Positions 1 to 64,000 of a stretch of 64,000 nucleotides of DNA are shown piece by piece. The notes under the pieces are model-generated. The model had not been told where the DNA came from, did no database searches, and was given only the letters and a program-made list of their open reading frames with translations. Source of the stretch: a bacterium. Lineage in GTDB: Bacteria; JAJVIF01. The stretch lies in the NCBI GenBank assembly GCA_022072165.1, contig JAJVIF010000001.1, forward strand, positions 585,353 through 649,352, in the 5' to 3' direction. The position numbers and the translations under genes are program-made. The first letter of the stretch is position 1. Each line of letters starts with the position of its first letter.

Positions 1-648
1 GGCATCTGGACCATGGCGCTGACGATGGCTGTGAACCTCGCGCTTATGGTCTACCTGGGGCGCGTCGCAAAGCGCACCCAAAGTGCGAGCATCGCGGCGA
101 ATGCGGCCCATGAGCGGGTGGACTTTGTCACCAGCGCTATTGTGCTGGTCGGTTTGATCCTCATCAGCCTGACCGGAGCACGATGGATCGATGCAGCGCT
201 GGGGATCATCACGGCGATTTACATTCTGCGGGAAGGCTGGTCGCTGCTGTACGACTCCGCGCAGGTCCTCCTCGACCGGGCAGCACCGCAGCACTACCAG
301 GATCGGCTCCATGCGGTGCTGCATCGACACGGGAAACTGGTGCATGGCTTTAGCAATGTCCGGACCCGGATGCACGGACAGGAGGTCCATGCGGATCTCG
401 ACATCCAGCTCCATGCCCGGGCTCCGCTGTCAGAAATCGCGACTGTTATCGATCACCTGGAACTGGAGTTAGAGGCCGCGATTCCAGGGATACAGGTCCA
501 TCTTAAGCCTCGTCCCTGTCCTGAGGACTGCCCCCGGTGTGTCGCAGACCCGCTAACCCTGCATGAACTGTTAGAAGACCACACACCGGTCCCGGAGCCT
601 TTGCGTGCGGCGGAACGCGCCATTCTGGAAGGCGCTCCACTAACGTAG
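1..648 (+). CDS. Cation diffusion facilitator (CDF) transporter, 5' truncated
   Basis: The frame is open from the window edge, so the start lies outside. The visible 215 residues hold the last membrane helices and the cytosolic C-terminal domain of a CDF metal/proton antiporter, which exports zinc or related divalent metals from the cytoplasm. The membrane zinc-site motif HxxxD is present at H37/D41 of the visible part (SIAANAAHERVDFVTS context), followed by a second hydrophobic helix and the ferredoxin-like cytosolic domain rich in His. Beyond that domain is a cysteine cluster, CPEDCPRC at about 173-180, which is not part of the core fold and may bind metal. It converges on cdd with one base between the stop codons. 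Family assignment is firm; metal specificity is not visible. Confidence 0.85.
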   Translation, partial: GIWTMALTMAVNLALMVYLGRVAKRTQSASIAANAAHERVDFVTSAIVLVGLILISLTGARWIDAALGIITAIYILREGWSLLYDSAQVLLDRAAPQHYQDRLHAVLHRHGKLVHGFSNVRTRMHGQEVHADLDIQLHARAPLSEIATVIDHLELELEAAIPGIQVHLKPRPCPEDCPRCVADPLTLHELLEDHTPVPEPLRAAERAILEGAPLT

Positions 649-649
649 C

Positions 650-1105
650 TCATTGATCTTTCGCGCTCAGAGATGGACCGCCGAAGTGAAACGGATATGG
701 CATCAGATCACGCAGGCAGAGAACATCCGGGACCTGGTGGGGATGGAGGCAATGCACAAGCAGGTCGCCTGTGGGCGAAAACTCCGACATCACAGAAAGG
801 CAGCCACCGCAGGGACGCAGGATATGCGGCAGGTCCGGATGCGCTTCATCCAGACACACAATGGCGATATCGGTAAATTTGCGATGCCCCTGACTGACCG
901 CAGCGACAATAGCAGAACGTTCCGCGCAGATTGTCTGCGGATATGCCCCATTCTCAACATTGACACCCGTGATCAGGGTCCCATCGACGGTCCGGAGGGC
1001 AGCGGACACCCGGAACCGGGAGTACGGGGCATAACTGTGTGACAGCATTGATCGGGCAGCGTCGTAGAGCTGTTCCAGATCAGTCGGACTCAGTGTCGTC
1101 GTCAT
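650..1105 (-). CDS. cdd: Cytidine deaminase
   Basis: Deaminates cytidine and deoxycytidine to uridine forms in pyrimidine salvage. The 151-residue product has the family signature: substrate-binding NVENGAYP, CAE at 60-62 (zinc ligand C60, catalytic E62) and PCGGC with zinc ligands C99 and C102. The frame is open further upstream, but the ATG at 1105 starts the recognisable domain and has an AGGAGC ribosome site just before it. This start lies inside the last codons of prmC, giving a 26-base overlap that suggests translational coupling. The length matches homotetrameric bacterial Cdd. Confidence 0.9.
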   Translation of the reverse strand: MTTTLSPTDLEQLYDAARSMLSHSYAPYSRFRVSAALRTVDGTLITGVNVENGAYPQTICAERSAIVAAVSQGHRKFTDIAIVCLDEAHPDLPHILRPCGGCLSVMSEFSPTGDLLVHCLHPHQVPDVLCLRDLMPYPFHFGGPSLSAKDQ

Positions 1106-1988
1106 CGTCCTGCTCCTCGGCTTCTTCCAGCAATGGTGGGTCATCAGGATGCGGCAGCCGCCCCTCAACGACCCGGGGGAGATTGTGCAGGTCCCAGGCA
1201 ATCTCGACCTGTTGCAGTCCGGCGCGCTGAAAGAGGCTCTGGACCAGCCCGGCCTGTCCATCCCCCACTTCGACGATCAGCCAGCCACCCGGCTTGAGCC
1301 AATCCCGAAGTTCCCCAATGGTCCTGCGATAGAAGGCGAGGCCATCGGGTCCACCATCGAGGGCCTGATGGGGCTCGTGATCCAAAATCTCCCGGGGAAG
1401 ATTAGGGATTTCCGGCCCAGGGATGTAGGGCGGATTGCTGAAGATGATGTCGAACGGAAGTTCGATGCGATGAGCGCTCAGCGCGTCCCACCAGTCGCCC
1501 TCCAGGAAGAGCACCCGATCCTCCACATCATTGCGCACTGCATTTTCGGCGGCCAGCGTGAGTGCAGCCGGATCGATGTCCGTGGCGACAAAAGTGGCAT
1601 GGCGGAAGTCCATGGCGAGGCTGATGATCGGTGCCCCGGATCCGGTGCCTAACTCCAGGACACGTCGATGCTCGGGAAAGTCGGCGGCGATACGGAATGC
1701 GACCCGTTCGACCAGGGTTTCGGTTTCCGGACGGGGGATCAGGACCCCAGGACGGCAGGTGAAGATGCCGCGTCGAAACCCGGTTTCTCCCAGCAGATAC
1801 TGGAACGGCTCATGCGACGCGCGTCGGGCGATGATGGCGGCGCAGGCATCCATCTGCTCCGGGGTGACCTCGACGGAGGTCACCTGCACCAACGAAGGCT
1901 TGACCCCCAGCACCATGGCCAGCAGGTGACGGGATTCGTAGGCAGCTTCTTCAACATGGTGTCGACGCAACTGCGTGATGCTCCACAT
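1080..1988 (-). CDS. prmC: Peptide chain release factor N5-glutamine methyltransferase
   Basis: Methylates the glutamine of the GGQ loop in release factors RF1 and RF2, using S-adenosylmethionine. Starting from the ATG at 1988 the product has 302 residues: an N-terminal helical substrate-binding region, the linker motif QYLLGETGF with IPRPETE, the SAM-binding LELGTGSG at 111-118 and the catalytic NPPY at 185-188. Longer upstream starts would run into the divergent gene region, so 1988 is preferred although its ribosome site is weak. The C-terminus is an unusual acidic tail (EEAEEQDDDDDTESD); the DNA for this tail also carries the cdd ribosome site and start codon. Confidence 0.9.
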   Translation of the reverse strand: MWSITQLRRHHVEEAAYESRHLLAMVLGVKPSLVQVTSVEVTPEQMDACAAIIARRASHEPFQYLLGETGFRRGIFTCRPGVLIPRPETETLVERVAFRIAADFPEHRRVLELGTGSGAPIISLAMDFRHATFVATDIDPAALTLAAENAVRNDVEDRVLFLEGDWWDALSAHRIELPFDIIFSNPPYIPGPEIPNLPREILDHEPHQALDGGPDGLAFYRRTIGELRDWLKPGGWLIVEVGDGQAGLVQSLFQRAGLQQVEIAWDLHNLPRVVEGRLPHPDDPPLLEEAEEQDDDDDTESD

Positions 1989-2155
1989 CAGCAGGGCGCG
2001 TGAAGACCCGGAGGACCGAAGCTCGGCGGGGAGGGCGAGAGTGAAGGCCGGCACAATGGCGCAAGGATACTCAACCGATGTCAGATGTTGCGGGCTTCGG
2101 TACACTTCCCCCTCAGGTTACGGTCGCAACTCCAGGGAGGGAGGGACATCAGGAC

Positions 2156-3280
2156 ATGACTGCCCGAATCTGGTCGGTCCCGGATCTCCCGGAAGACCTC
2201 CCCCTCCCTGCACGACTGGATGCGCTGAATGGCAGTTGCTATCTCGCCGCAGGGTCAGTCGTGACAGCAGCGCTGAAATCGGCACTCATCGCCAGGGGCA
2301 TTGCCGGATTTGTGGAATCCGCTGGTGAAGTGTTGCCCGCAGCGGGTCCGGTCGAGGTCCTCCCTGTGACCCTCGACGCCGGGCATCTGCAGCGACTTCT
2401 GCGCTCCGCCTTCCCATCGCAAACCCTCCCGCTGGAAGCTGAAATCGCTGCGCAGAGCTTCTTGCGACATCTCTATGCCCAGCCGTTTGCGCCCCTCGAC
2501 AAGGAGTATCTGGCGCAGCTGACCAGTTCGCTGCTGGACTGGGCTGCGGGGCTGCCGGGACCGCCGGTCACACTGCCAGGGAGTGGACGTCCTGACAGCT
2601 GGCTGACCGAGCATGTCCTGCACTCGGCTCAATGGACCGCCTGGATTGGCCAGTTGCTGGGTCTGCCCCGGGTCCTGCTCCAGAGTGTGGTGACAGGTGC
2701 ACTCCTGCGCGATGTCGGTCAGATGGCGGTCGATGCCGATTGGCTCTACACGAATCGGCGTCTTGATGCGGCAGGTCGGGCACAGATTGCCGATCACCCG
2801 TTTTACTCCGTCTCGTGGCTCAGCAGCTTCGACTATCAGGACGAGGAAATGCTCCGGACGATCCGGCAACATCACGAGCGCTTTGATGGCCAGGGCTATC
2901 CCCTGCGACTGCCAGGTCCGCGGCTCAGCGAAGGGGCGCAGATTCTGACGCTCGCAGACACGCTGTCAGCGGTGGCGAGTCCCCGCCCGTGGCGCGAAGC
3001 CCGGCCCCTGCCGGAAGCGGTCCAGGCTCTGATCCAGGGAGCGGGCACCCAGTTCAATCCGGATCTGGTGCGACTCTTCGTGCAGCAGGTGGGGCCGTAT
3101 CCACCCGGGACGCTGCTCGAACTGGAAGGACACCGGATCGCGGTGGTAGCAAACTCGCGAGGAGCACATCGGTGGCGTCCGGAAGTTCAGGTCGTGACCC
3201 GACTGAATGGGACGATCGAATGGGGACCGCAGCTTGATATGTCGCAATCGACTGACCGCATTACACGGGTTGTACGGTAG
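2156..3280 (+). CDS. HD-GYP-like protein with degenerate HD motif
   Basis: The 374-residue product ends in a domain of the HD-GYP class, which normally hydrolyses cyclic di-GMP. Most metal-ligand positions can be traced: E152 and H156, H214, H239-H240 in QHHERFDGQGYP, and D268 in LTLADTL. The core HD pair reads R185-D186 (LLRDVGQ instead of the usual LLHDIGK), so one metal-binding histidine is missing. About 140 N-terminal residues are not recognised. The ATG at 2156 is chosen because a GGGAGGGAGGG purine run lies a little upstream; an in-frame ATG at 2078 is the alternative. A TACACT box at 2101-2106 could be its -10 element. The 3' end overlaps the convergent GNAT gene by 20 bases. Catalytic activity is doubtful; a binding or sensor role is possible. 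Confidence 0.75.
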   Translation: MTARIWSVPDLPEDLPLPARLDALNGSCYLAAGSVVTAALKSALIARGIAGFVESAGEVLPAAGPVEVLPVTLDAGHLQRLLRSAFPSQTLPLEAEIAAQSFLRHLYAQPFAPLDKEYLAQLTSSLLDWAAGLPGPPVTLPGSGRPDSWLTEHVLHSAQWTAWIGQLLGLPRVLLQSVVTGALLRDVGQMAVDADWLYTNRRLDAAGRAQIADHPFYSVSWLSSFDYQDEEMLRTIRQHHERFDGQGYPLRLPGPRLSEGAQILTLADTLSAVASPRPWREARPLPEAVQALIQGAGTQFNPDLVRLFVQQVGPYPPGTLLELEGHRIAVVANSRGAHRWRPEVQVVTRLNGTIEWGPQLDMSQSTDRITRVVR

Positions 3281-3989
3281 CTTCTGCGACCTCCAGCACT
3301 CCCGCATCGCCGCCCGCTAATGGAAGTGCTCCCTGCCAGAAGGGACTTTCGTCAATCACCGCGGCCCCCAAATGCTTCATGAGCCGGTGAATCCGGGCAT
3401 TGCTTCGGAGGGTCACCCAGCGGGCGGAAGTCGCTCCCGCACTTGCTGCCGCCTGTAGGGAACTCCGATAGAGGCCCAGGCCCAGGCCCTGGCCATGAGA
3501 CTCCGGGACCAGCCCAAAGGTCCGGTAAAAGCGTCCCCTCACTGGGTCCGCCGCTAGTACCTCGCTCAGGATGAACCCCACCGGGAGGTCAGCCATGTAC
3601 GCCACACCGCTGGATTCCCGGTCAACCAGGCTGCTGGTCCAGAGTTCGGCCCACTGGGTGGAATCGCAACCCTCCTGCTGCCAGCGATCAGCGAAAGCGC
3701 GCTGAAACAGGCGATAACTCTCCGCTGGGTCCTCGATCCATCGGAATTGTGGCAGCGGCTCTGATGAAGGCTTGAGCACGAGTGGCAGGCGAATTTCATA
3801 CAACAGCACAAAGTCAACGACCACGAGTCCGAGGTCTCGAAAGGATCGCGGATCGATCGCGGGATCCAGTGCCCAGCCGACTCCTTCGAGGCGTGTCGCA
3901 CCAGCAGGTACGGGACATTGCCAGGGTCCTGCGGTCCAGGACGCAATCTCCAGTGCTCCGGTAGCCGGGTTAAAGCGTGTCTGCAGCAT
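3261..3989 (-). CDS. GNAT family N-acetyltransferase
   Basis: The 242-residue product carries a GNAT domain in its second half. The acetyl-CoA pyrophosphate-binding loop is HGQGLGLG at about 165-172, a variant of Q/RxxGxG/A, preceded by beta strands around VGFILSEV and followed by helix and strand segments (RWVTLRSNARIHRLMKHLG) typical of the family. The first 80 residues are not recognised. The frame is open to 4403, but the ATG at 3989 begins the domain-like sequence, and upstream starts would overlap the divergent gene at 4083. No Shine-Dalgarno site is visible before it. Substrate unknown. Confidence 0.75.
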   Translation of the reverse strand: MLQTRFNPATGALEIASWTAGPWQCPVPAGATRLEGVGWALDPAIDPRSFRDLGLVVVDFVLLYEIRLPLVLKPSSEPLPQFRWIEDPAESYRLFQRAFADRWQQEGCDSTQWAELWTSSLVDRESSGVAYMADLPVGFILSEVLAADPVRGRFYRTFGLVPESHGQGLGLGLYRSSLQAAASAGATSARWVTLRSNARIHRLMKHLGAAVIDESPFWQGALPLAGGDAGVLEVAEATVQPV

Positions 3990-4082
3990 GGCACAGGTGC
4001 TATCGGCAGGGAGCGCGACTGGTACAATGCCCTTCGCGCCGGACTCCGGCAGCCTGGAGCAGAAAGAGGCCCCACAGCCCCC

Positions 4083-4301
4083 ATGACAGAATCGCCCAGC
4101 ATTCATGCCAGCATGTTCGATCCGACGGTCCATTACTCCATCCGGGTGGTCCGGGAAGTCAACGGGTATCCCATCCTGACCGGGTACATTCTGGTCTCCG
4201 ATGCGGCGGGTCTGTGGCTTAACTGGCATGTCAACAATGTTGTCCGCAAGGTCTATGTCCCTTTCACCAACATCTCTCACATCGAAGAGCGCGAGTACTA
4301 G
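4083..4301 (+). CDS. Small LSm-like protein, probably the 5' part of a frameshifted gene
   Basis: A 72-residue reading frame whose pattern (HYSIRVVREVNGY, GYILVSDAAGLWLNW, RKVYVPFTNISHIEE) resembles the five-strand Sm/LSm barrel; this is my impression from the strand pattern, not a recognised family match. A TACAAT box at 4023-4028 is a plausible -10 element about 55 bases upstream. The frame stops at TAG 4299-4301, but the -1 frame immediately continues as well-formed coding sequence to 4564 with no proper start codon of its own. The two parts therefore look like one gene of roughly 158 codons with a frameshift near 4296-4304. Confidence 0.5.
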   Translation: MTESPSIHASMFDPTVHYSIRVVREVNGYPILTGYILVSDAAGLWLNWHVNNVVRKVYVPFTNISHIEEREY

Positions 4302-4564
4302 CCCTGGACGAACTCGAGGAAATTCGTCAGCGTAGTGAGGTCTACGAGCCCTGGGAAGACCGGTCCGGGGATGCGCATTACGACCTCTACGAGAACGACA
4401 CACCCCGGCGGGATGTCTTTTCGCCGATGTTGCGACGCATCATTGCCGCCATCATCCTCATCATCCTGCTGCTGGCGACCTGGCGGTGGATCACCTTCGG
4501 CTTCATTCGTCCGGAGGATGTCGAACCTCCCCGTGAGCCAGGGATCAACCGTCCCCTGACGTGA
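4302..4564 (+). CDS. C-terminal membrane-anchor part of the frameshifted gene (no clear start)
   Basis: This frame reads through an acidic linker (LDELEEIRQRSEVYEPWEDR), then one strongly hydrophobic helix (RRIIAAIILIILLLATW) and a short tail rich in proline and glutamate. Codons are as GC-rich in third position as in neighbouring genes, so it is very likely translated. The frame is open from 4223, but no ATG, GTG or TTG precedes the linker; the only in-frame ATG, at 4427, sits next to the membrane helix. The simplest reading is that it is the continuation of the 4083 gene in the -1 frame, giving an LSm-like domain tethered to the membrane. The stop overlaps the start of the DedA-like gene as TGATG. 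Confidence 0.45.
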
Positions 4565-5247
4565 TGTCTCCTCTCCCCCGCCCCATGCTGTGGCTCACCC
4601 TGGCACTCTTCTCCGAGATGGGCGAATCGCTGGTGAAGTACGGCATTATCGGGCTGATGGTGGTGGCTTTTCTCGAATCATCTTTTTTCCCCATCCCGCC
4701 GGACTTCATCCAGATAGGCCTGACGCTGCCCTATCTTGACCGGGCGAGCAGTGGGTATCAGCCGATGATGGCGTTCACCTTTGCCACCGCGAGCATGGTG
4801 GCCTCGGTGCTGGGAAGCGCTCTTGGCTGGGCAATTGGCAAGTTTGCAGGCGAGCGGTTTTTCGTCTGGATGGTCCGGAAAAACTGGCTCTCCCGGGAGA
4901 AGTTCGAGAAAGCCCGGGACCTGCTCAATCGCTACGACATGGGGGCGATCATGATCGCCGCCTTTACCCCGATTCCGTACAAGCTCTTCACCATCGCCAG
5001 CGGCGTAAGCGGAATGCCTCTCTGGAGGCTGATGCTGGCCTCGGTGATTGGCCGGGGCGGACGATTTTTCCTGGTGGCTGGGCTTCTGTACTGGCAGGGA
5101 CCGGCCGCTGTGGACTTCATCAAGGGAAAAGGTTTCGCGCTCTTAACCCTCGGGCTGGCGCTGCTGGTAGTGCTGGTAGCATGGGTCGTGTACCGTATGC
5201 GCCGTCGTGCGGGCCAGCAGCCCACGATGCCAGAAAGCCCGGCGTAA
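4564..5247 (+). CDS. DedA/VTT-domain membrane protein (YqaA-like)
   Basis: A multi-pass inner membrane protein of about 227 residues in the DedA/VTT superfamily, members of which are implicated in lipid flipping and membrane homeostasis. Recognisable family segments are FLESSFFPIPPDFIQI, the glycine-rich GSALGWAIGKFAG and the re-entrant loop FTPIPYKLFTIASGV with its proline pair and basic residue. The C-terminus is a final membrane helix followed by basic cytosolic residues. The ATG at 4564 overlaps the previous stop by one base (TGATG); a GTG one codon earlier is also in frame. It is probably co-transcribed with the preceding membrane protein. Confidence 0.8.
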   Translation: MSPLPRPMLWLTLALFSEMGESLVKYGIIGLMVVAFLESSFFPIPPDFIQIGLTLPYLDRASSGYQPMMAFTFATASMVASVLGSALGWAIGKFAGERFFVWMVRKNWLSREKFEKARDLLNRYDMGAIMIAAFTPIPYKLFTIASGVSGMPLWRLMLASVIGRGGRFFLVAGLLYWQGPAAVDFIKGKGFALLTLGLALLVVLVAWVVYRMRRRAGQQPTMPESPA

Positions 5248-5278
5248 CCGACGCACTCGCAGGAGGAGACTCGCACCC

Positions 5279-5755
5279 ATGCTCGAACGGACCTTCATCC
5301 TCTTCAAGCCCGATGCCCTGGAACGGGGGGTTGTGGGGGAGATACTGAGCAGGTTTGAACGCAAAGGCCTTGTCCTGAGCGGCATGAAGCTGATCCATGT
5401 CAGCGATGAGCAGATCAACAAGCATTACGAGGAGCACCTTGGGAAGCCATTTCTCCCCGGGCTGATTCAGTACATCCAGTCCGGTCCGGTCATCGCCGCT
5501 GTGCTGACCGGCAAAAATGCCGTGGAGACCGTCCGCAAGATGCTCGGCGCGACTGACCCTGGCAAAGCCGATGTCGGCACCATCCGTGGAGACTATGGCC
5601 AGGACATCAGCCGGAATCTGGTCCACGGTTCCGATTCCCCGGCTTCGGCCGAACGGGAAATCGCCATCTACTTCCAGCCCTCAGAACTCTCCAGCCACCT
5701 GCCAGCGCGTATCGACTGGCAGTTTGAGAGCAGCCCCCGCAATATCACGGTGTAA
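5279..5755 (+). CDS. ndk: Nucleoside diphosphate kinase
   Basis: Transfers the gamma phosphate of ATP to nucleoside diphosphates by a phosphohistidine intermediate. The 158-residue product has the N-terminal FKPDALERG strand-helix, the RGDYG nucleotide site and the active-site segment NLVHGSDS containing the catalytic histidine. Its length is close to the usual 140-155. The ATG at 5279 is fixed by an AGGAGGAG ribosome site eight to ten bases upstream; an earlier in-frame start lies within the previous gene. Confidence 0.95.
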   Translation: MLERTFILFKPDALERGVVGEILSRFERKGLVLSGMKLIHVSDEQINKHYEEHLGKPFLPGLIQYIQSGPVIAAVLTGKNAVETVRKMLGATDPGKADVGTIRGDYGQDISRNLVHGSDSPASAEREIAIYFQPSELSSHLPARIDWQFESSPRNITV

Positions 5756-5787
5756 CACCCGTCACTGATGGGTCCAAGGAGCATCCC

Positions 5788-6669
5788 ATGAGCCTGCGCG
5801 CGGCCCTGGAGGCCGGGCAGTTCGTGATTACGACGGAAGTGACCCCGCCTCGCGGCGTGGACACGTCCAGTTTCATGAGCCACGCCCGTCAGTTGCAGGG
5901 AAAGGTCGATGCCATCAATGTCACGGAAAACCAGCGCGCGCTGGCGCACCTGGGGTCCATTGCGTGCTGTGCGCAGCTGGTCCAGTCCGGCATCGATGCC
6001 ATCATGCACCTGAACTGTCGGGACATGAATCGACTGGCCCTGCAGGCCCATGTCCTGGGAGGCTATGCCCTGGGGATCCGCAATGTGCTTGTGATTGGCG
6101 GTGATCCTGTGAAGAGCGGCGATCAGCCAGAGACCAAAGAGGTCTATGACCTCGCTCCGGGGGATGCGCTGGGGATGTGCCGATCCCTGACCGAAGGGCG
6201 CGATCTGGCTGGCAACGAACTCAACGCCGGGACCACGGACCTCATGATCGGTGCGGCTGCCAACCCGACTCACCCCGACCTGGACACCGAGCTGAAGAAG
6301 ACCGAAGCCAAGGTCCTGGGTGGGGCGACGTTCTTTCAGACTCAGGGAATCTACGACGTCGATCGCTGTCAGCAGTTCATGTCGCTGGCAGCGAATCGCC
6401 ATGTGCCGGTTCTGGCGGGGATTATTCCCCTGCGGACCGCCAAAATGGCCGAGTTGATCAAGCACAAGATCCCGGGGACCTGGGTACCGGATGATGTCTA
6501 TGAGCGACATCTGGCCTCCGACGACATGTTCAGGACCGCCCTGGAGTTTTCGGTCGAGACCGTTCTGAAGCTGCGGGATGTTGTGCAGGGCGTCCACATC
6601 ATGACCATCGGCTCACGCAAGATGACTGAAGCGATCATCGACCGGCTGCATGAGCGCGGCATCCGATAG
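5788..6669 (+). CDS. metF: 5,10-methylenetetrahydrofolate reductase
   Basis: Reduces methylene-THF to methyl-THF for methionine synthesis, with a TIM-barrel flavoprotein fold. The 293-residue product shows TEVTPPRG (catalytic glutamate), HLNCRDMNR, GIRNVLVIGGDP, GAAANPTHPD and KVLGGATFFQTQGIYD in canonical order and spacing. An AAGGAG ribosome site precedes the ATG. It follows ndk by 32 bases. The last 20 bases overlap the EamA-type transporter gene. Another C1-folate protein, a degenerate FolD, is at 44277. Confidence 0.93.
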   Translation: MSLRAALEAGQFVITTEVTPPRGVDTSSFMSHARQLQGKVDAINVTENQRALAHLGSIACCAQLVQSGIDAIMHLNCRDMNRLALQAHVLGGYALGIRNVLVIGGDPVKSGDQPETKEVYDLAPGDALGMCRSLTEGRDLAGNELNAGTTDLMIGAAANPTHPDLDTELKKTEAKVLGGATFFQTQGIYDVDRCQQFMSLAANRHVPVLAGIIPLRTAKMAELIKHKIPGTWVPDDVYERHLASDDMFRTALEFSVETVLKLRDVVQGVHIMTIGSRKMTEAIIDRLHERGIR

Positions 6670-7663
6670 TCAGCCGCTGTCCGCCAGCCGGGTCACCCCC
6701 GGCTGGGCGCTGTTTATGGTGACGCAGATGGCGTTATGGGCCTCCAGCTACCCGGCGGTCGGGCTGGTGGTCGCTCCAGGGGGGCTCACAGGTCTTGAAC
6801 TCACGGCAGTCCGGGGCATCGCAGCGGCGCTGCTGATGAGTCCGGCCTGGGTAATCGCCGCAGCACGTCGGGACCTGCCGCCTCCTGGCGATACTGCTCG
6901 GATCATGGGCTGGGGCGCCTGGTACTTCTGTCTGGCGCTCATTTGCTTTAACACGTCAATTGAGTGGGGACGTCCTGAACTCTCCGGAGTCCTTTTCGCC
7001 GCGTTCCCGATCATCCTCGCGATGCTGGCAGCTGCACTCGGTGTCGAGCGCTGGGATGGTCGAGCGGTGCCGTATGTCCTGGTTGCGCTCTCGGGAGCGC
7101 TGCTCGTGGTGACCCGTGGAGATCTGCGGCAGATGGGGGTTCTGACCGCTGATCTGCGAGCGACGGGTCTGATGCTGCTGACGATGGTTCTGATCGCGCT
7201 ATATGCACTGGGAGCAAAGCGGCTGCTCCAGACCTATCCCCCGCTGCTGTTCACTTCTTTGGCGTTGGCCGGCGGGGGGATCGCACTACTGCTGGTCCTG
7301 CTGCTGCTGCGCGATCCGGTACTTCTCCGGCTTTCTGGCCTGAATCCCCTGCTGATGGGGTGCCTGGTGTATCTGATCCTGGTCTGCACCTGCCTGACCG
7401 AGTGGATGAGCATGACCGGCTTACGGCACCTGTCGGTCCTGATGATCGGGGTGTTCAACTATCTTCAGCCCCCTCTGATCGTGCTATTCAGCATGATTTT
7501 GCCGGAAAGTCGGGCGGCATTTGGCTGGCCCATGGTGATTGGGGGAGTCCTGATATTGTGTGGAGCATCGACGGTCGGCACAATGAGCCCGGACCGGCCT
7601 CCCTGGCCGGAAGGACTCTGGCGTCGACTGAGGGCGACTGCGGAAACGGGGCGATCTGCATGA
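6650..7663 (+). CDS. EamA/DMT-superfamily transporter
   Basis: The 337-residue product has about ten hydrophobic helices in two EamA halves (roughly 20-140 and 170-315), the architecture of drug/metabolite transporters. Internal motifs such as MALWASSYPAVG at the first helix and GVFNYLQPPLIVLFS near the end fit the family. The substrate cannot be read from sequence. Its start overlaps metF by 20 bases and its stop overlaps the purL start in an ATGA, so it probably belongs to a metF-transporter-purL-purQ transcription unit. Confidence 0.8.
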   Translation: MSAASDSQPLSASRVTPGWALFMVTQMALWASSYPAVGLVVAPGGLTGLELTAVRGIAAALLMSPAWVIAAARRDLPPPGDTARIMGWGAWYFCLALICFNTSIEWGRPELSGVLFAAFPIILAMLAAALGVERWDGRAVPYVLVALSGALLVVTRGDLRQMGVLTADLRATGLMLLTMVLIALYALGAKRLLQTYPPLLFTSLALAGGGIALLLVLLLLRDPVLLRLSGLNPLLMGCLVYLILVCTCLTEWMSMTGLRHLSVLMIGVFNYLQPPLIVLFSMILPESRAAFGWPMVIGGVLILCGASTVGTMSPDRPPWPEGLWRRLRATAETGRSA

Positions 7664-10575
7664 GCGCGATCCACTACTTCGAAGTCGCGGGACGGCCGGA
7701 CCAGCCTGATCCTCATGGCGCAGCACTCCGGGCGCAGATTGCAGAAATGCTGGGAACGGACCCGGGGGAAACCCGGGTTCATCACTGTTACTGGATTCAC
7801 GGGGATCTCGCCCCCGCCGACCTAAAGCGTATAGGTGACGACTTGTTGGCGGATCCGGTGGTGGAGGACTGGTCGCTGGATGCGCCTCATGCGACCGACC
7901 GGCTGCCTGATGCCATTTTGTTCGCGGTCCGTCCAGGAGTCACTGACCCTGCCGCGGCCCATGTCGCGCTGGCCCTGGCAGATATGCAACTCCACCAGGT
8001 GCAGGGTGTGGTCACCGGGACCCGGGTATGCTTCGCGGCACCACTGCCGGTGGATCAACGGAACCGGATCGCGACTCGTCTGCTCTTCAATCCCATGATC
8101 CAGCGGGAACTCGCGGTGCAGGACAATCCCTTCCTCGCCACTGCTGTTCGGCCTCCGGAAGTCCGGACGATCCCCATTCGCGAGTTGGATGCCACGGGGT
8201 TAGACGCACTCAGTCGCGAGGGGCTCCTCGCCCTGACACTCACTGAGATGGAGCGCATTCAGGGCGCGTTCCGGGAATGGGAGCGGGATCCCACGGATGC
8301 CGAACTGGAGACACTGGCGCAGACCTGGTCGGAGCACTGTGTGCATAAAACCCTGAAAGGGCGGTACATCCTGCCGGATCGGACGTATCAGAACCTGCTG
8401 AAAGAAACCATTTTCGGCGCGACTGTGGAACTGGCCAAGCCCTGGTGCATTTCGGTGTTTGAGGACAACGCCGGTGTGATCGCCTTCGAGGCGGGGTGGC
8501 ACGCCTGCTTCAAGGTCGAGACGCACAATCATCCGAGCGCGATTGAGCCCTACGGCGGTGCCGGGACTGGTATCGGCGGAGTGATCCGGGACATCCTCGG
8601 CACGGGACTTGGGGCGACGCCGGTGGCGAATACCGATGTCTTCTGCTTTGCCCCTCCCGACCTCCCTGCTCCTTCAATCCCTGAAGGAGTCCTGCACCCG
8701 CGTCGCATCATGCGAGGCGTCGTTTCCGGTGTTCGGGACTACGGCAACCGCATGGGGATTCCGACCATCAATGGCGCGGTCTACTTCGACTCCCGCTTTG
8801 TCACGAACCCGCTGGTCTTTTGCGGGACGGTCGGGCTCCTGCCAGCGGACCGGGTCGAGAAGGCTGCGCAAACTGGTGACCGGATCGCCTGCATCGGTGG
8901 CGCAACTGGTCGTGATGGGATTCATGGTGCGACCTTCTCTTCGCTGACCCTGGACAGCGCTTCGGAAGAGACATCGCAGGGCGCGGTGCAGATTGGGAAT
9001 CCGATTATGGAAAAGCGGGTGATGGACGCCCTCATCAAAGCCCGGGATGCGGGTCTCATCCATGCCATCACCGACTGTGGTGCCGGGGGGCTGTCGAGTG
9101 CAGTCGGGGAAATGGGGAGTGAACTGGGAGCCCGGATTCAGCTCGAACAGGTCCCATTGAAGTACCAGGGGCTGCAACCCTGGGAAATCTGGGTCTCCGA
9201 GGCACAGGAGCGGATGGTCTGCGCCATCGCTCCTTCGGATTGGGACGCCTTCGCCGCAATCATGGCCGGCGAGGGGGTCCCCTGTACCGACATCGGGGAG
9301 TTCCCGGGAGATGGCCAACTGGAGGTCCGGTATCGCACTACGCAGGGCGAAAACCTGGAAGTGGTCCGACTTCCGATGCAGTTTCTGCATCAGGAACTCC
9401 CCAAGCGGGAGTTCCATCCTGTGATCAGGACCAACGAGCATCCAGGTGCACCACCGCCACCGGCAGACTACGGTCAGGCATTGCTGGAACTCCTGGCGCA
9501 TCCGACCATTGCTTCACAGGCCTGGGTGGTCCGGCAGTACGACCATGAAGTTCAGGGACGGAGCGCGCTGAAGCCGCTTGTCGGGATCGCAGCTGAGGGC
9601 CCTGGGGATGCGGCGGTGCTGCGCCCGATGGACGACCGCACCAGTGGTCTGGTGGTGAGCAACGGTCTCTGTCCCCGGTATGGGCCGCTGAACGCTTATC
9701 AGATGGCGCTGAATGCCATCGACGAGGCGATTCGGAACGCGGTTGCGGTCGGAGCCGACCCGGCCCATTTGGCTCTGCTGGACAACTTCGCCTGGGGCAC
9801 AGTGGACACCCCGGAAGCGCAGGGCGATCTGCTCCAGGCAGCGGAAGCCTGTCGGGATGCGTCGCTGGCCTACGGCACCCCATTCATCAGCGGTAAAGAT
9901 TCCCTGCGCAATGAGTATGCCCACCAGGGCGAGCGGTGGTCGATTCCGCCGACGCTGCTGGTCAGCGCTATCGCCCGGCATCCGGATGTCACGAAGAGTG
10001 TCTCCAGTGCTCTGAGCGCTCCGACCGACATCCTGTTCCAGCTCGGTCAGACACAGGAGCGCTGGGGCGGATCGATGTACGGCGAGATCGCGGGCTGGCA
10101 AGGTGGTGAAGTGCCGCGTGTGGATCCGCCAGCGCACCGGCTCCTCTACGAACGGCTGTTCACGGCGATAGAGCAGGGGCTGATCCGGGCGTGTCATGAC
10201 TTATCGGAAGGGGGGCTGCTAGTCGCGGCATCCGAAATGGCTATCGGCGCTGGCCTGGGGCTCCGACTTGATCTGGCAACGCTCGTACGGGAACAGCAAC
10301 TGAGCATTCTGGCGGCATGCTTCGCTGAGGGACCGGGGCGTCTGTTGATTACCGCCAAGGCAGAGGATCGCCTCCGCATTGAACAGCACTTCGCGGGACT
10401 CCCCTGTATTGCGATCGGGCAGGTGGAACCTGACCCTCGTCTGCGGGTGTTTGAAGTCGTGACAGGGAAGGTCCTGCAGCTGGAGTTAGCTATTCTCCGG
10501 GATGCCTGGCTGCAGTTTTCACAGGCACAGGGACTCATCATGCCAGCACCTCGCTGGGCTCAGGAGGCCTCCTGA
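7660..10575 (+). CDS. purL: Phosphoribosylformylglycinamidine synthase, PurS-like domains fused to PurL
   Basis: Catalyses the ATP- and glutamine-dependent conversion of FGAR to FGAM in purine synthesis, with PurQ supplying ammonia. The product has 971 residues: two N-terminal segments (about 4-75 and 82-160) with the size and strand pattern of the small PurS subunit, then the FGAM synthase body with WSEHC at 223-227, the ATP-site segment VETHNHPSAIEPYGG and two AIR-synthase-like repeats. It is longer than the usual 740-residue PurL and shorter than the 1300-residue enterobacterial form, and there is no separate purS nearby. The ATG at 7660 overlaps the transporter stop (ATGA); the frame is open for 100 codons further upstream but that part is inside the transporter gene. 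Confidence 0.93.
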   Translation: MSAIHYFEVAGRPDQPDPHGAALRAQIAEMLGTDPGETRVHHCYWIHGDLAPADLKRIGDDLLADPVVEDWSLDAPHATDRLPDAILFAVRPGVTDPAAAHVALALADMQLHQVQGVVTGTRVCFAAPLPVDQRNRIATRLLFNPMIQRELAVQDNPFLATAVRPPEVRTIPIRELDATGLDALSREGLLALTLTEMERIQGAFREWERDPTDAELETLAQTWSEHCVHKTLKGRYILPDRTYQNLLKETIFGATVELAKPWCISVFEDNAGVIAFEAGWHACFKVETHNHPSAIEPYGGAGTGIGGVIRDILGTGLGATPVANTDVFCFAPPDLPAPSIPEGVLHPRRIMRGVVSGVRDYGNRMGIPTINGAVYFDSRFVTNPLVFCGTVGLLPADRVEKAAQTGDRIACIGGATGRDGIHGATFSSLTLDSASEETSQGAVQIGNPIMEKRVMDALIKARDAGLIHAITDCGAGGLSSAVGEMGSELGARIQLEQVPLKYQGLQPWEIWVSEAQERMVCAIAPSDWDAFAAIMAGEGVPCTDIGEFPGDGQLEVRYRTTQGENLEVVRLPMQFLHQELPKREFHPVIRTNEHPGAPPPPADYGQALLELLAHPTIASQAWVVRQYDHEVQGRSALKPLVGIAAEGPGDAAVLRPMDDRTSGLVVSNGLCPRYGPLNAYQMALNAIDEAIRNAVAVGADPAHLALLDNFAWGTVDTPEAQGDLLQAAEACRDASLAYGTPFISGKDSLRNEYAHQGERWSIPPTLLVSAIARHPDVTKSVSSALSAPTDILFQLGQTQERWGGSMYGEIAGWQGGEVPRVDPPAHRLLYERLFTAIEQGLIRACHDLSEGGLLVAASEMAIGAGLGLRLDLATLVREQQLSILAACFAEGPGRLLITAKAEDRLRIEQHFAGLPCIAIGQVEPDPRLRVFEVVTGKVLQLELAILRDAWLQFSQAQGLIMPAPRWAQEAS

Positions 10576-11369
10576 TGACTCTTACGGCATTGCATATTTG
10601 GGCTCCGGGCATCAACTGCCAGCGGGAACTGCAGGTGGCCTGCGAACGGGCGGGCATGGCGGTCCATATCCGCCACATCCGGGAACTCATGCGGGATCCG
10701 GGCTTGCTGGCCGGAGTCGACCTGGTCGCCTTTCCCGGGGGATTCAGCTACGGCGATGACATCGCTTCCGGGAAGATTCTCTCGATGCAATTACGGCAGT
10801 ACCTGCTGCCAGCTCTCGAAGAGCATGTCACCGGCGGTGGGCTGGTGCTGGGGATTTGTAACGGATTCCAGACCCTGGTCAAGGCTGGTCTCCTTCCCGG
10901 TGCGCCGCACCCCCGGGAATCAGCGACCCTCACCTGGAACGATTCCGGACGCTTCGAATGCCGCTGGGTTCGCCTGCAGCCGAATCCCCAGAATCCGGGA
11001 CCCTGGGTCCAGGGGATGACGGTGTCGCTTCCTATCCCGGTGGCCCATGCCGAAGGGAAGTTCGTCGCCAGCGATGCAGTGCTCGATGCACTGGAAGCAT
11101 CGCAGCAGATCGCCCTGCGGTATTGCGATGCGGCGGGCGAGCCGGAGATGTCCTACCCCGGGAATCCCAACGGCTCGCTGCGGGCCATCGCTGGCATTAC
11201 TGACAAAACCGGCCGGATTCTGGGGCTTATGCCGCACCCGGATCGCCATTACCTGCCGACCCATGCCCCGGACTGGACGCGACAGGGACTGCGTGAGGAG
11301 GAGACCTGGCAGCCGCTGTTCGATAACGCTGCCAGGTACCTCACCAATCAGTCTGTTTCAGTGGCCTGA
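10575..11369 (+). CDS. purQ: FGAM synthase glutamine amidotransferase subunit
   Basis: Class I glutaminase that feeds ammonia to PurL. The 264-residue product shows PGGFSYGDDIASGKI, the nucleophile elbow GICNGFQ with C95, HAEGKF and the triad histidine in LMPHPDR (H221). The residue after HP is Asp where the class I triad usually has Glu, a conservative change. The ATG overlaps the purL stop by one base (TGATG), so the two subunits are translationally coupled. Confidence 0.93.
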   Translation: MTLTALHIWAPGINCQRELQVACERAGMAVHIRHIRELMRDPGLLAGVDLVAFPGGFSYGDDIASGKILSMQLRQYLLPALEEHVTGGGLVLGICNGFQTLVKAGLLPGAPHPRESATLTWNDSGRFECRWVRLQPNPQNPGPWVQGMTVSLPIPVAHAEGKFVASDAVLDALEASQQIALRYCDAAGEPEMSYPGNPNGSLRAIAGITDKTGRILGLMPHPDRHYLPTHAPDWTRQGLREEETWQPLFDNAARYLTNQSVSVA

Positions 11370-11379
11370 GCCGGATTGG

Positions 11380-11385
11380 TACTAT
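11380..11385 (+). promoter_or_regulatory. -10 box for a leaderless flippase mRNA
   Basis: TACTAT ends eight bases before the ATG at 11394 and there is no Shine-Dalgarno sequence in the 24-base gap after purQ. This is the layout of leaderless transcription, in which RNA starts at or next to the start codon. Confidence 0.45.
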
Positions 11386-11393
11386 CGCCCCTC

Positions 11394-13067
11394 ATGGCAC
11401 CCAGCGCCGCATCGGCACGATCCGAAGCGGCTCCCCCCAAAGCTGACAGCATCAATCGCGGCACCTTCGCGATCCTCCTGTCGCAAGTCCTGACCCTGGG
11501 ACTGACCTGGGCTGGTCAGTTGCTGGTGGCGAATCATCCGGCAATCAAGGCCTCCTCCGGGGAGTACTACAACTACCAGATCATCCTCTCGGTGGTCCTG
11601 CTACTGACCCATTTGATCCACTATGGACTGCCGAGCGCAGTCGGGAAGTATGTCGCGGAAGATCCCGCCTACGCCGGCTACTTTCTCTCCCGGGGATGGC
11701 GACTGCAGCTCAATTTTGTCGGAGCGTTACTGGGAATCGCCGCCATCCTCGCGCCACTGATTGTGTTGCTGGTGATTCGCGATGCCGCCTACTTTGCGCC
11801 CTACGCCATCGCCATGCTGTCCGTGCCAGCCTACGCCTGGTTCAACCAGCGGACTTCGGTGATGGGGGGGCTGCGTCTCTTTACGCCGGAGAGCAAGATC
11901 TATGCTGTCTATGCGGTGGTCCGGTTTACCGGCATCGCGCTGTCCATTTTGTTGCTCGGCGACTGGGTGGCGAGCCTGCCACCGGGCAGGATTCGCCTGA
12001 TGCTCAGTGGTGCCCTGTTCGCGCCAGCGATTGCAGCGCTGGTCGGCTATGCCCTCGCCTGGCGCGCGACCCAGTTCCCGCTTGGCTACACCGACAAGCC
12101 GGGCCTGGAACAGGAGATTGTCCGTTTTGTGCTGCCGAACATCGGCATCATCTTCATGCTTCAACTGATCATGCGGCTGGACCTCCTGAGCGTCCAGCTC
12201 TTCTCGGGCGTGACCCGTTCCTGGGGTCCGCTTGATCTGACCCCCTTCATCCCCGCTGGTCCACATCCGCAGTGGGGGGACTACTACGCCGGGGGGAACA
12301 ACCTCGCGAATCTGTTCTTCACGCTGGGCGCGAGCATGTATGCCACGACCTATCCGACGATCGCGGCTATGCGGGCGCAGGGGAATGACGCTGCCGCCCG
12401 GGCGATTCTGATGAACAGTATGCGAGCACTGATGCTGGTGGGGCTGCCAGTGGTGGCGTGGTTTGCTGGCGGGACGCAGCAGGTCATGGATCTGCTGTTC
12501 CCCCCGACAGCGACGGCGCAATATGCCAGCATCGGGAATGCGCTGCCGATTCTGGGAGCCGCCACGGTCCTCCAGACGGTCTGGATGAACCTGATTGTGG
12601 CGGTGGTGGCAGGAGGCGGGCAGCCGCAGGTGGTCCGAAACCTCCAGCGGATGATTCTGCCGGGAATCGGCTACAACCTGCTGTTTGCATGGCTCTGGAC
12701 CCGAAGCGGTGTCGAAGGGTCCGGGATGCTCGCCGCCGCCTGCGCGGCGTTCTGTACCGCGCTACAGGGAAGCTGGGGTCTCGGACAGGTGGCGCGTCAG
12801 CAATTTGGGGGCCTCATCGACTGGCCAGCCGTGAGCAAAGCCGCGATTGCAAGTGTCGGGATTTACGCCACACTGCGCCTGTTCCCGCTACCGGGAGTCG
12901 GTTTTTTGTTGGTGGCAGCGCTGAGCCTGGTCCCTTATGTCGCGTTGTTGCTGGTATTCCGGACCTTCCCCGTCGAAGAAATGGACCGTATTCAGCGGAA
13001 ACTGGACCGCTTGCGGCGTAAACTGGGGCGCTCTACTGAACCGACGGCTCCCAGCGAGCCTCAGTAA
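11394..13067 (+). CDS. MOP-superfamily polysaccharide/lipid flippase
   Basis: The 557-residue product contains about 12-14 hydrophobic helices and a basic C-terminal tail, matching Wzx/MurJ-like flippases that move lipid-linked saccharides across the inner membrane. Family-like segments include the N-terminal INRGTFAILLSQVLTLGLTW and a second-half sequence ending in paired helices. A polar loop of roughly 35 residues between helices in the middle (around LDLTPFIPAGPHPQWGDYY) is unusual. The start is ATG 11394 rather than the TTG six codons earlier, since a TACTAT box lies eight bases upstream and no ribosome site exists. Other envelope-polysaccharide genes follow at 15123-18099. Confidence 0.75.
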   Translation: MAPSAASARSEAAPPKADSINRGTFAILLSQVLTLGLTWAGQLLVANHPAIKASSGEYYNYQIILSVVLLLTHLIHYGLPSAVGKYVAEDPAYAGYFLSRGWRLQLNFVGALLGIAAILAPLIVLLVIRDAAYFAPYAIAMLSVPAYAWFNQRTSVMGGLRLFTPESKIYAVYAVVRFTGIALSILLLGDWVASLPPGRIRLMLSGALFAPAIAALVGYALAWRATQFPLGYTDKPGLEQEIVRFVLPNIGIIFMLQLIMRLDLLSVQLFSGVTRSWGPLDLTPFIPAGPHPQWGDYYAGGNNLANLFFTLGASMYATTYPTIAAMRAQGNDAAARAILMNSMRALMLVGLPVVAWFAGGTQQVMDLLFPPTATAQYASIGNALPILGAATVLQTVWMNLIVAVVAGGGQPQVVRNLQRMILPGIGYNLLFAWLWTRSGVEGSGMLAAACAAFCTALQGSWGLGQVARQQFGGLIDWPAVSKAAIASVGIYATLRLFPLPGVGFLLVAALSLVPYVALLLVFRTFPVEEMDRIQRKLDRLRRKLGRSTEPTAPSEPQ

Positions 13068-13112
13068 TCAGTACCCAAGGCTCACTCTGCAGCAAAGGAC
13101 TCCCTCCCGCTC

Positions 13113-14270
13113 ATGCGCCCGGTCACGCTTCGCCCTGCTTCCTTCGCGTTTCTCACTGCTGTCGTGCTGGCCTCGGCAGGATGGCTGCCGACTGTCGCAC
13201 GGGGAGAGTCCGGCAATGCGGAAACGCCGCAGCCTCCATCAGTGGCAGGAACCGGGATCGAAGATCCCTGGGATCCGGAGAAGACAGCGAAGTTCGACAC
13301 TCAGGGGCAGTACATCTACTTCGGGCTCTTCGCGAATCCGGAAGACAACATCGACCGGGATATCTTCCGTTTCAAGCTGCCACCAGAAGGTCAGGCGGTA
13401 CCCGAGGCGGAGTATGAGCGGGTGACCGCGCACTATGGCGTCGATTCGTTCGCCCGCGTTTCCAACAACGGCGAGTGGATGGTCTATACCTCAGACCGGG
13501 ATCGCTTCCAGGATGCCACCAACCCGTTTTATTGGGACTTTGAGCTCTACCTGAAAAATCTGAAAACTGGCGAACTGAAGCGACTAACCCGGACGTTTAA
13601 CGATCGGGAACTGGCACCGAGCATCAGCGATGATGGCCGGCGGGTGGTCTACATGTCTGACCGCTTTGCCCGGACCAATATGAATCTCTACTGGTTCGAC
13701 ACGAGCCGGCCCCAGGAGCGGTTCCTGCTGTCGAACAATGCTGACAAGAAGACGTTCGCCGTTATCAGCCCGGATGGGCAGTATGTCTACTTCAACGAGC
13801 TCGACGGTCCGGCTAACGACCCCAACAGCACCTACGACATCTTCCGGATTCACCTCGATACGCTGAAGAAGGAAAATCTGACCCGGACCAAGGGGATTAG
13901 CGAGCTGCATGTGGACATCACCGGCGACGGCAAGAAGATCGTGTATGAACGCCACAAGCGTCAGCCAGATGCGGATATCCCCAAAGGGCTGGACCCGAGT
14001 GACCCCAAGCATCCGAACGCCCTGTTCGAGATATACCTGCTGGAGGTCGATACCAAGAAGCTGACGCAGGTCACGCACAACGACGTTGGGGATGGCTTCC
14101 CCACGATCTCTGCCGATGGGCAGTGGGTGGTGTTCCAGTCAGCACGCCGGAACCTCGACAATCAGCCGGGGGCGGAGTTTGAACTCTTCGCCATCAAAGT
14201 CGGGACCAAAGAAGAGTGGCAGATTTCGTCGCGAAAGCAGTCCCACGACTTCGTCTGCGCGGGCTGGTAA
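13113..14270 (+). CDS. Secreted TolB-like beta-propeller protein (PD40 repeats)
   Basis: The 385-residue product begins with a cleavable-looking signal peptide (hydrophobic stretch about 9-24, AxA-like end near VARG). The rest is a series of PD40-type blades with the signature S.DG..vvY.SDR: NNGEWMVYTSDRDRF, DDGRRVVYMSDRFAR, PDGQYVYFNEL, GDGKKIVYERHK and ADGQWVVFQSARR. Such periplasmic propellers bind proteins or peptidoglycan-associated partners; no enzymatic motif is present. It lacks the TolB N-terminal domain, so I do not assign tolB. It converges on the DUF2225 gene with 14 bases between. Confidence 0.75.
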   Translation: MRPVTLRPASFAFLTAVVLASAGWLPTVARGESGNAETPQPPSVAGTGIEDPWDPEKTAKFDTQGQYIYFGLFANPEDNIDRDIFRFKLPPEGQAVPEAEYERVTAHYGVDSFARVSNNGEWMVYTSDRDRFQDATNPFYWDFELYLKNLKTGELKRLTRTFNDRELAPSISDDGRRVVYMSDRFARTNMNLYWFDTSRPQERFLLSNNADKKTFAVISPDGQYVYFNELDGPANDPNSTYDIFRIHLDTLKKENLTRTKGISELHVDITGDGKKIVYERHKRQPDADIPKGLDPSDPKHPNALFEIYLLEVDTKKLTQVTHNDVGDGFPTISADGQWVVFQSARRNLDNQPGAEFELFAIKVGTKEEWQISSRKQSHDFVCAGW

Positions 14271-14284
14271 GCAGATGAGCCCGC

Positions 14285-15031
14285 TTAGACTGCGCTGACC
14301 TCCGGACGGGTCGAGCCCTGTTCAAGGCGGCTGCGGAAGTGCCGCAGGTAGAGTCCCCGATTGATGAACTCCTGGGGAACCCTGGTGTTGACGTGGGTCT
14401 GCTGGCCAGCGTAGTGCTTTTGCAGCACGCTCATGGTGACCAAAAAGCGATCTTCTGCGGAGGTGGGGCTGGCGAGGGTCGGGACCGCGTTGAAGTATTC
14501 CCGTGCCCGGGCAAAATCTCCGATACGGCGGTTTAGTTCCCCCACCAGGTAGGTTAAGTAGGTGCGCTCTTCCTGCTGGGCCAGACCGAGACGCAGGTCT
14601 TCATCGAACCAGCGAATGGCCCGCTTTTGACAATCCTGCTCAACTTCCCGATTCCCCTCTTGCCTGGCACACCAGGAAGCAGTGAGCCAGGCGTTGGCCG
14701 GGAAGATGGGGTCATCGCGACGATACTGGTCCATGACCTGGGCCATGAGCATGTACCGTTCAGACGATGTTTCTGGTTTCTGAATAGTCTCGATGAACGC
14801 CCTCACCCGGAAGATTTCATCATCTCCCAGATGGACATGGAACGCGCCCCGGGAAGCGGTGAAACTGCAGGTTGGGCAGGTATGGATGAAGGTGGGCAGG
14901 GGATCGGCTTCACGGAAATGCAGACGACCATCGGTGTCCTGACCAGTCGCCATGACATGCGTCAGGACCTCACTCTCAAACGGAGTGAGGCAGAGTGGAC
15001 AGGTCAGACTGATGGCTTCCCGCTGGGCCAT
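14285..15031 (-). CDS. DUF2225 family protein with paired CxxC
   Basis: A 248-residue cytosolic protein. It has two N-terminal CxxC pairs (C11/C14 in CPLC and C52/C55 in CPTC) that can form one zinc site, followed by a helical region with TPR-like spacing (ERYMLMAQVMDQYRRD, WFDEDLRLGLAQ, RIGDFARAREYFNAV). This is the DUF2225 layout; function unknown. The ATG at 15031 has a GGAGGGGGC ribosome site; upstream in-frame codons overlap the neighbouring gene. Confidence 0.75.
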   Translation of the reverse strand: MAQREAISLTCPLCLTPFESEVLTHVMATGQDTDGRLHFREADPLPTFIHTCPTCSFTASRGAFHVHLGDDEIFRVRAFIETIQKPETSSERYMLMAQVMDQYRRDDPIFPANAWLTASWCARQEGNREVEQDCQKRAIRWFDEDLRLGLAQQEERTYLTYLVGELNRRIGDFARAREYFNAVPTLASPTSAEDRFLVTMSVLQKHYAGQQTHVNTRVPQEFINRGLYLRHFRSRLEQGSTRPEVSAV

Positions 15032-15122
15032 GCCCCCTCCATCAACCGGCTCCACCAACGCACCCGGGCGACCTGGGTCCGCATGGCAGTACTTTTGATT
15101 CACCTCTGCAGTAGCCGCCCGC

Positions 15123-16652
15123 TCACTGCAGCCGCTTACGATAGAGATACCACTCACTTTCTGCAAGGACTGGACTGCGCGGATCGATTTCGTAGCGAAA
15201 TTTAATGGCCTGCTCCATGGGGGTTGTCAGTCGATCAAACCCGGCACCCAGCCGGTCCATGCCGGCTTCTTCGGCATTTCCGGGCTGGAACAGATTTGTC
15301 CTTAGGACCAGATAGTCGTACCCCCCCTCCTGGAGCCGATCCAGCATCGGTGATTCGTCCCATTTGTCGGACTCCGCGAGCAACCGAAAGATGTACGGCT
15401 GGAAGTCAGGAAATTTTTCAGCTCGCAGCAGAAAGGTGTACTCCTCACTCAGGATCGGACCTGCAGCCGCTTGGAGCCATTGCACCAGCTGATCGCCTGC
15501 AGCGCGTGACCGCGTCGCCTGATGGATCAGTGGAAACTCCGCAGATGCTCCCCATCGATTGGTGGCAGCGAAAGCAGCGAACAGGAGCACCGGCAGCGCC
15601 CCAGCAAATGCGGGCGCAGCGACAGGCAGAGGCGCATCGGCCTCTGCAGGTGACTGATGCGCGGAACCGGCAGCGACAATGATCGCCGCCAGTAGTGCCG
15701 CCAATGGCTCCAGGTAGTAGTTGCTGTCAGAGCCCGTCGCAGCAAAGGTCACCAGAGTAGCAGTCGACAACGCCAGATAGCAGGTCCAGGGACGATTTGC
15801 CGGCTGCCAGGCGGCAGGGAACCCCACGAGCCACCAAAGACCCCATAGAGGCAGTGAAATCGCCAGGTACTCCCCCGCTCCTGCCAGGAGTCTGGCCGCA
15901 CGGAATTCGTTGGCCGTAAAGCCAACGATGTGCTGCATCAGTCCCCCACCTGTCATCAGCTGTCCTACCAGATAAACCGCTGGAATAAGGAGCAGCGGTA
16001 GCCAGCGGCGAGCATCGGCGAAACGTGAACCTGAGAGGGCCCAGGCAACTGGCGCCGCGACCAGTGAATGTTTCGTTAAGGCTGCGAGCATCCAGAGAGG
16101 TGCCCCGACCCAGGGGCGTCCGCTGGTGGCAATGACCAGACCCCAGAGGGTCAGCGCGATCCCGATGGTGTCGACCCGCATCACGACCCCCCAGCGCCAG
16201 GCCGGGGCAGCGAGGAGCCACGCGAGGGGAAGCAACCATGCCCAGTGGGGAGCTAAAGCATATCGTCTAACCAGCGCAAAAAGGGCTCCGACAATGGCCA
16301 GTGTGCCAGCGACCGAGACGGATCTCCCCAGCAGCAGCGGATCGGCTTGTGGTGCCAGCCACTGCAGCAGTGCGTTGAGCAGATAGATGCCTGGGGGATA
16401 GTTCGAGACGATGTACGGCGGGCTGGTTATTGGGCCGTAGATGTTTTCACCCCCGAGAAGGCGTCGCACCTGGTTCCAGAGGAGCCCCTCGCCAAAATCG
16501 ATGCCGTAGGGGTATCTGAGTACTTGTGGAACTATGAGAACCAGCCAGACCCCCAGATTGATCAGGCAGAGCAACAGCAACGCGCGGGTGAGCCACACCT
16601 CCCAGGCCGGAACCTGGGGCGGGGGCGCGCTGGGCTCTTGGGTGACGAGCAC
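15123..16652 (-). CDS. GT-C-like multi-pass membrane glycosyltransferase (predicted)
   Basis: A 509-residue protein with about ten to eleven membrane helices and a soluble C-terminal domain. The first loop has YGIDFGEGLLWNQV followed by YGPITSPPYIVSNYPPG, a pattern of acidic loop residue plus NYPPG that recurs in polytopic GT-C relatives of the GT39/ArnT type, which use polyprenyl-linked sugars. Specificity is unknown and catalysis is inferred from fold class. The start is a GTG four bases after the stop of the upstream SLBB export gene, so the two are co-transcribed; this supports a role in surface polysaccharide. Confidence 0.6.
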   Translation of the reverse strand: MLVTQEPSAPPPQVPAWEVWLTRALLLLCLINLGVWLVLIVPQVLRYPYGIDFGEGLLWNQVRRLLGGENIYGPITSPPYIVSNYPPGIYLLNALLQWLAPQADPLLLGRSVSVAGTLAIVGALFALVRRYALAPHWAWLLPLAWLLAAPAWRWGVVMRVDTIGIALTLWGLVIATSGRPWVGAPLWMLAALTKHSLVAAPVAWALSGSRFADARRWLPLLLIPAVYLVGQLMTGGGLMQHIVGFTANEFRAARLLAGAGEYLAISLPLWGLWWLVGFPAAWQPANRPWTCYLALSTATLVTFAATGSDSNYYLEPLAALLAAIIVAAGSAHQSPAEADAPLPVAAPAFAGALPVLLFAAFAATNRWGASAEFPLIHQATRSRAAGDQLVQWLQAAAGPILSEEYTFLLRAEKFPDFQPYIFRLLAESDKWDESPMLDRLQEGGYDYLVLRTNLFQPGNAEEAGMDRLGAGFDRLTTPMEQAIKFRYEIDPRSPVLAESEWYLYRKRLQ

Positions 16653-16656
16653 CTGG

Positions 16657-18099
16657 TTAGTCCGTAAAGATCTTGAGCTGAGTCCCGAAGTTCAGCAAAG
16701 TGGAGAAGAGTGTCGGACCGGGCCACTGGTCGTTCTTCAGCGGGATGTAGAGCATGTCGCCGGGACGAAGCTGCGGCATCTCCGATTTCCCGAGCATCAC
16801 ACCTTTGAGGGAAATGTAGGTGACAGTCGGGGCACCGTTGCCATCGCTCTGACGAATCCAGCGGGCTTCCCCCTCCTGCGCGCCAGGGTAGAAACCACCC
16901 GCCTGTCCGATGTAGTCAAACACGGTCCAGTCGGAGCGGTAGCCGTAACTGCCGGGACGGAGCCAGGCACCGACCAGATAGATCGAATCGTTGGCCCGGG
17001 GCATCCGGATCAAGTCACCGGCTTTCAGGGTGTACTGGTCGCCAGGACGCTCACCTGGTGGAAGGTCAGCGATCCGGTCCTCACGGCTGGCATTCCAGGC
17101 CGCAATGCTCTGCTGACCGGAGGCCGACGGCTTGTGATTTTCCACCACCTGCGCTTTGACCGGCTCGACCAGCCTGCTGTCCCGAACCTGGACCGTGAAG
17201 TATTTGGCGGATGATCCACGTCCTGTCTGGACCTCTACGGTGTCGTCCACCATGTAATTTTCGGGACCGCCGACCAGTTTCACCAACTCGTGGAGGTCAT
17301 CGCCCTGGAGGAGTTCCACCTTTCCAGAGAACGGGACGGAGTCATCGAAGATGACGTAATCCGTCAATGCCGGAACATGGACCCGGTCCCCCTGGCGGAG
17401 TTCGAGGTCCAGATCGTAGCGGCCGAAGACCATAAGTTTGCCCAGATCCACCGTACGGAAAAGTGAACCCTCTCGCCAGACCTGGATACGTCGCCAGCTC
17501 CCTTCAGGCAACAGCGCCCGGAAACGGGTATTGGTCCGCGACGTGAACTCCGCTGGCGGCACCGCCGTGTTGAGCGGCTCTTCTGTAAAGCGCTGGCTGA
17601 CGATCTGCATGAAGTGGCTGAGGGTCGTTCCGCCATAGGCGATGTAGGTGCCGGGGGTGTTCACCATGCCCGAGAAAGCGATTTCGATCTTCCGGACACG
17701 TCCGACCGTGAGCTGGAGGTCGAAGTTTCGGTAGTACGGCTCCATCCGCTGAGTGAGGAGTTCCGTGGCTTCGCTGACCGTGAAGCCCCGCAGATTGACC
17801 TTCCCCACGGCGGGAACGAAGACATCGCCCTGAGGTGACAGCACCTGCTGATCCATGTCCCCCGCGACATTGCCGAGATCGATGACGATGACATCGCCGG
17901 GACCAAGGCGATAGTTCGCCGGGATGTCCTTGCCGTAATCGATGGCGGTCAGGTCAAACTTCGAGCGGGCGTCCTCATTGGGGAGGGCCGTAAAGGGGCG
18001 CAGGGACCCATCCAGCAACTCCCCTTGCGCGCTCGCCGGGACTGCACTGAGCAGGAGGACCAGCAGGGTCAGTATCCGTGAAAGCGTTCGGGATGTCAT
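16657..18099 (-). CDS. Wza-like polysaccharide export protein with SLBB domains
   Basis: A 480-residue secreted protein: signal peptide with AxA site (SAVPASAQG), the Poly_export domain opening YRLGPGDVIVIDLGN at about 63, then SLBB beta-grasp repeats (KIEIAFSGMVNTPGTY; NDSIYLVGAWLRPGSYGY) separated by a long insertion of about 170 residues. Wza-type proteins form the outer-membrane or periplasmic channel for capsule or exopolysaccharide. The ATG is preceded by GGGAGG. It is transcribed after eno with a possible -10 box of its own (TACTAT on the minus strand, 18151-18146) and is followed by the GT-C-like gene. Confidence 0.82.
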   Translation of the reverse strand: MTSRTLSRILTLLVLLLSAVPASAQGELLDGSLRPFTALPNEDARSKFDLTAIDYGKDIPANYRLGPGDVIVIDLGNVAGDMDQQVLSPQGDVFVPAVGKVNLRGFTVSEATELLTQRMEPYYRNFDLQLTVGRVRKIEIAFSGMVNTPGTYIAYGGTTLSHFMQIVSQRFTEEPLNTAVPPAEFTSRTNTRFRALLPEGSWRRIQVWREGSLFRTVDLGKLMVFGRYDLDLELRQGDRVHVPALTDYVIFDDSVPFSGKVELLQGDDLHELVKLVGGPENYMVDDTVEVQTGRGSSAKYFTVQVRDSRLVEPVKAQVVENHKPSASGQQSIAAWNASREDRIADLPPGERPGDQYTLKAGDLIRMPRANDSIYLVGAWLRPGSYGYRSDWTVFDYIGQAGGFYPGAQEGEARWIRQSDGNGAPTVTYISLKGVMLGKSEMPQLRPGDMLYIPLKNDQWPGPTLFSTLLNFGTQLKIFTD

Positions 18100-18145
18100 G
18101 AAGGGGCCTCCCTGCCAGCAGCGCGCGATGTCCGGTGGCTCTGAA

Positions 18146-18151
18146 ATAGTA
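18146..18151 (-). promoter_or_regulatory. Candidate -10 box for the SLBB export gene
   Basis: TACTAT on the minus strand in the 72-base gap between eno and the SLBB gene, about 47 bases before the ATG. No good -35 is seen; the would-be -35 lies in the eno stop region. Confidence 0.35.
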
Positions 18152-18171
18152 GGTTAGACGGTACTGGTAGA

Positions 18172-19470
18172 TCAGCGGAACGACGCATACGGGGCATTCC
18201 CTGCATAATGGCCAGCGTCGCCGAGCTCCGCGGCGATCTCCAGGAGTCGGTTGTACTTGCTGACCCGTTCGCCCCGGGCTGGAGCGCCGGTTTTGATCTG
18301 CCCGGCGTTGGTGGCGACTGCGAGGTCGGCGATAAAGGTGTCGCTGGTTTCGCCAGAACGATGGCTAATCACGACACCCCACCCGGCACGTCGGGCCATC
18401 GCAATGACCTGGAGGGTCTCGGTCAGCGTGCCGATCTGGTTGAGCTTGATGAGAATCGCGTTCGCTGCCCGCGTGGACAGCGCTTGTTGCAGCCGTTGCG
18501 GGTTGGTGACCAGCAGGTCATCCCCGACAACCTGAACCCCGTGCCCCTGCTGCGCGGTCATTGCCTGCCAGGCACTCCAGTCATCTTCGGCGAAGGGGTC
18601 CTCGATGCTCACCAGCGGGTAACGCTCCAGCCAGCTGGCATATTGATCCGCCAGTGAAGCCGGTGTGAAGACCCGCTGCCCGGTATGCCAGCGATATCCC
18701 CCGTCAGTGGCAAATTCCGAAGCGGCGCAATCGAGAGCCAGCGCGATCTGCGTCCCGGGCTCATATCCGGCCTTGCCGATAGCCTCCAGCAAGAGATCCA
18801 AAGCGGCCTCATGGGAATCGAGGGCTGGAGCAAAGCCTCCCTCATCGCCCAGGCCAGTGGCCAGGTCCCGCTGCTGCAACAATTTCCTGAGATGGTGATA
18901 GGTCTCGACTCCGGCGCGCAGCCCTTCGCCAAACGTGTCGAAGCCGACTGGCACCAGCATAAATTCCTGGATGTCGATGCCATTGGTGGCATGGGCGCCG
19001 CCGTTCAGGACATTCAGCATCGGCACAGGCAGCTCGCAGGCCTGGACGCCGCCGAGGTAGCGATAGAGGGGCTGACCTGTCGCCTGCGCAGCGGCCCTGG
19101 CGACCGCCATACTGACGCCGAGGATGGCGTTGGCCCCGAGTCGCGATTTTTGGTCCGTGCCATCGAGGGTCTGCAACTCCGCATCGATGCCCTGCTGCTC
19201 CGTGGCATCCCAGCCGAGGACTGCACTCCGAATCTCCCCCTCGACATGTGTCAGCGCTGTCAGAACACCCCTTCCTAGATAGCGCTGATCCTCACCATCG
19301 CGCAGCTCATGGGCTTCATAGGTCCCTGTAGATGCCCCACTCGGTACCAGGGCCTGGCCGATGCTGGATCCGTTATCGAGCTCGACCAGAACCTGCAGCG
19401 TCGGATTCCCCCGGGAATCGAGGACCTCCAGGGCCTGGATGTCGGTAATAGTAGTGGGGGTAGTGGTCAT
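18172..19470 (-). CDS. eno: Enolase
   Basis: Interconverts 2-phosphoglycerate and phosphoenolpyruvate. The 432-residue product is full length and canonical: VLDSRGNPT, PSGASTGTYEA, GANAILGVSMAVARA, GLGDEGGFAP, SIEDPFAEDDW with metal-binding acids, VGDDLLVTN, IKLNQIGT, ISHRSGET and the GAPARGERVSKYNRLL end. It starts 20 bases after the ppdK stop on the same strand, so the two PEP-forming enzymes probably share a transcript. Confidence 0.96.
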   Translation of the reverse strand: MTTTPTTITDIQALEVLDSRGNPTLQVLVELDNGSSIGQALVPSGASTGTYEAHELRDGEDQRYLGRGVLTALTHVEGEIRSAVLGWDATEQQGIDAELQTLDGTDQKSRLGANAILGVSMAVARAAAQATGQPLYRYLGGVQACELPVPMLNVLNGGAHATNGIDIQEFMLVPVGFDTFGEGLRAGVETYHHLRKLLQQRDLATGLGDEGGFAPALDSHEAALDLLLEAIGKAGYEPGTQIALALDCAASEFATDGGYRWHTGQRVFTPASLADQYASWLERYPLVSIEDPFAEDDWSAWQAMTAQQGHGVQVVGDDLLVTNPQRLQQALSTRAANAILIKLNQIGTLTETLQVIAMARRAGWGVVISHRSGETSDTFIADLAVATNAGQIKTGAPARGERVSKYNRLLEIAAELGDAGHYAGNAPYASFR

Positions 19471-19490
19471 AGCGGAGTCTTGATGCCTGC

Positions 19491-22214
19491 CTAAGTAGGA
19501 GAAGTGTCAGACGTAAGTGCCGCCCTGATTGCGGCCTGTGCAGCTGCGAGACGGGCGATCGGGACCCGGTAAGGGCTACAGGAGACGTAGTTCAGCCCCA
19601 GGTTGTGACAGAACGACACGGAGTGCGATTCGCCTCCCTGCTCGCCGCAGATGCCGACCTTCAGGCCAGGACGGGTCTGGCGCCCGGCGGTGAGGGCCAT
19701 CCGCATGAGTTGCCCGACACCCTCCTCGTCGATCCGCTCGAAGGGATTGGAAGGGAGCAGGCGATCACGGACATAGAAGCGCAGGAACTTGGTTTCGGCG
19801 TCATCCCGGCTGATGCCGTAGGTGGTCTGGGTCAGGTCGTTGGTTCCGAAGGAGAAAAACTCGGCTTCCTGGGCGATGTCGCCCGCGGTGAGGGCGGCTC
19901 GGGGGACTTCGATCATGGTCCCGACCTGGAAGGGCACCCGCCGTCCTGCTGCGGTAAAGAGCGTCTCGGCGACTTCCAGCACAATCGCCCGGATGCGCCG
20001 CAGTTCTTCCACATGGCTGACCAGTGGCACCATGATCTCGGGGACCACAGCAATGCCATCGGCCTGAACGGTCAACGCGGCCTCAAAGATGGCTTCCGCC
20101 TGCATCCGGGTGATCTCCGGATAGATGATGCCGAGGCGGACACCCCGAAAACCGAGCATGGGGTTTTCTTCGGAGAACTCCCGTCGTCGTTCGAGCAGGA
20201 GGGTCAGTCGGCGACGTTCTTCGGCGGTCTCCGGCGAGAGCGGACCAAGGGCATTGAGGCGCTTCTCGATTTTTTCCTCTTCTGGCAGGAACTCGTGCAG
20301 AGGCGGATCGATGAGCCGGATATTGCACGGGCGGCCATCCAGCACCCGGAACAAATCGATGAAGTCGCTCCGCTGGGCAGCTTTGAGTCGGGCGAGGAGT
20401 TCTCCTTTCCAGGCGCGCTGCGATTCATCAAGCGGATGGGGATGTGTCAGGAGCAGGATGAGGTCGGCGACCCATTCCGCACGATCGCCGAGGAACATGT
20501 GTTCGGTCCTGCAGAGGCCGATCCCTTCACAGCCAAACTCCACAGCCCGTCTGGCATCGGTGGCGTTGTCGGCATTGGTCCGGACCTGGAGCGTTCGGTG
20601 GGCATCGGCCCAGGTCAGCACTTGCTGCAGTTCGGGACTCAGAGTGACCGGACGGGTCGGGATCGCCCCGGCAATGACTTCGCCGGTGGACCCATTGATG
20701 GTGATGACATCTCCGGCACGAAACTCCAGATCACCGACAGTCATCCGTCCTTGAGTTTCATCGATGTGGATTTCATCGCAACCGGCGACACAGGGCTTGC
20801 CCATCCCGCGAGCAACCACGGCCGCATGAGAGGTCATGCCCCCCTGACTGGTCAGAATCCCCTGGGCGGCGATCATGCCGTCGATGTCGTCCGGCTTGGT
20901 CTCTTCCCGGACCAGGATGAGTCTGGCGGAGGGGTCCCGGGCGACCTGAGCTGCCGCCTCTTCAGACGAAAACACAATCGCACCGACCGCAGCGCCGGGA
21001 GACGCGGGGAGGCCGGTCGCCATCGCTTCATAAGGGACAGTCTCATCGAGTGCCGGATGCAGCAGCGCATCCAGGGAGGCCGGATCGAGGCGCAGGAGTG
21101 CTGCGGGGATGTCGAGGAGTCCTTCTGTCACGAAGTCCGTAACTATTCGCAATGCGGCCTGTGCAGTCCGCTTGCCGGTCCGTGTCTGAAGCAGATAAAA
21201 GCGGCTTTCTTCGATGGTGAACTCGATGTCCTGGACATCGTGGTAGTGCTGTTCCAGGGTGGTTGCGGCGGAGAGGAGGGAGGCATGGGCCTCTGGCAGT
21301 ACGGCGGCCATCCGGCTCACGGGCTGGGGAGTCCGGATACCCGCCACGACATCCTCGCCCTGTGCATTGATCAGGAACTCCCCATAGAGTTCCCGTTCGC
21401 CGGTCGAAGGATTGCGACTGAATGCGACACCGGAGCCGCTCCGATCGCCTCGATTGCCGAAAACCATCGCCTGGATGTTGACGGCGGTGCCAAGATCGTC
21501 AGGAATCCCTTCGTGAGCACGGTAGCTCTTTGCACGGGCACCATTCCAGGAGCGAAACACCGCGATAATGGCTTGCTGAAGCTGCTCCTGGGGATTTTCG
21601 GGGAATGGAGCGCCAGTAGCCTCAGCAATGATTGTCTTAAACGCTATGCAGACTTCCTGGAGAGTCGCGGCGGAGAGGTCCTGATCGGACAGTACCCCCT
21701 GGGCGCGTTTCGCACTGAGAAGCGCAAGATCGAAGCGCTTGCCATCGATCTCCAGCACGACCTCGCCGAACATTTGCAGGAAGCGCCGATAGCAGTCGAA
21801 AGCAAAACGCTCGTTGTTGGTTTTTGCAGCCAGGCCCACGACCGTGGAGTCGTTGAGTCCAAGATTCAGGATCGTTTCCATCATCCCGGGCATGGAGACT
21901 GCGGCGCCAGACCGGACCGACACCAGGAGCGGATCAGCCGCATCCCCCAACTGGCGACCGGTTTCGGCTTCCAGCCACTGGAGGCCCTCTGCGAGTGGTG
22001 TGATTAATTCCTGCAGAAGCGCAGGGCCATCGTGCATCCAGGACCGACAGGCTGCCGTTGTAATGATAAATGCCGGGGGGACCGGGAGTCCCAGTCGAGC
22101 CATTTCACAGAGATTCGCGCCTTTACTCCCCAGGAGTGGCTTGAGGTCCTTGTGGCCTTCATCGAGCCGGTAGACCAGGCGGGTGTCAGCGGGAGTGGCG
22201 ATCTGGCTGCTCAC
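19491..22214 (-). CDS. ppdK: Pyruvate, phosphate dikinase
   Basis: Interconverts PEP, AMP and PPi with pyruvate, ATP and Pi through a swivelling phosphohistidine domain. The 907-residue product has the ATP-grasp start GSKGANLCEMARLGLPVPP, the catalytic histidine in GGMTSHAAVVARG, and the PEP-binding barrel with FSFGTNDLTQTTYGISRDD and KVGICGEQGGE. The length matches the family (about 870-910). The start is GTG with a GAGGT ribosome site. Lying directly before eno, it points to a reversible PPi-dependent lower glycolysis. A very long open frame on the opposite strand is a codon-usage shadow. Confidence 0.96.
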   Translation of the reverse strand: MSSQIATPADTRLVYRLDEGHKDLKPLLGSKGANLCEMARLGLPVPPAFIITTAACRSWMHDGPALLQELITPLAEGLQWLEAETGRQLGDAADPLLVSVRSGAAVSMPGMMETILNLGLNDSTVVGLAAKTNNERFAFDCYRRFLQMFGEVVLEIDGKRFDLALLSAKRAQGVLSDQDLSAATLQEVCIAFKTIIAEATGAPFPENPQEQLQQAIIAVFRSWNGARAKSYRAHEGIPDDLGTAVNIQAMVFGNRGDRSGSGVAFSRNPSTGERELYGEFLINAQGEDVVAGIRTPQPVSRMAAVLPEAHASLLSAATTLEQHYHDVQDIEFTIEESRFYLLQTRTGKRTAQAALRIVTDFVTEGLLDIPAALLRLDPASLDALLHPALDETVPYEAMATGLPASPGAAVGAIVFSSEEAAAQVARDPSARLILVREETKPDDIDGMIAAQGILTSQGGMTSHAAVVARGMGKPCVAGCDEIHIDETQGRMTVGDLEFRAGDVITINGSTGEVIAGAIPTRPVTLSPELQQVLTWADAHRTLQVRTNADNATDARRAVEFGCEGIGLCRTEHMFLGDRAEWVADLILLLTHPHPLDESQRAWKGELLARLKAAQRSDFIDLFRVLDGRPCNIRLIDPPLHEFLPEEEKIEKRLNALGPLSPETAEERRRLTLLLERRREFSEENPMLGFRGVRLGIIYPEITRMQAEAIFEAALTVQADGIAVVPEIMVPLVSHVEELRRIRAIVLEVAETLFTAAGRRVPFQVGTMIEVPRAALTAGDIAQEAEFFSFGTNDLTQTTYGISRDDAETKFLRFYVRDRLLPSNPFERIDEEGVGQLMRMALTAGRQTRPGLKVGICGEQGGESHSVSFCHNLGLNYVSCSPYRVPIARLAAAQAAIRAALTSDTSPT

Positions 22215-22261
22215 GGTCGGTACCTCGAAGCGGACTTAGATAGCGGCGAAGGAGAATCGAG

Positions 22262-23143
22262 CTAGTGCACGTGTTCGCCTGGTGGGTGCGCTCCATGACC
22301 ACCGCCGCCGCTGCTGCCATGCCCCTGCCCGTGATCCGGAGCCTGCTGGAAGAGCTCCACCAGTTTTTGCATGGAGTCCCGGAAGTTGGCATCGACGACT
22401 TTGACGTCCATGACGGTTACCTGCTGACCCAGCCACTCTTCGAAGCGACGATCCGCGTCCGGTCCATCAGGGTCGACTCCCAGATCAGTAAGGACTTTGT
22501 CCCGCAGCATGGCAGAAGCGAGCTGTTTGCGGGCCAGTGACAACATGCCGTCGCGGTCGGTCTGCATCGCAGCGAGTTGCTCGGCGAAGGCTTCCTTTGA
22601 CTCAAAGCCACTTTCGATGCGGGCGACATGGGCCTCCACATCCGCTTCGTCGGGGGTCATGCCATAGCGAATGGCTGCCTGGTCTTCAGCAAACTCCCGG
22701 GAAACGTCGTAAAAGACCTGCACCCGCAGAAACTCCGCCTGAATCTCGGGCTTCAGATTCTTGGCAAGGGGCTGGTTCATGCGGGTGATCAGAGTGGAAG
22801 CCCGGCGGTCCAGATCGCCCTGGGTGATTTCCATGTCGCCGATCGTGGCGATCAGGGTTTCGCTATTGCGATCCAGATGTGCGAGTACCGCCAGGACTTC
22901 GGAATCCGTCCCCTCCGGCGCCTGAGCAGCACCCTGACCCGTACCTGCCGACTGGCCCATCCCGGGGGGAGGGGCCGGTTCCAGCCATCCGAGTTCCCGG
23001 ATGCCATACCCGATGCCAATCAACAACGGTACCAGGATGACCAGGTCGCGCAGGAGCTTGCGGGGACTGATGAGCAGCGCTTCCTGCCCCCTGGGCGGGC
23101 GGGGCTCGACAACTCGGGAGGCAGGACTAGTGGTCGTGTCCAT
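22262..23143 (-). CDS. Membrane-anchored SurA-N-like protein with His-rich tail
   Basis: A 293-residue protein with a single N-terminal membrane helix (about 34-48, LVILVPLLIGIGYGI) and an extracytoplasmic helical domain. The segment ATIGDMEITQGDLDRRASTLI and the helices after it resemble the chaperone domain of SurA/PrsA-type foldases; no parvulin PPIase core is visible. The C-terminus is a glycine- and histidine-rich tail (HGQGHGSSGGGGHGAH) that could bind metal. The ATG at 23143 has an AGGAGGAGG ribosome site, and it overlaps the preceding lipoprotein gene by 17 bases. Function inferred: envelope protein folding. Confidence 0.6.
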   Translation of the reverse strand: MDTTTSPASRVVEPRPPRGQEALLISPRKLLRDLVILVPLLIGIGYGIRELGWLEPAPPPGMGQSAGTGQGAAQAPEGTDSEVLAVLAHLDRNSETLIATIGDMEITQGDLDRRASTLITRMNQPLAKNLKPEIQAEFLRVQVFYDVSREFAEDQAAIRYGMTPDEADVEAHVARIESGFESKEAFAEQLAAMQTDRDGMLSLARKQLASAMLRDKVLTDLGVDPDGPDADRRFEEWLGQQVTVMDVKVVDANFRDSMQKLVELFQQAPDHGQGHGSSGGGGHGAHPPGEHVH

Positions 23144-24737
23144 GATGGGGATCCTCCTCCTGGGCCGCATTACCAGCATCCGCCGGAGCCGCGTGTTTGA
23201 TCACCTTCTTGCCTTTGGTTGGCAGATGCAGGGCATCCGCCACCGAAGTACCAGCGTAGGGCAATTTCGGCAAGCCACGGATGATGCGGGAATCCGGTCG
23301 CAACTGGGCACCAGCCATGCTGATCCCGCCTGCCTCTCCGCTGCTGGACGCCATGAGGACCCGCTCATCCTTGAGCAGATTGACCAGGGTGTCGAAGTAG
23401 GGCTGGCGTTGCTCCGCCACCAGGTTGCTGACCGCGTCCATGTACAGCTGGTCCCGAATGCGGGCGAAGGTCATCTCGGACTCTGATTGCAGTCCTAAGA
23501 CCGGCTGGTACGCCCGAAACCAGGACTCCCTGGATTGCGATTTGTACCGCTCCTGCAGGCTCTCTTCGGAGACAGGAAAGGCGGCCAGCAACAGTTGCCG
23601 CACCTTGATCTCACGGGTCAGCATCTCCATCCATTGCGCTTCAGAGATGCCCTGATTCTGGAGCATGACTTCAAGCTGCGATTCCCCACCTATCCCAGAC
23701 AACTGCCGCTCCCGCTCAGCCTTGAGGAGCTGCATGTCGAGCTGCATGCCTTCTTTGTGGAAGGCGTAATCGGTGGCGATCAGGAGCTGGACTGCGGGGA
23801 CATGGCGCTGAACCTGCATCCGGATGAGGGGGTCATCCAGCAGTTCTTTCCATGTGAAGACGCGGCCGTACAGCACAAACGCCACGTCGTCGCGGTGCAT
23901 ATCGGATGACTTCTTGCCGGTCGTACGTCCCTCGCGATCATCCTTGAGGCGCGACGCCGCCTGGGCAAGATCCCGCGGTAACCCCTCGTCCGTTTCATCT
24001 GACTTTTGTTGGAGAGGCGCAGGCTCTCCCTCCAGCCGGACAATTGTGAGATTCCCGCTCTCCTCGGCTTCACTGACCAGGTCGTTCATAAAGGGGCCCA
24101 GATAGCTGCTCAGCTGCTCCTGGCGCACCATCATCCTGAGTTCGTTTTTTAGCTTGTCGAAAGTGATCTGTTCCGGCTCGGTCCAACCGTAGACCTGCCC
24201 GAACATCCCGAGCCATTCTTCGGGCGAGCTCCGGTCGTAGCGCTGACGCAACAACTCATCCGGGACTGGATGCTGCTGCATCAGCAGCGCTTCCACTTTC
24301 GGCATCCGGACAATTTCCTGCCGGAATCGCTCTTCCGGGATCTCTGTGCCGATTTTGTATTGCTCGCGGAAGCGCTTTTCGCCCTCGCTGATAGGTTCTT
24401 CAGGGCTCTTGAACTGGCGGTAGATCCGCTCAAACTGGAACTCGATATAGTCCTGCGGGATCGGAATCTGCGCTTCCTCGTACTTGATGTCTACCAGGTA
24501 CCAGCGGATCTGGTTTTCCCGGATGTTCAGCATGTCCCGTCGGAAGTCTGGAAAGTCCAGGATGGCGGTCCATGGGATGACCTGCCCTTTGTAGAGCAGC
24601 ATCCCCTCTTGCGGCGTCGGTGGTACCAGGCGAGCATCCCTGGTGCAAGCGGTCAAAAAGACCAGCAACACCAACCCGAGGATCGCCAGGTGAGGGCGCG
24701 AGTGGTAACAGCGTGAAGCAGCGACAGGACGCGGCAT
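23127..24737 (-). CDS. SurA-N-like lipoprotein with His-rich C-terminus
   Basis: A 536-residue lipoprotein: the hydrophobic signal ends in the lipobox LTAC with C31. Two regions (about 35-220 and 280-450) each begin with a short strand plus W-containing motif (LYKGQVIPWTAILD; LYGRVFTWKELLDDP) and continue as long helices with paired basic/acidic residues, suggesting a duplicated SurA-N-like chaperone module. No parvulin domain is seen. The tail HHGHDH resembles that of its downstream partner. The start at 24737 is chosen by a GGGGAGACTC ribosome site and because it opens the signal peptide. Probably a periplasmic folding factor working with the product of the next gene. Confidence 0.55.
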   Translation of the reverse strand: MPRPVAASRCYHSRPHLAILGLVLLVFLTACTRDARLVPPTPQEGMLLYKGQVIPWTAILDFPDFRRDMLNIRENQIRWYLVDIKYEEAQIPIPQDYIEFQFERIYRQFKSPEEPISEGEKRFREQYKIGTEIPEERFRQEIVRMPKVEALLMQQHPVPDELLRQRYDRSSPEEWLGMFGQVYGWTEPEQITFDKLKNELRMMVRQEQLSSYLGPFMNDLVSEAEESGNLTIVRLEGEPAPLQQKSDETDEGLPRDLAQAASRLKDDREGRTTGKKSSDMHRDDVAFVLYGRVFTWKELLDDPLIRMQVQRHVPAVQLLIATDYAFHKEGMQLDMQLLKAERERQLSGIGGESQLEVMLQNQGISEAQWMEMLTREIKVRQLLLAAFPVSEESLQERYKSQSRESWFRAYQPVLGLQSESEMTFARIRDQLYMDAVSNLVAEQRQPYFDTLVNLLKDERVLMASSSGEAGGISMAGAQLRPDSRIIRGLPKLPYAGTSVADALHLPTKGKKVIKHAAPADAGNAAQEEDPHHGHDH

Positions 24738-24801
24738 GAGTCTCCCCGAATGCCCGGACATACTTACTGGCAGCCCGCCTGTTGGCCGGCTGTCTGGCAG
24801 C

Positions 24802-24830
24802 ATTCTAGTGCAGTCATGCGAGGTTGTCGC
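24802..24830 (-). promoter_or_regulatory. Promoter for the SurA-like/ppdK/eno unit
   Basis: On the minus strand GCGACA (-35), a 17-base spacer and TAGAAT (-10, 24807-24802), followed by about 65 bases to the lipoprotein ATG at 24737. It sits just after the mfd stop. Confidence 0.5.
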
Positions 24831-24842
24831 GGGTTTGAGGCG

Positions 24843-27800
24843 CTATTCCAGGTCAGGAATCGTGACGGCATACGCTGCATCCGCATCGGCAGAAGCAACC
24901 CGGCTCCCCTGCCCCAGCACGGTCAGCGCAGCTTCCAGTACTTCCAGGATTTGCCCCGGATCGCTGCTGGATGGCAGCGACCAGCCCCAGGGCTCAGATG
25001 TCAAAGGACGGCCCCGAACCTGCAGATTCATCCGGACTGTAAAGGGTCGGATCAGGCGATGGTCATCCCAGCGGAACTCCAGGCGACGTCGGCCAGAGTC
25101 GAAGCGAATGGCTGCCAGGTCCAGACTGCGGTAAAGGGGTTTCAGGAGGGCCAGACGCAGCAGATGCTCGACTTCGACCGGTGGCTCGCCGAAGCGGTCG
25201 GTGAGCTCCCGTCGCAGCAAGTTGGCGGTGGCGTGATCGATTCCCGGTAGGATGCGCTGGTAGAAGTCGACCCGGTGCTGACTGGCGGGGATGTACTGCT
25301 CCGAAATCCGGCTGGAAAAGGGGAGTTCCATCACAGGACCGGAAGTATCCACCACGCGGGGTGAGTCCGAAATCTCGATCTCGCCCTCCAGCTCCGCGAT
25401 GGTCTCGTTCACCAGACGGCAGTAAACCTCCAGCCCGACCTGCGAGACAAAGCCATGCTGCTCTGCGCCCAGAATGTTGCCAGCTCCGCGCAATTCCAGG
25501 TCCCTGCGGGCGATCTCGTACCCGGCTCCCAGATGCGCAAATGTCGCCAGGGCTTCCAGTCGCTGTCGCCCCAGTGGCGTCAGCCGACCGGCCGGGGGAT
25601 AGAGAAAGTATGCGAATGCCTGCTCGGATGATCGCCCGACACGTCCGCGCAACTGATGCAGCTGGGCTAGCCCAAAGTTCTGGGCATTTTCCACAATCAG
25701 CGTGTTCGCAGAGGGAATGTCGAGACCGTTTTCGATGATGGTGGTACAGAGCAGGACATTGGTGCTGCCCGACAGGAAGTCGAGCATCACCTCCTCCAGC
25801 TGGGTCCCATCCATCTGGCCATGTCCGACCCCGATCCGGGCCGCAGGGACCAGTTTTCGCAGACGCTCTGCCACCTGGAAGATCGATTCCACACGATTGT
25901 AGAGGTAGTAAACCTGGCCGCCACGGTCGAGTTCCCGCTGGATGGACTCGGCTACCACATGGTCTTCGTACTTCTTGATGATGGTCCGGATCGGCAGGCG
26001 ACCTGGTGGTGGCGTATCGATGACGCTGATGTCCCTGAGCCCAATGAGCGACATGTACAGCGTACGGGGAATGGGAGTCGCGCTGAGGGCCAGGACATCG
26101 ACAGTTTCCTTCAGGGTCTTGATCCGCTCTTTGTGCGAGACTCCGAATTTCTGCTCCTCATCGATGATGAGAAGTCCCAGATTGGAAAAGGCGACATCCT
26201 TGCTCAGGAGTCGATGGGTGCCGATAACGAGGTCGACAGTCCCTTCTTTCAGGCCTTCCAGCGCTTTTTTGATCTCTTTCGTGCTCCGAAAGCGGGACAG
26301 CATCTCGATGCGGATCGGCATTTTTTTGAAACGCCGACTGAAAGTCAGATAGTGCTGTTGCGCCAGCACCGTGGTGGGCGTCAGAACCGCCACCTGCTTC
26401 CCATCGAGAAGCGCCTTGAGGGCTGCCCGGACCGCGACTTCGGTTTTCCCGTAGCCGACCTCCCCGCAGATGAGGCGGTCCATCGGCTTGGGGGACTCCA
26501 TGTCCTTCTTGATTTCTGTCAGCGCCCGGATCTGACCATCAGTTTCCTGGAACTCGAAGTCATCTTCCACTTCAGCTTGCCAGGGGGTATCCGGCGGGTA
26601 TTGGTAACCAGGGCGAGTCGCCCGGATCCGGTAGAGCCGCAGCAGGTCTTCGGCGATCTTGCGGAGCGATTTTTTGATACGGGCCTTGGATTGTGCCCAT
26701 TCCTGTGAACCCAGACGGTGTACTGAAGGGGCGTTCCCCTCGCCTCCGGAGTACTTGTAGACCAGTTCCAGGTGATCGATGGGGACACGGATGACATCGC
26801 CATCGGCATACTCGAGCTTGATGAAGTCGCGGACCACCCCTTCCCTGGCGGTCTGCTCGATTCCGCGAAAGACCCCGATGCCGTAGTTCACATGCACGAT
26901 GTAATCGCCGGGATGAATCTGCTCCAGGTCCTTCTGCGTCAGCCGCTTGCGTCGCCGTCGAGTCAATGGATGGAGCTTTTGCGGGAAAAACTCCTCATCG
27001 GTCAGCAATGCCAGCTGGCTGTCAGGATCGAGGAAGCCCCCCAGCGCATCAGTCTGGTGATGCAGGATCTGGGCGGCATCGAAGCCAAACTCGGCATCCA
27101 GACGATGTGCAGCCTGAGAGAGCGCGATGGTCCGGTAGGGCTCAACCTGCTTCATCAACTGCTGCAAGCGGTCGTGCATTGAGCCGGACGGGCGCTCAAC
27201 CACCTGTTGCCGGAGGGTGATCAGGGGCATCCTGGCTGGTGGCGCATCGACAGGGCTGAGAAAGCAGCAGGTCCGGAAGGCTTCGAGCTCCTGCACGATC
27301 TGCTCCGGCGGGAGAAAGGGGAGTTCCCACCCAGGCGTGGTACTCCCTTCGCTGAGGGCCTGCGGCATCAGGTCCGATTCCACCAGGCTGGCGGTCGGGG
27401 GGTGGACCTCCTGGCGCAGCGCTTCGATGGCATCTGCCAGATCGGCGACCTCGCTGATGACCAGAGTCGTGGGGGGCAGATAATCTGCCAGCGAGGCGCG
27501 GTCCAGTTGGGCAAAGTAGGTGCTGGTGAGCTGATCGACCGCCGCGCTGGAGGAGTCGGTGGCGTCCGGGTCCAGGTCCTGCAGGTCGCCGGGGTGCAGG
27601 TCGCTGGCATCAAAGAGCTCTTCGGAAGACCGGACCCGGGCTTCAAACAGCGGACTGATGATGATGCTGGGGAGTTCTTCCCGGGAGAGTTGCCCGATGG
27701 GGTCAAAGACCCGGAGCGATTCCAGATCATCCCCAAAAAAATCAAGGCGGACCGGTTCTTCAGCCCCCACTGGAAAGATGTCGAGGATGCCCCCCCGGAC

Positions 27801-28367
27801 GCTGCATTCGCCGGGCTCATGAACGATGCTCGTATGGCGATAGCCCATCTTTTCCAGCTGGTCCCGCAACAGACGTGGCGCGATGGTCATGCCCGGCTGC
27901 AGGTGGAGGGAGTACTGGCGGAAGCGCTGGGCGGAGACCAGGGGAAGACGCAGGGCTGCTGGTGTCGTCACTACGATGGCCGCGGGAGTGTAGAGCAGCT
28001 TTTCGAGGGTCTGATACCGGCTGATGAGGCCTTCGAGTTCCTGGGTCGAGAAAAAATCAGGGACAAAAGGCTCCTGTTCATCGAAGAGAAAAATCCCCTG
28101 CTCGACCGGGACTCCTGCGGCCTGCCCCCCGAGCAGTGCATGGAGATTCTTGACCCAGAGGTTCGCGCCTTTGCGGTCATCAGCGATGATTAACAGGGGC
28201 CGGGGCGTGTGGGAGACCCAGGCGGCCACCAGCGCCATCGGCCAGGCCCCCTGCCAGCCTGCAACACAGACCGCCCGGTCACGCTCCAGGTGTCCGAGAA
28301 TTTCACCGACTGCATCAGCCCGGACCAGCAGATCGAACCACTGGGAGAGCGCTTTAGGGAGGGGCAC
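24843..28367 (-). CDS. mfd: Transcription-repair coupling factor
   Basis: Displaces stalled RNA polymerase and recruits UvrA in transcription-coupled repair. The product (1174 residues from GTG 28367) has the UvrB-like N-terminal domains, with EPGECSVRGGILDIFPVG; the RNA polymerase interaction domain beginning GDYIVHVNYGIGVFRG; the RecG-like translocase with GEVGYGKTEVA (Walker A), IIDEEQKFGV (Walker B) and QLRGRVGRSSEQAFAYFLY; and the C-terminal TRCF domain. GTG 28367 is preferred since GGAGG lies four bases upstream; GTG 28400 is an alternative giving 11 more residues. It lies downstream of pth after a short gap with a hairpin. Confidence 0.95.
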   Translation of the reverse strand: MPLPKALSQWFDLLVRADAVGEILGHLERDRAVCVAGWQGAWPMALVAAWVSHTPRPLLIIADDRKGANLWVKNLHALLGGQAAGVPVEQGIFLFDEQEPFVPDFFSTQELEGLISRYQTLEKLLYTPAAIVVTTPAALRLPLVSAQRFRQYSLHLQPGMTIAPRLLRDQLEKMGYRHTSIVHEPGECSVRGGILDIFPVGAEEPVRLDFFGDDLESLRVFDPIGQLSREELPSIIISPLFEARVRSSEELFDASDLHPGDLQDLDPDATDSSSAAVDQLTSTYFAQLDRASLADYLPPTTLVISEVADLADAIEALRQEVHPPTASLVESDLMPQALSEGSTTPGWELPFLPPEQIVQELEAFRTCCFLSPVDAPPARMPLITLRQQVVERPSGSMHDRLQQLMKQVEPYRTIALSQAAHRLDAEFGFDAAQILHHQTDALGGFLDPDSQLALLTDEEFFPQKLHPLTRRRRKRLTQKDLEQIHPGDYIVHVNYGIGVFRGIEQTAREGVVRDFIKLEYADGDVIRVPIDHLELVYKYSGGEGNAPSVHRLGSQEWAQSKARIKKSLRKIAEDLLRLYRIRATRPGYQYPPDTPWQAEVEDDFEFQETDGQIRALTEIKKDMESPKPMDRLICGEVGYGKTEVAVRAALKALLDGKQVAVLTPTTVLAQQHYLTFSRRFKKMPIRIEMLSRFRSTKEIKKALEGLKEGTVDLVIGTHRLLSKDVAFSNLGLLIIDEEQKFGVSHKERIKTLKETVDVLALSATPIPRTLYMSLIGLRDISVIDTPPPGRLPIRTIIKKYEDHVVAESIQRELDRGGQVYYLYNRVESIFQVAERLRKLVPAARIGVGHGQMDGTQLEEVMLDFLSGSTNVLLCTTIIENGLDIPSANTLIVENAQNFGLAQLHQLRGRVGRSSEQAFAYFLYPPAGRLTPLGRQRLEALATFAHLGAGYEIARRDLELRGAGNILGAEQHGFVSQVGLEVYCRLVNETIAELEGEIEISDSPRVVDTSGPVMELPFSSRISEQYIPASQHRVDFYQRILPGIDHATANLLRRELTDRFGEPPVEVEHLLRLALLKPLYRSLDLAAIRFDSGRRRLEFRWDDHRLIRPFTVRMNLQVRGRPLTSEPWGWSLPSSSDPGQILEVLEAALTVLGQGSRVASADADAAYAVTIPDLE

Positions 28368-28405
28368 GGAGCCTCCAGAGTCGAGGATGGCACACAACAC
28401 AAGCG

Positions 28406-28424
28406 GGTCGCTCGGGGAGCGACC
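28406..28424. other. Perfect hairpin in the pth-mfd gap
   Basis: GGTCGCTC and GAGCGACC form an 8-base-pair stem with a 3-base loop, between the pth stop and the mfd start. There is no T-tract on the minus strand, so it is not a clear terminator. A TAGGCT box about 25 bases upstream on the minus strand could be an mfd -10, in which case the hairpin is in the mfd 5' leader. Confidence 0.4.
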
Positions 28425-28489
28425 GGAAGTGCTGTCTGTTCGGCTGACAAGCCTACCCGAAATTCTCAGGCGGCAACAGGGAGCGCTCG

Positions 28490-29197
28490 CTACCCGGACC
28501 CTGGGTCCGGGGTATCGCCAGCGCCAGCGGATGGATCGGTGGTGAGATCTGGTTTTTGCGTCGGAGGCTTCTCCCGACCCCGTTGCTTGCGCTGGAGTTC
28601 CTGGGTCGCCACATGCAGGCCCCGCTCCAGATAGAGCTCGATCCAGCCGGCAGCGTCATCCAGGACCCCATCGAGTTTCTCCCGTTCCTCACCGAGGAAG
28701 GGGCTAAGGACATAGTCTGCGCCGACTTCTTCTCCGCGGTGCCCAATACCGATCTTGAAGCGATGAAAGTTGCCGTTGCCGGACTCCGCAATCAGACTCC
28801 GGAGCCCATTATGCCCGCCGGCTCCGCCAGAGGCCGCGAACTTGAATCGTCCATAAGGGCAGTCCATTTCATCGTGGAGGATCAACGTTCGTCCTGGTCG
28901 ATAGTGCCGCTGGATCCAGGTGTACGCGGCACCCGAGCGATTCATAAAAGTCGTGGGCTTCACCAGCAGGAACATGTCTGCGCCTCGCTGGACCGCAGCG
29001 AGGTGAACCGGTCCCTTTTCTTCCCAACGGACACGGAAGGGCTGGCGCTCGATCCAGCGATCGAGCGCCAGCCAGCCGATGTTGTGCCGGGTCCAGGCGT
29101 ACTCACGGCCCGGATTCCCGAGGGCAAAGAGGCAGACCGCGATGTCCGGCAGGGGGCCGGATGCCTTTTTCCCCAGCAGATGCCCAAAGCGGCTCAT
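28490..29197 (-). CDS. pth: Peptidyl-tRNA hydrolase
   Basis: Releases tRNA from prematurely ended peptidyl-tRNA. The 235-residue product has FALGNPGREYAWTRHNIG with the catalytic histidine H38, KPTTFMNRSG, LHDEMDCPYG and the glycine-rich SGGAGGHNGLRSL, all canonical. It carries a non-conserved tail of about 40 residues rich in K, P, D and G after the last helix. ATG 29197 is preferred to GTG 29206 because GGAGGTG is at ideal distance. It follows rplY by 25 bases, the usual rplY-pth pairing. Confidence 0.94.
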   Translation of the reverse strand: MSRFGHLLGKKASGPLPDIAVCLFALGNPGREYAWTRHNIGWLALDRWIERQPFRVRWEEKGPVHLAAVQRGADMFLLVKPTTFMNRSGAAYTWIQRHYRPGRTLILHDEMDCPYGRFKFAASGGAGGHNGLRSLIAESGNGNFHRFKIGIGHRGEEVGADYVLSPFLGEEREKLDGVLDDAAGWIELYLERGLHVATQELQRKQRGREKPPTQKPDLTTDPSAGAGDTPDPGSG

Positions 29198-29222
29198 GCG
29201 GGGCACCTCCAGGGGCGCGCCT

Positions 29223-29798
29223 CTAGTCTTCGGAAGCGCCCTTGGGGCAGGAGACGACCGGGGAATCGGCGGGGATGGCCAGCACGACCCGACTCGGGAG
29301 CTTGAGGCGCGAGGCGGTGTGAGTCTCGTTCATCTTCAGGTCCGCGATGTTGTGGACCAGATAAGGGGGCCGGATCGAGGGATAGCACTTGACCCGGATG
29401 CTTTGGGCCACCTGCTCCACGACGCCGCCATCCTTGATGCCGCGGGCGACACCCTGCAGGCGGAGGGGCACATCGAACTCTTCTTCCGTAGCTCGCTCGA
29501 GGCGGAGGAAGTCGATGTGCAGAATCCGGTTCTGCAGCGGAGTCCGCATGATGTCCTGAACGCGGACCAGTTCATTTGTCACGGGCTCACCGGCGGCACC
29601 CTGGATGTCGATCTCGAGGACTTCGCCTTTGTGCATTTCCCGCAGGTATTTCGTCCAGGTTTCCTCATGCAGCGCCAGCGACACGGAGCCGCCCCGGCCA
29701 TGCAGGTTGGCGATGAGGTACCCATCGCGGCGCAGAGCGTTGTTCTGTCGCTTCGTGATCTCCGGCCGGATCACGGCGGGAAGGGTGTAGTCGGTCAT
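29223..29798 (-). CDS. rplY: 50S ribosomal protein L25 (CTC form)
   Basis: Binds 5S rRNA in the large subunit. The 191-residue product is the long CTC form: an N-terminal 5S-binding domain (RRDGYLIANLHGRG, RILHIDFLRL) and a C-terminal TL5-like beta domain. It starts in the ATGA overlap with the glmU stop, and a GAAAGGA ribosome site lies inside the last glmU codons. The order glmU-rplY-pth is co-directional. Confidence 0.92.
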   Translation of the reverse strand: MTDYTLPAVIRPEITKRQNNALRRDGYLIANLHGRGGSVSLALHEETWTKYLREMHKGEVLEIDIQGAAGEPVTNELVRVQDIMRTPLQNRILHIDFLRLERATEEEFDVPLRLQGVARGIKDGGVVEQVAQSIRVKCYPSIRPPYLVHNIADLKMNETHTASRLKLPSRVVLAIPADSPVVSCPKGASED

Positions 29799-31204
29799 GA
29801 GTGAGATCCTTTCTTGGGTCCCCGCTGCCGGTGCCGGATGGCGTCCAGGACTTTCGGGGGTTTGTTTTCCTGACGAGCCCGTCCGAAGGCGATATGCCCA
29901 GGCGGGACATCCTGCGTAATGACACTGCCGGCAGCAGTCTGACTTCCATCGCCGATGACCACAGGAGCCACCAGAATTGAATCGCTGCCGATGAAGACAT
30001 CCTGCCCGATGGTGGTCGGATGCTTGGCGATCCCGTCGTAGTTACAGGTGATGGTCCCGGCTCCGATGTTGGAGCGCTCCCCCACCGTGGCATCGCCGAG
30101 GTAGCTCAGGTGTGGCGCTTTCGCGCCGTCTCCAAGCTGTGACTTTTTAATCTCGACAAAATTGCCGATCCGGACCTTTGCGCCGATGCTGGCTCCTCCA
30201 CGGAGATGGGCGAAAGGCCCGATGGTCGTTCCTGGACCAATCGTGGCATCCTCAATGACACTCTGCCGGATCCGGCATCCTGCCCCTACACGGGCATCAG
30301 TGAGGTCAGCGCCAGGGCCAATGACCGCACCGGCACCGATGTGTGTCGATCCGCGCAGGTAGCTGCCGCCCCAGATGGTGGCATCGGGATCGATGGTTAC
30401 TGAGGGCTCGATGTAGACCAGATCGGGCTGCGGGAAGCTGACTCCAGCCGCAAAGTGATGATCCAGAATCCGGTACTGGAGCTCAGCAGCAGCGATGGCC
30501 AGTTCCGCCCGATTGTTCGGCATGATGCCGAAGGAGTCCTGGTCGTGACAGGCCAGGACCCGGTGCCCGGCCTCCATGAGGAGCCTTGGGACATCGGTCA
30601 GGTACTCCTCTCCCTGGGCATTGCCGGTAGAGAGCTTTTTCAGCATTTTTTCAAGCAGCACCCGATCGAAGGCATAGCACCCGGTGTTTACGGTCATCAC
30701 AAGGCGTTGTTCCGGCGTGCAGTCTTTGTCTTCCACGATGCCCAGAACGTGGTCCCGCGCATCCAGCAGGACCCTTCCGAGGCCCGAGGGGTCCTCGGGG
30801 ATCGTCACCACGACTGTACAGGCAGCTTTGGTCCGCTTGTGCTGCTTCAACAGGGCATCGAGCGTGGCGACCTGTAGCAGGGGGGAGTCGCCATTGATGA
30901 CGGCAACTGTCGAGCAGTCCTTGGGGAGGGCTTTGAGGCCAATTTTGACAGCATGTCCGGTACCGCGCTGCTCTGCCTGGAGGGCCGTCTGTTCGGCAGG
31001 AAAGGCGGCTTTGACCGCCTCGGCCTGATGCCCGACTACCAGCACCCGGGTCCCGATGCCGGCGGCGATGGTGACCTGCAGGGCATAGGCTCCCATTGGC
31101 TGCCCAAGGATCGGGTGCAACACTTTCGGCAACTCGCTGCGAAAGCGAGTCCCTTTGCCAGCCATGAGCAGGAGAGCGCCGACCCCCGGACGGGTGCGAG
31201 GCAT
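29795..31204 (-). CDS. glmU: Bifunctional UDP-GlcNAc pyrophosphorylase/GlcN-1-P acetyltransferase
   Basis: Makes UDP-N-acetylglucosamine for peptidoglycan and LPS. The 469-residue product has the nucleotidyltransferase loop MAGKGTRFRSELPKVLHP, EQRGTGHAV, NGDSPLL and VNTGCYAF in the first half, and a left-handed beta-helix with hexapeptide repeats in the second, including GNFVEIKKSQLGDGAKAPHL and NIGAGTITCNYDG. The first loop reads LLMAGKGTR where LAAGKGTR is usual. A GGAGTCC ribosome site precedes the ATG. Confidence 0.95.
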   Translation of the reverse strand: MPRTRPGVGALLLMAGKGTRFRSELPKVLHPILGQPMGAYALQVTIAAGIGTRVLVVGHQAEAVKAAFPAEQTALQAEQRGTGHAVKIGLKALPKDCSTVAVINGDSPLLQVATLDALLKQHKRTKAACTVVVTIPEDPSGLGRVLLDARDHVLGIVEDKDCTPEQRLVMTVNTGCYAFDRVLLEKMLKKLSTGNAQGEEYLTDVPRLLMEAGHRVLACHDQDSFGIMPNNRAELAIAAAELQYRILDHHFAAGVSFPQPDLVYIEPSVTIDPDATIWGGSYLRGSTHIGAGAVIGPGADLTDARVGAGCRIRQSVIEDATIGPGTTIGPFAHLRGGASIGAKVRIGNFVEIKKSQLGDGAKAPHLSYLGDATVGERSNIGAGTITCNYDGIAKHPTTIGQDVFIGSDSILVAPVVIGDGSQTAAGSVITQDVPPGHIAFGRARQENKPPKVLDAIRHRQRGPKKGSHS

Positions 31205-31361
31205 GAGAGGACTCCGGTTGCGAACGTCTCACGCGCTTTCCGCCTCAGCATGAGTCAGAGCGGAACACACGGGCCAGAAAGCCGGGCCAAGTGCGAAGCG
31301 TACCACACTTCAGCAGGCGATCTGACCACTCCAGGATTCGTCAGCAAGGATCGGACCGGTG

Positions 31362-32741
31362 TCACTTCCCGACACAGAATTGGCTGAATATCGACTGCAG
31401 GACCGCTTCGTCATACACCTCGCCAGTCATCATCAACAGTTGCGAGAGGGCTTCCCGCAGGTGGAAGGCGACTAAATCTTCCGGGGCAGCCTGCAATGCG
31501 AGGACATGGGCGTCCTCCAGTTCGGTCGCGACTACCGAGAGGTGGCTGTAGTGACGTCGGGTGAGGAAGACTGACTGGTCTGACGAAGCTCCCCGTTCAG
31601 CGGCCTGCTGGCTGAGTTTTTGGAGCAACTGCCCGATGCCATCTCGTGTGGACGCTGAAAGCGTCATGGAGTCAACGCCCAGGGAGACCGCCTGCTCCCA
31701 GTCCGGATGCTGGGGCAGGTCGGACTTGTTGCATAGAACGATTTGCCGCGGAGAACCAGCCAGCAGCTCGAGATCGACAGCCGTGGGGGGCACCGACCGA
31801 TCAACAACATGCAGCAGGAGGTGTGCCTCGTCCATCAGGTGCTGAGCCCGGGCGACTCCCAGCGCTTCGACCGCCCCGACGGTATCCCGCTGACCGGCGG
31901 TGTCAAACAGCCGGATCCGCTGTCCCCCCACAGTGAGCTGTGCCTCGATGACATCCCGGGTGGTGCCGGCGGACTCATGGACGATCGCCCGGTCGTGCCC
32001 CAGAAGCGCGTTGAAGACCGAGCTTTTTCCGGCATTAGGCGCGCCGATGAGCACCACCTTCAGGCCTTCTGCCCAGACCTGCTGACGGCTGTAATCCTGC
32101 AGCAGGGCATCGCACCCCGTCATTACTTCCTGAATCGCCTGCGCCAGAGAATCGTGGTCGTAACCGGCAGGCACATCCTCGGGGTAGTCGAACGTTACTT
32201 CCAGCGCGCTCATAACGGTCAACAGCGCTTCTCGCATGGCATTGATTCGGGCTTTTAGACTCCCTTCCAGGGTCCTAAGGGCGGCAGTCTGGGCGGAGCG
32301 GGAGACCGCCTGGGTGAGTGCCAGGAGGCCCTCAGCTGCGGTGAGGTCGAGTCGGCCATTGCGAAATGCCCGGAAGGAAAACTCCCCAGGCTCCGCCAGT
32401 CGCGCTCCACCGAGCTGACAAGCCTGTAGCAGGCTCTCCACCACAGCCGATGCTCCATGGCACTGGATTTCGACGGTCGCTTCTCCAGTAAAACTCCGCC
32501 CCTCTGGAAACCAGACCAGCAGGACTTCATCAAGGGGTGCCCCCGAAGCGGGGTCGTGAAGGACAAAGCGTCGGAGCCTGTGAGCAGGGAGCCGTGCCCA
32601 ACGACTCACCTGGATTGGCAGTAACAGTTTTGTCACGATGTCCCGCCCGCCGGGTCCGGAGAGCCGGAGAATCGCGACGCCCCCGGCGCCGGGGGGCGTG
32701 ACGGGGGCGACAATGCAGTCCTGGGCAGCCAGATCGATCAT
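31362..32741 (-). CDS. mnmE: tRNA modification GTPase MnmE
   Basis: With MnmG it installs the aminomethyl-type group on U34 of several tRNAs. The 459-residue product has the folate-binding N-terminal domain (PPGAGGVAILRLSGPG), a helical domain interrupted by the G domain with GAPNAGKSS, DTAGQRDT and NKSDLP, and the C-terminal IFSQFCVGK carrying the catalytic cysteine. The switch II motif reads DTAGQR where DTAGIR is usual. It begins 16 bases downstream of the enoyl-CoA hydratase stop. Its partner mnmG is at 60128. Confidence 0.95.
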   Translation of the reverse strand: MIDLAAQDCIVAPVTPPGAGGVAILRLSGPGGRDIVTKLLLPIQVSRWARLPAHRLRRFVLHDPASGAPLDEVLLVWFPEGRSFTGEATVEIQCHGASAVVESLLQACQLGGARLAEPGEFSFRAFRNGRLDLTAAEGLLALTQAVSRSAQTAALRTLEGSLKARINAMREALLTVMSALEVTFDYPEDVPAGYDHDSLAQAIQEVMTGCDALLQDYSRQQVWAEGLKVVLIGAPNAGKSSVFNALLGHDRAIVHESAGTTRDVIEAQLTVGGQRIRLFDTAGQRDTVGAVEALGVARAQHLMDEAHLLLHVVDRSVPPTAVDLELLAGSPRQIVLCNKSDLPQHPDWEQAVSLGVDSMTLSASTRDGIGQLLQKLSQQAAERGASSDQSVFLTRRHYSHLSVVATELEDAHVLALQAAPEDLVAFHLREALSQLLMMTGEVYDEAVLQSIFSQFCVGK

Positions 32742-32757
32742 CCTGGCGTTGAGTCCC

Positions 32758-33570
32758 CTATTCGCCGGTGAATGCCGCGTTCCGCTTTTCGATGAAGGCG
32801 GTCATGCCCTCTTTCATGTCATGGGTAGTCGCGAGGAGGCCGAAGAGCTGGGTCTCGTAGTTCAAGCCATCGGCGAGGGTCATGTCGAGCCCCCGGTTGA
32901 CCGCCTGAATCGCCATGGCGACCGCCACGGGACTGACCGCCTTCGCCTTGGGCGGATGGATCAGTTCCTTCGCACAATCGACAGCGCTCTGGCCCTCCGG
33001 GGCGATCTGATTGACCAGCCCGATCCGCAGGGCTTCGGCGGCATCAATCATCTTGCCGGTGCAGATCAACTCGAGTGCTCGCCCTTTGCCCACGATCCGG
33101 GCCAGGCGCTGGGTGCCGCCATATCCGGGAATGATACCGAGGGTGGTTTCCGGCAGTCCGAGCTTCGCAGCGGGCGAAGCTACCCGGCAATGACAGGCAA
33201 GGGCGAGTTCCAGGCCGCCGCCGAGGCAGAAGCCATTAATCGCAGCGACGGTCAGCTTCGGCATTTCCTCCAACATTCGGACAATTTTCTGGCCGTGCTG
33301 GGCATGTTTGGAGCCCCCGATCGGCGAGAGGACCGCGAGTTCGTTGATGTCCGCCCCTGCAATGAAGGCTTTCTCGCCGCTGCCGGTGATGATCAGCCCG
33401 TGCACCGCAGAATCCGCCGCGATGCCACTGAACGCGCACTCGAGTTCCGCCATGGTTTCGTTGTTGAGCGCATTCAGCTTGTCGGGACGATTCACCGTCA
33501 GAATCGCCAGATCCCCGTCCTGGACGAGCGAGATGTTCTGATAGGACTTTTCGGTGGCAGTGGTGGTCAT
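32758..33570 (-). CDS. Enoyl-CoA hydratase/isomerase family protein
   Basis: The 270-residue crotonase-fold product has the oxyanion-hole segments KAFIAGADINEL and NGFCLGGGLELALACH and the active-site segment LPETTLGIIPGYGGTQRL. Both catalytic glutamate positions of hydratases appear present (in GGGLELAL and LPET), so hydration of 2-enoyl-CoA is the likely reaction, in fatty acid oxidation or a related pathway. A strong AGGAGG ribosome site precedes the ATG. It is the first gene of a unit with mnmE and is divergent from the rimP operon. Confidence 0.85.
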   Translation of the reverse strand: MTTTATEKSYQNISLVQDGDLAILTVNRPDKLNALNNETMAELECAFSGIAADSAVHGLIITGSGEKAFIAGADINELAVLSPIGGSKHAQHGQKIVRMLEEMPKLTVAAINGFCLGGGLELALACHCRVASPAAKLGLPETTLGIIPGYGGTQRLARIVGKGRALELICTGKMIDAAEALRIGLVNQIAPEGQSAVDCAKELIHPPKAKAVSPVAVAMAIQAVNRGLDMTLADGLNYETQLFGLLATTHDMKEGMTAFIEKRNAAFTGE

Positions 33571-33646
33571 GGAGAGCCTCCTGCGAGCGCGTGATGTCGT
33601 GCGGCGGTGAGCGTATCACCCCTCCGGGAGATACTGCGCGGACCTC

Positions 33647-33675
33647 TTGAGGGGAGGCCGGGGGCGTGATATGCT
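33647..33675 (+). promoter_or_regulatory. Promoter of the rimP-nusA-infB operon
   Basis: TTGAGG (33647-33652), exactly 17 bases, then TATGCT (33670-33675). RNA would start near 33682, about 135 bases before the rimP ATG. An intrinsic terminator follows almost immediately. Confidence 0.7.
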
Positions 33676-33687
33676 CCGGGAGGTAGT

Positions 33688-33714
33688 CAGTGGGTCGCGG
33701 CCCGCTGTTTTTTT
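33688..33714 (+). terminator. Intrinsic terminator in the rimP-nusA leader (likely attenuator)
   Basis: CAGTGGG and CCCGCTG form a 7-pair stem (one T-G wobble) with a 6-base loop, followed directly by seven T residues (33708-33714). No plus-strand gene ends upstream; the nearest neighbour is the divergent hydratase, and the stem is oriented for plus-strand termination. It lies between the promoter and rimP, so it probably regulates the operon by premature termination. Confidence 0.65.
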
Positions 33715-33817
33715 GTGCTCGGTGTCGGTAATTCTCGACCCGGTACTGAAGAACAGTTGGGGCGCGCTGGTCTGACATGGGCGCTGGTCAGCCGAAAGCG
33801 TCCGGAAAGGGCCCGTC

Positions 33818-34330
33818 ATGCGGCCGGTCGATCACGAACAGCTCGAGCAGTACATCGACCAGTATCTGTTCGACCTGGGATATGAGTTGGTGGATTTTTC
33901 CATGGAGCCCATGGGACGTCACCTCCTTTTGTCGTGCTACATCGACCTGCCCAGCGGTACGGTGTCCATCAAAGACTGTCAGGTCGTGAACGACAAACTC
34001 CGGCTGGTACTGGAGACTGACCGGCTGGCGGGGATGGATTTTCGGCTGATTGTGTCGTCCCCCGGGCTCGACCGGGTGGTCAAGAAACCGGCCGATTTTC
34101 TCCGCTTTCAGGGACGGCGCATCAAAGTCTGGTTTCCGCCGAGCGAAGGGGCCCGCAAGGGACGTACTGCGGAAGGGACGCTGGAGCACTACAGTGAGGA
34201 TGGCACCATCCTGCTGCAACTGGACTCCGGCGAGAATCTGCAGTTCGCGCAGGCCGAAACCCGGCTGGTGCGGCTGGTGCCGCAGATCGACTTCTCGGCG
34301 GGCAAGGGATCCCGCCAGACAGGTACCTGA
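33818..34330 (+). CDS. rimP: Ribosome maturation factor RimP
   Basis: Needed for 30S subunit assembly. The 170-residue product has the N-terminal alpha/beta domain (GYELVDFSMEPMGRHLLL), the hallmark SSPGLDRVVKKPADF followed by RFQGRRIKVW, and a C-terminal SH3-like domain. GGAAAGGG lies upstream of the ATG. First gene of the rimP-nusA-ylxR-infB block, behind a promoter and probable attenuator. Confidence 0.93.
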   Translation: MRPVDHEQLEQYIDQYLFDLGYELVDFSMEPMGRHLLLSCYIDLPSGTVSIKDCQVVNDKLRLVLETDRLAGMDFRLIVSSPGLDRVVKKPADFLRFQGRRIKVWFPPSEGARKGRTAEGTLEHYSEDGTILLQLDSGENLQFAQAETRLVRLVPQIDFSAGKGSRQTGT

Positions 34331-34404
34331 CCCCAAGGTCTGGTGTGCTGTAGTACTTCTGCAAACTTTGGGCCGCGGGACCCCACCTTCCCGTCACAGG
34401 ACCC

Positions 34405-36030
34405 ATGATCGAAAGCCTTCTGAACGCTGTAGGTGACATCACTTCCGAGAAGGGCGTGCCCAGGGAGATCATTTATGAAGCGCTGGAAGCGGCACTCGCT
34501 TCGGCGTGGAAGAAAGATCACGGCCGTGATGTCAACGTCCGCTTCCACATTCACCCCGATTCCCGGAAGATCACCGGGGATTATCTGCGGGTCGCGGTGG
34601 AAGAGGTCATGGACCCGGAGTCCGAAATCGACCTCGTGGAAGCCCGGGACATCCTGCCGGAAGCGCAGGTGGGGGATGAGGTGCCGATCCCGATTCCCAA
34701 TGACCAGATCAACTTTGATCCGAACACTTTCAGCCGGATCGCTTCTCAGTCCGCCAAGCAGGTCGTGATGCAGCGGATCAAGGAAGCAGAACGGGAAATG
34801 ATCTACAGCAAGTATGAGGGGCGTATCGGCGAACTGATCTCGGGCAAAGTCCGGCGGGTCGAAGGCGGACATGTGTACGTGGAACTGGAAGGCACCGAAG
34901 GGGTGATTCCTCCGCGCGAACAGTCGCCCAAGGACATTTACAAGCCGAAGGCTACGGTCCGGGCAGTCATTTCCGACCTGCGCAAGACCACCCGGGGTCC
35001 GGCTATCATCCTTTCCCGGGCGCATCCGGACTTTGTCCGGCGCCTCTTCGAACTCGAAGTCCCCGAAGTCTCTGAAGGGACCGTAGAGATCGTCAATGTG
35101 GCGCGGGAAGCGGGCAACCGGACCAAAATCTCGGTCTACTCCCATCGTCCAGATGTGGATGCGGTCGGAGCCTGTGTCGGCTCCAAGGGGGTCCGGGTCC
35201 AGGCTGTCGTGAACGAGCTCAAAGAGAACATCGACATCATCGACTGGGAAGAAGATCCGTTCTACTACATCGCCCGGGCGCTGTCGCCGGCCGAGGTTTA
35301 CTCCGTCGAAATCTTCGAGGAATCGCTCTCTGCCGAGGTCGTGGTTCCGGATGATCAGGTGTCGCTGGCGATTGGTCGTGGTGGGCAGAATGTCCGGCTG
35401 GCGGCCAAGCTCACCGGGTGGCACATCGACATCAAGAAGCAGTCCGACAAACTGGCGGCGGATGCCCTGAGCGCGACGCCGGAAACGGATGCGGCGATCA
35501 GCGCCTTCCTCGCGCAGGGACTCGACACGATCCAGATCCGCAAACCGGCCCTGGATGCCCTGGTGGCTGCAGGCTTCACCACCATCGCCGATGTCGCTCA
35601 GCAAGCTCCAGAGGCGCTGCTGGCTCTCTCCGGCTTTGGTGAGACCGCCCTCGAAGAGCTGCGTCTGTTCCTGTCTCGCAACGGGGTCACCCTCGGGGAA
35701 GCGGCTGCGGTCGCTCCGACGGCTGAGGAAGCGGTCCCACTCGAGCTGGATGCCATCCTGGCGCTCCAGGTATCGGACCTGCCCCTTTCCATCAATTCCC
35801 GGACTGCCCTCATCGATGGTGGCTTCGGCAGCATCGCAGACATGGTGGGGGTCCCGACCGCCACCCTGCTGGAGGTGCCGGGTTTCGGCCCCCATGATCT
35901 GGAAGCCTTCAAGGCGTACCTGCTGAGCCTGGGTGTGCTGTATGACACGGGCGATGAGGAAGAGACTGACACGGCGGTGGCGGACGAGAGTGCGGCGGTC
36001 GAAGCCGCAGACTCCGGAGAAGCCGAGTAA
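34405..36030 (+). CDS. nusA: Transcription elongation/termination factor NusA
   Basis: Binds RNA polymerase and controls pausing, termination and antitermination. The 541-residue product has the NusA N-terminal domain, an S1 domain (GELISGKVRRVEGGHVYVEL), two KH domains (VGACVGSKGVRVQAVVNEL; LAIGRGGQNVRLAAKLTGW), and two C-terminal helix-hairpin-helix repeats (about 365-420 and 440-490), ending in an acidic tail. The two acidic repeats resemble the proteobacterial extended form. A 74-base gap separates it from rimP. Confidence 0.95.
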   Translation: MIESLLNAVGDITSEKGVPREIIYEALEAALASAWKKDHGRDVNVRFHIHPDSRKITGDYLRVAVEEVMDPESEIDLVEARDILPEAQVGDEVPIPIPNDQINFDPNTFSRIASQSAKQVVMQRIKEAEREMIYSKYEGRIGELISGKVRRVEGGHVYVELEGTEGVIPPREQSPKDIYKPKATVRAVISDLRKTTRGPAIILSRAHPDFVRRLFELEVPEVSEGTVEIVNVAREAGNRTKISVYSHRPDVDAVGACVGSKGVRVQAVVNELKENIDIIDWEEDPFYYIARALSPAEVYSVEIFEESLSAEVVVPDDQVSLAIGRGGQNVRLAAKLTGWHIDIKKQSDKLAADALSATPETDAAISAFLAQGLDTIQIRKPALDALVAAGFTTIADVAQQAPEALLALSGFGETALEELRLFLSRNGVTLGEAAAVAPTAEEAVPLELDAILALQVSDLPLSINSRTALIDGGFGSIADMVGVPTATLLEVPGFGPHDLEAFKAYLLSLGVLYDTGDEEETDTAVADESAAVEAADSGEAE

Positions 36031-36032
36031 CG

Positions 36033-36410
36033 GTGGGGAAGCGTCCGGCGCCGGAAGTGCCGCCGGACTACCGGGGGCCCGTGCGGAGTTGTTTAAGCTG
36101 CCGTCGACGGCTGCCGCAGGCGGCCCTGCTCCGACTGACATATCACCCAAGTCGCGGTATACTGCCTGAGCTTACGGGACGGCGCCGGCCGGGCCGGGGG
36201 GCGTATTTATGCGCCAATCCGGCGTGCCATGCGCGTGCGCGGCAAAAAGGGTTGCTGGCACGCGCTTTGCGGTGTCCGGTCCCGGGAGCGATCTGGGAGA
36301 CGCTGGCACCTGCGCTGGCCCTGTGGGGACAGTCGGCAGGCAAGCTGACGGATATCCCAGTCCTACCCGGCCAGGTCGCGTACCCGGTCTGTCGTGAGGA
36401 GACTACATGA
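36033..36410 (+). CDS. ylxR: YlxR-family (DUF448) RNA-binding protein
   Basis: A small basic protein (125 residues) found between nusA and infB in many bacteria. The family pattern is clear: RSCLSCRRRLPQAALLRL, GRGAYLCANPACHARA and a run of basic residues with AL repeats. It starts with GTG two bases after the nusA stop, with GGAGA in the nusA 3' end as a possible ribosome site. The usual neighbour ylxQ (L7Ae-like) is absent between this gene and infB. Confidence 0.85.
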   Translation: MGKRPAPEVPPDYRGPVRSCLSCRRRLPQAALLRLTYHPSRGILPELTGRRRPGRGAYLCANPACHARARQKGLLARALRCPVPGAIWETLAPALALWGQSAGKLTDIPVLPGQVAYPVCREETT

Positions 36411-36471
36411 GGCTCTAAGCGGACGGAACAACCAAAGCGGCCTGCCGGCCTGAAGTGAGGAGCTACTCTTC

Positions 36472-39400
36472 TTGCGCGTAAACGAGCTGGCAAAAGAGCT
36501 GGGAGTGCCTTCGGGCCAGGTCCTGGCAGCTGCCCAGAATCTGGGGATGGGGCTGACCCATCACTCCAACAGTCTCACGGATGAGCAAACTGCTGCGCTC
36601 AGACGTCAGGTCGCACCCGGCAAACCCGGTGATTCCGCTGCAGCTCCCTCCGCGAGCCCGTCTGCCCCGTCGACGGCTCCCCCACCGGCCCCTCCGGGCG
36701 CTGCCGCTCCAGCAGCAACGAAACCAGCGGTGGTGCTGAAGCCGGCTAGCACCCCTGGGCAAAAGCCTGCGGTTGTCCTGCGACCCGCCTCGGCCCCCGG
36801 TGCAGCACCGACTGCCAAACCAGCAGCTCCCACTCCCAAGCCCGCGACTCCCGCGCCAACGCTTCAGCGTCCTCCCATGGGGACCGGACCTTCAGCGAAG
36901 CCAGTTTCGCCGGGAACTGGACCCACCAGCGCGCAGATTGCCGAAGAAAAGCAACGACGGATCCTGAATCTCCAGAAATCTGCTCCCGCTGAGCGTCCGG
37001 CGGCAGCACCGACGGCTCCCCCCAGCGGTCCCACGCTCAGTCGTCCGCGTCCGCCTGCTCCCAGCGGACGGCCTTCAGGACCAGGCGCTCCCCGTCCCTC
37101 TACACCACCCGCTTCCCGCCAGCGGCCTCCGCGACCCGGCACACCCGGCGAGCCTGGTGGTCCGCGCTTCATGATTCCGGGTCCCACGCCTCGCGGATAT
37201 GTTGCTCCGCCGACCGCCGAGCAGGGCGGTCCCAACGGGGCCGGGCCAGACATCGCTCCTCCGATAGCGACCGATGCTCCCGTGACCACAGCAGAAACGG
37301 AAGTCACAGCCGCTCCTGCGAGCGCGATGACGACACCGTCGGCAGAAACAGCAACTCCCGCCACTGAATCAACCTCTGTAGCACCATCGCAGGGACCTCC
37401 GATGCGCCAGGATCGTCCTGGAGGACGACCTGACGATGGTCGCCGTGGCCCTGGTCCGTCTGGAGATCGTGGTCCTCGCCGGGATACCCGTCAGGGGCCT
37501 GGCAGCGGTCCGCGTCCCGGACCCGGGGGCGGTCCAGGTGGCCAGGGTCCCCGTGGCGGTGACCTCAACATGGCGGCCCTGGGGCAGGGATTCAGAACGG
37601 ATCTCGCCAATCAGCGTCGCGAAGGGGGCGGCGGTCCGCGAGGTGATCGCGGACCGGGTGGTCCACGCCCGGGCGGCGGTCCGGGTGGACCTGGCGGTCC
37701 CCCCCGCAGCACCGGTGCTCCGCCGCCATTGGCGCGGGGAGGCGGTCAGCCCATGACTCCTTCCGGTCCCCCTCCTCCGGGCGTTGTTCCGGGTGGTGGT
37801 GGAAGGGGTCCGAATCAGGGCAAAAAGCTCATCAGTGGGGAATCCCGACGTCCCCCCAAGGCGCGCGGTGGTGGACCCGGTGGTAAGACCGCAGGGCGAC
37901 GCACCGGCGGGCCGCCTCCGACGCTGCATAGCTCCACCGAGTTTCGCCATGTGAAAGACCGACGTCGGCGCGGTGGACGACAGGTGGAGGAGTCCCGCGT
38001 TGAGGTCCGCCGCAACGTGTCGATTCCGGAGTACATCACAATCAAGGACCTCTCCGCCCAGACTGGTGTGAAGAGTTCCGAGATCATCAAGTACCTCTTC
38101 CGGGAACTCAGCATCATGGCCACGATCAACCATCCGGTTGATCAGGAAACCGCGGCACTCATCTGTGAGCACCTCGGGATCGAGTACACACTCGCCAAGG
38201 AAGAGGACGCGGAGAGCACGGTCGAGGCCTGGATCCTCGAAGAGGACACCGAAGAGAGCCTGGAGACCCGCCCGCCTGTGGTGACGGTCATGGGCCATGT
38301 CGACCACGGAAAGACGAAGCTGCTCGACGCGATTCGCTCGACCAATGTGGTGGCCGGCGAGTCGGGTGGCATTACCCAGCACATTGGGGCGTATCGCGCC
38401 TTCCTGAATGGGCGTCCCCTCACCTTCCTCGATACGCCGGGGCACCAAGCGTTTACCGCCATGCGGGCTCGTGGCGCGAAAGTGACCGACATTGCGGTGC
38501 TTGTGGTAGCGGCGGATGACGGAGTCATGCCGCAGACGAAAGAAGCCATCGACCACGCGAAAGCGGCGGGGGTGGAGATCATCGTCGCGCTCAACAAGAT
38601 GGACAAGCAGGATGCGAATCCTGATCGGGTCAAGACCGAACTGGCCAACGAAGGCCTCCAGCCATCGGAGTGGGGTGGCTCGACCACGGTGGTGCCGGTC
38701 TCTGCACTGAAGCAGGAAGGCATCGCCGAATTGCTGGAGATGATCCTGCTCCAGTCGGAAGTGATGGACCTCAAGGCGAATCCGAATCGTCGGGCAGTCG
38801 GGACCATCATCGAAGCACGGCTGGATAAAGGTCGCGGCCCCGTCGCCACGGCTCTCATCGAGAAGGGAACCCTGCACCAGGGCGACTTCGTGGTGATTGG
38901 CGCCAGCTTCGGCCGCATCCGGGCGATGCAGGACGAGAACGGGCAGCCGCTGGAATCGGCCGGCCCGTCCTGCCCGGTGGAGATTTCCGGGCTCTCCGAC
39001 GTGCCTCAGGCGGGCGATAAGCTCATCGAGGTCGAAGACGAAAAGACTGCCCGGGCGATCTACGAAGAGCGCATCAGCGCGTTCCGCCAGGCTCGCCTCA
39101 AAGCGGTCAACAAGATCTCCCTGGAAGACTTCCACAAGCGCCTGACCGAAGGCGAAGTGAAAGAACTCAACATCATCCTCAAGGCTGATGTCCAGGGATC
39201 CATCGAAGCGCTGGTCCACGCCCTGACACAGCTCAACACCGAGGAAGTCAAGGTCAACGTGGTCTCCAAGCAGGTCGGCAACGTCAAGGACAGCGATCTG
39301 ATGCTGGCCCTGGCCTCCAAGTCGATCGTCCTGGGCTTTAAGGTCCAGGCGAGCCCCGAGATCATGAAGCAGGCGCAGCACGAAGGGATCGATGTCCGGC

Positions 39401-39774
39401 TCTACGACATCATCTACGATGCGGTCGACGACGTGAAGAAGGCGCTGGCGGGTCTGCTCAAGCCGACCATCAGCGAGAAAATCACGGGTCTGGCGACTGT
39501 CCGGGCGATCTTCAAAGTCGCCAAGGGCACCACGATCGGTGGCTGCTACATCGACTCTGGCGAGCTGATCCGGAACAAGAAGATTCGCGTGAAGCGTGGC
39601 GGCGAGGTCATCTTCGAGGGTGTCCTCAACGGCCTCAAGCGCTTCAAGGAAGATGCGCGTAAGGTCGATGCCGGCTATGAGTGCGGTATCGAGATCGACG
39701 GCATCACGACCCTGGCGGAAGGCGACATCATCGAACAGTTCGAGATCGAGGAAATCGCCCGCACGCTGGACTAG
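36472..39774 (+). CDS. infB: Translation initiation factor IF-2
   Basis: Brings initiator tRNA to the 30S subunit and promotes subunit joining. The 1100-residue product starts with an IF2 N-terminal helical module (VNELAKELGVPSGQVLAAA), then about 470 residues of low-complexity P/A/G/R sequence, a second IF2_N module (TIKDLSAQTGVKSSEIIKYL), and the G domain with GHVDHGKT, GGITQHIGAY, DTPGHQAF and NKMDKQ, then domains II-IV. The start codon is TTG at 36472 with AGGAG nine bases upstream. The glycine/arginine-rich stretch (codons for about 37400-37900) is unusually long. Confidence 0.95.
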   Translation: MRVNELAKELGVPSGQVLAAAQNLGMGLTHHSNSLTDEQTAALRRQVAPGKPGDSAAAPSASPSAPSTAPPPAPPGAAAPAATKPAVVLKPASTPGQKPAVVLRPASAPGAAPTAKPAAPTPKPATPAPTLQRPPMGTGPSAKPVSPGTGPTSAQIAEEKQRRILNLQKSAPAERPAAAPTAPPSGPTLSRPRPPAPSGRPSGPGAPRPSTPPASRQRPPRPGTPGEPGGPRFMIPGPTPRGYVAPPTAEQGGPNGAGPDIAPPIATDAPVTTAETEVTAAPASAMTTPSAETATPATESTSVAPSQGPPMRQDRPGGRPDDGRRGPGPSGDRGPRRDTRQGPGSGPRPGPGGGPGGQGPRGGDLNMAALGQGFRTDLANQRREGGGGPRGDRGPGGPRPGGGPGGPGGPPRSTGAPPPLARGGGQPMTPSGPPPPGVVPGGGGRGPNQGKKLISGESRRPPKARGGGPGGKTAGRRTGGPPPTLHSSTEFRHVKDRRRRGGRQVEESRVEVRRNVSIPEYITIKDLSAQTGVKSSEIIKYLFRELSIMATINHPVDQETAALICEHLGIEYTLAKEEDAESTVEAWILEEDTEESLETRPPVVTVMGHVDHGKTKLLDAIRSTNVVAGESGGITQHIGAYRAFLNGRPLTFLDTPGHQAFTAMRARGAKVTDIAVLVVAADDGVMPQTKEAIDHAKAAGVEIIVALNKMDKQDANPDRVKTELANEGLQPSEWGGSTTVVPVSALKQEGIAELLEMILLQSEVMDLKANPNRRAVGTIIEARLDKGRGPVATALIEKGTLHQGDFVVIGASFGRIRAMQDENGQPLESAGPSCPVEISGLSDVPQAGDKLIEVEDEKTARAIYEERISAFRQARLKAVNKISLEDFHKRLTEGEVKELNIILKADVQGSIEALVHALTQLNTEEVKVNVVSKQVGNVKDSDLMLALASKSIVLGFKVQASPEIMKQAQHEGIDVRLYDIIYDAVDDVKKALAGLLKPTISEKITGLATVRAIFKVAKGTTIGGCYIDSGELIRNKKIRVKRGGEVIFEGVLNGLKRFKEDARKVDAGYECGIEIDGITTLAEGDIIEQFEIEEIARTLD

Positions 39775-39793
39775 GGCGATGTCGCGAAACTGG

Positions 39794-39824
39794 ACAAAGC
39801 CCGGGCCTCGAGTCCGGGCTTTGT
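39794..39824 (+). terminator. Hairpin terminator after infB
   Basis: ACAAAGCCCGG and CCGGGCTTTGT form a perfect 11-pair stem with a 9-base loop, 20 bases after the infB stop. There is only a short internal T run, so termination may be partial; a new promoter element follows at 39857. Confidence 0.55.
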
Positions 39825-39856
39825 CGCTGGTACTCGCCATCTGTTTAGTGGCGTGC

Positions 39857-39865
39857 TGATATAGT
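39857..39865 (+). promoter_or_regulatory. Extended -10 promoter for ylxP-rbfA-nrnA
   Basis: TG, one base, then TATAGT: an extended -10 element between the infB hairpin and ylxP. No good -35 is seen, as is typical of extended -10 promoters. Confidence 0.5.
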
Positions 39866-39914
39866 TAAAGGCTGGTCCCCGGATGGCCGGGTGTCAGTAA
39901 GGACGGGCTGCTGC

Positions 39915-40205
39915 ATGAGTACGCCACTCATCGCGTACTACCAGATCTTCCTGGAGATCCCGACCGCCTTCTCGCTGAAGGAGAAACGGGGATTTCTGCG
40001 GGGTCCCTTGGAGCGGATCCGGAAGAAGCTGAATGCCGCCATCATTGAGGCGGAAGAACAGGACACCTGGAACCGGGCGACCGTCGCTGCGGTCACCATC
40101 GCCTCTTCGGAGTCGATTCTGAACAAAACCCGGTCCCTGATCCTGCTTGAACTGGAGTCCGCCGAGGGTCTCGTACTCAAAGACTGGACCGAAGAACGAC
40201 TCTAA
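39915..40205 (+). CDS. ylxP: YlxP/DUF503 family protein
   Basis: A 96-residue protein of the DUF503 family, commonly encoded between infB and rbfA. Family features are FSLKEKRGFLRGPLERIRKK and AEEQDTWNRATVAAVTIA. No enzymatic role is known. The ATG at 39915 fits the usual N-terminus; an upstream GTG at 39891 is less likely. Located between a new promoter and rbfA. Confidence 0.82.
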   Translation: MSTPLIAYYQIFLEIPTAFSLKEKRGFLRGPLERIRKKLNAAIIEAEEQDTWNRATVAAVTIASSESILNKTRSLILLELESAEGLVLKDWTEERL

Positions 40206-40250
40206 AACGGCTCTTCGGATCGCTGGATAACGGAGAAAGGGGGAGAGTCG

Positions 40251-40646
40251 ATGTTTCCGAACAGGATCAAGCGAGTCGAGCGCGAAGTCCATCGTGTCCT
40301 GGTCGACCTCCTGCGTGAGGTCAAGGACCCCCGGGTGGTGTCTGCGACGCTCACCGACGTGAAAATCTCCAAAGACCTGCGGAGTGCGACGGTCTTTGTG
40401 TCGACGCTGGACGCAAACACTCTCCCAACGGCTCTGGAGGGACTGCAGCGTGCCGCCGGTATGCTTTCCCATCGGCTCGGCGATGAGCTGGACCTCCGCC
40501 GGATCCCCCGGCTCCAGTTCGTTCACGACCCTTCCCTCGCCCAGGGTGCCCGCATCGATGCCATTCTCGCGAGCGTCCTTCCTGAAGAAACAGACGAAGA
40601 AGAAAAGGCGCTCTCTGCCGCTCACACCGAGGAGACCGATGACTAA
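40251..40646 (+). CDS. rbfA: Ribosome-binding factor A
   Basis: A KH-fold factor that matures the 16S rRNA 5' end in 30S assembly. The 131-residue product has RVEREVHRVLVDLLREVKDPRV, TDVKISKDLRSATVFVS and RIPRLQFVHDPS. The acidic tail overlaps the start of nrnA by 8 bases. The GGAGAAAGGGGGAGAG stretch upstream is a strong ribosome site. Confidence 0.93.
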   Translation: MFPNRIKRVEREVHRVLVDLLREVKDPRVVSATLTDVKISKDLRSATVFVSTLDANTLPTALEGLQRAAGMLSHRLGDELDLRRIPRLQFVHDPSLAQGARIDAILASVLPEETDEEEKALSAAHTEETDD

Positions 40647-41670
40647 CCTCATCATCCCTACCAGGGGTCCCGCAGTCTGCTATGACATCGCCGAACGGCT
40701 CAAGCAAGGACAGCGGTACTTTTTCTCGACGCATGTCTACCCCGATGGCGACAATCTGGGGAGCATGACCGCCCTCATGCTGGCCCTCCAGTATCTGGGG
40801 AAAGAAGTCCGGGCCTATGTCGGGACCAGGATCCCGGAGTTCTACCGTTTCCTGCCGGATGTGCTGGACCTGGTGCATGGCACCGTGCCCGACGAGTCGC
40901 CGGATGCGTATGACGCCTGCATCATTGTTGATTCAGGGGACATCTTCCGCATGGGGCAGCCCTTCACTGACTGGATGGCGACAGGGCATCTGCCGCTGAT
41001 CAACATCGATCACCACAAGTCGAACACGTTGTTCGGCGATCTGGTGTGGGTGGATGCCACCTACGCCGCCGTTGGAGAGCAGATTGTAGAGCTGCTCGAT
41101 GCGCTGGAAGTCCCGATTACTGCTGACATCGCGACCTGTCTGATGACCAGCATCATGACCGACACCGGGCGCTTCAGCTTTGAGAACACGACGCTCCGCA
41201 CGATGGCGTATGCCACGCGACTGGTGGAAGCAGGATGTTCGACCTACAGCGTCTTTCAGCCGGTGTATCAGACGAAACGCCTATCAGGGCTGACCCTGCA
41301 GAACCTGGCGATGAACACAATGGAAGTTGACAAGGAGCGTCGGCTTGCCATCCTGCATCTGACACAGCAAATGCTGGACGAGTCAGAGGCGCTGCTGGAA
41401 GAAAGCGAGGGGATCATCGATGTCGTGAATGCTGTCGCGGACATCGATACGGTCTGCTTCATCAAAGAAGCCAATCCCGGCGACTTCAAGCTCTCCATCC
41501 GGACCAAGAGCTTCATGGATGCCGTGCCGATTTCACAGCAATTTGGTGGGGGGGGCCACGCCCGGGCGGCGGGGTCCTCGTTACCCGGGAATACCATCGA
41601 GTCGGTGCTGGCAGAGGTCGTGCCGGTGATTCGCGCCGAAGTCGATCGTCAGCGGGGCATTGCTGGCTAG
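40639..41670 (+). CDS. nrnA: DHH-family oligoribonuclease/PAP phosphatase (NrnA-like)
   Basis: DHH/DHHA1 phosphoesterase that degrades nano-RNA and dephosphorylates pAp. The 343-residue product has THVYPDGDNLGS (H32, D36, D38), the DHH motif in NIDHHKSN, MTSIMTDTGRFSF and the C-terminal GGGGHARAAGS of DHHA1. The ATG at 40639 lies within the last codons of rbfA with GAGGAG upstream; the frame is open for 85 codons before it but overlaps rbfA. Confidence 0.9.
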   Translation: MTNLIIPTRGPAVCYDIAERLKQGQRYFFSTHVYPDGDNLGSMTALMLALQYLGKEVRAYVGTRIPEFYRFLPDVLDLVHGTVPDESPDAYDACIIVDSGDIFRMGQPFTDWMATGHLPLINIDHHKSNTLFGDLVWVDATYAAVGEQIVELLDALEVPITADIATCLMTSIMTDTGRFSFENTTLRTMAYATRLVEAGCSTYSVFQPVYQTKRLSGLTLQNLAMNTMEVDKERRLAILHLTQQMLDESEALLEESEGIIDVVNAVADIDTVCFIKEANPGDFKLSIRTKSFMDAVPISQQFGGGGHARAAGSSLPGNTIESVLAEVVPVIRAEVDRQRGIAG

Positions 41671-41672
41671 CC

Positions 41673-42752
41673 ATGCCACTGCGTCAGCCGACTGATGATG
41701 CGGGGGACTTCGCTGACTTCAGCGCGGTCAACGCTGACGGCGATATTGTCGAAGCGATGTTGCCGGCCATGGAAATTGCCGAGGCAGATCGGGTGACGGT
41801 CCAGTCTGCGGAGAAGCTCGACCTCACCGGCTGGCTGCTGGTCTGGAAACCTCAGGGCATCACGTCGTTTGATGTCATTCGCTGGCTGCGCCGGGGCCTG
41901 ACCGGACTGCGACCTCGTCCCAAGATTGGGCATACCGGCACGCTGGATCCGTTTGCTGAGGGACTCCTCCTGGTCGCTCTCGGCGGTGCAACCCGGCTGA
42001 TCCCCCTATTGGAGGACTGGAACAAGCGCTATCAGGTGGTCTGTGAGCTGGGGCGCGAGACGACCACGCTGGACCCGGAAGGGACCACGGTTGCCGAAGC
42101 TCCGGTGCCGGCGCTCACGCAGTCGCTCGTGGAAGCAGCGCTGCCGCCGTTCCTGGGAAGCATCTGGCAGACACCCCCTGTGTTTTCGGCGCTGAAGCAG
42201 GGAGGCGAAGCCCTCTATCGCAAGGCGCGACGGGGTGAAACGGTCGAGGTGCAGCCCCGGCTGGTCCACATCGATCACATCCAGCTGACATCAGTGGATG
42301 GGGAGACGATCGCTTTCGAGATGGAGTGCGGCTCCGGGACCTATGTGCGGAGCCTGTGTCGCGATCTGGCGAAAGCCCTGGGAACAGTCGGTCATTGCCG
42401 GGCCCTGGCGCGGACCGCGTTGGGGTCTCTGTCTGCTGATGCTGCCTGGCATCTCAGCAGCCCGAAAGAGGTCTCCCTCGAAGAGCTACAGGTCCGCCTG
42501 CAACCGGCAGACTGGCCTCTGGAAGAGACCGCCTGGATTTCTGTCGGGTGCTCCGATGCGAGCGCCTTCGCCCACGGCAACCACTTTTCAGCGGACGGTT
42601 TTGAGAATGGCGCTCCTGAAGGCGTGCAGGCAGGTCAGGCGCTGCGGGTGTATGACGCCACCGGCCAGTTCCTCGGGATCGCGGAACTGCGGACTGCCAC
42701 CTCGCCGTATCAGTTCCAGCCCCGGGTCGTGCTGGTCACACCCATCGATTAG
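41673..42752 (+). CDS. truB: tRNA pseudouridine-55 synthase
   Basis: Makes the universal pseudouridine 55 in the T loop of tRNA. The 359-residue product has WKPQGITSFDVIRWLRR, the catalytic aspartate D92 in GHTGTLDPFAEG, RYQVVCELG, GSIWQTPPVFSALK and GTYVRSLCRDL. About 50 residues precede the usual N-terminus; no ribosome site supports a shorter start, and ATG 41673 is two bases after the nrnA stop. Confidence 0.93.
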   Translation: MPLRQPTDDAGDFADFSAVNADGDIVEAMLPAMEIAEADRVTVQSAEKLDLTGWLLVWKPQGITSFDVIRWLRRGLTGLRPRPKIGHTGTLDPFAEGLLLVALGGATRLIPLLEDWNKRYQVVCELGRETTTLDPEGTTVAEAPVPALTQSLVEAALPPFLGSIWQTPPVFSALKQGGEALYRKARRGETVEVQPRLVHIDHIQLTSVDGETIAFEMECGSGTYVRSLCRDLAKALGTVGHCRALARTALGSLSADAAWHLSSPKEVSLEELQVRLQPADWPLEETAWISVGCSDASAFAHGNHFSADGFENGAPEGVQAGQALRVYDATGQFLGIAELRTATSPYQFQPRVVLVTPID

Positions 42753-42766
42753 CACCGCTTCTGCCG

Positions 42767-42772
42767 TATCCT
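42767..42772 (+). promoter_or_regulatory. -10 box for leaderless ribF mRNA
   Basis: TATCCT ends nine bases before the ribF ATG, within the 29-base gap after truB, and no Shine-Dalgarno sequence is present. Confidence 0.4.
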
Positions 42773-42781
42773 CACGCCGCC

Positions 42782-43798
42782 ATGCCGCCACTCCTAGCGC
42801 CCGACATCCTGCAGACCGTGATGCCGCCCTCCGGCGTCATCTACGGACTTGGAACGTTTGATGGCGTCCACCGGGGGCATCTGCATCTGATCGATGAGGT
42901 ACTGCGACTCCGGGAGGCGACCGGCCTGCCAGCCTGGATTTTGGTGTTGTACCGGGACCCTGCCAATCCCCTCTTCGCTGGACAGCAGGTCATCACCACT
43001 CAGTTGGAACGGGATTGCCTCTTTAGCGGGACAGCGCTGGATGGGGCGGGCACCCTCCGGCTGACCAGCGATGTGACGCAGATGTCGCATGAGGCGTTTG
43101 TGCAGGAAGTCCTGCTGGGGCCGCTACAAGCGCGACATCTCGTAGTGGGCTGGGACTTTCACTATGGCCATGCCCGAGTAGGGAATGTCACACTGCTGCA
43201 GGAACAGTTACAGCAGCTGGCGGGCCGATGTGAACTCACCGTGCTGAATCCGGTCATGGATGGCAGCGAGCCGATCAAGAGCACGACGATTCGGTCCTGG
43301 ATTCAGGGAGGTGACATCGCACGCGCCAACGCCTGGCTGACCCGGCCGTACTTCATGCGTGGACAGGTTGTCACTGGCCGCCAGGTGGGACGGGAAATCG
43401 GGTTCCCGACAGCGAATCTGGGGCTGCCAAAGGAGAAGCTTCTCCCCGCGCCAGGGGTCTATTGCACGATCGCTGAGACCAGGGGGGGGCGCTATTGGGC
43501 AGCGACCAATGTGGGGAGACGTCCTACTGTCGAGAGTGAATCACCGCAACTCGTTGTGGAAGCCCATCTGCTCGACTTTACTGGCGACTTGTATGGCCAT
43601 CCGATCCGGCTGCACTTTGTTCAGCAGCTGCGAAGTGAGCAGCACTTTGCTTCGCTGGAATTGCTTCGGGCGCAGATCGCGCGTGATGTGGCGCAGGTGC
43701 GACACATCACGATGCATCGACCGGCGGAGTCCGAAGTCCTGGCTCCCGTCCTGCCAAACTTGTTTGCTACTTTGCCCACAACTGCCAGCGAAAGCTGA
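42782..43798 (+). CDS. ribF: Bifunctional riboflavin kinase/FAD synthetase
   Basis: Converts riboflavin to FMN and FAD. The 338-residue product has the nucleotidyltransferase motifs GTFDGVHRGH, GWDFHYGHARVGN and STTIRSWI, and the kinase domain with GREIGFPTANLG, APGVYCT, TNVGRRPT and EAHLLDFTGDLYG. A TATCCT box lies nine bases before the ATG. The 3' end overlaps the convergent secreted-protein gene by 32 bases. Confidence 0.93.
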   Translation: MPPLLAPDILQTVMPPSGVIYGLGTFDGVHRGHLHLIDEVLRLREATGLPAWILVLYRDPANPLFAGQQVITTQLERDCLFSGTALDGAGTLRLTSDVTQMSHEAFVQEVLLGPLQARHLVVGWDFHYGHARVGNVTLLQEQLQQLAGRCELTVLNPVMDGSEPIKSTTIRSWIQGGDIARANAWLTRPYFMRGQVVTGRQVGREIGFPTANLGLPKEKLLPAPGVYCTIAETRGGRYWAATNVGRRPTVESESPQLVVEAHLLDFTGDLYGHPIRLHFVQQLRSEQHFASLELLRAQIARDVAQVRHITMHRPAESEVLAPVLPNLFATLPTTASES

Positions 43799-44180
43799 CC
43801 GGACTGATCGCCAGGGGGTCCGCCTGGACTTCCATCTGCACTAAATCAGTGATGCCCGTCCGCTGCCAGACCAGCACCCCATCGGTAGCACGCGGCGACA
43901 AGCCGACGGCTGCGGATGAGACAGAAGCGGTCCCCTCTTCCATCGTTAACACAAGCGTCACCTGTTGCTGCTGACTGGTACTCAGGACCGGGGAAGTCCA
44001 GTGCCCGCCGGGCATCAGCGTGACCCGGCCTTCCAGCGGTGGCAACTGCCCGACTTCAATGAGTCGCAACGGCCGGGAGGGTCGCTGGTGATCTGCGGCT
44101 TCGGCTGGCTGCTGGCCGAATCCACTGAGCCCGAGCATCAGAATCCAGCCACTTAAAAAGCACCACCACAGCTCGCGCAT
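43767..44180 (-). CDS. Small secreted protein of unknown function
   Basis: A 137-residue protein with an N-terminal signal peptide (hydrophobic about 4-20, processing likely near AEAAD). The mature part is short, beta-rich in appearance and has no motif I recognise. An AGGAGG ribosome site six bases before the ATG supports translation. It lies 96 bases downstream of the degenerate folD gene on the same strand. Confidence 0.6.
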   Translation of the reverse strand: MRELWWCFLSGWILMLGLSGFGQQPAEAADHQRPSRPLRLIEVGQLPPLEGRVTLMPGGHWTSPVLSTSQQQQVTLVLTMEEGTASVSSAAVGLSPRATDGVLVWQRTGITDLVQMEVQADPLAISPVSFRWQLWAK

Positions 44181-44276
44181 AGAGCGCCTCCTGCGACCAG
44201 GTCGCGTGAAGTTGGGGCAATCCCATCTAATCTCGCCGGGTGGTCTCAGGGCTGATGCAATCGGGCTTGATGAGAG

Positions 44277-45215
44277 CTAAAGCCGACGTCGGGCCTTCAG
44301 CCCGATGGCTGATTCTTCAGGTTCGAAGCGGAACTGACGATTCAGCAGCTCGATGAAGTTTTTCAGTACACAAAGGGGCGCCAGGCTCTCCACACCGCCC
44401 GGGACCGGTGAAATCATGGCGACCTGTGACTGTAACTCCAGGAAGTTCGCATCGCCGCTGACCCGCTTGAGGTGAAAGTTGTAGCCCGCATCGATGACGA
44501 TGCTGCCATGCTTCACGTTCTGTTTTGTCAGCGCTCCCATCGTGTTCGCAAAGGAGATGAGGATTTCGTCACCGGGGTTGTAGAACTGCACCTGGGGTCC
44601 CTGTTGGGCTCCCTGGTGTGTCAGCGGCAATCGAACAGTCGCCGGAATCCCCAGATTCGCACAGTGCAATGCCAACGATCTGCCGAGGAAACCCCGGACA
44701 CCATCATTGCGACTCGAGACAATGACCACGCCACGATGCCGGTAGTCATCGACATATTCGAGTACCAGTTCCCACGCGGCACGGACACGGGGCGGCAGCA
44801 TGGCGGTTTTTCCCAGTCCCAGGTGCCCGATGTTGGCGTAGTGGAGGCCGGAGAGATCAGCCTTGCCGGGGATAATGGCGACAAGCTGATCGAAATCGGG
44901 ACGATCCAGCTGGGACTGACTGACGAGGATGCCATGGATGTCTGGGCGGCTCACCAGCTCTGTGAGGCGGGGTACGAGGTCGGTTTCCGCTTTCCGCTCC
45001 GCGATGCGCTCAATGGACATCGCGATGCCGAAGCCCGCAGCATCCCTGGCGAGCTTATCGATGAACGCCATACTGACCTGGTCACCGGTGACCAGCAGTA
45101 CTCCGATAGCCGGCTCCTCGCCCTTCAGCTCGCGACGAATCGCCACCAGATCCTCCCGAATCTGACGGCCGAGTCTGGTGGCGATGGGTTTGGCGTCGAG
45201 GATCGTAGCGGCCAT
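44277..45215 (-). CDS. Degenerate FolD-like protein
   Basis: The 312-residue product follows methylene-THF dehydrogenase/cyclohydrolase (FolD) from end to end: the N-terminal AATILDAKPIA, GILV strand, GLHYANIGHL, GSIVIDAGYNF and the family-diagnostic SPVPGGVESLAPLCVLKNF. Key residues are changed. The YvxxK motif reads FIDKL, so Tyr becomes Phe and the lysine position becomes Leu; LVQLPLP becomes LVSQSQL; the DG aspartate becomes Ser (LSG); PCTP becomes PPRV; and the NADP loop GxSxxVGxP becomes SSRNDGVRGF. Both activities are therefore doubtful. It may be a pseudoenzyme or act on another substrate. The ATG has no ribosome site but a TAGAGT box seven bases upstream, shared with the divergent gene. 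Confidence 0.75.
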   Translation of the reverse strand: MAATILDAKPIATRLGRQIREDLVAIRRELKGEEPAIGVLLVTGDQVSMAFIDKLARDAAGFGIAMSIERIAERKAETDLVPRLTELVSRPDIHGILVSQSQLDRPDFDQLVAIIPGKADLSGLHYANIGHLGLGKTAMLPPRVRAAWELVLEYVDDYRHRGVVIVSSRNDGVRGFLGRSLALHCANLGIPATVRLPLTHQGAQQGPQVQFYNPGDEILISFANTMGALTKQNVKHGSIVIDAGYNFHLKRVSGDANFLELQSQVAMISPVPGGVESLAPLCVLKNFIELLNRQFRFEPEESAIGLKARRRL

Positions 45216-45222
45216 GCCGGAG

Positions 45223-45232
45223 ACTCTACAAT
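45223..45232. promoter_or_regulatory. Overlapping divergent -10 boxes (folD-like / DUF4129-like)
   Basis: TACAAT (45227-45232) reads toward the ATG at 45239 with six bases between. TAGAGT on the other strand (45228-45223) reads toward the ATG at 45215 with seven bases between. The two share two base pairs. Neither gene has a Shine-Dalgarno site, so both mRNAs are probably leaderless and their -35 regions lie in each other's coding sequence. Confidence 0.55.
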
Positions 45233-45238
45233 CGAGTC

Positions 45239-46702
45239 ATGCCTCTCTGCTGGCGGCGTCCCATCGCGATGCTGGTTTGCTGGGCCAGCCTGGCCGTGTC
45301 TGGGAGCGCTGCCCCGGCTCCCTGTCAGGACTCCCTCCCTGCACTTTGGAGTCTGCGGCAGGACCTGGCGCAGCTGGTCGCTGCCGGCAACGTGCCATCA
45401 AAAGTGCAGTTGACTGAGATCCCGACGGAATGCGATGACTTGGGGGCGGTGATCTCGCTCGCGACGATTCAGACAACGGTGGATCGCTGGAACGCTGGAG
45501 TCGCGCTTCCGACTCCCCAGGCCGCCTGGCGATTGCAGCAGGGGATCGATCTGGCACTGGCCGGGCTGCTTGGGTCTTCAGCTGACACCGGAGTGAACCA
45601 GGAGTTTGAGACCGCGCTAGCGGCGCAAGAGGCGTTGGTCACCCAGTTTCAGTTGCTTAAGTTTCCGATCGCGCCTGACACCTCGCGGACATTCGACGAA
45701 ATTTTCCGGGATCCCGAAGCCTTTCGGCAGGACCTGCAGCAACGCTGGCGAGTAAGTGAACGGGCAGAGCAGCAAGCAGTGCTGTTGGAACTGGATCAAA
45801 TGCTGGAGGATTTGCAGGACGTAGGGCAGGGAGCAAGTCTGACGCTTGAGCCCATGCTGCGTCCGTGGATCACGCTGCGTGATGAACAACTGAAGCGAGC
45901 TGGCACGACTGCGCTTTTACCGACCGGGCAACAGAACACCGAGTTTTACCTGATGCTGGTCGACTCCCTCGCAACGTATGCCGCCCATGTCCGGGAGTTG
46001 CGTCTGCGACTTACCACGAGTCTGTCCAGCCGGCAACCTGCACTCACCGCGGCAGATGTGAATGCGATTGGGGATGCTGTACGTCCGGGCCGATTTACGG
46101 AGCCGCTGCAGATCCCAGCAGCTAGCTCCACGGCGAGTCTTGGCTGGCTGGAGCAATGGCTGCGGCGTCTGTTTGGCGGGAGTCCCATCGGGGGCACGCT
46201 TTCACGCACGATGCAGATTCTGATTCTGGTAATTGCGGCGCTGCTATTCGGCTGGCTGCTGTCGCTGCTCCTTGCTGGGAGTCGTTGGGGGAACCGGGCA
46301 AAGCAGTACGCCCTCGCCGGGATTCCCGAGAGTGTGGCGAGCGGACGTCACCTGAGCCCGGATGAACAGTTCCGACGGGCCATGGAGGCCGCCCGGGCTG
46401 GCCGACAGCTGGAGGCCATGCACTGGCTGACACAGGGATTCATTTTCGGTCTGGCACAGCAAAAGCTGGTACCACTGGACTGGTCGCGGACCAATCGTGA
46501 GGTCCTCCGCGATCTGCAGCGACAACAGACACCCCTCTCCGATGTGGCCCGTCAGTTTTTTCGGACGGCTGAAGGAGTGGTCTATGGTGGGCGTGAAATC
46601 TCTTTGGAAGCCATCGAAGCGGCGGAGCAGGATTTGCGTCGCGCCTTACAAATCCAGGAGTCGATGAGAGTTCACCAACCACAGTTCACCAAAAAGGTGT
46701 GA
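45239..46702 (+). CDS. Membrane protein with DUF4129-like C-terminus
   Basis: A 487-residue protein with a signal peptide, a long helical extracytoplasmic region (about 30-310), one membrane helix (about 325-350, ILILVIAALLFGWLLSLLL) and a cytosolic domain whose pattern (PDEQFRRAMEAARAGRQLEAMHWL; DWSRTNREVLRDL) matches DUF4129-type proteins. These often sit near transglutaminase or MoxR genes; none is seen here. A TACAAT box six bases upstream and lack of ribosome site suggest a leaderless mRNA. Function unknown. Confidence 0.65.
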   Translation: MPLCWRRPIAMLVCWASLAVSGSAAPAPCQDSLPALWSLRQDLAQLVAAGNVPSKVQLTEIPTECDDLGAVISLATIQTTVDRWNAGVALPTPQAAWRLQQGIDLALAGLLGSSADTGVNQEFETALAAQEALVTQFQLLKFPIAPDTSRTFDEIFRDPEAFRQDLQQRWRVSERAEQQAVLLELDQMLEDLQDVGQGASLTLEPMLRPWITLRDEQLKRAGTTALLPTGQQNTEFYLMLVDSLATYAAHVRELRLRLTTSLSSRQPALTAADVNAIGDAVRPGRFTEPLQIPAASSTASLGWLEQWLRRLFGGSPIGGTLSRTMQILILVIAALLFGWLLSLLLAGSRWGNRAKQYALAGIPESVASGRHLSPDEQFRRAMEAARAGRQLEAMHWLTQGFIFGLAQQKLVPLDWSRTNREVLRDLQRQQTPLSDVARQFFRTAEGVVYGGREISLEAIEAAEQDLRRALQIQESMRVHQPQFTKKV

Positions 46703-46726
46703 CCGGCAGCCGAAGCTGCCGGTCAC
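46699..46726. terminator. Bidirectional terminator with UUCG loop
   Basis: GTGACCGGCAGC and GCTGCCGGTCAC form a perfect 12-pair stem. Read on the minus strand the loop is TTCG closed by C-G, the exceptionally stable tetraloop, and is followed by a five-T run. It serves the minus-strand PKD lipoprotein and probably also the plus-strand gene, whose stop codon lies in the left arm. Confidence 0.8.
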
Positions 46727-46756
46727 GACGCACGCAAGTCTTGTGATCCGGTCGAA

Positions 46757-47470
46757 CTAGAAGGTCGCGATCACGAGGATGCTGGCTTCTTCAGTGAAGC
46801 CCTCTTCGTTGGTCGCCCGGAGGATCGGCGTGTAGGTGCCGGGTGTGTCGAACGGTCGGATGGCACCCTGGGGGATGTTGACGTTGCCGGTGACCGTGGA
46901 GGTGTAGTCGATGGTGCCATTGCCATCGAAATCCCACTCCCACCGGACGATCGTGCCGAGGGTCTGTGAGGTGTTGAAACTCACGGCTAGCGGCGCACGG
47001 CCACTGACGATACCGGACTGCCCGTTACCGGTGATCCGCAGGTCCGGACCAGGAGGGAGGACATGAATCTCCAGCACGTCGGTCGCGATCGTGTTGGAGG
47101 CATCTTTCACGTTGACAGTCAACGGGAAGTCTCCGGCTGAGGCGAACGTGGTCGCAGTGGACTCTCCAAACCCGTCAGTCTCGCTGTCCCCATCGAAGTC
47201 CCAGGTGACATCGTACGGGGGCGTGCCGCCGGTGATCTCGGCCATGAGTCCGACCGTGAAGGGAGCCTTCTTGTCATTCTCGATGGCGACGGCGGTCACC
47301 CGGAGGGGATCATTCTGACCCGCTGCCGGCGGACCGAAATCCGGGACGCTGGGGGGCGTACCGGGTCCGGGATCGCCAGGATTCGCCGGGCCATCTTTCG
47401 TACCGCCGCATCCTGCACTCAGGAACAGGGCTGACAGGCTCAGGAGCACAAGGGACCAGGGATGACGCAC
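46757..47470 (-). CDS. PKD-domain lipoprotein
   Basis: A 237-residue lipoprotein: signal ending in LSAGC with C21, a P/G-rich linker, then two PKD beta-sandwich domains with the hallmark calcium-like segments VTWDFDGDSETDG and WEWDFDGNGTIDY. It probably mediates protein or carbohydrate contacts at the cell surface. The start is GTG with GGAGG upstream. A strong promoter (TTGCAG-18-TATACT) and a UUCG terminator bound it as a single-gene unit, divergent from the PKD-CcsA gene. Confidence 0.78.
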   Translation of the reverse strand: MRHPWSLVLLSLSALFLSAGCGGTKDGPANPGDPGPGTPPSVPDFGPPAAGQNDPLRVTAVAIENDKKAPFTVGLMAEITGGTPPYDVTWDFDGDSETDGFGESTATTFASAGDFPLTVNVKDASNTIATDVLEIHVLPPGPDLRITGNGQSGIVSGRAPLAVSFNTSQTLGTIVRWEWDFDGNGTIDYTSTVTGNVNIPQGAIRPFDTPGTYTPILRATNEEGFTEEASILVIATF

Positions 47471-47537
47471 GCTGCTGCCTCCGTCGAAGAATGCCGTACC
47501 CGCCGCCAGAAAGTCATGGCAGCCGGACGTTGGCGGG

Positions 47538-47567
47538 GAGTATAGAAGGAGAAGCCGGCTTCCTGCA
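47538..47567 (-). promoter_or_regulatory. Promoter of the PKD lipoprotein gene
   Basis: Minus strand: TTGCAG (47567-47562), 18-base spacer, TATACT (47543-47538). The start of RNA would be near 47531, leaving about 60 bases of leader. Confidence 0.6.
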
Positions 47568-47658
47568 AGCTACACGGGATGACAAAACGCTACATGGCAG
47601 GTGTGAACTGCCTCCGAGAGCTTTGGCACGTTTGTGGGTCGGGGGGCTTGTCGAGCCG

Positions 47659-47664
47659 TATACT
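47659..47664 (+). promoter_or_regulatory. -10 box of the PKD-CcsA gene
   Basis: TATACT, about 45 bases before the ATG at 47709. A TTGTGG at 47632 is 21 bases away, too far for an ideal -35. Confidence 0.45.
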
Positions 47665-47708
47665 CACTGGTGATGTCAGACCGGCGTCACGAAGGAGTGC
47701 CTCCGCAC

Positions 47709-49097
47709 ATGCGTCCAGCCCCGCTTCCCCGACTCACGCTTCTGGTGGCCTGCTTTTGGCTCCTGTCGATTGCCTGGAGTCTTGCGGCCCCGGCCAACAG
47801 GCCGATGGAAGTCACCATTGATCCGCCCGGCATCAGCGCTGCCCCTCCCTTTGAGATGGAACTCAAGGTAATCGTCAAGCACGCTGAGGGACCGTTCAGC
47901 TACGAGTGGGACATCAACGAAGACGGCATCATCGACAGCCGGGAGCCGACTGTCGTAATTTCGGCCACTGAAGTAGGAACCAACCGAGTTTCCGTCGCTG
48001 TCCGCTCCGAAACCGGCCAGCTGGCGAGTCATTCAGTGATGAATGTCGCGATGAATCCCCTCCAGACGCAGGAGTCGCTGGGGTACCGGCTGACGATCTG
48101 GGGCTGCCTGCTGACTTCACTCATCTTCTTCGCCTACTTCCTGATGGACGCCAGGCCCATCCTGGGGAAGGTCGGGTTATGGACGTTTATCGCGACATTC
48201 CTGGCCTTCACCTACTCCCTGGGCTTCCGGATCGCAGACACCGGCCGGCTGCCGAACATTCATCTGTATGAAGTGCTGCAGATGTTCGGGTGGTTCGCCT
48301 TTGCCTGGTGTCTCTGGGCGGGGATCAAGTACCGCGACGCCAGACCGCTTGCTTACTGCGCGATGCTTGTCGGCCTGGTGCTGCTCTACATCTCCAACTT
48401 CTCGACCGACATGAAGGATGCTGGCATCATCCAGCCGGCCCTGCAGTCCTACTGGCGGAACATCCATGTGACCGCCATCGTGCTCAGCTACGGTGGCATC
48501 ACGGCGGCCTATTTCGCCAGCATGGCCTATTTGTTTCGTCCGACTCGGCTGGCCGATCACATGGCCTACAAATCGACCCTCTTCGCCTATCCGTTACTGA
48601 CGGCGGGCATCATCATGGGGGGCATGTGGGCGGAGGAAGCCTGGGGCACGTACTGGTCCTGGGACCCCAAGGAAACCGCATCGCTGGTGATCTGGCTGGT
48701 GCTGACCGCGTATCTCCACACCCGCATGATCCTGGGGTGGAGCGGTGTGCCGAGCGCGCTCCTGTCCATCGCAGGTTTCGCCAGCATGGTCTTCTGTTTC
48801 GTGGGGCTGAACTTCATGCCCGGTAACAGCATGCACAAGTACGCTGGGGCTGGGCTGGGCGTCAACAGCTGGATTCTTCTGGCAGGGTTCCTGCTCTTCC
48901 ACGGGTTCATCTGGGTCAGTCAGCGTCCGTGGGCCTACAAGCGGGAGGCGGAACTGCTGGCAGCGGCAGAGGATGTATCCGAAGCGGGAGTCGACCCGAC
49001 CACCCGTCAGCCGCTACCAGGACTGGGTCAGGCGCGGGCGTCCAGTGGGGCGGTCCGCATTCCGTTACCGCCTTTGCCAGGGCAGGATCAGGAGTAG
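47709..49097 (+). CDS. CcsA-type cytochrome c biogenesis protein with N-terminal PKD-like domain
   Basis: Member of the haem-handling CcsA/CcmC superfamily of System II cytochrome c maturation. The 462-residue product has a signal or first membrane helix, a PKD-like beta domain (about 32-115, with SYEWDINEDGIIDSRE), then about eight membrane helices including the haem-binding WGTYWSWDPKETASLV and conserved histidines in helices (IHVTAIVLSYG, MHKYAGAG). The soluble PKD module on CcsA is unusual. ATG 47709 has AAGGAG upstream; the frame is open 25 codons earlier. No ResB/CcsB partner gene is in the window. A dihaem cytochrome c is 3.4 kb downstream. Confidence 0.82.
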   Translation: MRPAPLPRLTLLVACFWLLSIAWSLAAPANRPMEVTIDPPGISAAPPFEMELKVIVKHAEGPFSYEWDINEDGIIDSREPTVVISATEVGTNRVSVAVRSETGQLASHSVMNVAMNPLQTQESLGYRLTIWGCLLTSLIFFAYFLMDARPILGKVGLWTFIATFLAFTYSLGFRIADTGRLPNIHLYEVLQMFGWFAFAWCLWAGIKYRDARPLAYCAMLVGLVLLYISNFSTDMKDAGIIQPALQSYWRNIHVTAIVLSYGGITAAYFASMAYLFRPTRLADHMAYKSTLFAYPLLTAGIIMGGMWAEEAWGTYWSWDPKETASLVIWLVLTAYLHTRMILGWSGVPSALLSIAGFASMVFCFVGLNFMPGNSMHKYAGAGLGVNSWILLAGFLLFHGFIWVSQRPWAYKREAELLAAAEDVSEAGVDPTTRQPLPGLGQARASSGAVRIPLPPLPGQDQE

Positions 49098-49126
49098 CGC
49101 TCCTGGTCGTACGCGAGGGAAACAAC

Positions 49127-49158
49127 AAGAGCGACCCGGTTGGGTCGCTCTTCGTTTT
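49127..49158 (+). terminator. Intrinsic terminator after the PKD-CcsA gene
   Basis: AAGAGCGACCC and GGGTCGCTCTT make a perfect 11-pair stem with loop ggtt, followed by CG and four T. It separates the PKD-CcsA gene from the convergent flavoprotein gene. Confidence 0.8.
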
Positions 49159-49181
49159 GCTGTCAGCTCAATGACGACTGG

Positions 49182-50594
49182 TTATTCCCAGACAATGAAG
49201 CCGGGATTGAGGATGCGATCCGGGTCATACTTCGCTTTCATGCTCCGGAACCAGTCCCATTGGAGACCGAAGTGATTGGCCCATTCTTCGACCGTCTTGA
49301 ATGTGATGTACCCCGAAAGGTAGCGCTGGCCGCCGACTGCCTGGGACATGGCGCTGGCCATATCAAGGCGGGGGAGAGCGATGTCCAGGAACTTCGCCGG
49401 GACGCCGGGGAGGAGTCCCCAGCCCATGACGAATGGGCTGTCCGGGGGGCGTCGGAACAGCGGCGCGTTGCCGCCTTTGTTGGTGCAGGGCCACAAAAGG
49501 ATGTGGCCACCCCCCATCGATTGCGGGGGAGTCTGGGAGAGGACGGTCGTGATGAACTCCGCTGAAACGTCCCAGGGGAGAATCGTTTCCATCCAGGGGT
49601 GGGGATTGTCCCAGTAGCCCATGTTGCGCCAGATGGTGAAGAGTCGCTCCAGCCGGTTGGAGAACTCGACGATTTCCAGGTCCTGGAACCCCATGTCTTT
49701 GTAGTAGCCCAGCCCCTGACTGATGTCTGTCAGGTTCGGAGCTTCGCTGAGGTCATCGAATTCGACGGTGACATGCATCGGGAAGAACCAGGCAGCGAAG
49801 GCTTCACGGCTGGCACCGGACCCCTTGAAACCCATGGCTGCGGGCACGCACCAGGATTCCAGGTAATCGCACCGCTCCTCGTTAAACATGACCTCGGTGT
49901 CCTGCATGAAGCGGCTGAGGTCGTCGTACACGAGGAAGAAAGTCCGGGTGTACGCCTTGCTCTGGCGGAGCCGGATGGTCGCTCCTACGATGATGCCGCA
50001 CTGTCCGAAGCCGGAGCGGACCGCATCGAAGAGTTCACTATTTTCCTCAGGGGAGCATGTCACCAGGTCGCCCTGGCCAGTAACGACTTCAAGCTCCAGC
50101 ACGTTGTCCACCTGGGCGCCGTACTTCCAGGAAGCGATGCCGAGGCCTGCGACACTCAGGGTGCCGCCGACGGTGACATTGAGATTGTTGGTCAGCACCC
50201 GGGGGATCCGCTGTGACTTCAGGGTGTGATTCACCAGGTCTTTCCAGACAACGCCCGACTGCGCCTGGATGGCGGTGTGATCCGCGTTGTATGCCCCGAT
50301 GGCGTTCAGGGACCGCATATCGAGCAGAATCCCGCCATCGCTCAGCGCCTGTCCGGATTGGGTATGCCCGGCGGAACGGGTCGAGACTGTCAGCCCGTGT
50401 TCTTTGGCCAGCCGGACCGCAGTCTGAACATCAGCGGCCGTGCGGGGGCGAATCACGATCGATGGCGTGCGATGGATCATCCGGCCGAAGTCGGAGGAGA
50501 CTTCCTGCACGATGACCCCATCGGTATGGACTTCCCCGGTAATCCGGGCACGAAGGGTCTCCAGGAGAGAGGGAGTCGCGAGTTGGGTGCTCAT
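49182..50594 (-). CDS. FAD-linked oxidase, cytokinin-dehydrogenase-like
   Basis: A 470-residue flavoprotein of the PCMH/VAO type. It has the FAD domain start (IVIRPRTAADVQTAVRLAKE), a histidine at about 77 in SAGHTQSGQAL, which matches the position of the covalent FAD-linking histidine in cytokinin dehydrogenases, VTVGGTLSVAGLG, and a C-terminal end YDPDRILNPG. No signal peptide is seen, so it is probably cytosolic. The real substrate is unknown; the plant enzyme oxidises cytokinins, but bacterial members may oxidise other amines or alcohols. ATG 50594 has AAGG upstream. It follows a ferredoxin gene by 121 bases on the same strand. Confidence 0.75.
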   Translation of the reverse strand: MSTQLATPSLLETLRARITGEVHTDGVIVQEVSSDFGRMIHRTPSIVIRPRTAADVQTAVRLAKEHGLTVSTRSAGHTQSGQALSDGGILLDMRSLNAIGAYNADHTAIQAQSGVVWKDLVNHTLKSQRIPRVLTNNLNVTVGGTLSVAGLGIASWKYGAQVDNVLELEVVTGQGDLVTCSPEENSELFDAVRSGFGQCGIIVGATIRLRQSKAYTRTFFLVYDDLSRFMQDTEVMFNEERCDYLESWCVPAAMGFKGSGASREAFAAWFFPMHVTVEFDDLSEAPNLTDISQGLGYYKDMGFQDLEIVEFSNRLERLFTIWRNMGYWDNPHPWMETILPWDVSAEFITTVLSQTPPQSMGGGHILLWPCTNKGGNAPLFRRPPDSPFVMGWGLLPGVPAKFLDIALPRLDMASAMSQAVGGQRYLSGYITFKTVEEWANHFGLQWDWFRSMKAKYDPDRILNPGFIVWE

Positions 50595-50715
50595 GGGACC
50601 TTGCCTGTGGCGGCTGGGTGAGGTGCTTTGAGTGAGGATAGCAGAGGGTGTGCGGATGCGACGTCGCTTAGAACCGTAAAATCTGCACTTAGTGATTTCC
50701 TGCACAAAACGGGGA

Positions 50716-51021
50716 TTACCCCGGCTTGTTGTGGACCCTCAGGTCTCCGTGTTTAGCCAGCATCGCCTGGCAGGCCAAGCGGTAGCGCGGATCAGACTGG
50801 CCGTCATAGCCGTGTGCCAGCAGGGTGCTGTGCTCGATGTCATCCATGGGGGTCAGTAGCTCCGCCCCCTGATCGATGCGCACGACACAGGTGCCGCAGG
50901 TCGCGGCCTCGCAAGAGTAGGCTACCGGGACGTTATGGCACTTGAAGGCCGTGAGCAGGCTGCAGCCGGGCTCGATGGCCCTGGTTCGTCCGGTTTGCTG
51001 ATAGGTGATCTGGATCGCCAC
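50716..51021 (-). CDS. Plant-type [2Fe-2S] ferredoxin
   Basis: A 101-residue electron carrier. The cluster ligands are C37, C42 and C45 (CEAATCGTC) plus C84 in RLACQAM, the standard Cx4Cx2C...C pattern. Start is GTG at 51021; there is no ribosome site, but GATACT ends seven bases upstream, so translation is probably leaderless. It is a likely partner of the flavoprotein encoded downstream, and is divergent from the cytochrome c gene. Confidence 0.85.
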   Translation of the reverse strand: MAIQITYQQTGRTRAIEPGCSLLTAFKCHNVPVAYSCEAATCGTCVVRIDQGAELLTPMDDIEHSTLLAHGYDGQSDPRYRLACQAMLAKHGDLRVHNKPG

Positions 51022-51028
51022 TGGCTAC

Positions 51029-51034
51029 AGTATC
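51029..51034 (-). promoter_or_regulatory. -10 box for leaderless ferredoxin mRNA
   Basis: GATACT on the minus strand (51034-51029), seven bases before the GTG start; no Shine-Dalgarno site lies between. Confidence 0.4.
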
Positions 51035-51044
51035 GGCGAGTCGA

Positions 51045-51063
51045 CTGAGTTCAGTACACTCAG
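51045..51063 (+). promoter_or_regulatory. Cytochrome c gene promoter with overlapping inverted repeat
   Basis: The -10 box TACACT (51055-51060) lies inside CTGAGT, 7 bases, ACTCAG, a perfect 6-base inverted repeat. This could be an operator. The ATG at 51101 follows with AAAGGAG as ribosome site. Confidence 0.45.
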
Positions 51064-51100
51064 GGGAGCGCTGAGTCGCTAAAGGAGTGCCCCTCACAGC

Positions 51101-51817
51101 ATGATCACCCGTCTCAGTCTCATCATGGCCCTGCTCCTCACATGCTTTGGAATCCTGAGTTGTGGCGGTACACCACAGCCCAGTCAGGAGACCGAAGCCG
51201 GTGTCACAGCAGGTGGAGAGGGCAAGCGCCTAGAGATCCAGAGCCATTTCACCGAATTGCGTGATCAGGTCCGCCCCAAGGATGGGGAGCCGATTCTCAT
51301 CGCTGATGGTGAAAAGCAGTACAAGCGTAAATGCTCTTTTTGCCACGGAGTCGATGGCCAGAAGAAGATTCCCCTCGCGATGGAGACCGCGCATCGGGTG
51401 AGCATGTTCGCTCCCGATGACATCGCGGTGCAGATTCACTCAGGCGTCAACATTCACGGGAAAGTCCGAAATCACAAGACTTTTCAGACGCTCAACGGCG
51501 CTGAGCTCTATGCCACCCTCCTTTTCGTGCAAAACTTCTTCCTGCAGGGACGTGATGGCGACCAGTGGGGGCCCTGGAAGGCGCGTCTGGCGCAGGGTGA
51601 ATCGCAATTCGGGACGCACTGCAGCAGCTGCCATGTCGCCGATGGTGCGGCGCGTACGTTCGATCGCGAGTACCTGCTGACAACGAGCCCTCAGTCGATG
51701 AAGGAAAGCATCACGGCCCAGGCAGCGCACGGCGGGGCGGGTTTTGACACGATCAGCGAGGAAGACCGGTGGGCGATCGCCTACTGGCTTCAGAGCCAGC
51801 TTTATCAACTGCCCTAG
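51101..51817 (+). CDS. Dihaem cytochrome c lipoprotein
   Basis: A 238-residue lipoprotein (signal with cysteine at C21 in GILSC) containing two class I-like haem domains. The haem motifs are CSFCH at 78-82 and CSSCH at 174-178. Domain one looks complete with long connecting helices (TLNGAELYATLLFVQNFF); domain two ends at SEEDRWAIAYWLQSQL. Likely a periplasmic electron carrier anchored in a membrane. It needs a cytochrome c maturation system such as that of the CcsA protein at 47709. Confidence 0.85.
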   Translation: MITRLSLIMALLLTCFGILSCGGTPQPSQETEAGVTAGGEGKRLEIQSHFTELRDQVRPKDGEPILIADGEKQYKRKCSFCHGVDGQKKIPLAMETAHRVSMFAPDDIAVQIHSGVNIHGKVRNHKTFQTLNGAELYATLLFVQNFFLQGRDGDQWGPWKARLAQGESQFGTHCSSCHVADGAARTFDREYLLTTSPQSMKESITAQAAHGGAGFDTISEEDRWAIAYWLQSQLYQLP

Positions 51818-51823
51818 CGGTTC

Positions 51824-52768
51824 TTAGCTGGCGGTTACTGCCTGCGCAGTGAGGGCTTCGACATCGACCCAGCCGAGTTTTTTCATCCGGCCATGCTTCA
51901 TGGCGAGAGAGAGCGCCCGAAAGGTTCGGGGACGATCAGGTGAAAGCCAGAGTTGCCCGATGAAGATTTCCGCCCGTCGGAACCAGGAGCAGGGAATCCG
52001 CATGTGAGGGAGATAGAGCCCCATGTAGGTGGCGTTGCGCATCTTGAAGTAGCTGATGCGGTGATGGCTGTTCCTCATGGATGCTCCGCGGAGATTGCGA
52101 CCCCGCTCATCCTCATCTGTCAGGAACTCGAAGTGTGCCTGCGGATGCGCTTTCAGGACCCATCCGTGCCAGCGGAGTCGGGTCGACCATTCCCATTCAC
52201 CGTAGGAAAAAAAGAGATCCCGAATCGGACCACCCACCACCCGGACCGCTTCAGCCCGGTACAGACAGCCGCACCAGCCCGCCGAGTTTGTCGTGAACGG
52301 AGTGTGCTGTTTGCCCCGTTCCTGAATTTCTTTAGGATGTAAACCCCGGATGGCAGCGATCCGTCCCCCAGAGTCGGCAAGCAAAGCCTCTTCGATGAGC
52401 CTGAGATTGTCGGGAGCCATGAAGCAGTCGTCATCAATGAGGTAGAAGTGTGTCACCTCTGGATTGTCAAGGATGGTTTTTACCAGTTCGTGGTAGCCCC
52501 CGGTTGGTCCGAGATTGGCGGGGGAATCGACAATTCTGACCGGAAACGAGACAGCCAGGCAGGAAATGGCTTCCTGGACTCTCCCCGCAATTCCGTTGTT
52601 CCAGATCACCAGGGCATCAGGCTTTCGAGTCTGCTGCTCAAGATGCCGGATGCATTCGAGCAGGGCTTCCGGTCTGTTGTAGGTCAGAATGCCGACTGTG
52701 AGCGGGCCGGTGAGGGGCTTTGGTGCTGATGTCGGCGACGAAGTCGCACTTCCGGGCATGAGGAGCAT
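51824..52768 (-). CDS. GT2-family glycosyltransferase
   Basis: A 314-residue soluble GT-A enzyme. It shows TVGILTYNRPEALLECI, the DXD-type DDD at 112-114 (FYLIDDDCFM), GGYHELVK and the acceptor-side segment FSYGEWEWSTRLRWHGW, a layout like galactofuranosyl and rhamnosyl transferases of the GlfT2 type. ATG 52768 has AGGAG five bases upstream; upstream in-frame codons are unlikely. It converges on the cytochrome c gene and diverges from the radical SAM pair. Sugar unknown. Confidence 0.82.
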   Translation of the reverse strand: MLLMPGSATSSPTSAPKPLTGPLTVGILTYNRPEALLECIRHLEQQTRKPDALVIWNNGIAGRVQEAISCLAVSFPVRIVDSPANLGPTGGYHELVKTILDNPEVTHFYLIDDDCFMAPDNLRLIEEALLADSGGRIAAIRGLHPKEIQERGKQHTPFTTNSAGWCGCLYRAEAVRVVGGPIRDLFFSYGEWEWSTRLRWHGWVLKAHPQAHFEFLTDEDERGRNLRGASMRNSHHRISYFKMRNATYMGLYLPHMRIPCSWFRRAEIFIGQLWLSPDRPRTFRALSLAMKHGRMKKLGWVDVEALTAQAVTAS

Positions 52769-52799
52769 GATACTCCTGCCAAGGGGCAACGGATGCGGG

Positions 52800-52805
52800 T
52801 ATACT
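52800..52805 (+). promoter_or_regulatory. -10 box upstream of the radical SAM pair
   Basis: TATACT, with TGCCAA 17 bases upstream as a poor -35. The implied leader to the GTG at 53157 would be about 345 bases. Confidence 0.4.
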
Positions 52806-53156
52806 GCAATGCGAGGTATCCGAGAGGGCTGTCGGACCACGAATCCGGCAGAAACGGCCTCTAAGTGGTGGTGCCGCAGCACCAGCACTGGGAAACCCAG
52901 AGCAAGAAAAAGCGCCGGAGGGGATTTTTTCTACTTCCGGTAGTGTGTTAGCTTGCCTTCAATGCGGAAAAGGCGGCTTGGCAGCTGCCTGATCGGGAGA
53001 CAGATACCGGGAACTCTGACCTGGCATCTGCCCCGCCCCTGGGGAGGGGTGTCGCCAGGCGACTGGCACCCGAGAACCCGCATTACTGCTCATGCTTCCA
53101 GTAACTGACGGCAGACTCCGGGGGGAGTGGGCCGTTCCCGAAAGGACTCGCCGACC
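52806..53156 (+). other. Long structured leader before the radical SAM genes
   Basis: This gene-free stretch between GT2 and the radical SAM pair contains several stable stem-loops: TGGTGC/GCACCA (52869-52884, loop CGCA), CTGGG/CCCAG (52888-52900), a G+C hairpin CCCCgCCC/GGGaGGGG (53031-53049) enclosed by CCTGGC (53020-53025) pairing with GCCAGG (53054-53059). A T6 run is at 52925-52930. It does not match the cobalamin riboswitch consensus as I know it. It could be a regulatory leader or a small RNA; no reading frame in it looks coding. Confidence 0.4.
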
Positions 53157-54758
53157 GTGGCACGACACAATACTGCGGTAACCAAGCGGACGAAGTTCTG
53201 TCTGATTTCCATCTCGAACTCCCACAACATCGGCTGTCGGATTCTCAGTTCGTGGCTCAAGCACCACGGATTTGAGACGCATCTGATCTTCCTGTCGGAC
53301 ATCATCCAGAACGACATCATCCCCCCGTCGGACAAAGACCTGCAGTTGATGTTCGATTTGCTGATCAAGGAGATCAAGCCGGATGTCGTGGGGATCTCGG
53401 TGAGTTGCTCCTCGCTGCTGGATGTCTCCCGCAAGACCACCGAGGTGGTGCGGCAGGCGATGCCGGATGTCAAAGTCCTCTGGGGCGGGATCCACGCGAT
53501 TCTGCTGCCCGAAAGCTGCATTGACACCGCTGACTACGTTTGTGTCGGTGAAGGTGAAGGTCCCCTGCTCCAGCTCGCCGAAGCGATTGAGAACGGCACG
53601 GACACCACACAGATCGACGGCATCTGGGCGCGGGTCGATGGGCAGGTGTACCAGAACCCGGCGAAGTACGTCATCGATGACCTGGACAGCCTGACCTTCC
53701 CCGATTACGACAACGCGAACAAGTATTTCATCTACAAAGGTCAGCTCAAGGTCAACGACCCCTTCCAGGAAGAGGCGATGTCCCTGTTCGTGCTCACCAG
53801 CCGCGGATGCCCCTTCCACTGCACGTTCTGCGCGGCTCCGATCTTCCTGAAGGAACAGGTTACAGGGAAGGTCAAAGGGAACACGGTCCGCCAGCGGACA
53901 GTTGAGGACGTGATGCAGGAGTTGGAGTATGTGCAGTCCTGCACTCCCCTCTTCGAGCATCTGACCATCAACTTTGCGGATGACGTCTTTGTCCTGGACA
54001 AGGTCTGGGTCAATACGTTCGTCAAGGAATACTCGAACCGCTTCGGCAATCCCTTCTGGTGCTACTTCCACCCGAACACGGTCCGCGAGGAAATCGTGGA
54101 AGAATTCAAGGGTGTAGGGATGCGCTACATCAACATGGGGGTGCAGAACGGCTCTGAGCGGGTCCGCAAGGACCTCTTCGACCGGACCGACACGAACAAG
54201 ATCGTGAAGCGGGCTGTCGAGATCATCCAGAAGCACGGCATCGGCTGCATGATGGACATCATTGTCGACAACCCGTTTGACACGGAAGACGACAAGAAGA
54301 TGGCCCTGGACTTCTACCTGTCGCTCCCCCGGCCGTTCAAGCTCAACTACCTCTCGATGATCTACTTCCCCTCGGTGCGATTCACCGAGCTCGCGCTGAA
54401 GGCGGGCTTCATCACCGAGGACCACATCGAGATGAAGGCGAAGAAGACCTTCTATCAGATGAACTTCTCCTTTGACTGGTCTGGCCGGAAGCCGTCCGAA
54501 AAGTTCTGGACCGCGCTGTACCACATGAGCGGCAAGCCATTCGTGCCGCGTGGTTTCCTGCGGTGGCTTTCGCGCATCGAGTGGTTCAAGCAGCATCCGG
54601 AGCCGATCGTGGGCCTGGCCAAAGGCGCCAGCCAGTTCGCCTTCCTGGAGCAACGGGCCCGGATCTTCTGGAACCGCCTGATGAGCGGCAACATCCGGTG
54701 GTCGCAGATCACCTATGCCTTCCACAAGTACGCCCGGGCGGGGATTCCTTACGAGTAA
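53157..54758 (+). CDS. B12-binding-domain radical SAM protein (first of tandem pair)
   Basis: A 533-residue radical SAM enzyme: N-terminal cobalamin-binding-type Rossmann domain with SNSHNIGCRIL (the H23xxG26 of DxHxxG is kept, with Asp replaced by Asn), LWGGIHAILLPE, then the radical SAM barrel with CPFHCTFC (C218, C222, C225) and a C-terminal helical domain. Such enzymes methylate or rearrange unactivated carbons, for example in lipid, hopanoid or tetrapyrrole chemistry; the substrate here is unknown. Start GTG 53157 with GAAAGGAC upstream; a GTG at 53127 is the alternative. A paralogue follows after 88 bases. Confidence 0.82.
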   Translation: MARHNTAVTKRTKFCLISISNSHNIGCRILSSWLKHHGFETHLIFLSDIIQNDIIPPSDKDLQLMFDLLIKEIKPDVVGISVSCSSLLDVSRKTTEVVRQAMPDVKVLWGGIHAILLPESCIDTADYVCVGEGEGPLLQLAEAIENGTDTTQIDGIWARVDGQVYQNPAKYVIDDLDSLTFPDYDNANKYFIYKGQLKVNDPFQEEAMSLFVLTSRGCPFHCTFCAAPIFLKEQVTGKVKGNTVRQRTVEDVMQELEYVQSCTPLFEHLTINFADDVFVLDKVWVNTFVKEYSNRFGNPFWCYFHPNTVREEIVEEFKGVGMRYINMGVQNGSERVRKDLFDRTDTNKIVKRAVEIIQKHGIGCMMDIIVDNPFDTEDDKKMALDFYLSLPRPFKLNYLSMIYFPSVRFTELALKAGFITEDHIEMKAKKTFYQMNFSFDWSGRKPSEKFWTALYHMSGKPFVPRGFLRWLSRIEWFKQHPEPIVGLAKGASQFAFLEQRARIFWNRLMSGNIRWSQITYAFHKYARAGIPYE

Positions 54759-54786
54759 CCCGCCTCCCTCGCGCCTTACTGTGCGC

Positions 54787-54798
54787 CAGAACGTTCTG
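54787..54798. other. 12-base perfect palindrome between the radical SAM genes
   Basis: CAGAACGTTCTG lies midway in the 88-base gap between the tandem genes and ahead of the ribosome site of the second. It may be an operator or a weak structure. Confidence 0.35.
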
Positions 54799-54846
54799 CT
54801 GGCCTGTTCATGACGCAGCTGCTCTCCGGAAGGAACCTTCGCACCC

Positions 54847-56556
54847 ATGGTCGACATCGCAACCGAGCTTCAGTCACAGATCGCCACGCCGCCGGCAGGC
54901 GTGCATGAGACGCCGAACGCTGAGGGCTGGACGAAGCCCGCAGCGCCCAAGCTGGCGCCCCACTTCGATCCCAACGATCCGGAGCCCGAGCACCGGATCG
55001 GCATCGGCTATGTCAGCCTCTTTAACGCGTACAACCTGGGGATCCGGTACATCCACGCGCTGACCCAGGCCAGGGGCTATTCGTCGCCGTTGATCTTCTT
55101 CGGCAAGATCTCGGCGAACGATGTCACGGAGCCGACGGAAGTCGATTTCGAAAACATGTTCCGCATCCTGAAGAAGGATGACTGCCGGCTGATCGCGATC
55201 TCGGTTTCCTGCTCGTCGTACTACGACATGGCGGTGGAGATCACCCGCCGGATCCGGGAGCAGATGCCGCAGTCGAAGGTCCTCTGGGGCGGCGTGCATG
55301 TCACCCTCTGTCCCGAGGACTGCATCAAACACGCGGACTATGTCTGCCTGGGCGAAGGGGAAATGACCACTCTGGAGCTCGCCCGGTGCCTGTCCCGCGG
55401 GGAAGAGCCGGATCGCATCCAGAGCCTCTGGATCCGTAAGCCGAACGGCACAATCCAGACGAATCCGATGCGGGAAGTCGTGCGGAATCTCGACGAGCTC
55501 CCCTTCCCCACCTGGGATGACCGTGACAAGCACATCGTCATGCGCGGGCAGTACCGCCAGGAAGAGATCGGGAAAAACGACCCGTACATCATCACCATGA
55601 CTATGCGTGGGTGCCCGTTTAAGTGCACCTACTGCATCAACAACCGGTATCACAACGACTACCGGGAGGAGGGCATGGGCTCGCTGCGTCAGCGCTCTCC
55701 GCAGAACGTCATCGACGAACTGCGTAAGGCCCGGGACCTGATGCCGAACTTCGATCAGAAGGTCATCGCGTTCTACGATGACGTCTTCTCGGTGCAGGTG
55801 GACTGGATCACCGAGTTCGCCGACCTCTACACGGCGGAGTTCACCAATCGTTTCTGGTGTTACTTCCACCCGAATCTGATCCAGGAGCCCATCATTCAGC
55901 AGCTGAAGCGGATGGGTCTGACACACATCGACATCGGCATCCAGACGGGGTCAGAGCGGATCCGCCGCGAGTATTACCATCGTCCGGAGAAGGACGACTT
56001 TGTCCGGAACGCTATGGCCATGCTGCAGCGCAACGAAGTGTCGGTGGCCCTGGATGTCATCACCGACATTCCATGGGAAACCGATGAAGACCGGCGGGAG
56101 AGCCTGGAGTTCTTCCTGAGTCTGCCTAAACCGTACGAGGTCCTGTTTTACTCCCTGATTTGGTTCCCGAAGGTCGACCTGACGGTCCGGGCACTGCAGG
56201 AAGGGATCATCACGCGGGACGATGTCGAAGACCGGTCGAAGAAGACCTTCGAGCAGTTTGTCGCGACCCTGGACTGGGATGGTCGAACACCGAAGCAGAT
56301 GTTCTGGATCGCCCTGTACTACATGGCGGCCCGGGGGGTCTACAGTGCGGACTTTATCCGGTGGCTGTCGAAGCAGGAGTGGCTGATCCGCTTCCCACAG
56401 ATCACCCGGTATCTGCACTGGCAGCAGAACCGTGTTATCCAGGTGAAGAAGGGCTTCAAAGCGCTGGGGTGGCTGGCGACGGGCAAGATGTCGCCAAAGG
56501 CACTGATGGCGCGGCTGAGCAACTACTACATCTGGGAGGCCCCGTTCGGGAAGTAG
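54847..56556 (+). CDS. Radical SAM protein with modified B12-type domain (second of tandem pair)
   Basis: A 569-residue paralogue of the preceding gene product, with the same order: B12-type N-domain, LWGGVHVTLCPEDC, radical SAM core CPFKCTYC (C256, C260, C263) and a helical C-terminus. In the cobalamin motif the histidine is replaced by tyrosine (NAYNLG at 60-65), so base-off His ligation of cobalamin is not possible in the usual way. An N-terminal extension of about 45 polar residues precedes the domain. ATG has GGAAGGAAC upstream. An intrinsic terminator follows. Confidence 0.82.
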   Translation: MVDIATELQSQIATPPAGVHETPNAEGWTKPAAPKLAPHFDPNDPEPEHRIGIGYVSLFNAYNLGIRYIHALTQARGYSSPLIFFGKISANDVTEPTEVDFENMFRILKKDDCRLIAISVSCSSYYDMAVEITRRIREQMPQSKVLWGGVHVTLCPEDCIKHADYVCLGEGEMTTLELARCLSRGEEPDRIQSLWIRKPNGTIQTNPMREVVRNLDELPFPTWDDRDKHIVMRGQYRQEEIGKNDPYIITMTMRGCPFKCTYCINNRYHNDYREEGMGSLRQRSPQNVIDELRKARDLMPNFDQKVIAFYDDVFSVQVDWITEFADLYTAEFTNRFWCYFHPNLIQEPIIQQLKRMGLTHIDIGIQTGSERIRREYYHRPEKDDFVRNAMAMLQRNEVSVALDVITDIPWETDEDRRESLEFFLSLPKPYEVLFYSLIWFPKVDLTVRALQEGIITRDDVEDRSKKTFEQFVATLDWDGRTPKQMFWIALYYMAARGVYSADFIRWLSKQEWLIRFPQITRYLHWQQNRVIQVKKGFKALGWLATGKMSPKALMARLSNYYIWEAPFGK

Positions 56557-56584
56557 CCCTTCAACGGCATCCAAGAGCCACGCC

Positions 56585-56615
56585 AGCGGCGCAGCCCCCT
56601 GCGCCGCTTTACTTT
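56585..56615 (+). terminator. Intrinsic terminator after the radical SAM pair
   Basis: AGCGGCGCAG and CTGCGCCGCT form a perfect 10-pair stem with loop CCCC, followed by a T-rich tail (TTACTTTT). Confidence 0.8.
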
Positions 56616-56674
56616 TCAATGAGACGCAACTCTTCACGGCTGTACGTCACGCATCCGGCTCCTGGAGTCTGGTC

Positions 56675-56705
56675 GTGACAAACCGCCGTCTGAGTTCGCT
56701 ATCCT
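56675..56705 (+). promoter_or_regulatory. Promoter of the peroxiredoxin genes
   Basis: GTGACA (56675-56680), 19-base spacer, TATCCT (56700-56705), 40 bases before the first peroxiredoxin ATG. The spacer is longer than ideal. Confidence 0.4.
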
Positions 56706-56744
56706 GCGTCAGCTACTTCAGACTTCCCACGAAAGGACGCGCAC

Positions 56745-57218
56745 ATGGTGTCTCTCGTCGGCAAGAAAGCCCCCGCGTTCACTCTGACTGATCAGGACGG
56801 CAACCGTCACAAGCTGGCCGACTACGCCGGCAAATGGGTGGTGCTCTACTGGTACCCCAAGGATTCCACCCCCGGCTGCACAAAACAGGCTTGCGGCTTC
56901 CGCGACCAGGCGGCACCGTTCGCTGCGATTGGCGCAGTAGTTCTGGGGGCCTCGATACTCGATGTGAAGTCGAAAGCGAAGTTTGCGGCCAAGCACGGAC
57001 TGAACTTCCCCCTCCTGGCGGATGAGGATCATGCGGTGGCTGAAAAGTACGGCGTCTGGATCGAGAAGAGCATGTACGGGCGTCAGTACTGGGGCATTAA
57101 TCGCGAAACCTTCCTCATTGGTCCGGACGGCAAGGTGCGTCACCACTGGCCCAAAGCGACGGGCAACGAGGCGCACGCGCTGGAGGTCCTGCAGGTGCTG
57201 CGGGAGCTGCAGGGGTAA
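56745..57218 (+). CDS. Peroxiredoxin, BCP/PrxQ type (2-Cys)
   Basis: Reduces peroxides with thiol donors. The 157-residue thioredoxin-fold product has YPKDSTPGCTKQACGFRD, with peroxidatic C45 and resolving C50 in the PrxQ Cx4C arrangement. ATG is preceded by GAAAGGAC. Its C-terminal WGINRETFLIGPDGKV is typical. A second PrxQ-like gene follows 67 bases downstream. Confidence 0.92.
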   Translation: MVSLVGKKAPAFTLTDQDGNRHKLADYAGKWVVLYWYPKDSTPGCTKQACGFRDQAAPFAAIGAVVLGASILDVKSKAKFAAKHGLNFPLLADEDHAVAEKYGVWIEKSMYGRQYWGINRETFLIGPDGKVRHHWPKATGNEAHALEVLQVLRELQG

Positions 57219-57285
57219 TGCCCGACAGTGGCATAATCGGTCCCGCTCGCTTACGTCATATCTTCCGCCACATCAGGAGACACAC

Positions 57286-57729
57286 ATGGCCTTAGAAGCT
57301 GGCGAACGCGCTCCGGACTTTGAGATCAAACCGGGGCTCAGACTCTCAGACCTGGGGAAACCGGCAGTCGTCTATTTCTATCCCAAGGACGACACCCCCG
57401 GCTGCACCATCGAAGCGAAGGGGTTTCAGGAGCAGTACTTCGAGATCTCCCGTACGGGAGCCGAAGTGATCGGCATCTCGACGGATGATGCCGACTCTCA
57501 CACTGCGTTCTGCGACAAGTACGGCCTCACTTTTCCGCTGGTACCGGATCCGGCCAAGCAGATCACCCAGGACTACGATGTCCTGGGGGCCAATGGCTAC
57601 GCCTCCCGGGTGACGTTCCTGGTGGACGGCGATGGTTACATCCGGAAAGTCTGGGAGACTGTCAGTGTCGAGGGCCATGCTCTGGAACTGGTGGATGCCA
57701 TCCGTGCGATGGGCCGCGGCGAGTTTTAG
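57286..57729 (+). CDS. Peroxiredoxin, BCP type with relocated resolving cysteine
   Basis: The 147-residue product has YPKDDTPGCTIEAKGF: peroxidatic C40 is present, but the position of the near resolving cysteine is K45. A second cysteine, C76 in HTAFCDKYGL, sits where the alpha-3 resolving cysteine of some PrxQ proteins lies. ATG 57286 has AGGAGA upstream; the frame is open from 57022 but that part lies in the previous gene. It ends two bases before the quinone oxidoreductase start. Confidence 0.88.
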   Translation: MALEAGERAPDFEIKPGLRLSDLGKPAVVYFYPKDDTPGCTIEAKGFQEQYFEISRTGAEVIGISTDDADSHTAFCDKYGLTFPLVPDPAKQITQDYDVLGANGYASRVTFLVDGDGYIRKVWETVSVEGHALELVDAIRAMGRGEF

Positions 57730-57731
57730 CG

Positions 57732-58703
57732 ATGCGGGCGATCCTCGCCATCAGTCCCGGCGACCGCTCGGTGCTGCAGGCACGGGACGATGTCTCCGTG
57801 CCTGCGCCCGGCGCGGGGGAGGTCCGGATCCGGGTCACCCTGGCCGCGTGTAATTTCATGGACGTGCTGGGGCGTCGGGGGGACTACCCGGTGCCGATCC
57901 AGTACCCCTGGATTCCGGGCTCCGAAGGGGTGGGAATCATCGATGCGGTGGGTCATGGGGTCGTGACGCTGGAACCGGGGCAGCGGGTTGCGTTCATCGG
58001 GTCCAGCAGCTACAGCGAGTTCGCGATCGCGAAAGAAGCCACCACGATTCCGGTTCCCGATGAACTCCCCGATGCACTGGCTGCGGGATTTCCCATTCAG
58101 GGGCTGACTGCCTGGCATGTGCTGTACACGGTCGGCCATGCCCAGCCGGGGGACTGGGTAGTGATTCACGCGGCGGCAGGCGGAGTTGGGGGGCTGGCGG
58201 TGCAGCTCGCGAGCCAGCATGGCTGCCAGGTCATCGCCCTGGCGTCGTCGGATGAAAAGCTGGAATATGCGAAGTCCCTGGGGGCCCAGCATGGTGTCAA
58301 CTATCGGGCCGAGGACTTCATGCGAGCGGTCCGCCGGATCACCGAGGGGCGGGGGGTCGACCTGGTGCTGGACTCGGTCGGGCAGGAGACAATGCCAACG
58401 AATTTCCGGGTGCTCCGGCATTTCGGACGGGTGGTCGCCTATGGGCTGGCGTCGGGAATGCCCGAGGTCTCCGTCCAGCGCGACCTTTTCCCCAAGTCCC
58501 TGGGAATCCATGCTTTCAGCCTCTACAACGTAGCCCCGCACCAGGAGTTGTTCCACCGGTCGGCCAGGGAACTGATTGCCCGGCTGCTGTCAGGGGCGCT
58601 GCAGCTGCGGGTCGATGCGCTGCTGCCCCTCGCGGAGGCGGCGGAAGCGCATCGACGCCTGGAGGATCGCGAGAGCATGGGCAAGCTGTTGCTGGCGATT
58701 TAG
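57732..58703 (+). CDS. Zinc-less MDR family quinone oxidoreductase
   Basis: A 323-residue NADPH:quinone reductase-like protein with an N-terminal GroES-like domain (AGEVRIRVTLAACNFMDVLGRRG, PGSEGVG) and a Rossmann domain with AAAGGVGG at 147-154. Zinc-ligand cysteines of alcohol dehydrogenases are missing. It starts two bases after the peroxiredoxin stop, which suggests a shared response to oxidants or electrophiles. Confidence 0.85.
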   Translation: MRAILAISPGDRSVLQARDDVSVPAPGAGEVRIRVTLAACNFMDVLGRRGDYPVPIQYPWIPGSEGVGIIDAVGHGVVTLEPGQRVAFIGSSSYSEFAIAKEATTIPVPDELPDALAAGFPIQGLTAWHVLYTVGHAQPGDWVVIHAAAGGVGGLAVQLASQHGCQVIALASSDEKLEYAKSLGAQHGVNYRAEDFMRAVRRITEGRGVDLVLDSVGQETMPTNFRVLRHFGRVVAYGLASGMPEVSVQRDLFPKSLGIHAFSLYNVAPHQELFHRSARELIARLLSGALQLRVDALLPLAEAAEAHRRLEDRESMGKLLLAI

Positions 58704-58728
58704 GGAGTCACCTGTATGGTGGGAGTGC

Positions 58729-58734
58729 TACCCT
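58729..58734 (+). promoter_or_regulatory. -10 box for leaderless TldE-like mRNA
   Basis: TACCCT ends six bases before the ATG at 58741; the short gap has no Shine-Dalgarno sequence. A second TANNNT (TATGGT) lies a little further upstream. Confidence 0.4.
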
Positions 58735-58740
58735 ACTCCC

Positions 58741-60090
58741 ATGCTTGGACCCGACCGCCTCTTCGAAGACGCCGCCACTTTGTTCGGACAAACTGATGCC
58801 GATGGCATCGAGGTCTCCTTCTGGACCCACGACAAGGGGCTGACCCGGTTCGCGAACTCCTACATCCATCAGAACATGGCGGAGCAGGACCGGACCTGCA
58901 CGATTCGTGTCGCGTATGGGCAGCAGGTGGGGGTCGCGAGCGGCAATGACTGCTCGGCCGAGGGGATGGTCCGGACTCTGAGGACGGCGGAAACCATCGC
59001 GCGGTTGTCGCGCCCCAATCCACATTTTCCGGGATTCGCGCCACCTCAGGAGTACGCCTCCATTGAGTCCCACGATCCTGCTACAGCCGCGTATGGTCCG
59101 ATGGATCGGGCCACGGCCCTGCAGCAACTGTTTGGGACGGCGGATCGCCAGGAAGTGACACTGGCGGGGGCGTTTTTCAGCGGCGAAGAAGAACTTGCTA
59201 TCGCCAGCAGCACGGGCTTGCGGGCGTATCAGCCCAACACGCATGTGTTTCTGAACGTGATTGCCCTGACACCCTCCTTTTCAGGGGCAGCCCAGGGCAT
59301 CAGCCGTCGCATTGGCGAGATGACTGTTCAGGAAATCGGTGAGACTGCCATCCAAAAGGCGCTGTTAGGGCGGGACCCCATCGAACTGGATCTGGGGAAC
59401 TACGATGTCTTCATGGAGCCCGCGGCTGTCGCGGAACTGATTGAGTGGACCGGCTATGTGGGTCTCGGTTCCAGGAGCATCGAGGAGCAGACCAGCTTCC
59501 TGGCTGGTCGTTTCGGTGAAAAGCTTGCGGGGGACAACATCACCCTGTATGACAACGCCCTCGAAGGGGGCTACAACTGGGCCTTTGATCAGGAAGGAGT
59601 CCCGAAGCAGGAAGTGATCTTCCTGGATCGCGGAGTCGCCCGGGCCTCGGTGCACGACCGCATCAGCGGCCATAAAACCGGGAATCCCTCCACGGGCCAC
59701 ATGGCGGGTCCGACTTCCACCGGTGAAGGCTCGGCGGCCAAACACATCCATCTGAAGCCGGGGACCGAGTCGGCGTCTGCGATGCTGGAGCGGATTGAGC
59801 GGGGCATCTACATCACCCGGACACACTATGTCAATGGATTGCTGGAGCCGCGTCAGTTACTGATGACCGGCCTGACCCGGGATGGGGCGTTTCTCATCGA
59901 GAACGGGAAACTGACAAAGGGGATCCGCAACATGCGCTTCACACAGTCCTTCCTCGAAGCGCTGAACAGCGTGGTCGCGCTGAGTGCAGAGCGGGTTGCC
60001 TGTCCGGCGTGGTGGGGCGCCACTGGCAGTTACCTCATGCCCTCGGTGCATTTCCGCAATTTCCGTTTCACCGGCAAAACAGACCACTAG
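58741..60090 (+). CDS. TldD/PmbA (TldE) family protein
   Basis: A 449-residue protein of the modulator-of-gyrase protease family. Family features include SGNDCSAEGMVRTLRTAE-like N-terminal helices, GGYNWAFDQEGVPKQE, TGNPSTGHMAGPTST and the closing TGLTRDGAFLIENGKLTKGI with RNMRFTQSFLEAL. The metal-binding HExxxH of active TldD is not seen, so this resembles the non-catalytic TldE/PmbA partner. A TldD subunit is not in the window. The frame is open upstream inside the quinone oxidoreductase gene; ATG 58741 is the likely start. Confidence 0.8.
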   Translation: MLGPDRLFEDAATLFGQTDADGIEVSFWTHDKGLTRFANSYIHQNMAEQDRTCTIRVAYGQQVGVASGNDCSAEGMVRTLRTAETIARLSRPNPHFPGFAPPQEYASIESHDPATAAYGPMDRATALQQLFGTADRQEVTLAGAFFSGEEELAIASSTGLRAYQPNTHVFLNVIALTPSFSGAAQGISRRIGEMTVQEIGETAIQKALLGRDPIELDLGNYDVFMEPAAVAELIEWTGYVGLGSRSIEEQTSFLAGRFGEKLAGDNITLYDNALEGGYNWAFDQEGVPKQEVIFLDRGVARASVHDRISGHKTGNPSTGHMAGPTSTGEGSAAKHIHLKPGTESASAMLERIERGIYITRTHYVNGLLEPRQLLMTGLTRDGAFLIENGKLTKGIRNMRFTQSFLEALNSVVALSAERVACPAWWGATGSYLMPSVHFRNFRFTGKTDH

Positions 60091-60114
60091 GTCTTGGTTT
60101 CGCCTGTCGCACCG

Positions 60115-60120
60115 TACAAT
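60115..60120 (+). promoter_or_regulatory. -10 box for leaderless mnmG mRNA
   Basis: TACAAT ends seven bases before the mnmG ATG at 60128. TTGGTT at 60094-60099 is a -35 candidate with a 15-base spacer. No Shine-Dalgarno site is present. Confidence 0.5.
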
Positions 60121-60127
60121 CTGATCG

Positions 60128-61990
60128 ATGCGCGACTCTGCTGCCGCACGCTTTGACCTGATCGTTATCGGGGCCGGTCACGCCGGCCTGGAAGCGGCAT
60201 GGGCGGCAGCGGAGCTGGGTTGTGATGTGCTGGTGGTGACCTCGAATCTCGATCGCGCGGGCTGGATGCCCTGCAATCCCAGTATTGGCGGACCTGCCAA
60301 GGGTCATATGACCCGGGAAATCGATGCTCTCGGCGGGCTGCAGGGACGCCTCACGGACCAGACCTTCATCCACCTGCGGATGCTCAATACTGGCAAGGGG
60401 CCGGCGGTCCAGGCCCTCCGGGCGCAATGTGACAAGTATCGCTACGCTGCCGCAGCCCGGCAGGTGCTGCTCGACCATCCCCGGATTCTGGTCAAAGAAG
60501 ACTTGGTGGAGCAACTGCTCCTGAACCTGGATGAATTCCAGGGCGTGACGACGCAGGATGGGCAGACATACCACGGGCGGGCAGCGGTCATCACCGCCGG
60601 GACCTTCCTGGAAGGGAAGGTCTACATCGGGGAGGTGCGGTACCAGGCGGGACGACGCGGCGATTTTGCGTCGGTGGGTCTCTCACACCAGCTTCGGAGC
60701 CTGGGCTTTCCACTGAGTCGATTCAAGACGGGCACGGTCCCGCGGGTGGACTGGACCACCATCGATGTGAGTCAGCTTGAGCGTCAGGAACCTGAGGAGC
60801 ACTGGGGCTTCTCGTTTCTCACCGATGGTCCACCGTCACTGCCCCAGATTCCCTGCTGGATCACCCACACGACGCCCGAGACCCGGCAGATCGTCGCCGC
60901 CAATCTGCATCGGGCTGCTCTGTACTCAGGAGACATCACCGGCGTGGGACCGCGGTACTGTCCCAGCATCGAGGATAAGTACAGGCGGTTTCCTGATCGC
61001 GCTCAGCATCCGGTGTTTTTGGAGCGGGAGGGGCTGGAAACCACCGAGGTCTACCTGCAGGGGGTCAGCACCAGCCTTCCATTTGAAGTCCAGGTGGCTT
61101 ATGTGCGGTCCTTTCCCGGACTGGAGCAGGCGGAGATTATCCGGCCGGGCTACGCGGTCGAGTATGACGCGCTCGATGCCCGCGACCTGCACCCGACACT
61201 GGAGTCGCGACGAGTAGCGGGGCTCTACTTCGCGGGGCAGATCAACGGGACATCAGGCTATGAAGAAGCGGCAGCGCAGGGGCTGCTTGCCGGCATCAAC
61301 GCGGCGCGTCGTCTGAATGAGCAGGATCCGGTCATTTTGCGGAGGGACCAGGCCTACATCGGAGTTCTGATCGATGACCTCGTGACCAAAGGAACGACAG
61401 AGCCTTACCGGATGTTCACCTCGCGGGCGGAACATCGGTTGCTGCTGCGCCATGACAACGCGGATGTGCGTCTGACACCCCTGGGTCGTGAGATCGGGCT
61501 GGTCAGTGATGACCGCTGGGAACGCTTTGAGCGCCGACGGGAGCAGGTCGCGGCGATCCATGCCAGCCTGGCCCGGCATCCGGTCACGATTCCAACAGAG
61601 AGCGGCTCCCCTGTGACATTGCGGGCGGTGGACGCCGCACGTCGCCCTGACATTGATCTGCATCAGCTGGTAGCCAAGCACTTTGGCGAGTGGCGGGTGG
61701 ATCGCGACGTCCTGGAGCATGTCCAGGTGGAACTGAAGTACGCCGGGTACATCGCGCGCTCGGAGAAGCAGGCGGACCGGCTGACCCGGTCGGCGAAGTT
61801 GCGGATTCCGCAGGATTTCGAGTTTCATCAGCTCACCACCCTGAGCTGGGAGTCCCGGGAGAAACTGACCGCGGCGCGTCCGCTGACGCTGGGACATGCC
61901 CAGGCGATTCCAGGACTGCGTCCCAGTGACATGTGGGTGCTGATGGTGGCGCTGGAATCGTGTCAGCAGGCGGGCAGCCGCGAGGGCTAG
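60128..61990 (+). CDS. mnmG: tRNA uridine-34 modification enzyme MnmG (GidA)
   Basis: FAD enzyme that works with MnmE to modify U34. The 620-residue product has the dinucleotide motif [77 protein letters not shown] and the helical C-terminal domain with [19 protein letters not shown]. Canonical and full length. A TACAAT box seven bases before the ATG suggests a leaderless mRNA. It converges on the small gene at 61987 with a 4-base overlap. Confidence 0.96.
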
Positions 61991-62217
61991 CTCTCTTCGT
62001 GCAGGAGCCGGACAGTCACGATTTGCGAAACAGCGATGAAGCATTCGAGGACTTTGCGATCCGGGTCCCGGTGGAGGGTGATGAAGTCATCACCACATTC
62101 CGACAGATAGCCAAAGATGTCCTCATTGGCGGTCGTACGGACGAGCAGGCGGACGGGTCCATCGGTGTACATCCCCAAACGACGGCAAAGGGCATGTCCC
62201 TGCAGAGTGGTCGGCAT
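61987..62217 (-). CDS. Small LSm-like protein of unknown function
   Basis: A 76-residue protein whose second half ([20 protein letters not shown] then [15 protein letters not shown]) has the short-strand pattern of Sm/LSm or SH3-like barrels. This is a pattern impression, not a family match. GGAGTCC before the ATG supports translation. It overlaps the mnmG end by four bases and follows ychF on the same strand. Confidence 0.5.
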
Positions 62218-62286
62218 GATGAGGACTCCGGGAATCAGGCGAGAGTTGGGTACTGCGGGAATCAGCGTAGCACGGAGCGCTGGTGA

Positions 62287-63363
62287 CTAGCCGGAATGAC
62301 GGAAATAGAGGATGTCGCCTTCCTGGACTACATACTCTTTCTTCTCGAGGCGGTACTTGCCGGCGGCCTTTGCACCAGCCATGCCGTCATATGTGTCATA
62401 GTCGGTGTAGGCACAGACTTCAGCGCGAATGAAGTGCTTCTGGATGTCCGTATGAATCGCGCCAGCGGCGTCCCAGGCGGTTTCGCCACGCAGAATGGTC
62501 CAGGCCCGGACCTCCTGCTCACCTGCTGTGAAGAATTGCATGATGCCGATGGTGTTGTACGCCGCCCGTACGAAGGCCTGCGCTGCGGCTTCCGGGAGCC
62601 CCATCGCTTCCAGAAACTCGGCGCGCTCTTCAGCGGGGAGTTGCGCGATTTCCTGCTCCACTTTGCCGCGAAGAATGAGCATCCCCAGCCCGTTAGCAGA
62701 CGCCCAGGCTTCGAGTTCGGCGGCGTTCGAGACATTGCCATCCTCGCCAGCGTTCACCACCAGTAAGCCGGGTTTGCGTGAGAGGAGACCATACGAGCCC
62801 AGCAGCGCCAGTTCGTCGGGCTCCAGGGACTCCAACCGCAAGGGGCGTCCGGCCTCCGTGACCGCGGCGAGTCGGGCGAGGAGCGGCTGCTCCTTTTCGC
62901 CCTCTTTGCGTCCGCGACGCAGTTCCTCCGCGATTTTCTCCAGCCGATTGGTGAGGACCGCGAAGTCATTGAAGATCAGTTCGTCCTGCGATTTTTTGGC
63001 GTCGCGCAACGGGTCAACCCCATCGGGGGCAAAGACATTGGGGTCGTCGAATGCCCGGACCACCAACACCAGTGCATCGCTCCCCCGGTACTCGTTCAGG
63101 AGTTGAGCCGGGAAAGGCTTCCCCGGCTCCAGCACTCCATCCGGAATCTGGAGATCAACGAAGCGCAGGGTGGCGTAGACCAGCGAACGGGTCTGGAAGT
63201 CTTCGCCGAGGCGTGTCACCCGGGGGTCGACCACCCGCGCCTGACCTGTGCGAACCCGGAGACTGGAACCCTTGCCGACCAGGGCATCCGAGTAACTGTC
63301 CACGATGGCTTCGAACAGGGTGGACTTGCCGGAGCGTGGCAGTCCCAGGAAGGCAATCTGCAT
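62287..63363 (-). CDS. ychF: Obg-family ATPase YchF/OLA1
   Basis: A ribosome-associated P-loop NTPase that prefers ATP. The 358-residue product has GLPRSGKST (the usual form is GLPNVGKST), VVRAFDDPNV, the altered base-recognition NxxE in VVNAGEDGN typical of YchF, and a C-terminal TGS-like domain closing with GDILYFRHSG. ATG 63363 has GGAGGTCC upstream; the GTG/ATG eight codons earlier is less likely. A perfect hairpin lies upstream at 63394. Confidence 0.9.
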   Translation of the reverse strand: MQIAFLGLPRSGKSTLFEAIVDSYSDALVGKGSSLRVRTGQARVVDPRVTRLGEDFQTRSLVYATLRFVDLQIPDGVLEPGKPFPAQLLNEYRGSDALVLVVRAFDDPNVFAPDGVDPLRDAKKSQDELIFNDFAVLTNRLEKIAEELRRGRKEGEKEQPLLARLAAVTEAGRPLRLESLEPDELALLGSYGLLSRKPGLLVVNAGEDGNVSNAAELEAWASANGLGMLILRGKVEQEIAQLPAEERAEFLEAMGLPEAAAQAFVRAAYNTIGIMQFFTAGEQEVRAWTILRGETAWDAAGAIHTDIQKHFIRAEVCAYTDYDTYDGMAGAKAAGKYRLEKKEYVVQEGDILYFRHSG

Positions 63364-63393
63364 CAGCGGACCTCCGGTTGAGTCCACACGGAA

Positions 63394-63414
63394 CGAAGGC
63401 CTGGGTGGCCTTCG
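63394..63414. other. Perfect hairpin upstream of ychF
   Basis: CGAAGGCC and GGCCTTCG form an 8-pair stem with a 5-base loop between the small membrane protein gene and ychF. On the minus strand it has no real T-tract, so it may be a leader structure or weak terminator. Confidence 0.4.
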
Positions 63415-63453
63415 GGGGTTGCAGTCGGGTGGTTGTCAGGCAGGTCAGGGAGA

Positions 63454-63651
63454 CTAATGTCCGCCCCCGCTGCTGCCACCACCACCGAGGAGGATGTCGA
63501 AGGGGTTACCGTGGCGCATCACGGTCTCGATGAGGGCGTACATGAAGAGAACGACCCAGAAGAGGATGAAGGCCAGGATCCAGTACGCCTTTTTGATCTC
63601 GGCGGGATCAGGAACATAGGGCTCCATCTGCGAGTTGGACGAATCAGCCAC
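63454..63651 (-). CDS. Small single-pass membrane protein
   Basis: A 65-residue protein with a polar N-terminus, one hydrophobic helix (AYWILAFILFWVVLFMYALI) and a glycine-rich tail ending SSGGGH. No family recognised. Start is GTG with ACAGGAG upstream, and TACACT on the minus strand at 63698-63693 is a likely -10. Possibly a small regulatory or assembly subunit; function unknown. Confidence 0.6.
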   Translation of the reverse strand: MADSSNSQMEPYVPDPAEIKKAYWILAFILFWVVLFMYALIETVMRHGNPFDILLGGGGSSGGGH

Positions 63652-63692
63652 GGTGGGCTCCTGTCGGATCAGGGTGCGAGTACCAGCGGAGG

Positions 63693-63698
63693 AGTGTA
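63693..63698 (-). promoter_or_regulatory. -10 box of the small membrane protein gene
   Basis: TACACT (63698-63693) on the minus strand, about 41 bases before the GTG start. No convincing -35. Confidence 0.35.
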
Positions 63699-63737
63699 CC
63701 GCGAGAATCGGGAAATCTGACTGAAAATCGCGCAGGA

Positions 63738-64000
63738 TCAGGGGTAGTAGGTCAGCACCCGTCGGGTGACCTCCACGCGGCGGGGGAGAGCTTCTCCCAG
63801 CGCGATAGTTTGTGCTTCGTGTCGACGGAAAGTCCAGTTGCCGTGGGCGTCGTACTGGTAGCGCCAGGTTTCATGCAGGCTGGTGTTCTTGGGGGCATTC
63901 CAGTGGAGCTGCTCCAGGTCGCCCTGTTCGTTGTAAGTCCAGGTCCACTCTTCGACCACCTGTCCGCTGCGTCGATGGACTTCACTGACCCTCCGCCCGG
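63738..64000 (-). CDS. YD-repeat (RHS-like) protein, C-terminal fragment
   Basis: The frame is open to the window edge, so the N-terminus is missing. The visible 86 residues carry two YD-type units, EEWTWTYNEQGDLEQLHWN and ETWRYQYDAHGNWTFRR, with the YxYDxxGN signature of RHS/YD repeats. Full-length relatives are large secreted or surface proteins, sometimes toxins; this short C-terminus has no toxin domain and ends soon after the last repeat. Confidence 0.65.
   Translation of the reverse strand, partial: GRRVSEVHRRSGQVVEEWTWTYNEQGDLEQLHWNAPKNTSLHETWRYQYDAHGNWTFRRHEAQTIALGEALPRRVEVTRRVLTYYP

Follow-up and report, generated by a model that had tools for sequence, protein, structure and literature searches.

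The locus in front of the rimP-nusA-ylxR-infB genes of the JAJVIF01 bacterium raises the question of whether nusA, which encodes a termination factor, is controlled by its own product through premature termination in the operon leader. Such autogenous control had been put forward in the initial annotation of the window (the whole 64,000-nt stretch of DNA that was analysed), where a promoter is followed within about 15 bases of the expected RNA start by a GC-rich stem and seven T residues. The reading preferred here, with a probability of about 0.83, is that a promoter-proximal rimP-leader attenuator sensing NusA governs the operon (Table 1).

Table 1. Coordinates of the features at the rimP-nusA locus, numbered along the window
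Feature	Position	Strand	Evidence or description
Enoyl-CoA hydratase gene, divergent upstream neighbour, not controlled	32758-33570	-	Pfam ECH_1, E=1.3e-58
Candidate promoter TTGAGG-17-TATGCT with TG extension	33647-33675	+	Sequence; no other site in the gap reaches 7/12
Predicted attenuated RNA, ~33 nt	33682-33714	+	Start 7 nt past the -10 box, to the end of the T tract
91-nt hairpin, read-through RNA only	33686-33776	+	Right arm at ~33748-33776 takes up the complete terminator together with its U-tract
rimP-leader terminator stem (AGUGGG..CCCGCU)	33688-33707	+	Folds at -12.5 kcal/mol
T7 tract, intrinsic terminator	33708-33714	+	No longer T-run in the 464-kb genome sample
rimP, first gene of the proposed controlled operon	33818-34330	+	Pfam RimP_N, E=1.4e-12
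nusA, proposed autoregulator	34405-36030	+	Pfam NusA_N, S1, KH_5, HHH_5
ylxR	36033-36410	+	Pfam YlxR, E=2.4e-19
infB (IF-2)	36472-39774	+	Pfam IF-2, IF2_N, GTP_EFTU

The terminator hairpin and the rimP-leader family

The candidate promoter, the stem and the seven T residues all lie in the 247-nt intergenic gap between the hydratase gene and rimP. The claim that no plus-strand gene ends upstream of the terminator holds, the upstream gene being the enoyl-CoA hydratase gene on the minus strand, and the plus-strand ORF that overlaps it has no Pfam match. The GC-rich stem and the T residues that follow it were likewise confirmed in the sequence: the stem is made up of CAGTGGGT/CGCG/GCCCGCTG, with eight pairs, five of them G-C, and a 4-nt loop.

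The frequency of such elements was taken from a 464-kb sample of the genome (62.5% GC), consisting of the window and 20 stretches of 20 kb. Runs of seven T residues occur 13 times on both strands of this sample and longer runs do not occur in it, while five or more T residues after a stem of at least seven pairs were found at 10 sites, which corresponds to ~0.003 sites expected by chance on one strand of the 247-nt gap. Because combinations of T-run and stem are so rare in the sample, the terminator is not expected in the gap by chance. A functionless coincidence of hairpin and T tract could appeal to a generic terminator scan, whose two terminator-like sites compare with a shuffle expectation of 1.9, but it is hardly credible for a T7 tract with an eight-pair stem, which belongs to the rarest sites of this kind in the 464 kb and presents the family sequence at the family position, conserved in three same-class genomes. 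As a separate observation, the rarity of intrinsic-terminator-like sites in this genome (10 in 464 kb) suggests that other ways of termination dominate in it.

The site is a new example of the known rimP-leader transcription attenuator (Naville & Gautheret 2010, PMC2965389), and through it a known autoregulatory attenuator is recorded in a bacterial class that has been little sampled. The rimP-leader was the commonest predicted transcription attenuator in that survey, described as a GGGc..gCCC terminator stem followed by a U-stretch, without an antiterminator, 4-130 nt before rimP (PMC2965389). In the window the hairpin occupies the 5' leader of the rimP-nusA-infB operon, and ~103 nt separate the T tract from the start of rimP, inside the published range. 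The G-rich/C-rich stem follows the form GGGy..rCCC, with GGGT/GCCC standing for GGGc(...)gCCC and an inner U-G replacing c-g, a variant also seen in relatives; the U-stretch comes straight after the stem, and no antiterminator or riboswitch-like element was found, ~6 nt preceding the stem in the predicted RNA. The window core AGTGGGTCGCGGCCCGCT followed by T7 fits the published description. It differs from the described family in the inner U-G pair, in a stem U-G for U-A, in a basal C-G and in a strong read-through hairpin that is undescribed for that family.

An Rfam search of the locus returned no match at the gathering cut-off. The Rfam model RF01770 rimP is alike in gene context and unlike in being longer (102 positions); it did not reach its gathering cut-off here, gave no match in the bacterium's own genome or in 19 relatives, and matches only E. 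coli among 14 control genomes. Two covariance models were built without the window, R1 with its stem one column out of register and R2 with the correct pairing, and both rank the site first in the whole 3.26-Mb genome. The E-values for the site (0.11-0.20) are modest because the motif is short, and the case leans on the orthologous position that the site occupies as well. Among genomes with a best-match E of at most 0.01 and a known nusA position, searched with R1, 24 of 28 have that best whole-genome match upstream of nusA, at a distance of no more than 1 kb and in the orientation of the gene. The runner-up of R2 in the genome (L166, about 1504-1537; G000:C1:1241395-1241434) scores nearly as well and was rejected as a second attenuator, being an ordinary symmetrical terminator between two convergent genes.

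The survey of other genomes covered 107 nusA loci, 75 with rimP upstream of nusA and 32 without, and used the strict pattern AGTGGG-N2-10-CCC(A/G)C(T/A) with at least five T in the next 10 bases. This motif was found at 39 of the 75 loci with rimP, both counts including the window's own locus, and at 19 of the 32 without it, and is absent from about half of the surveyed loci. These counts are descriptive, as the pattern was fixed after some leaders had been viewed, and the control is given by the sequence elsewhere, where 648 kb outside rimP/nusA leaders yielded no match. The initial annotation had made its case depend on conservation of the stem in relatives, and the stem was found in three of three same-class relatives and in many phyla, only before rimP or nusA. 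The same-class forms are AGTGGG..CCCACT, AGTGGG..CCCGCT and AGCGGG..CCCGCT, in which one pair runs U-A, U-G, C-G. A direct DNA search of 97 genomes gave no match beyond the own genome, and the same-class comparison therefore uses three genomes that were located by way of NusA.

The pairing itself is borne out by covariation. Across 30 aligned cores, 95.9% of the stem cells pair, a share that drops to 91.0% on shuffling and does not exceed 61% when the register is slid; none of the 500 shuffles and no slid register reaches the covariation score of the true alignment. The window contributes a C-G base pair where other cores have G-C, A-U or G-U. Spirochaete rimP leaders (L061-L063, L080, L084, L085, L087, L108) carry a similar, different hairpin with a U-tract, GGGCCGUUC..GACCCUUUU or AAAGGGUC..GGCCCUUU, which is perhaps a divergent form of the rimP-leader attenuator.

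Promoter spacing and the predicted short RNA

The promoter boxes that had been read ahead of the stem are present as described, with TTGAGG at 33647-33652, a 17-nt spacer and TATGCT at 33670-33675, preceded by TG as in an extended -10 element. The promoter has 8 of 12 consensus bases and falls below the scanner cut-off of 9. In 247 nt, chance alone would supply ~0.09 matches of 8/12, and shuffled DNA contains sites of this quality as often as the genome does (~0.35 per kb per strand, or 0.027 when TG is required); judged from its own letters, the window promoter is only suggestive. Transcription in the JAJVIF01 bacterium probably starts at this promoter and terminates at the T tract, and a start near 33682 would give a terminated RNA of ~33 nt, in agreement with the length of about 33 bases first proposed. 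The stem begins just ~6 nt past the predicted start, so that termination would be required almost immediately after promoter escape, which counts against the proposal.

The promoter spacing was considered across the family, in 54 non-redundant leaders with the window left out and in 100 shuffles. Of the 54 leaders, 32 have their best promoter-like site ending 10-40 nt upstream of the motif, compared with 8.3 in shuffles (maximum 14), and a promoter score of at least 9 at this distance was obtained for 29 leaders, compared with 2.0 in shuffles. Nitrospira leaders place the promoter 12 nt from the motif, against 13 nt in the window. For the rimP-nusA-infB genes of S. agalactiae (gbs0413-0418), RNA ends 31 nt past the mapped start at a predicted intrinsic terminator (PMC4448216), close to the ~33 nt predicted in the window, although the organism is distant and its RNA was mapped rather than predicted. 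Because promoters cluster 10-40 nt upstream across leaders and because of the 31-nt RNA of S. agalactiae, a very short attenuated RNA is the usual design. The position of promoters 10-40 nt upstream in most lineages was not found stated as a family-wide point in the literature examined.

The same observations bear on the view that the element is a constitutive, unregulated partial terminator, which would lower operon output or block antisense transcription from the mnmE/hydratase side without sensing NusA. Such a terminator would stop plus-strand antisense transcripts too and is in keeping with the lack of an antiterminator structure ahead of the stem, but it is unlikely here, given that an insulator would need neither the conservation of the stem sequence from phylum to phylum nor its restriction to rimP/nusA leaders, and that promoters cluster just upstream of the motif.

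NusA and other candidates for the sensed product

There are 19 loci at which the motif, with no rimP ahead of it, lies 49-135 nt upstream of nusA; those listed are L033, L039, L051, L053, L055, L057, L059, L060, L065, L066, L068, L079, L082, L083, L086, L089 and L103. The genes upstream in those rimP-less examples that were read, identified from translations, are unrelated, being proS-like in several and divergent in Dehalococcoidia. With rimP missing, the motif still accompanies nusA, and this speaks for NusA as the sensor rather than RimP, the second candidate that PMC2965389 raises. That the motif lies directly before nusA where rimP is absent was not found stated in the literature examined. 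The lineages in which this arrangement was seen are Dehalococcoidia, other Chloroflexi and Bacterium HR16.

Homologous systems point to the same factor. PMC12288461, citing Mondal et al. 2016, describes NusA as stimulating intrinsic termination and B. subtilis NusA as autoregulating through termination in its own leader. The window would resemble this system in NusA-stimulated intrinsic termination in the leader of the operon that encodes NusA, the role of NusA in the window being a proposed one, and differs from it in that the B. subtilis leader is about 180 nt long (PMC2965389). NusA feedback on the rimP-nusA-infB leader was also proposed by the authors of the S. agalactiae study (PMC4448216). 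By analogy with these systems, and with the motif staying with nusA, NusA is probably the factor that acts here, and the autogenous control of nusA by premature termination first suggested from the sequence is supported to that extent.

Feedback through RimP, IF-2 or an RNA-binding factor of another kind that recognises the AGUGGG stem would give a role to the high stem conservation, which suggests a protein that reads sequence (argued in PMC2965389). It is nevertheless very unlikely, with no rimP between the motif and nusA or immediately upstream at the 19 loci, and with NusA itself autoregulating in B. subtilis according to the paper cited above.

In the NusA-sensing mechanism, RNA polymerase would start at ~33682 and, no more than ~33 nt on, have made the short hairpin with its U-tract. 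Plentiful NusA would load on the early elongation complex and stabilise the pause and the hairpin, whereupon transcription would stop; when NusA is scarce, the polymerase would read through into rimP-nusA-ylxR-infB. Over so short a distance, the outcome would depend on how quickly the polymerase acquires NusA after leaving the promoter. Should the short spacing prove necessary, the timing of this step becomes directly testable.

Pairing in the read-through RNA

Once the polymerase has passed ~33755, downstream RNA can pair with the U-tract at first and eventually with all of the terminator, which gives the 91-nt hairpin (33686-33776), an alternative fold that draws on downstream sequence only. 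When the terminator was held fixed and the downstream sequence shuffled, none of 500 sequences folded as well (-68.0 kcal/mol vs -51.7, sd 3.4). A weaker read-through pairing was found in one same-class relative (p 0.046), and the pairing is not general, with a mean z of -0.04 over 37 other leaders. An antiterminator formed by the downstream sequence was ruled out as the regulator, being transcribed after the terminator and pairing in a way that is not general among leaders.

A joint reading of these results is offered tentatively. Across bacteria, the motif may be a nusA-specific kinetic sensor, reached within ~30-50 nt of RNA from the promoter, in which NusA must load before the polymerase passes and which follows nusA on operon rearrangement; in the present bacterium, the read-through RNA would refold into the 91-nt hairpin, remove the terminator and perhaps set the processing or stability of the operon message. 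The hairpin could be a processing or stability element; in E. coli, the leader of the rimP-nusA operon is cleaved by RNase III (PMC6511841).
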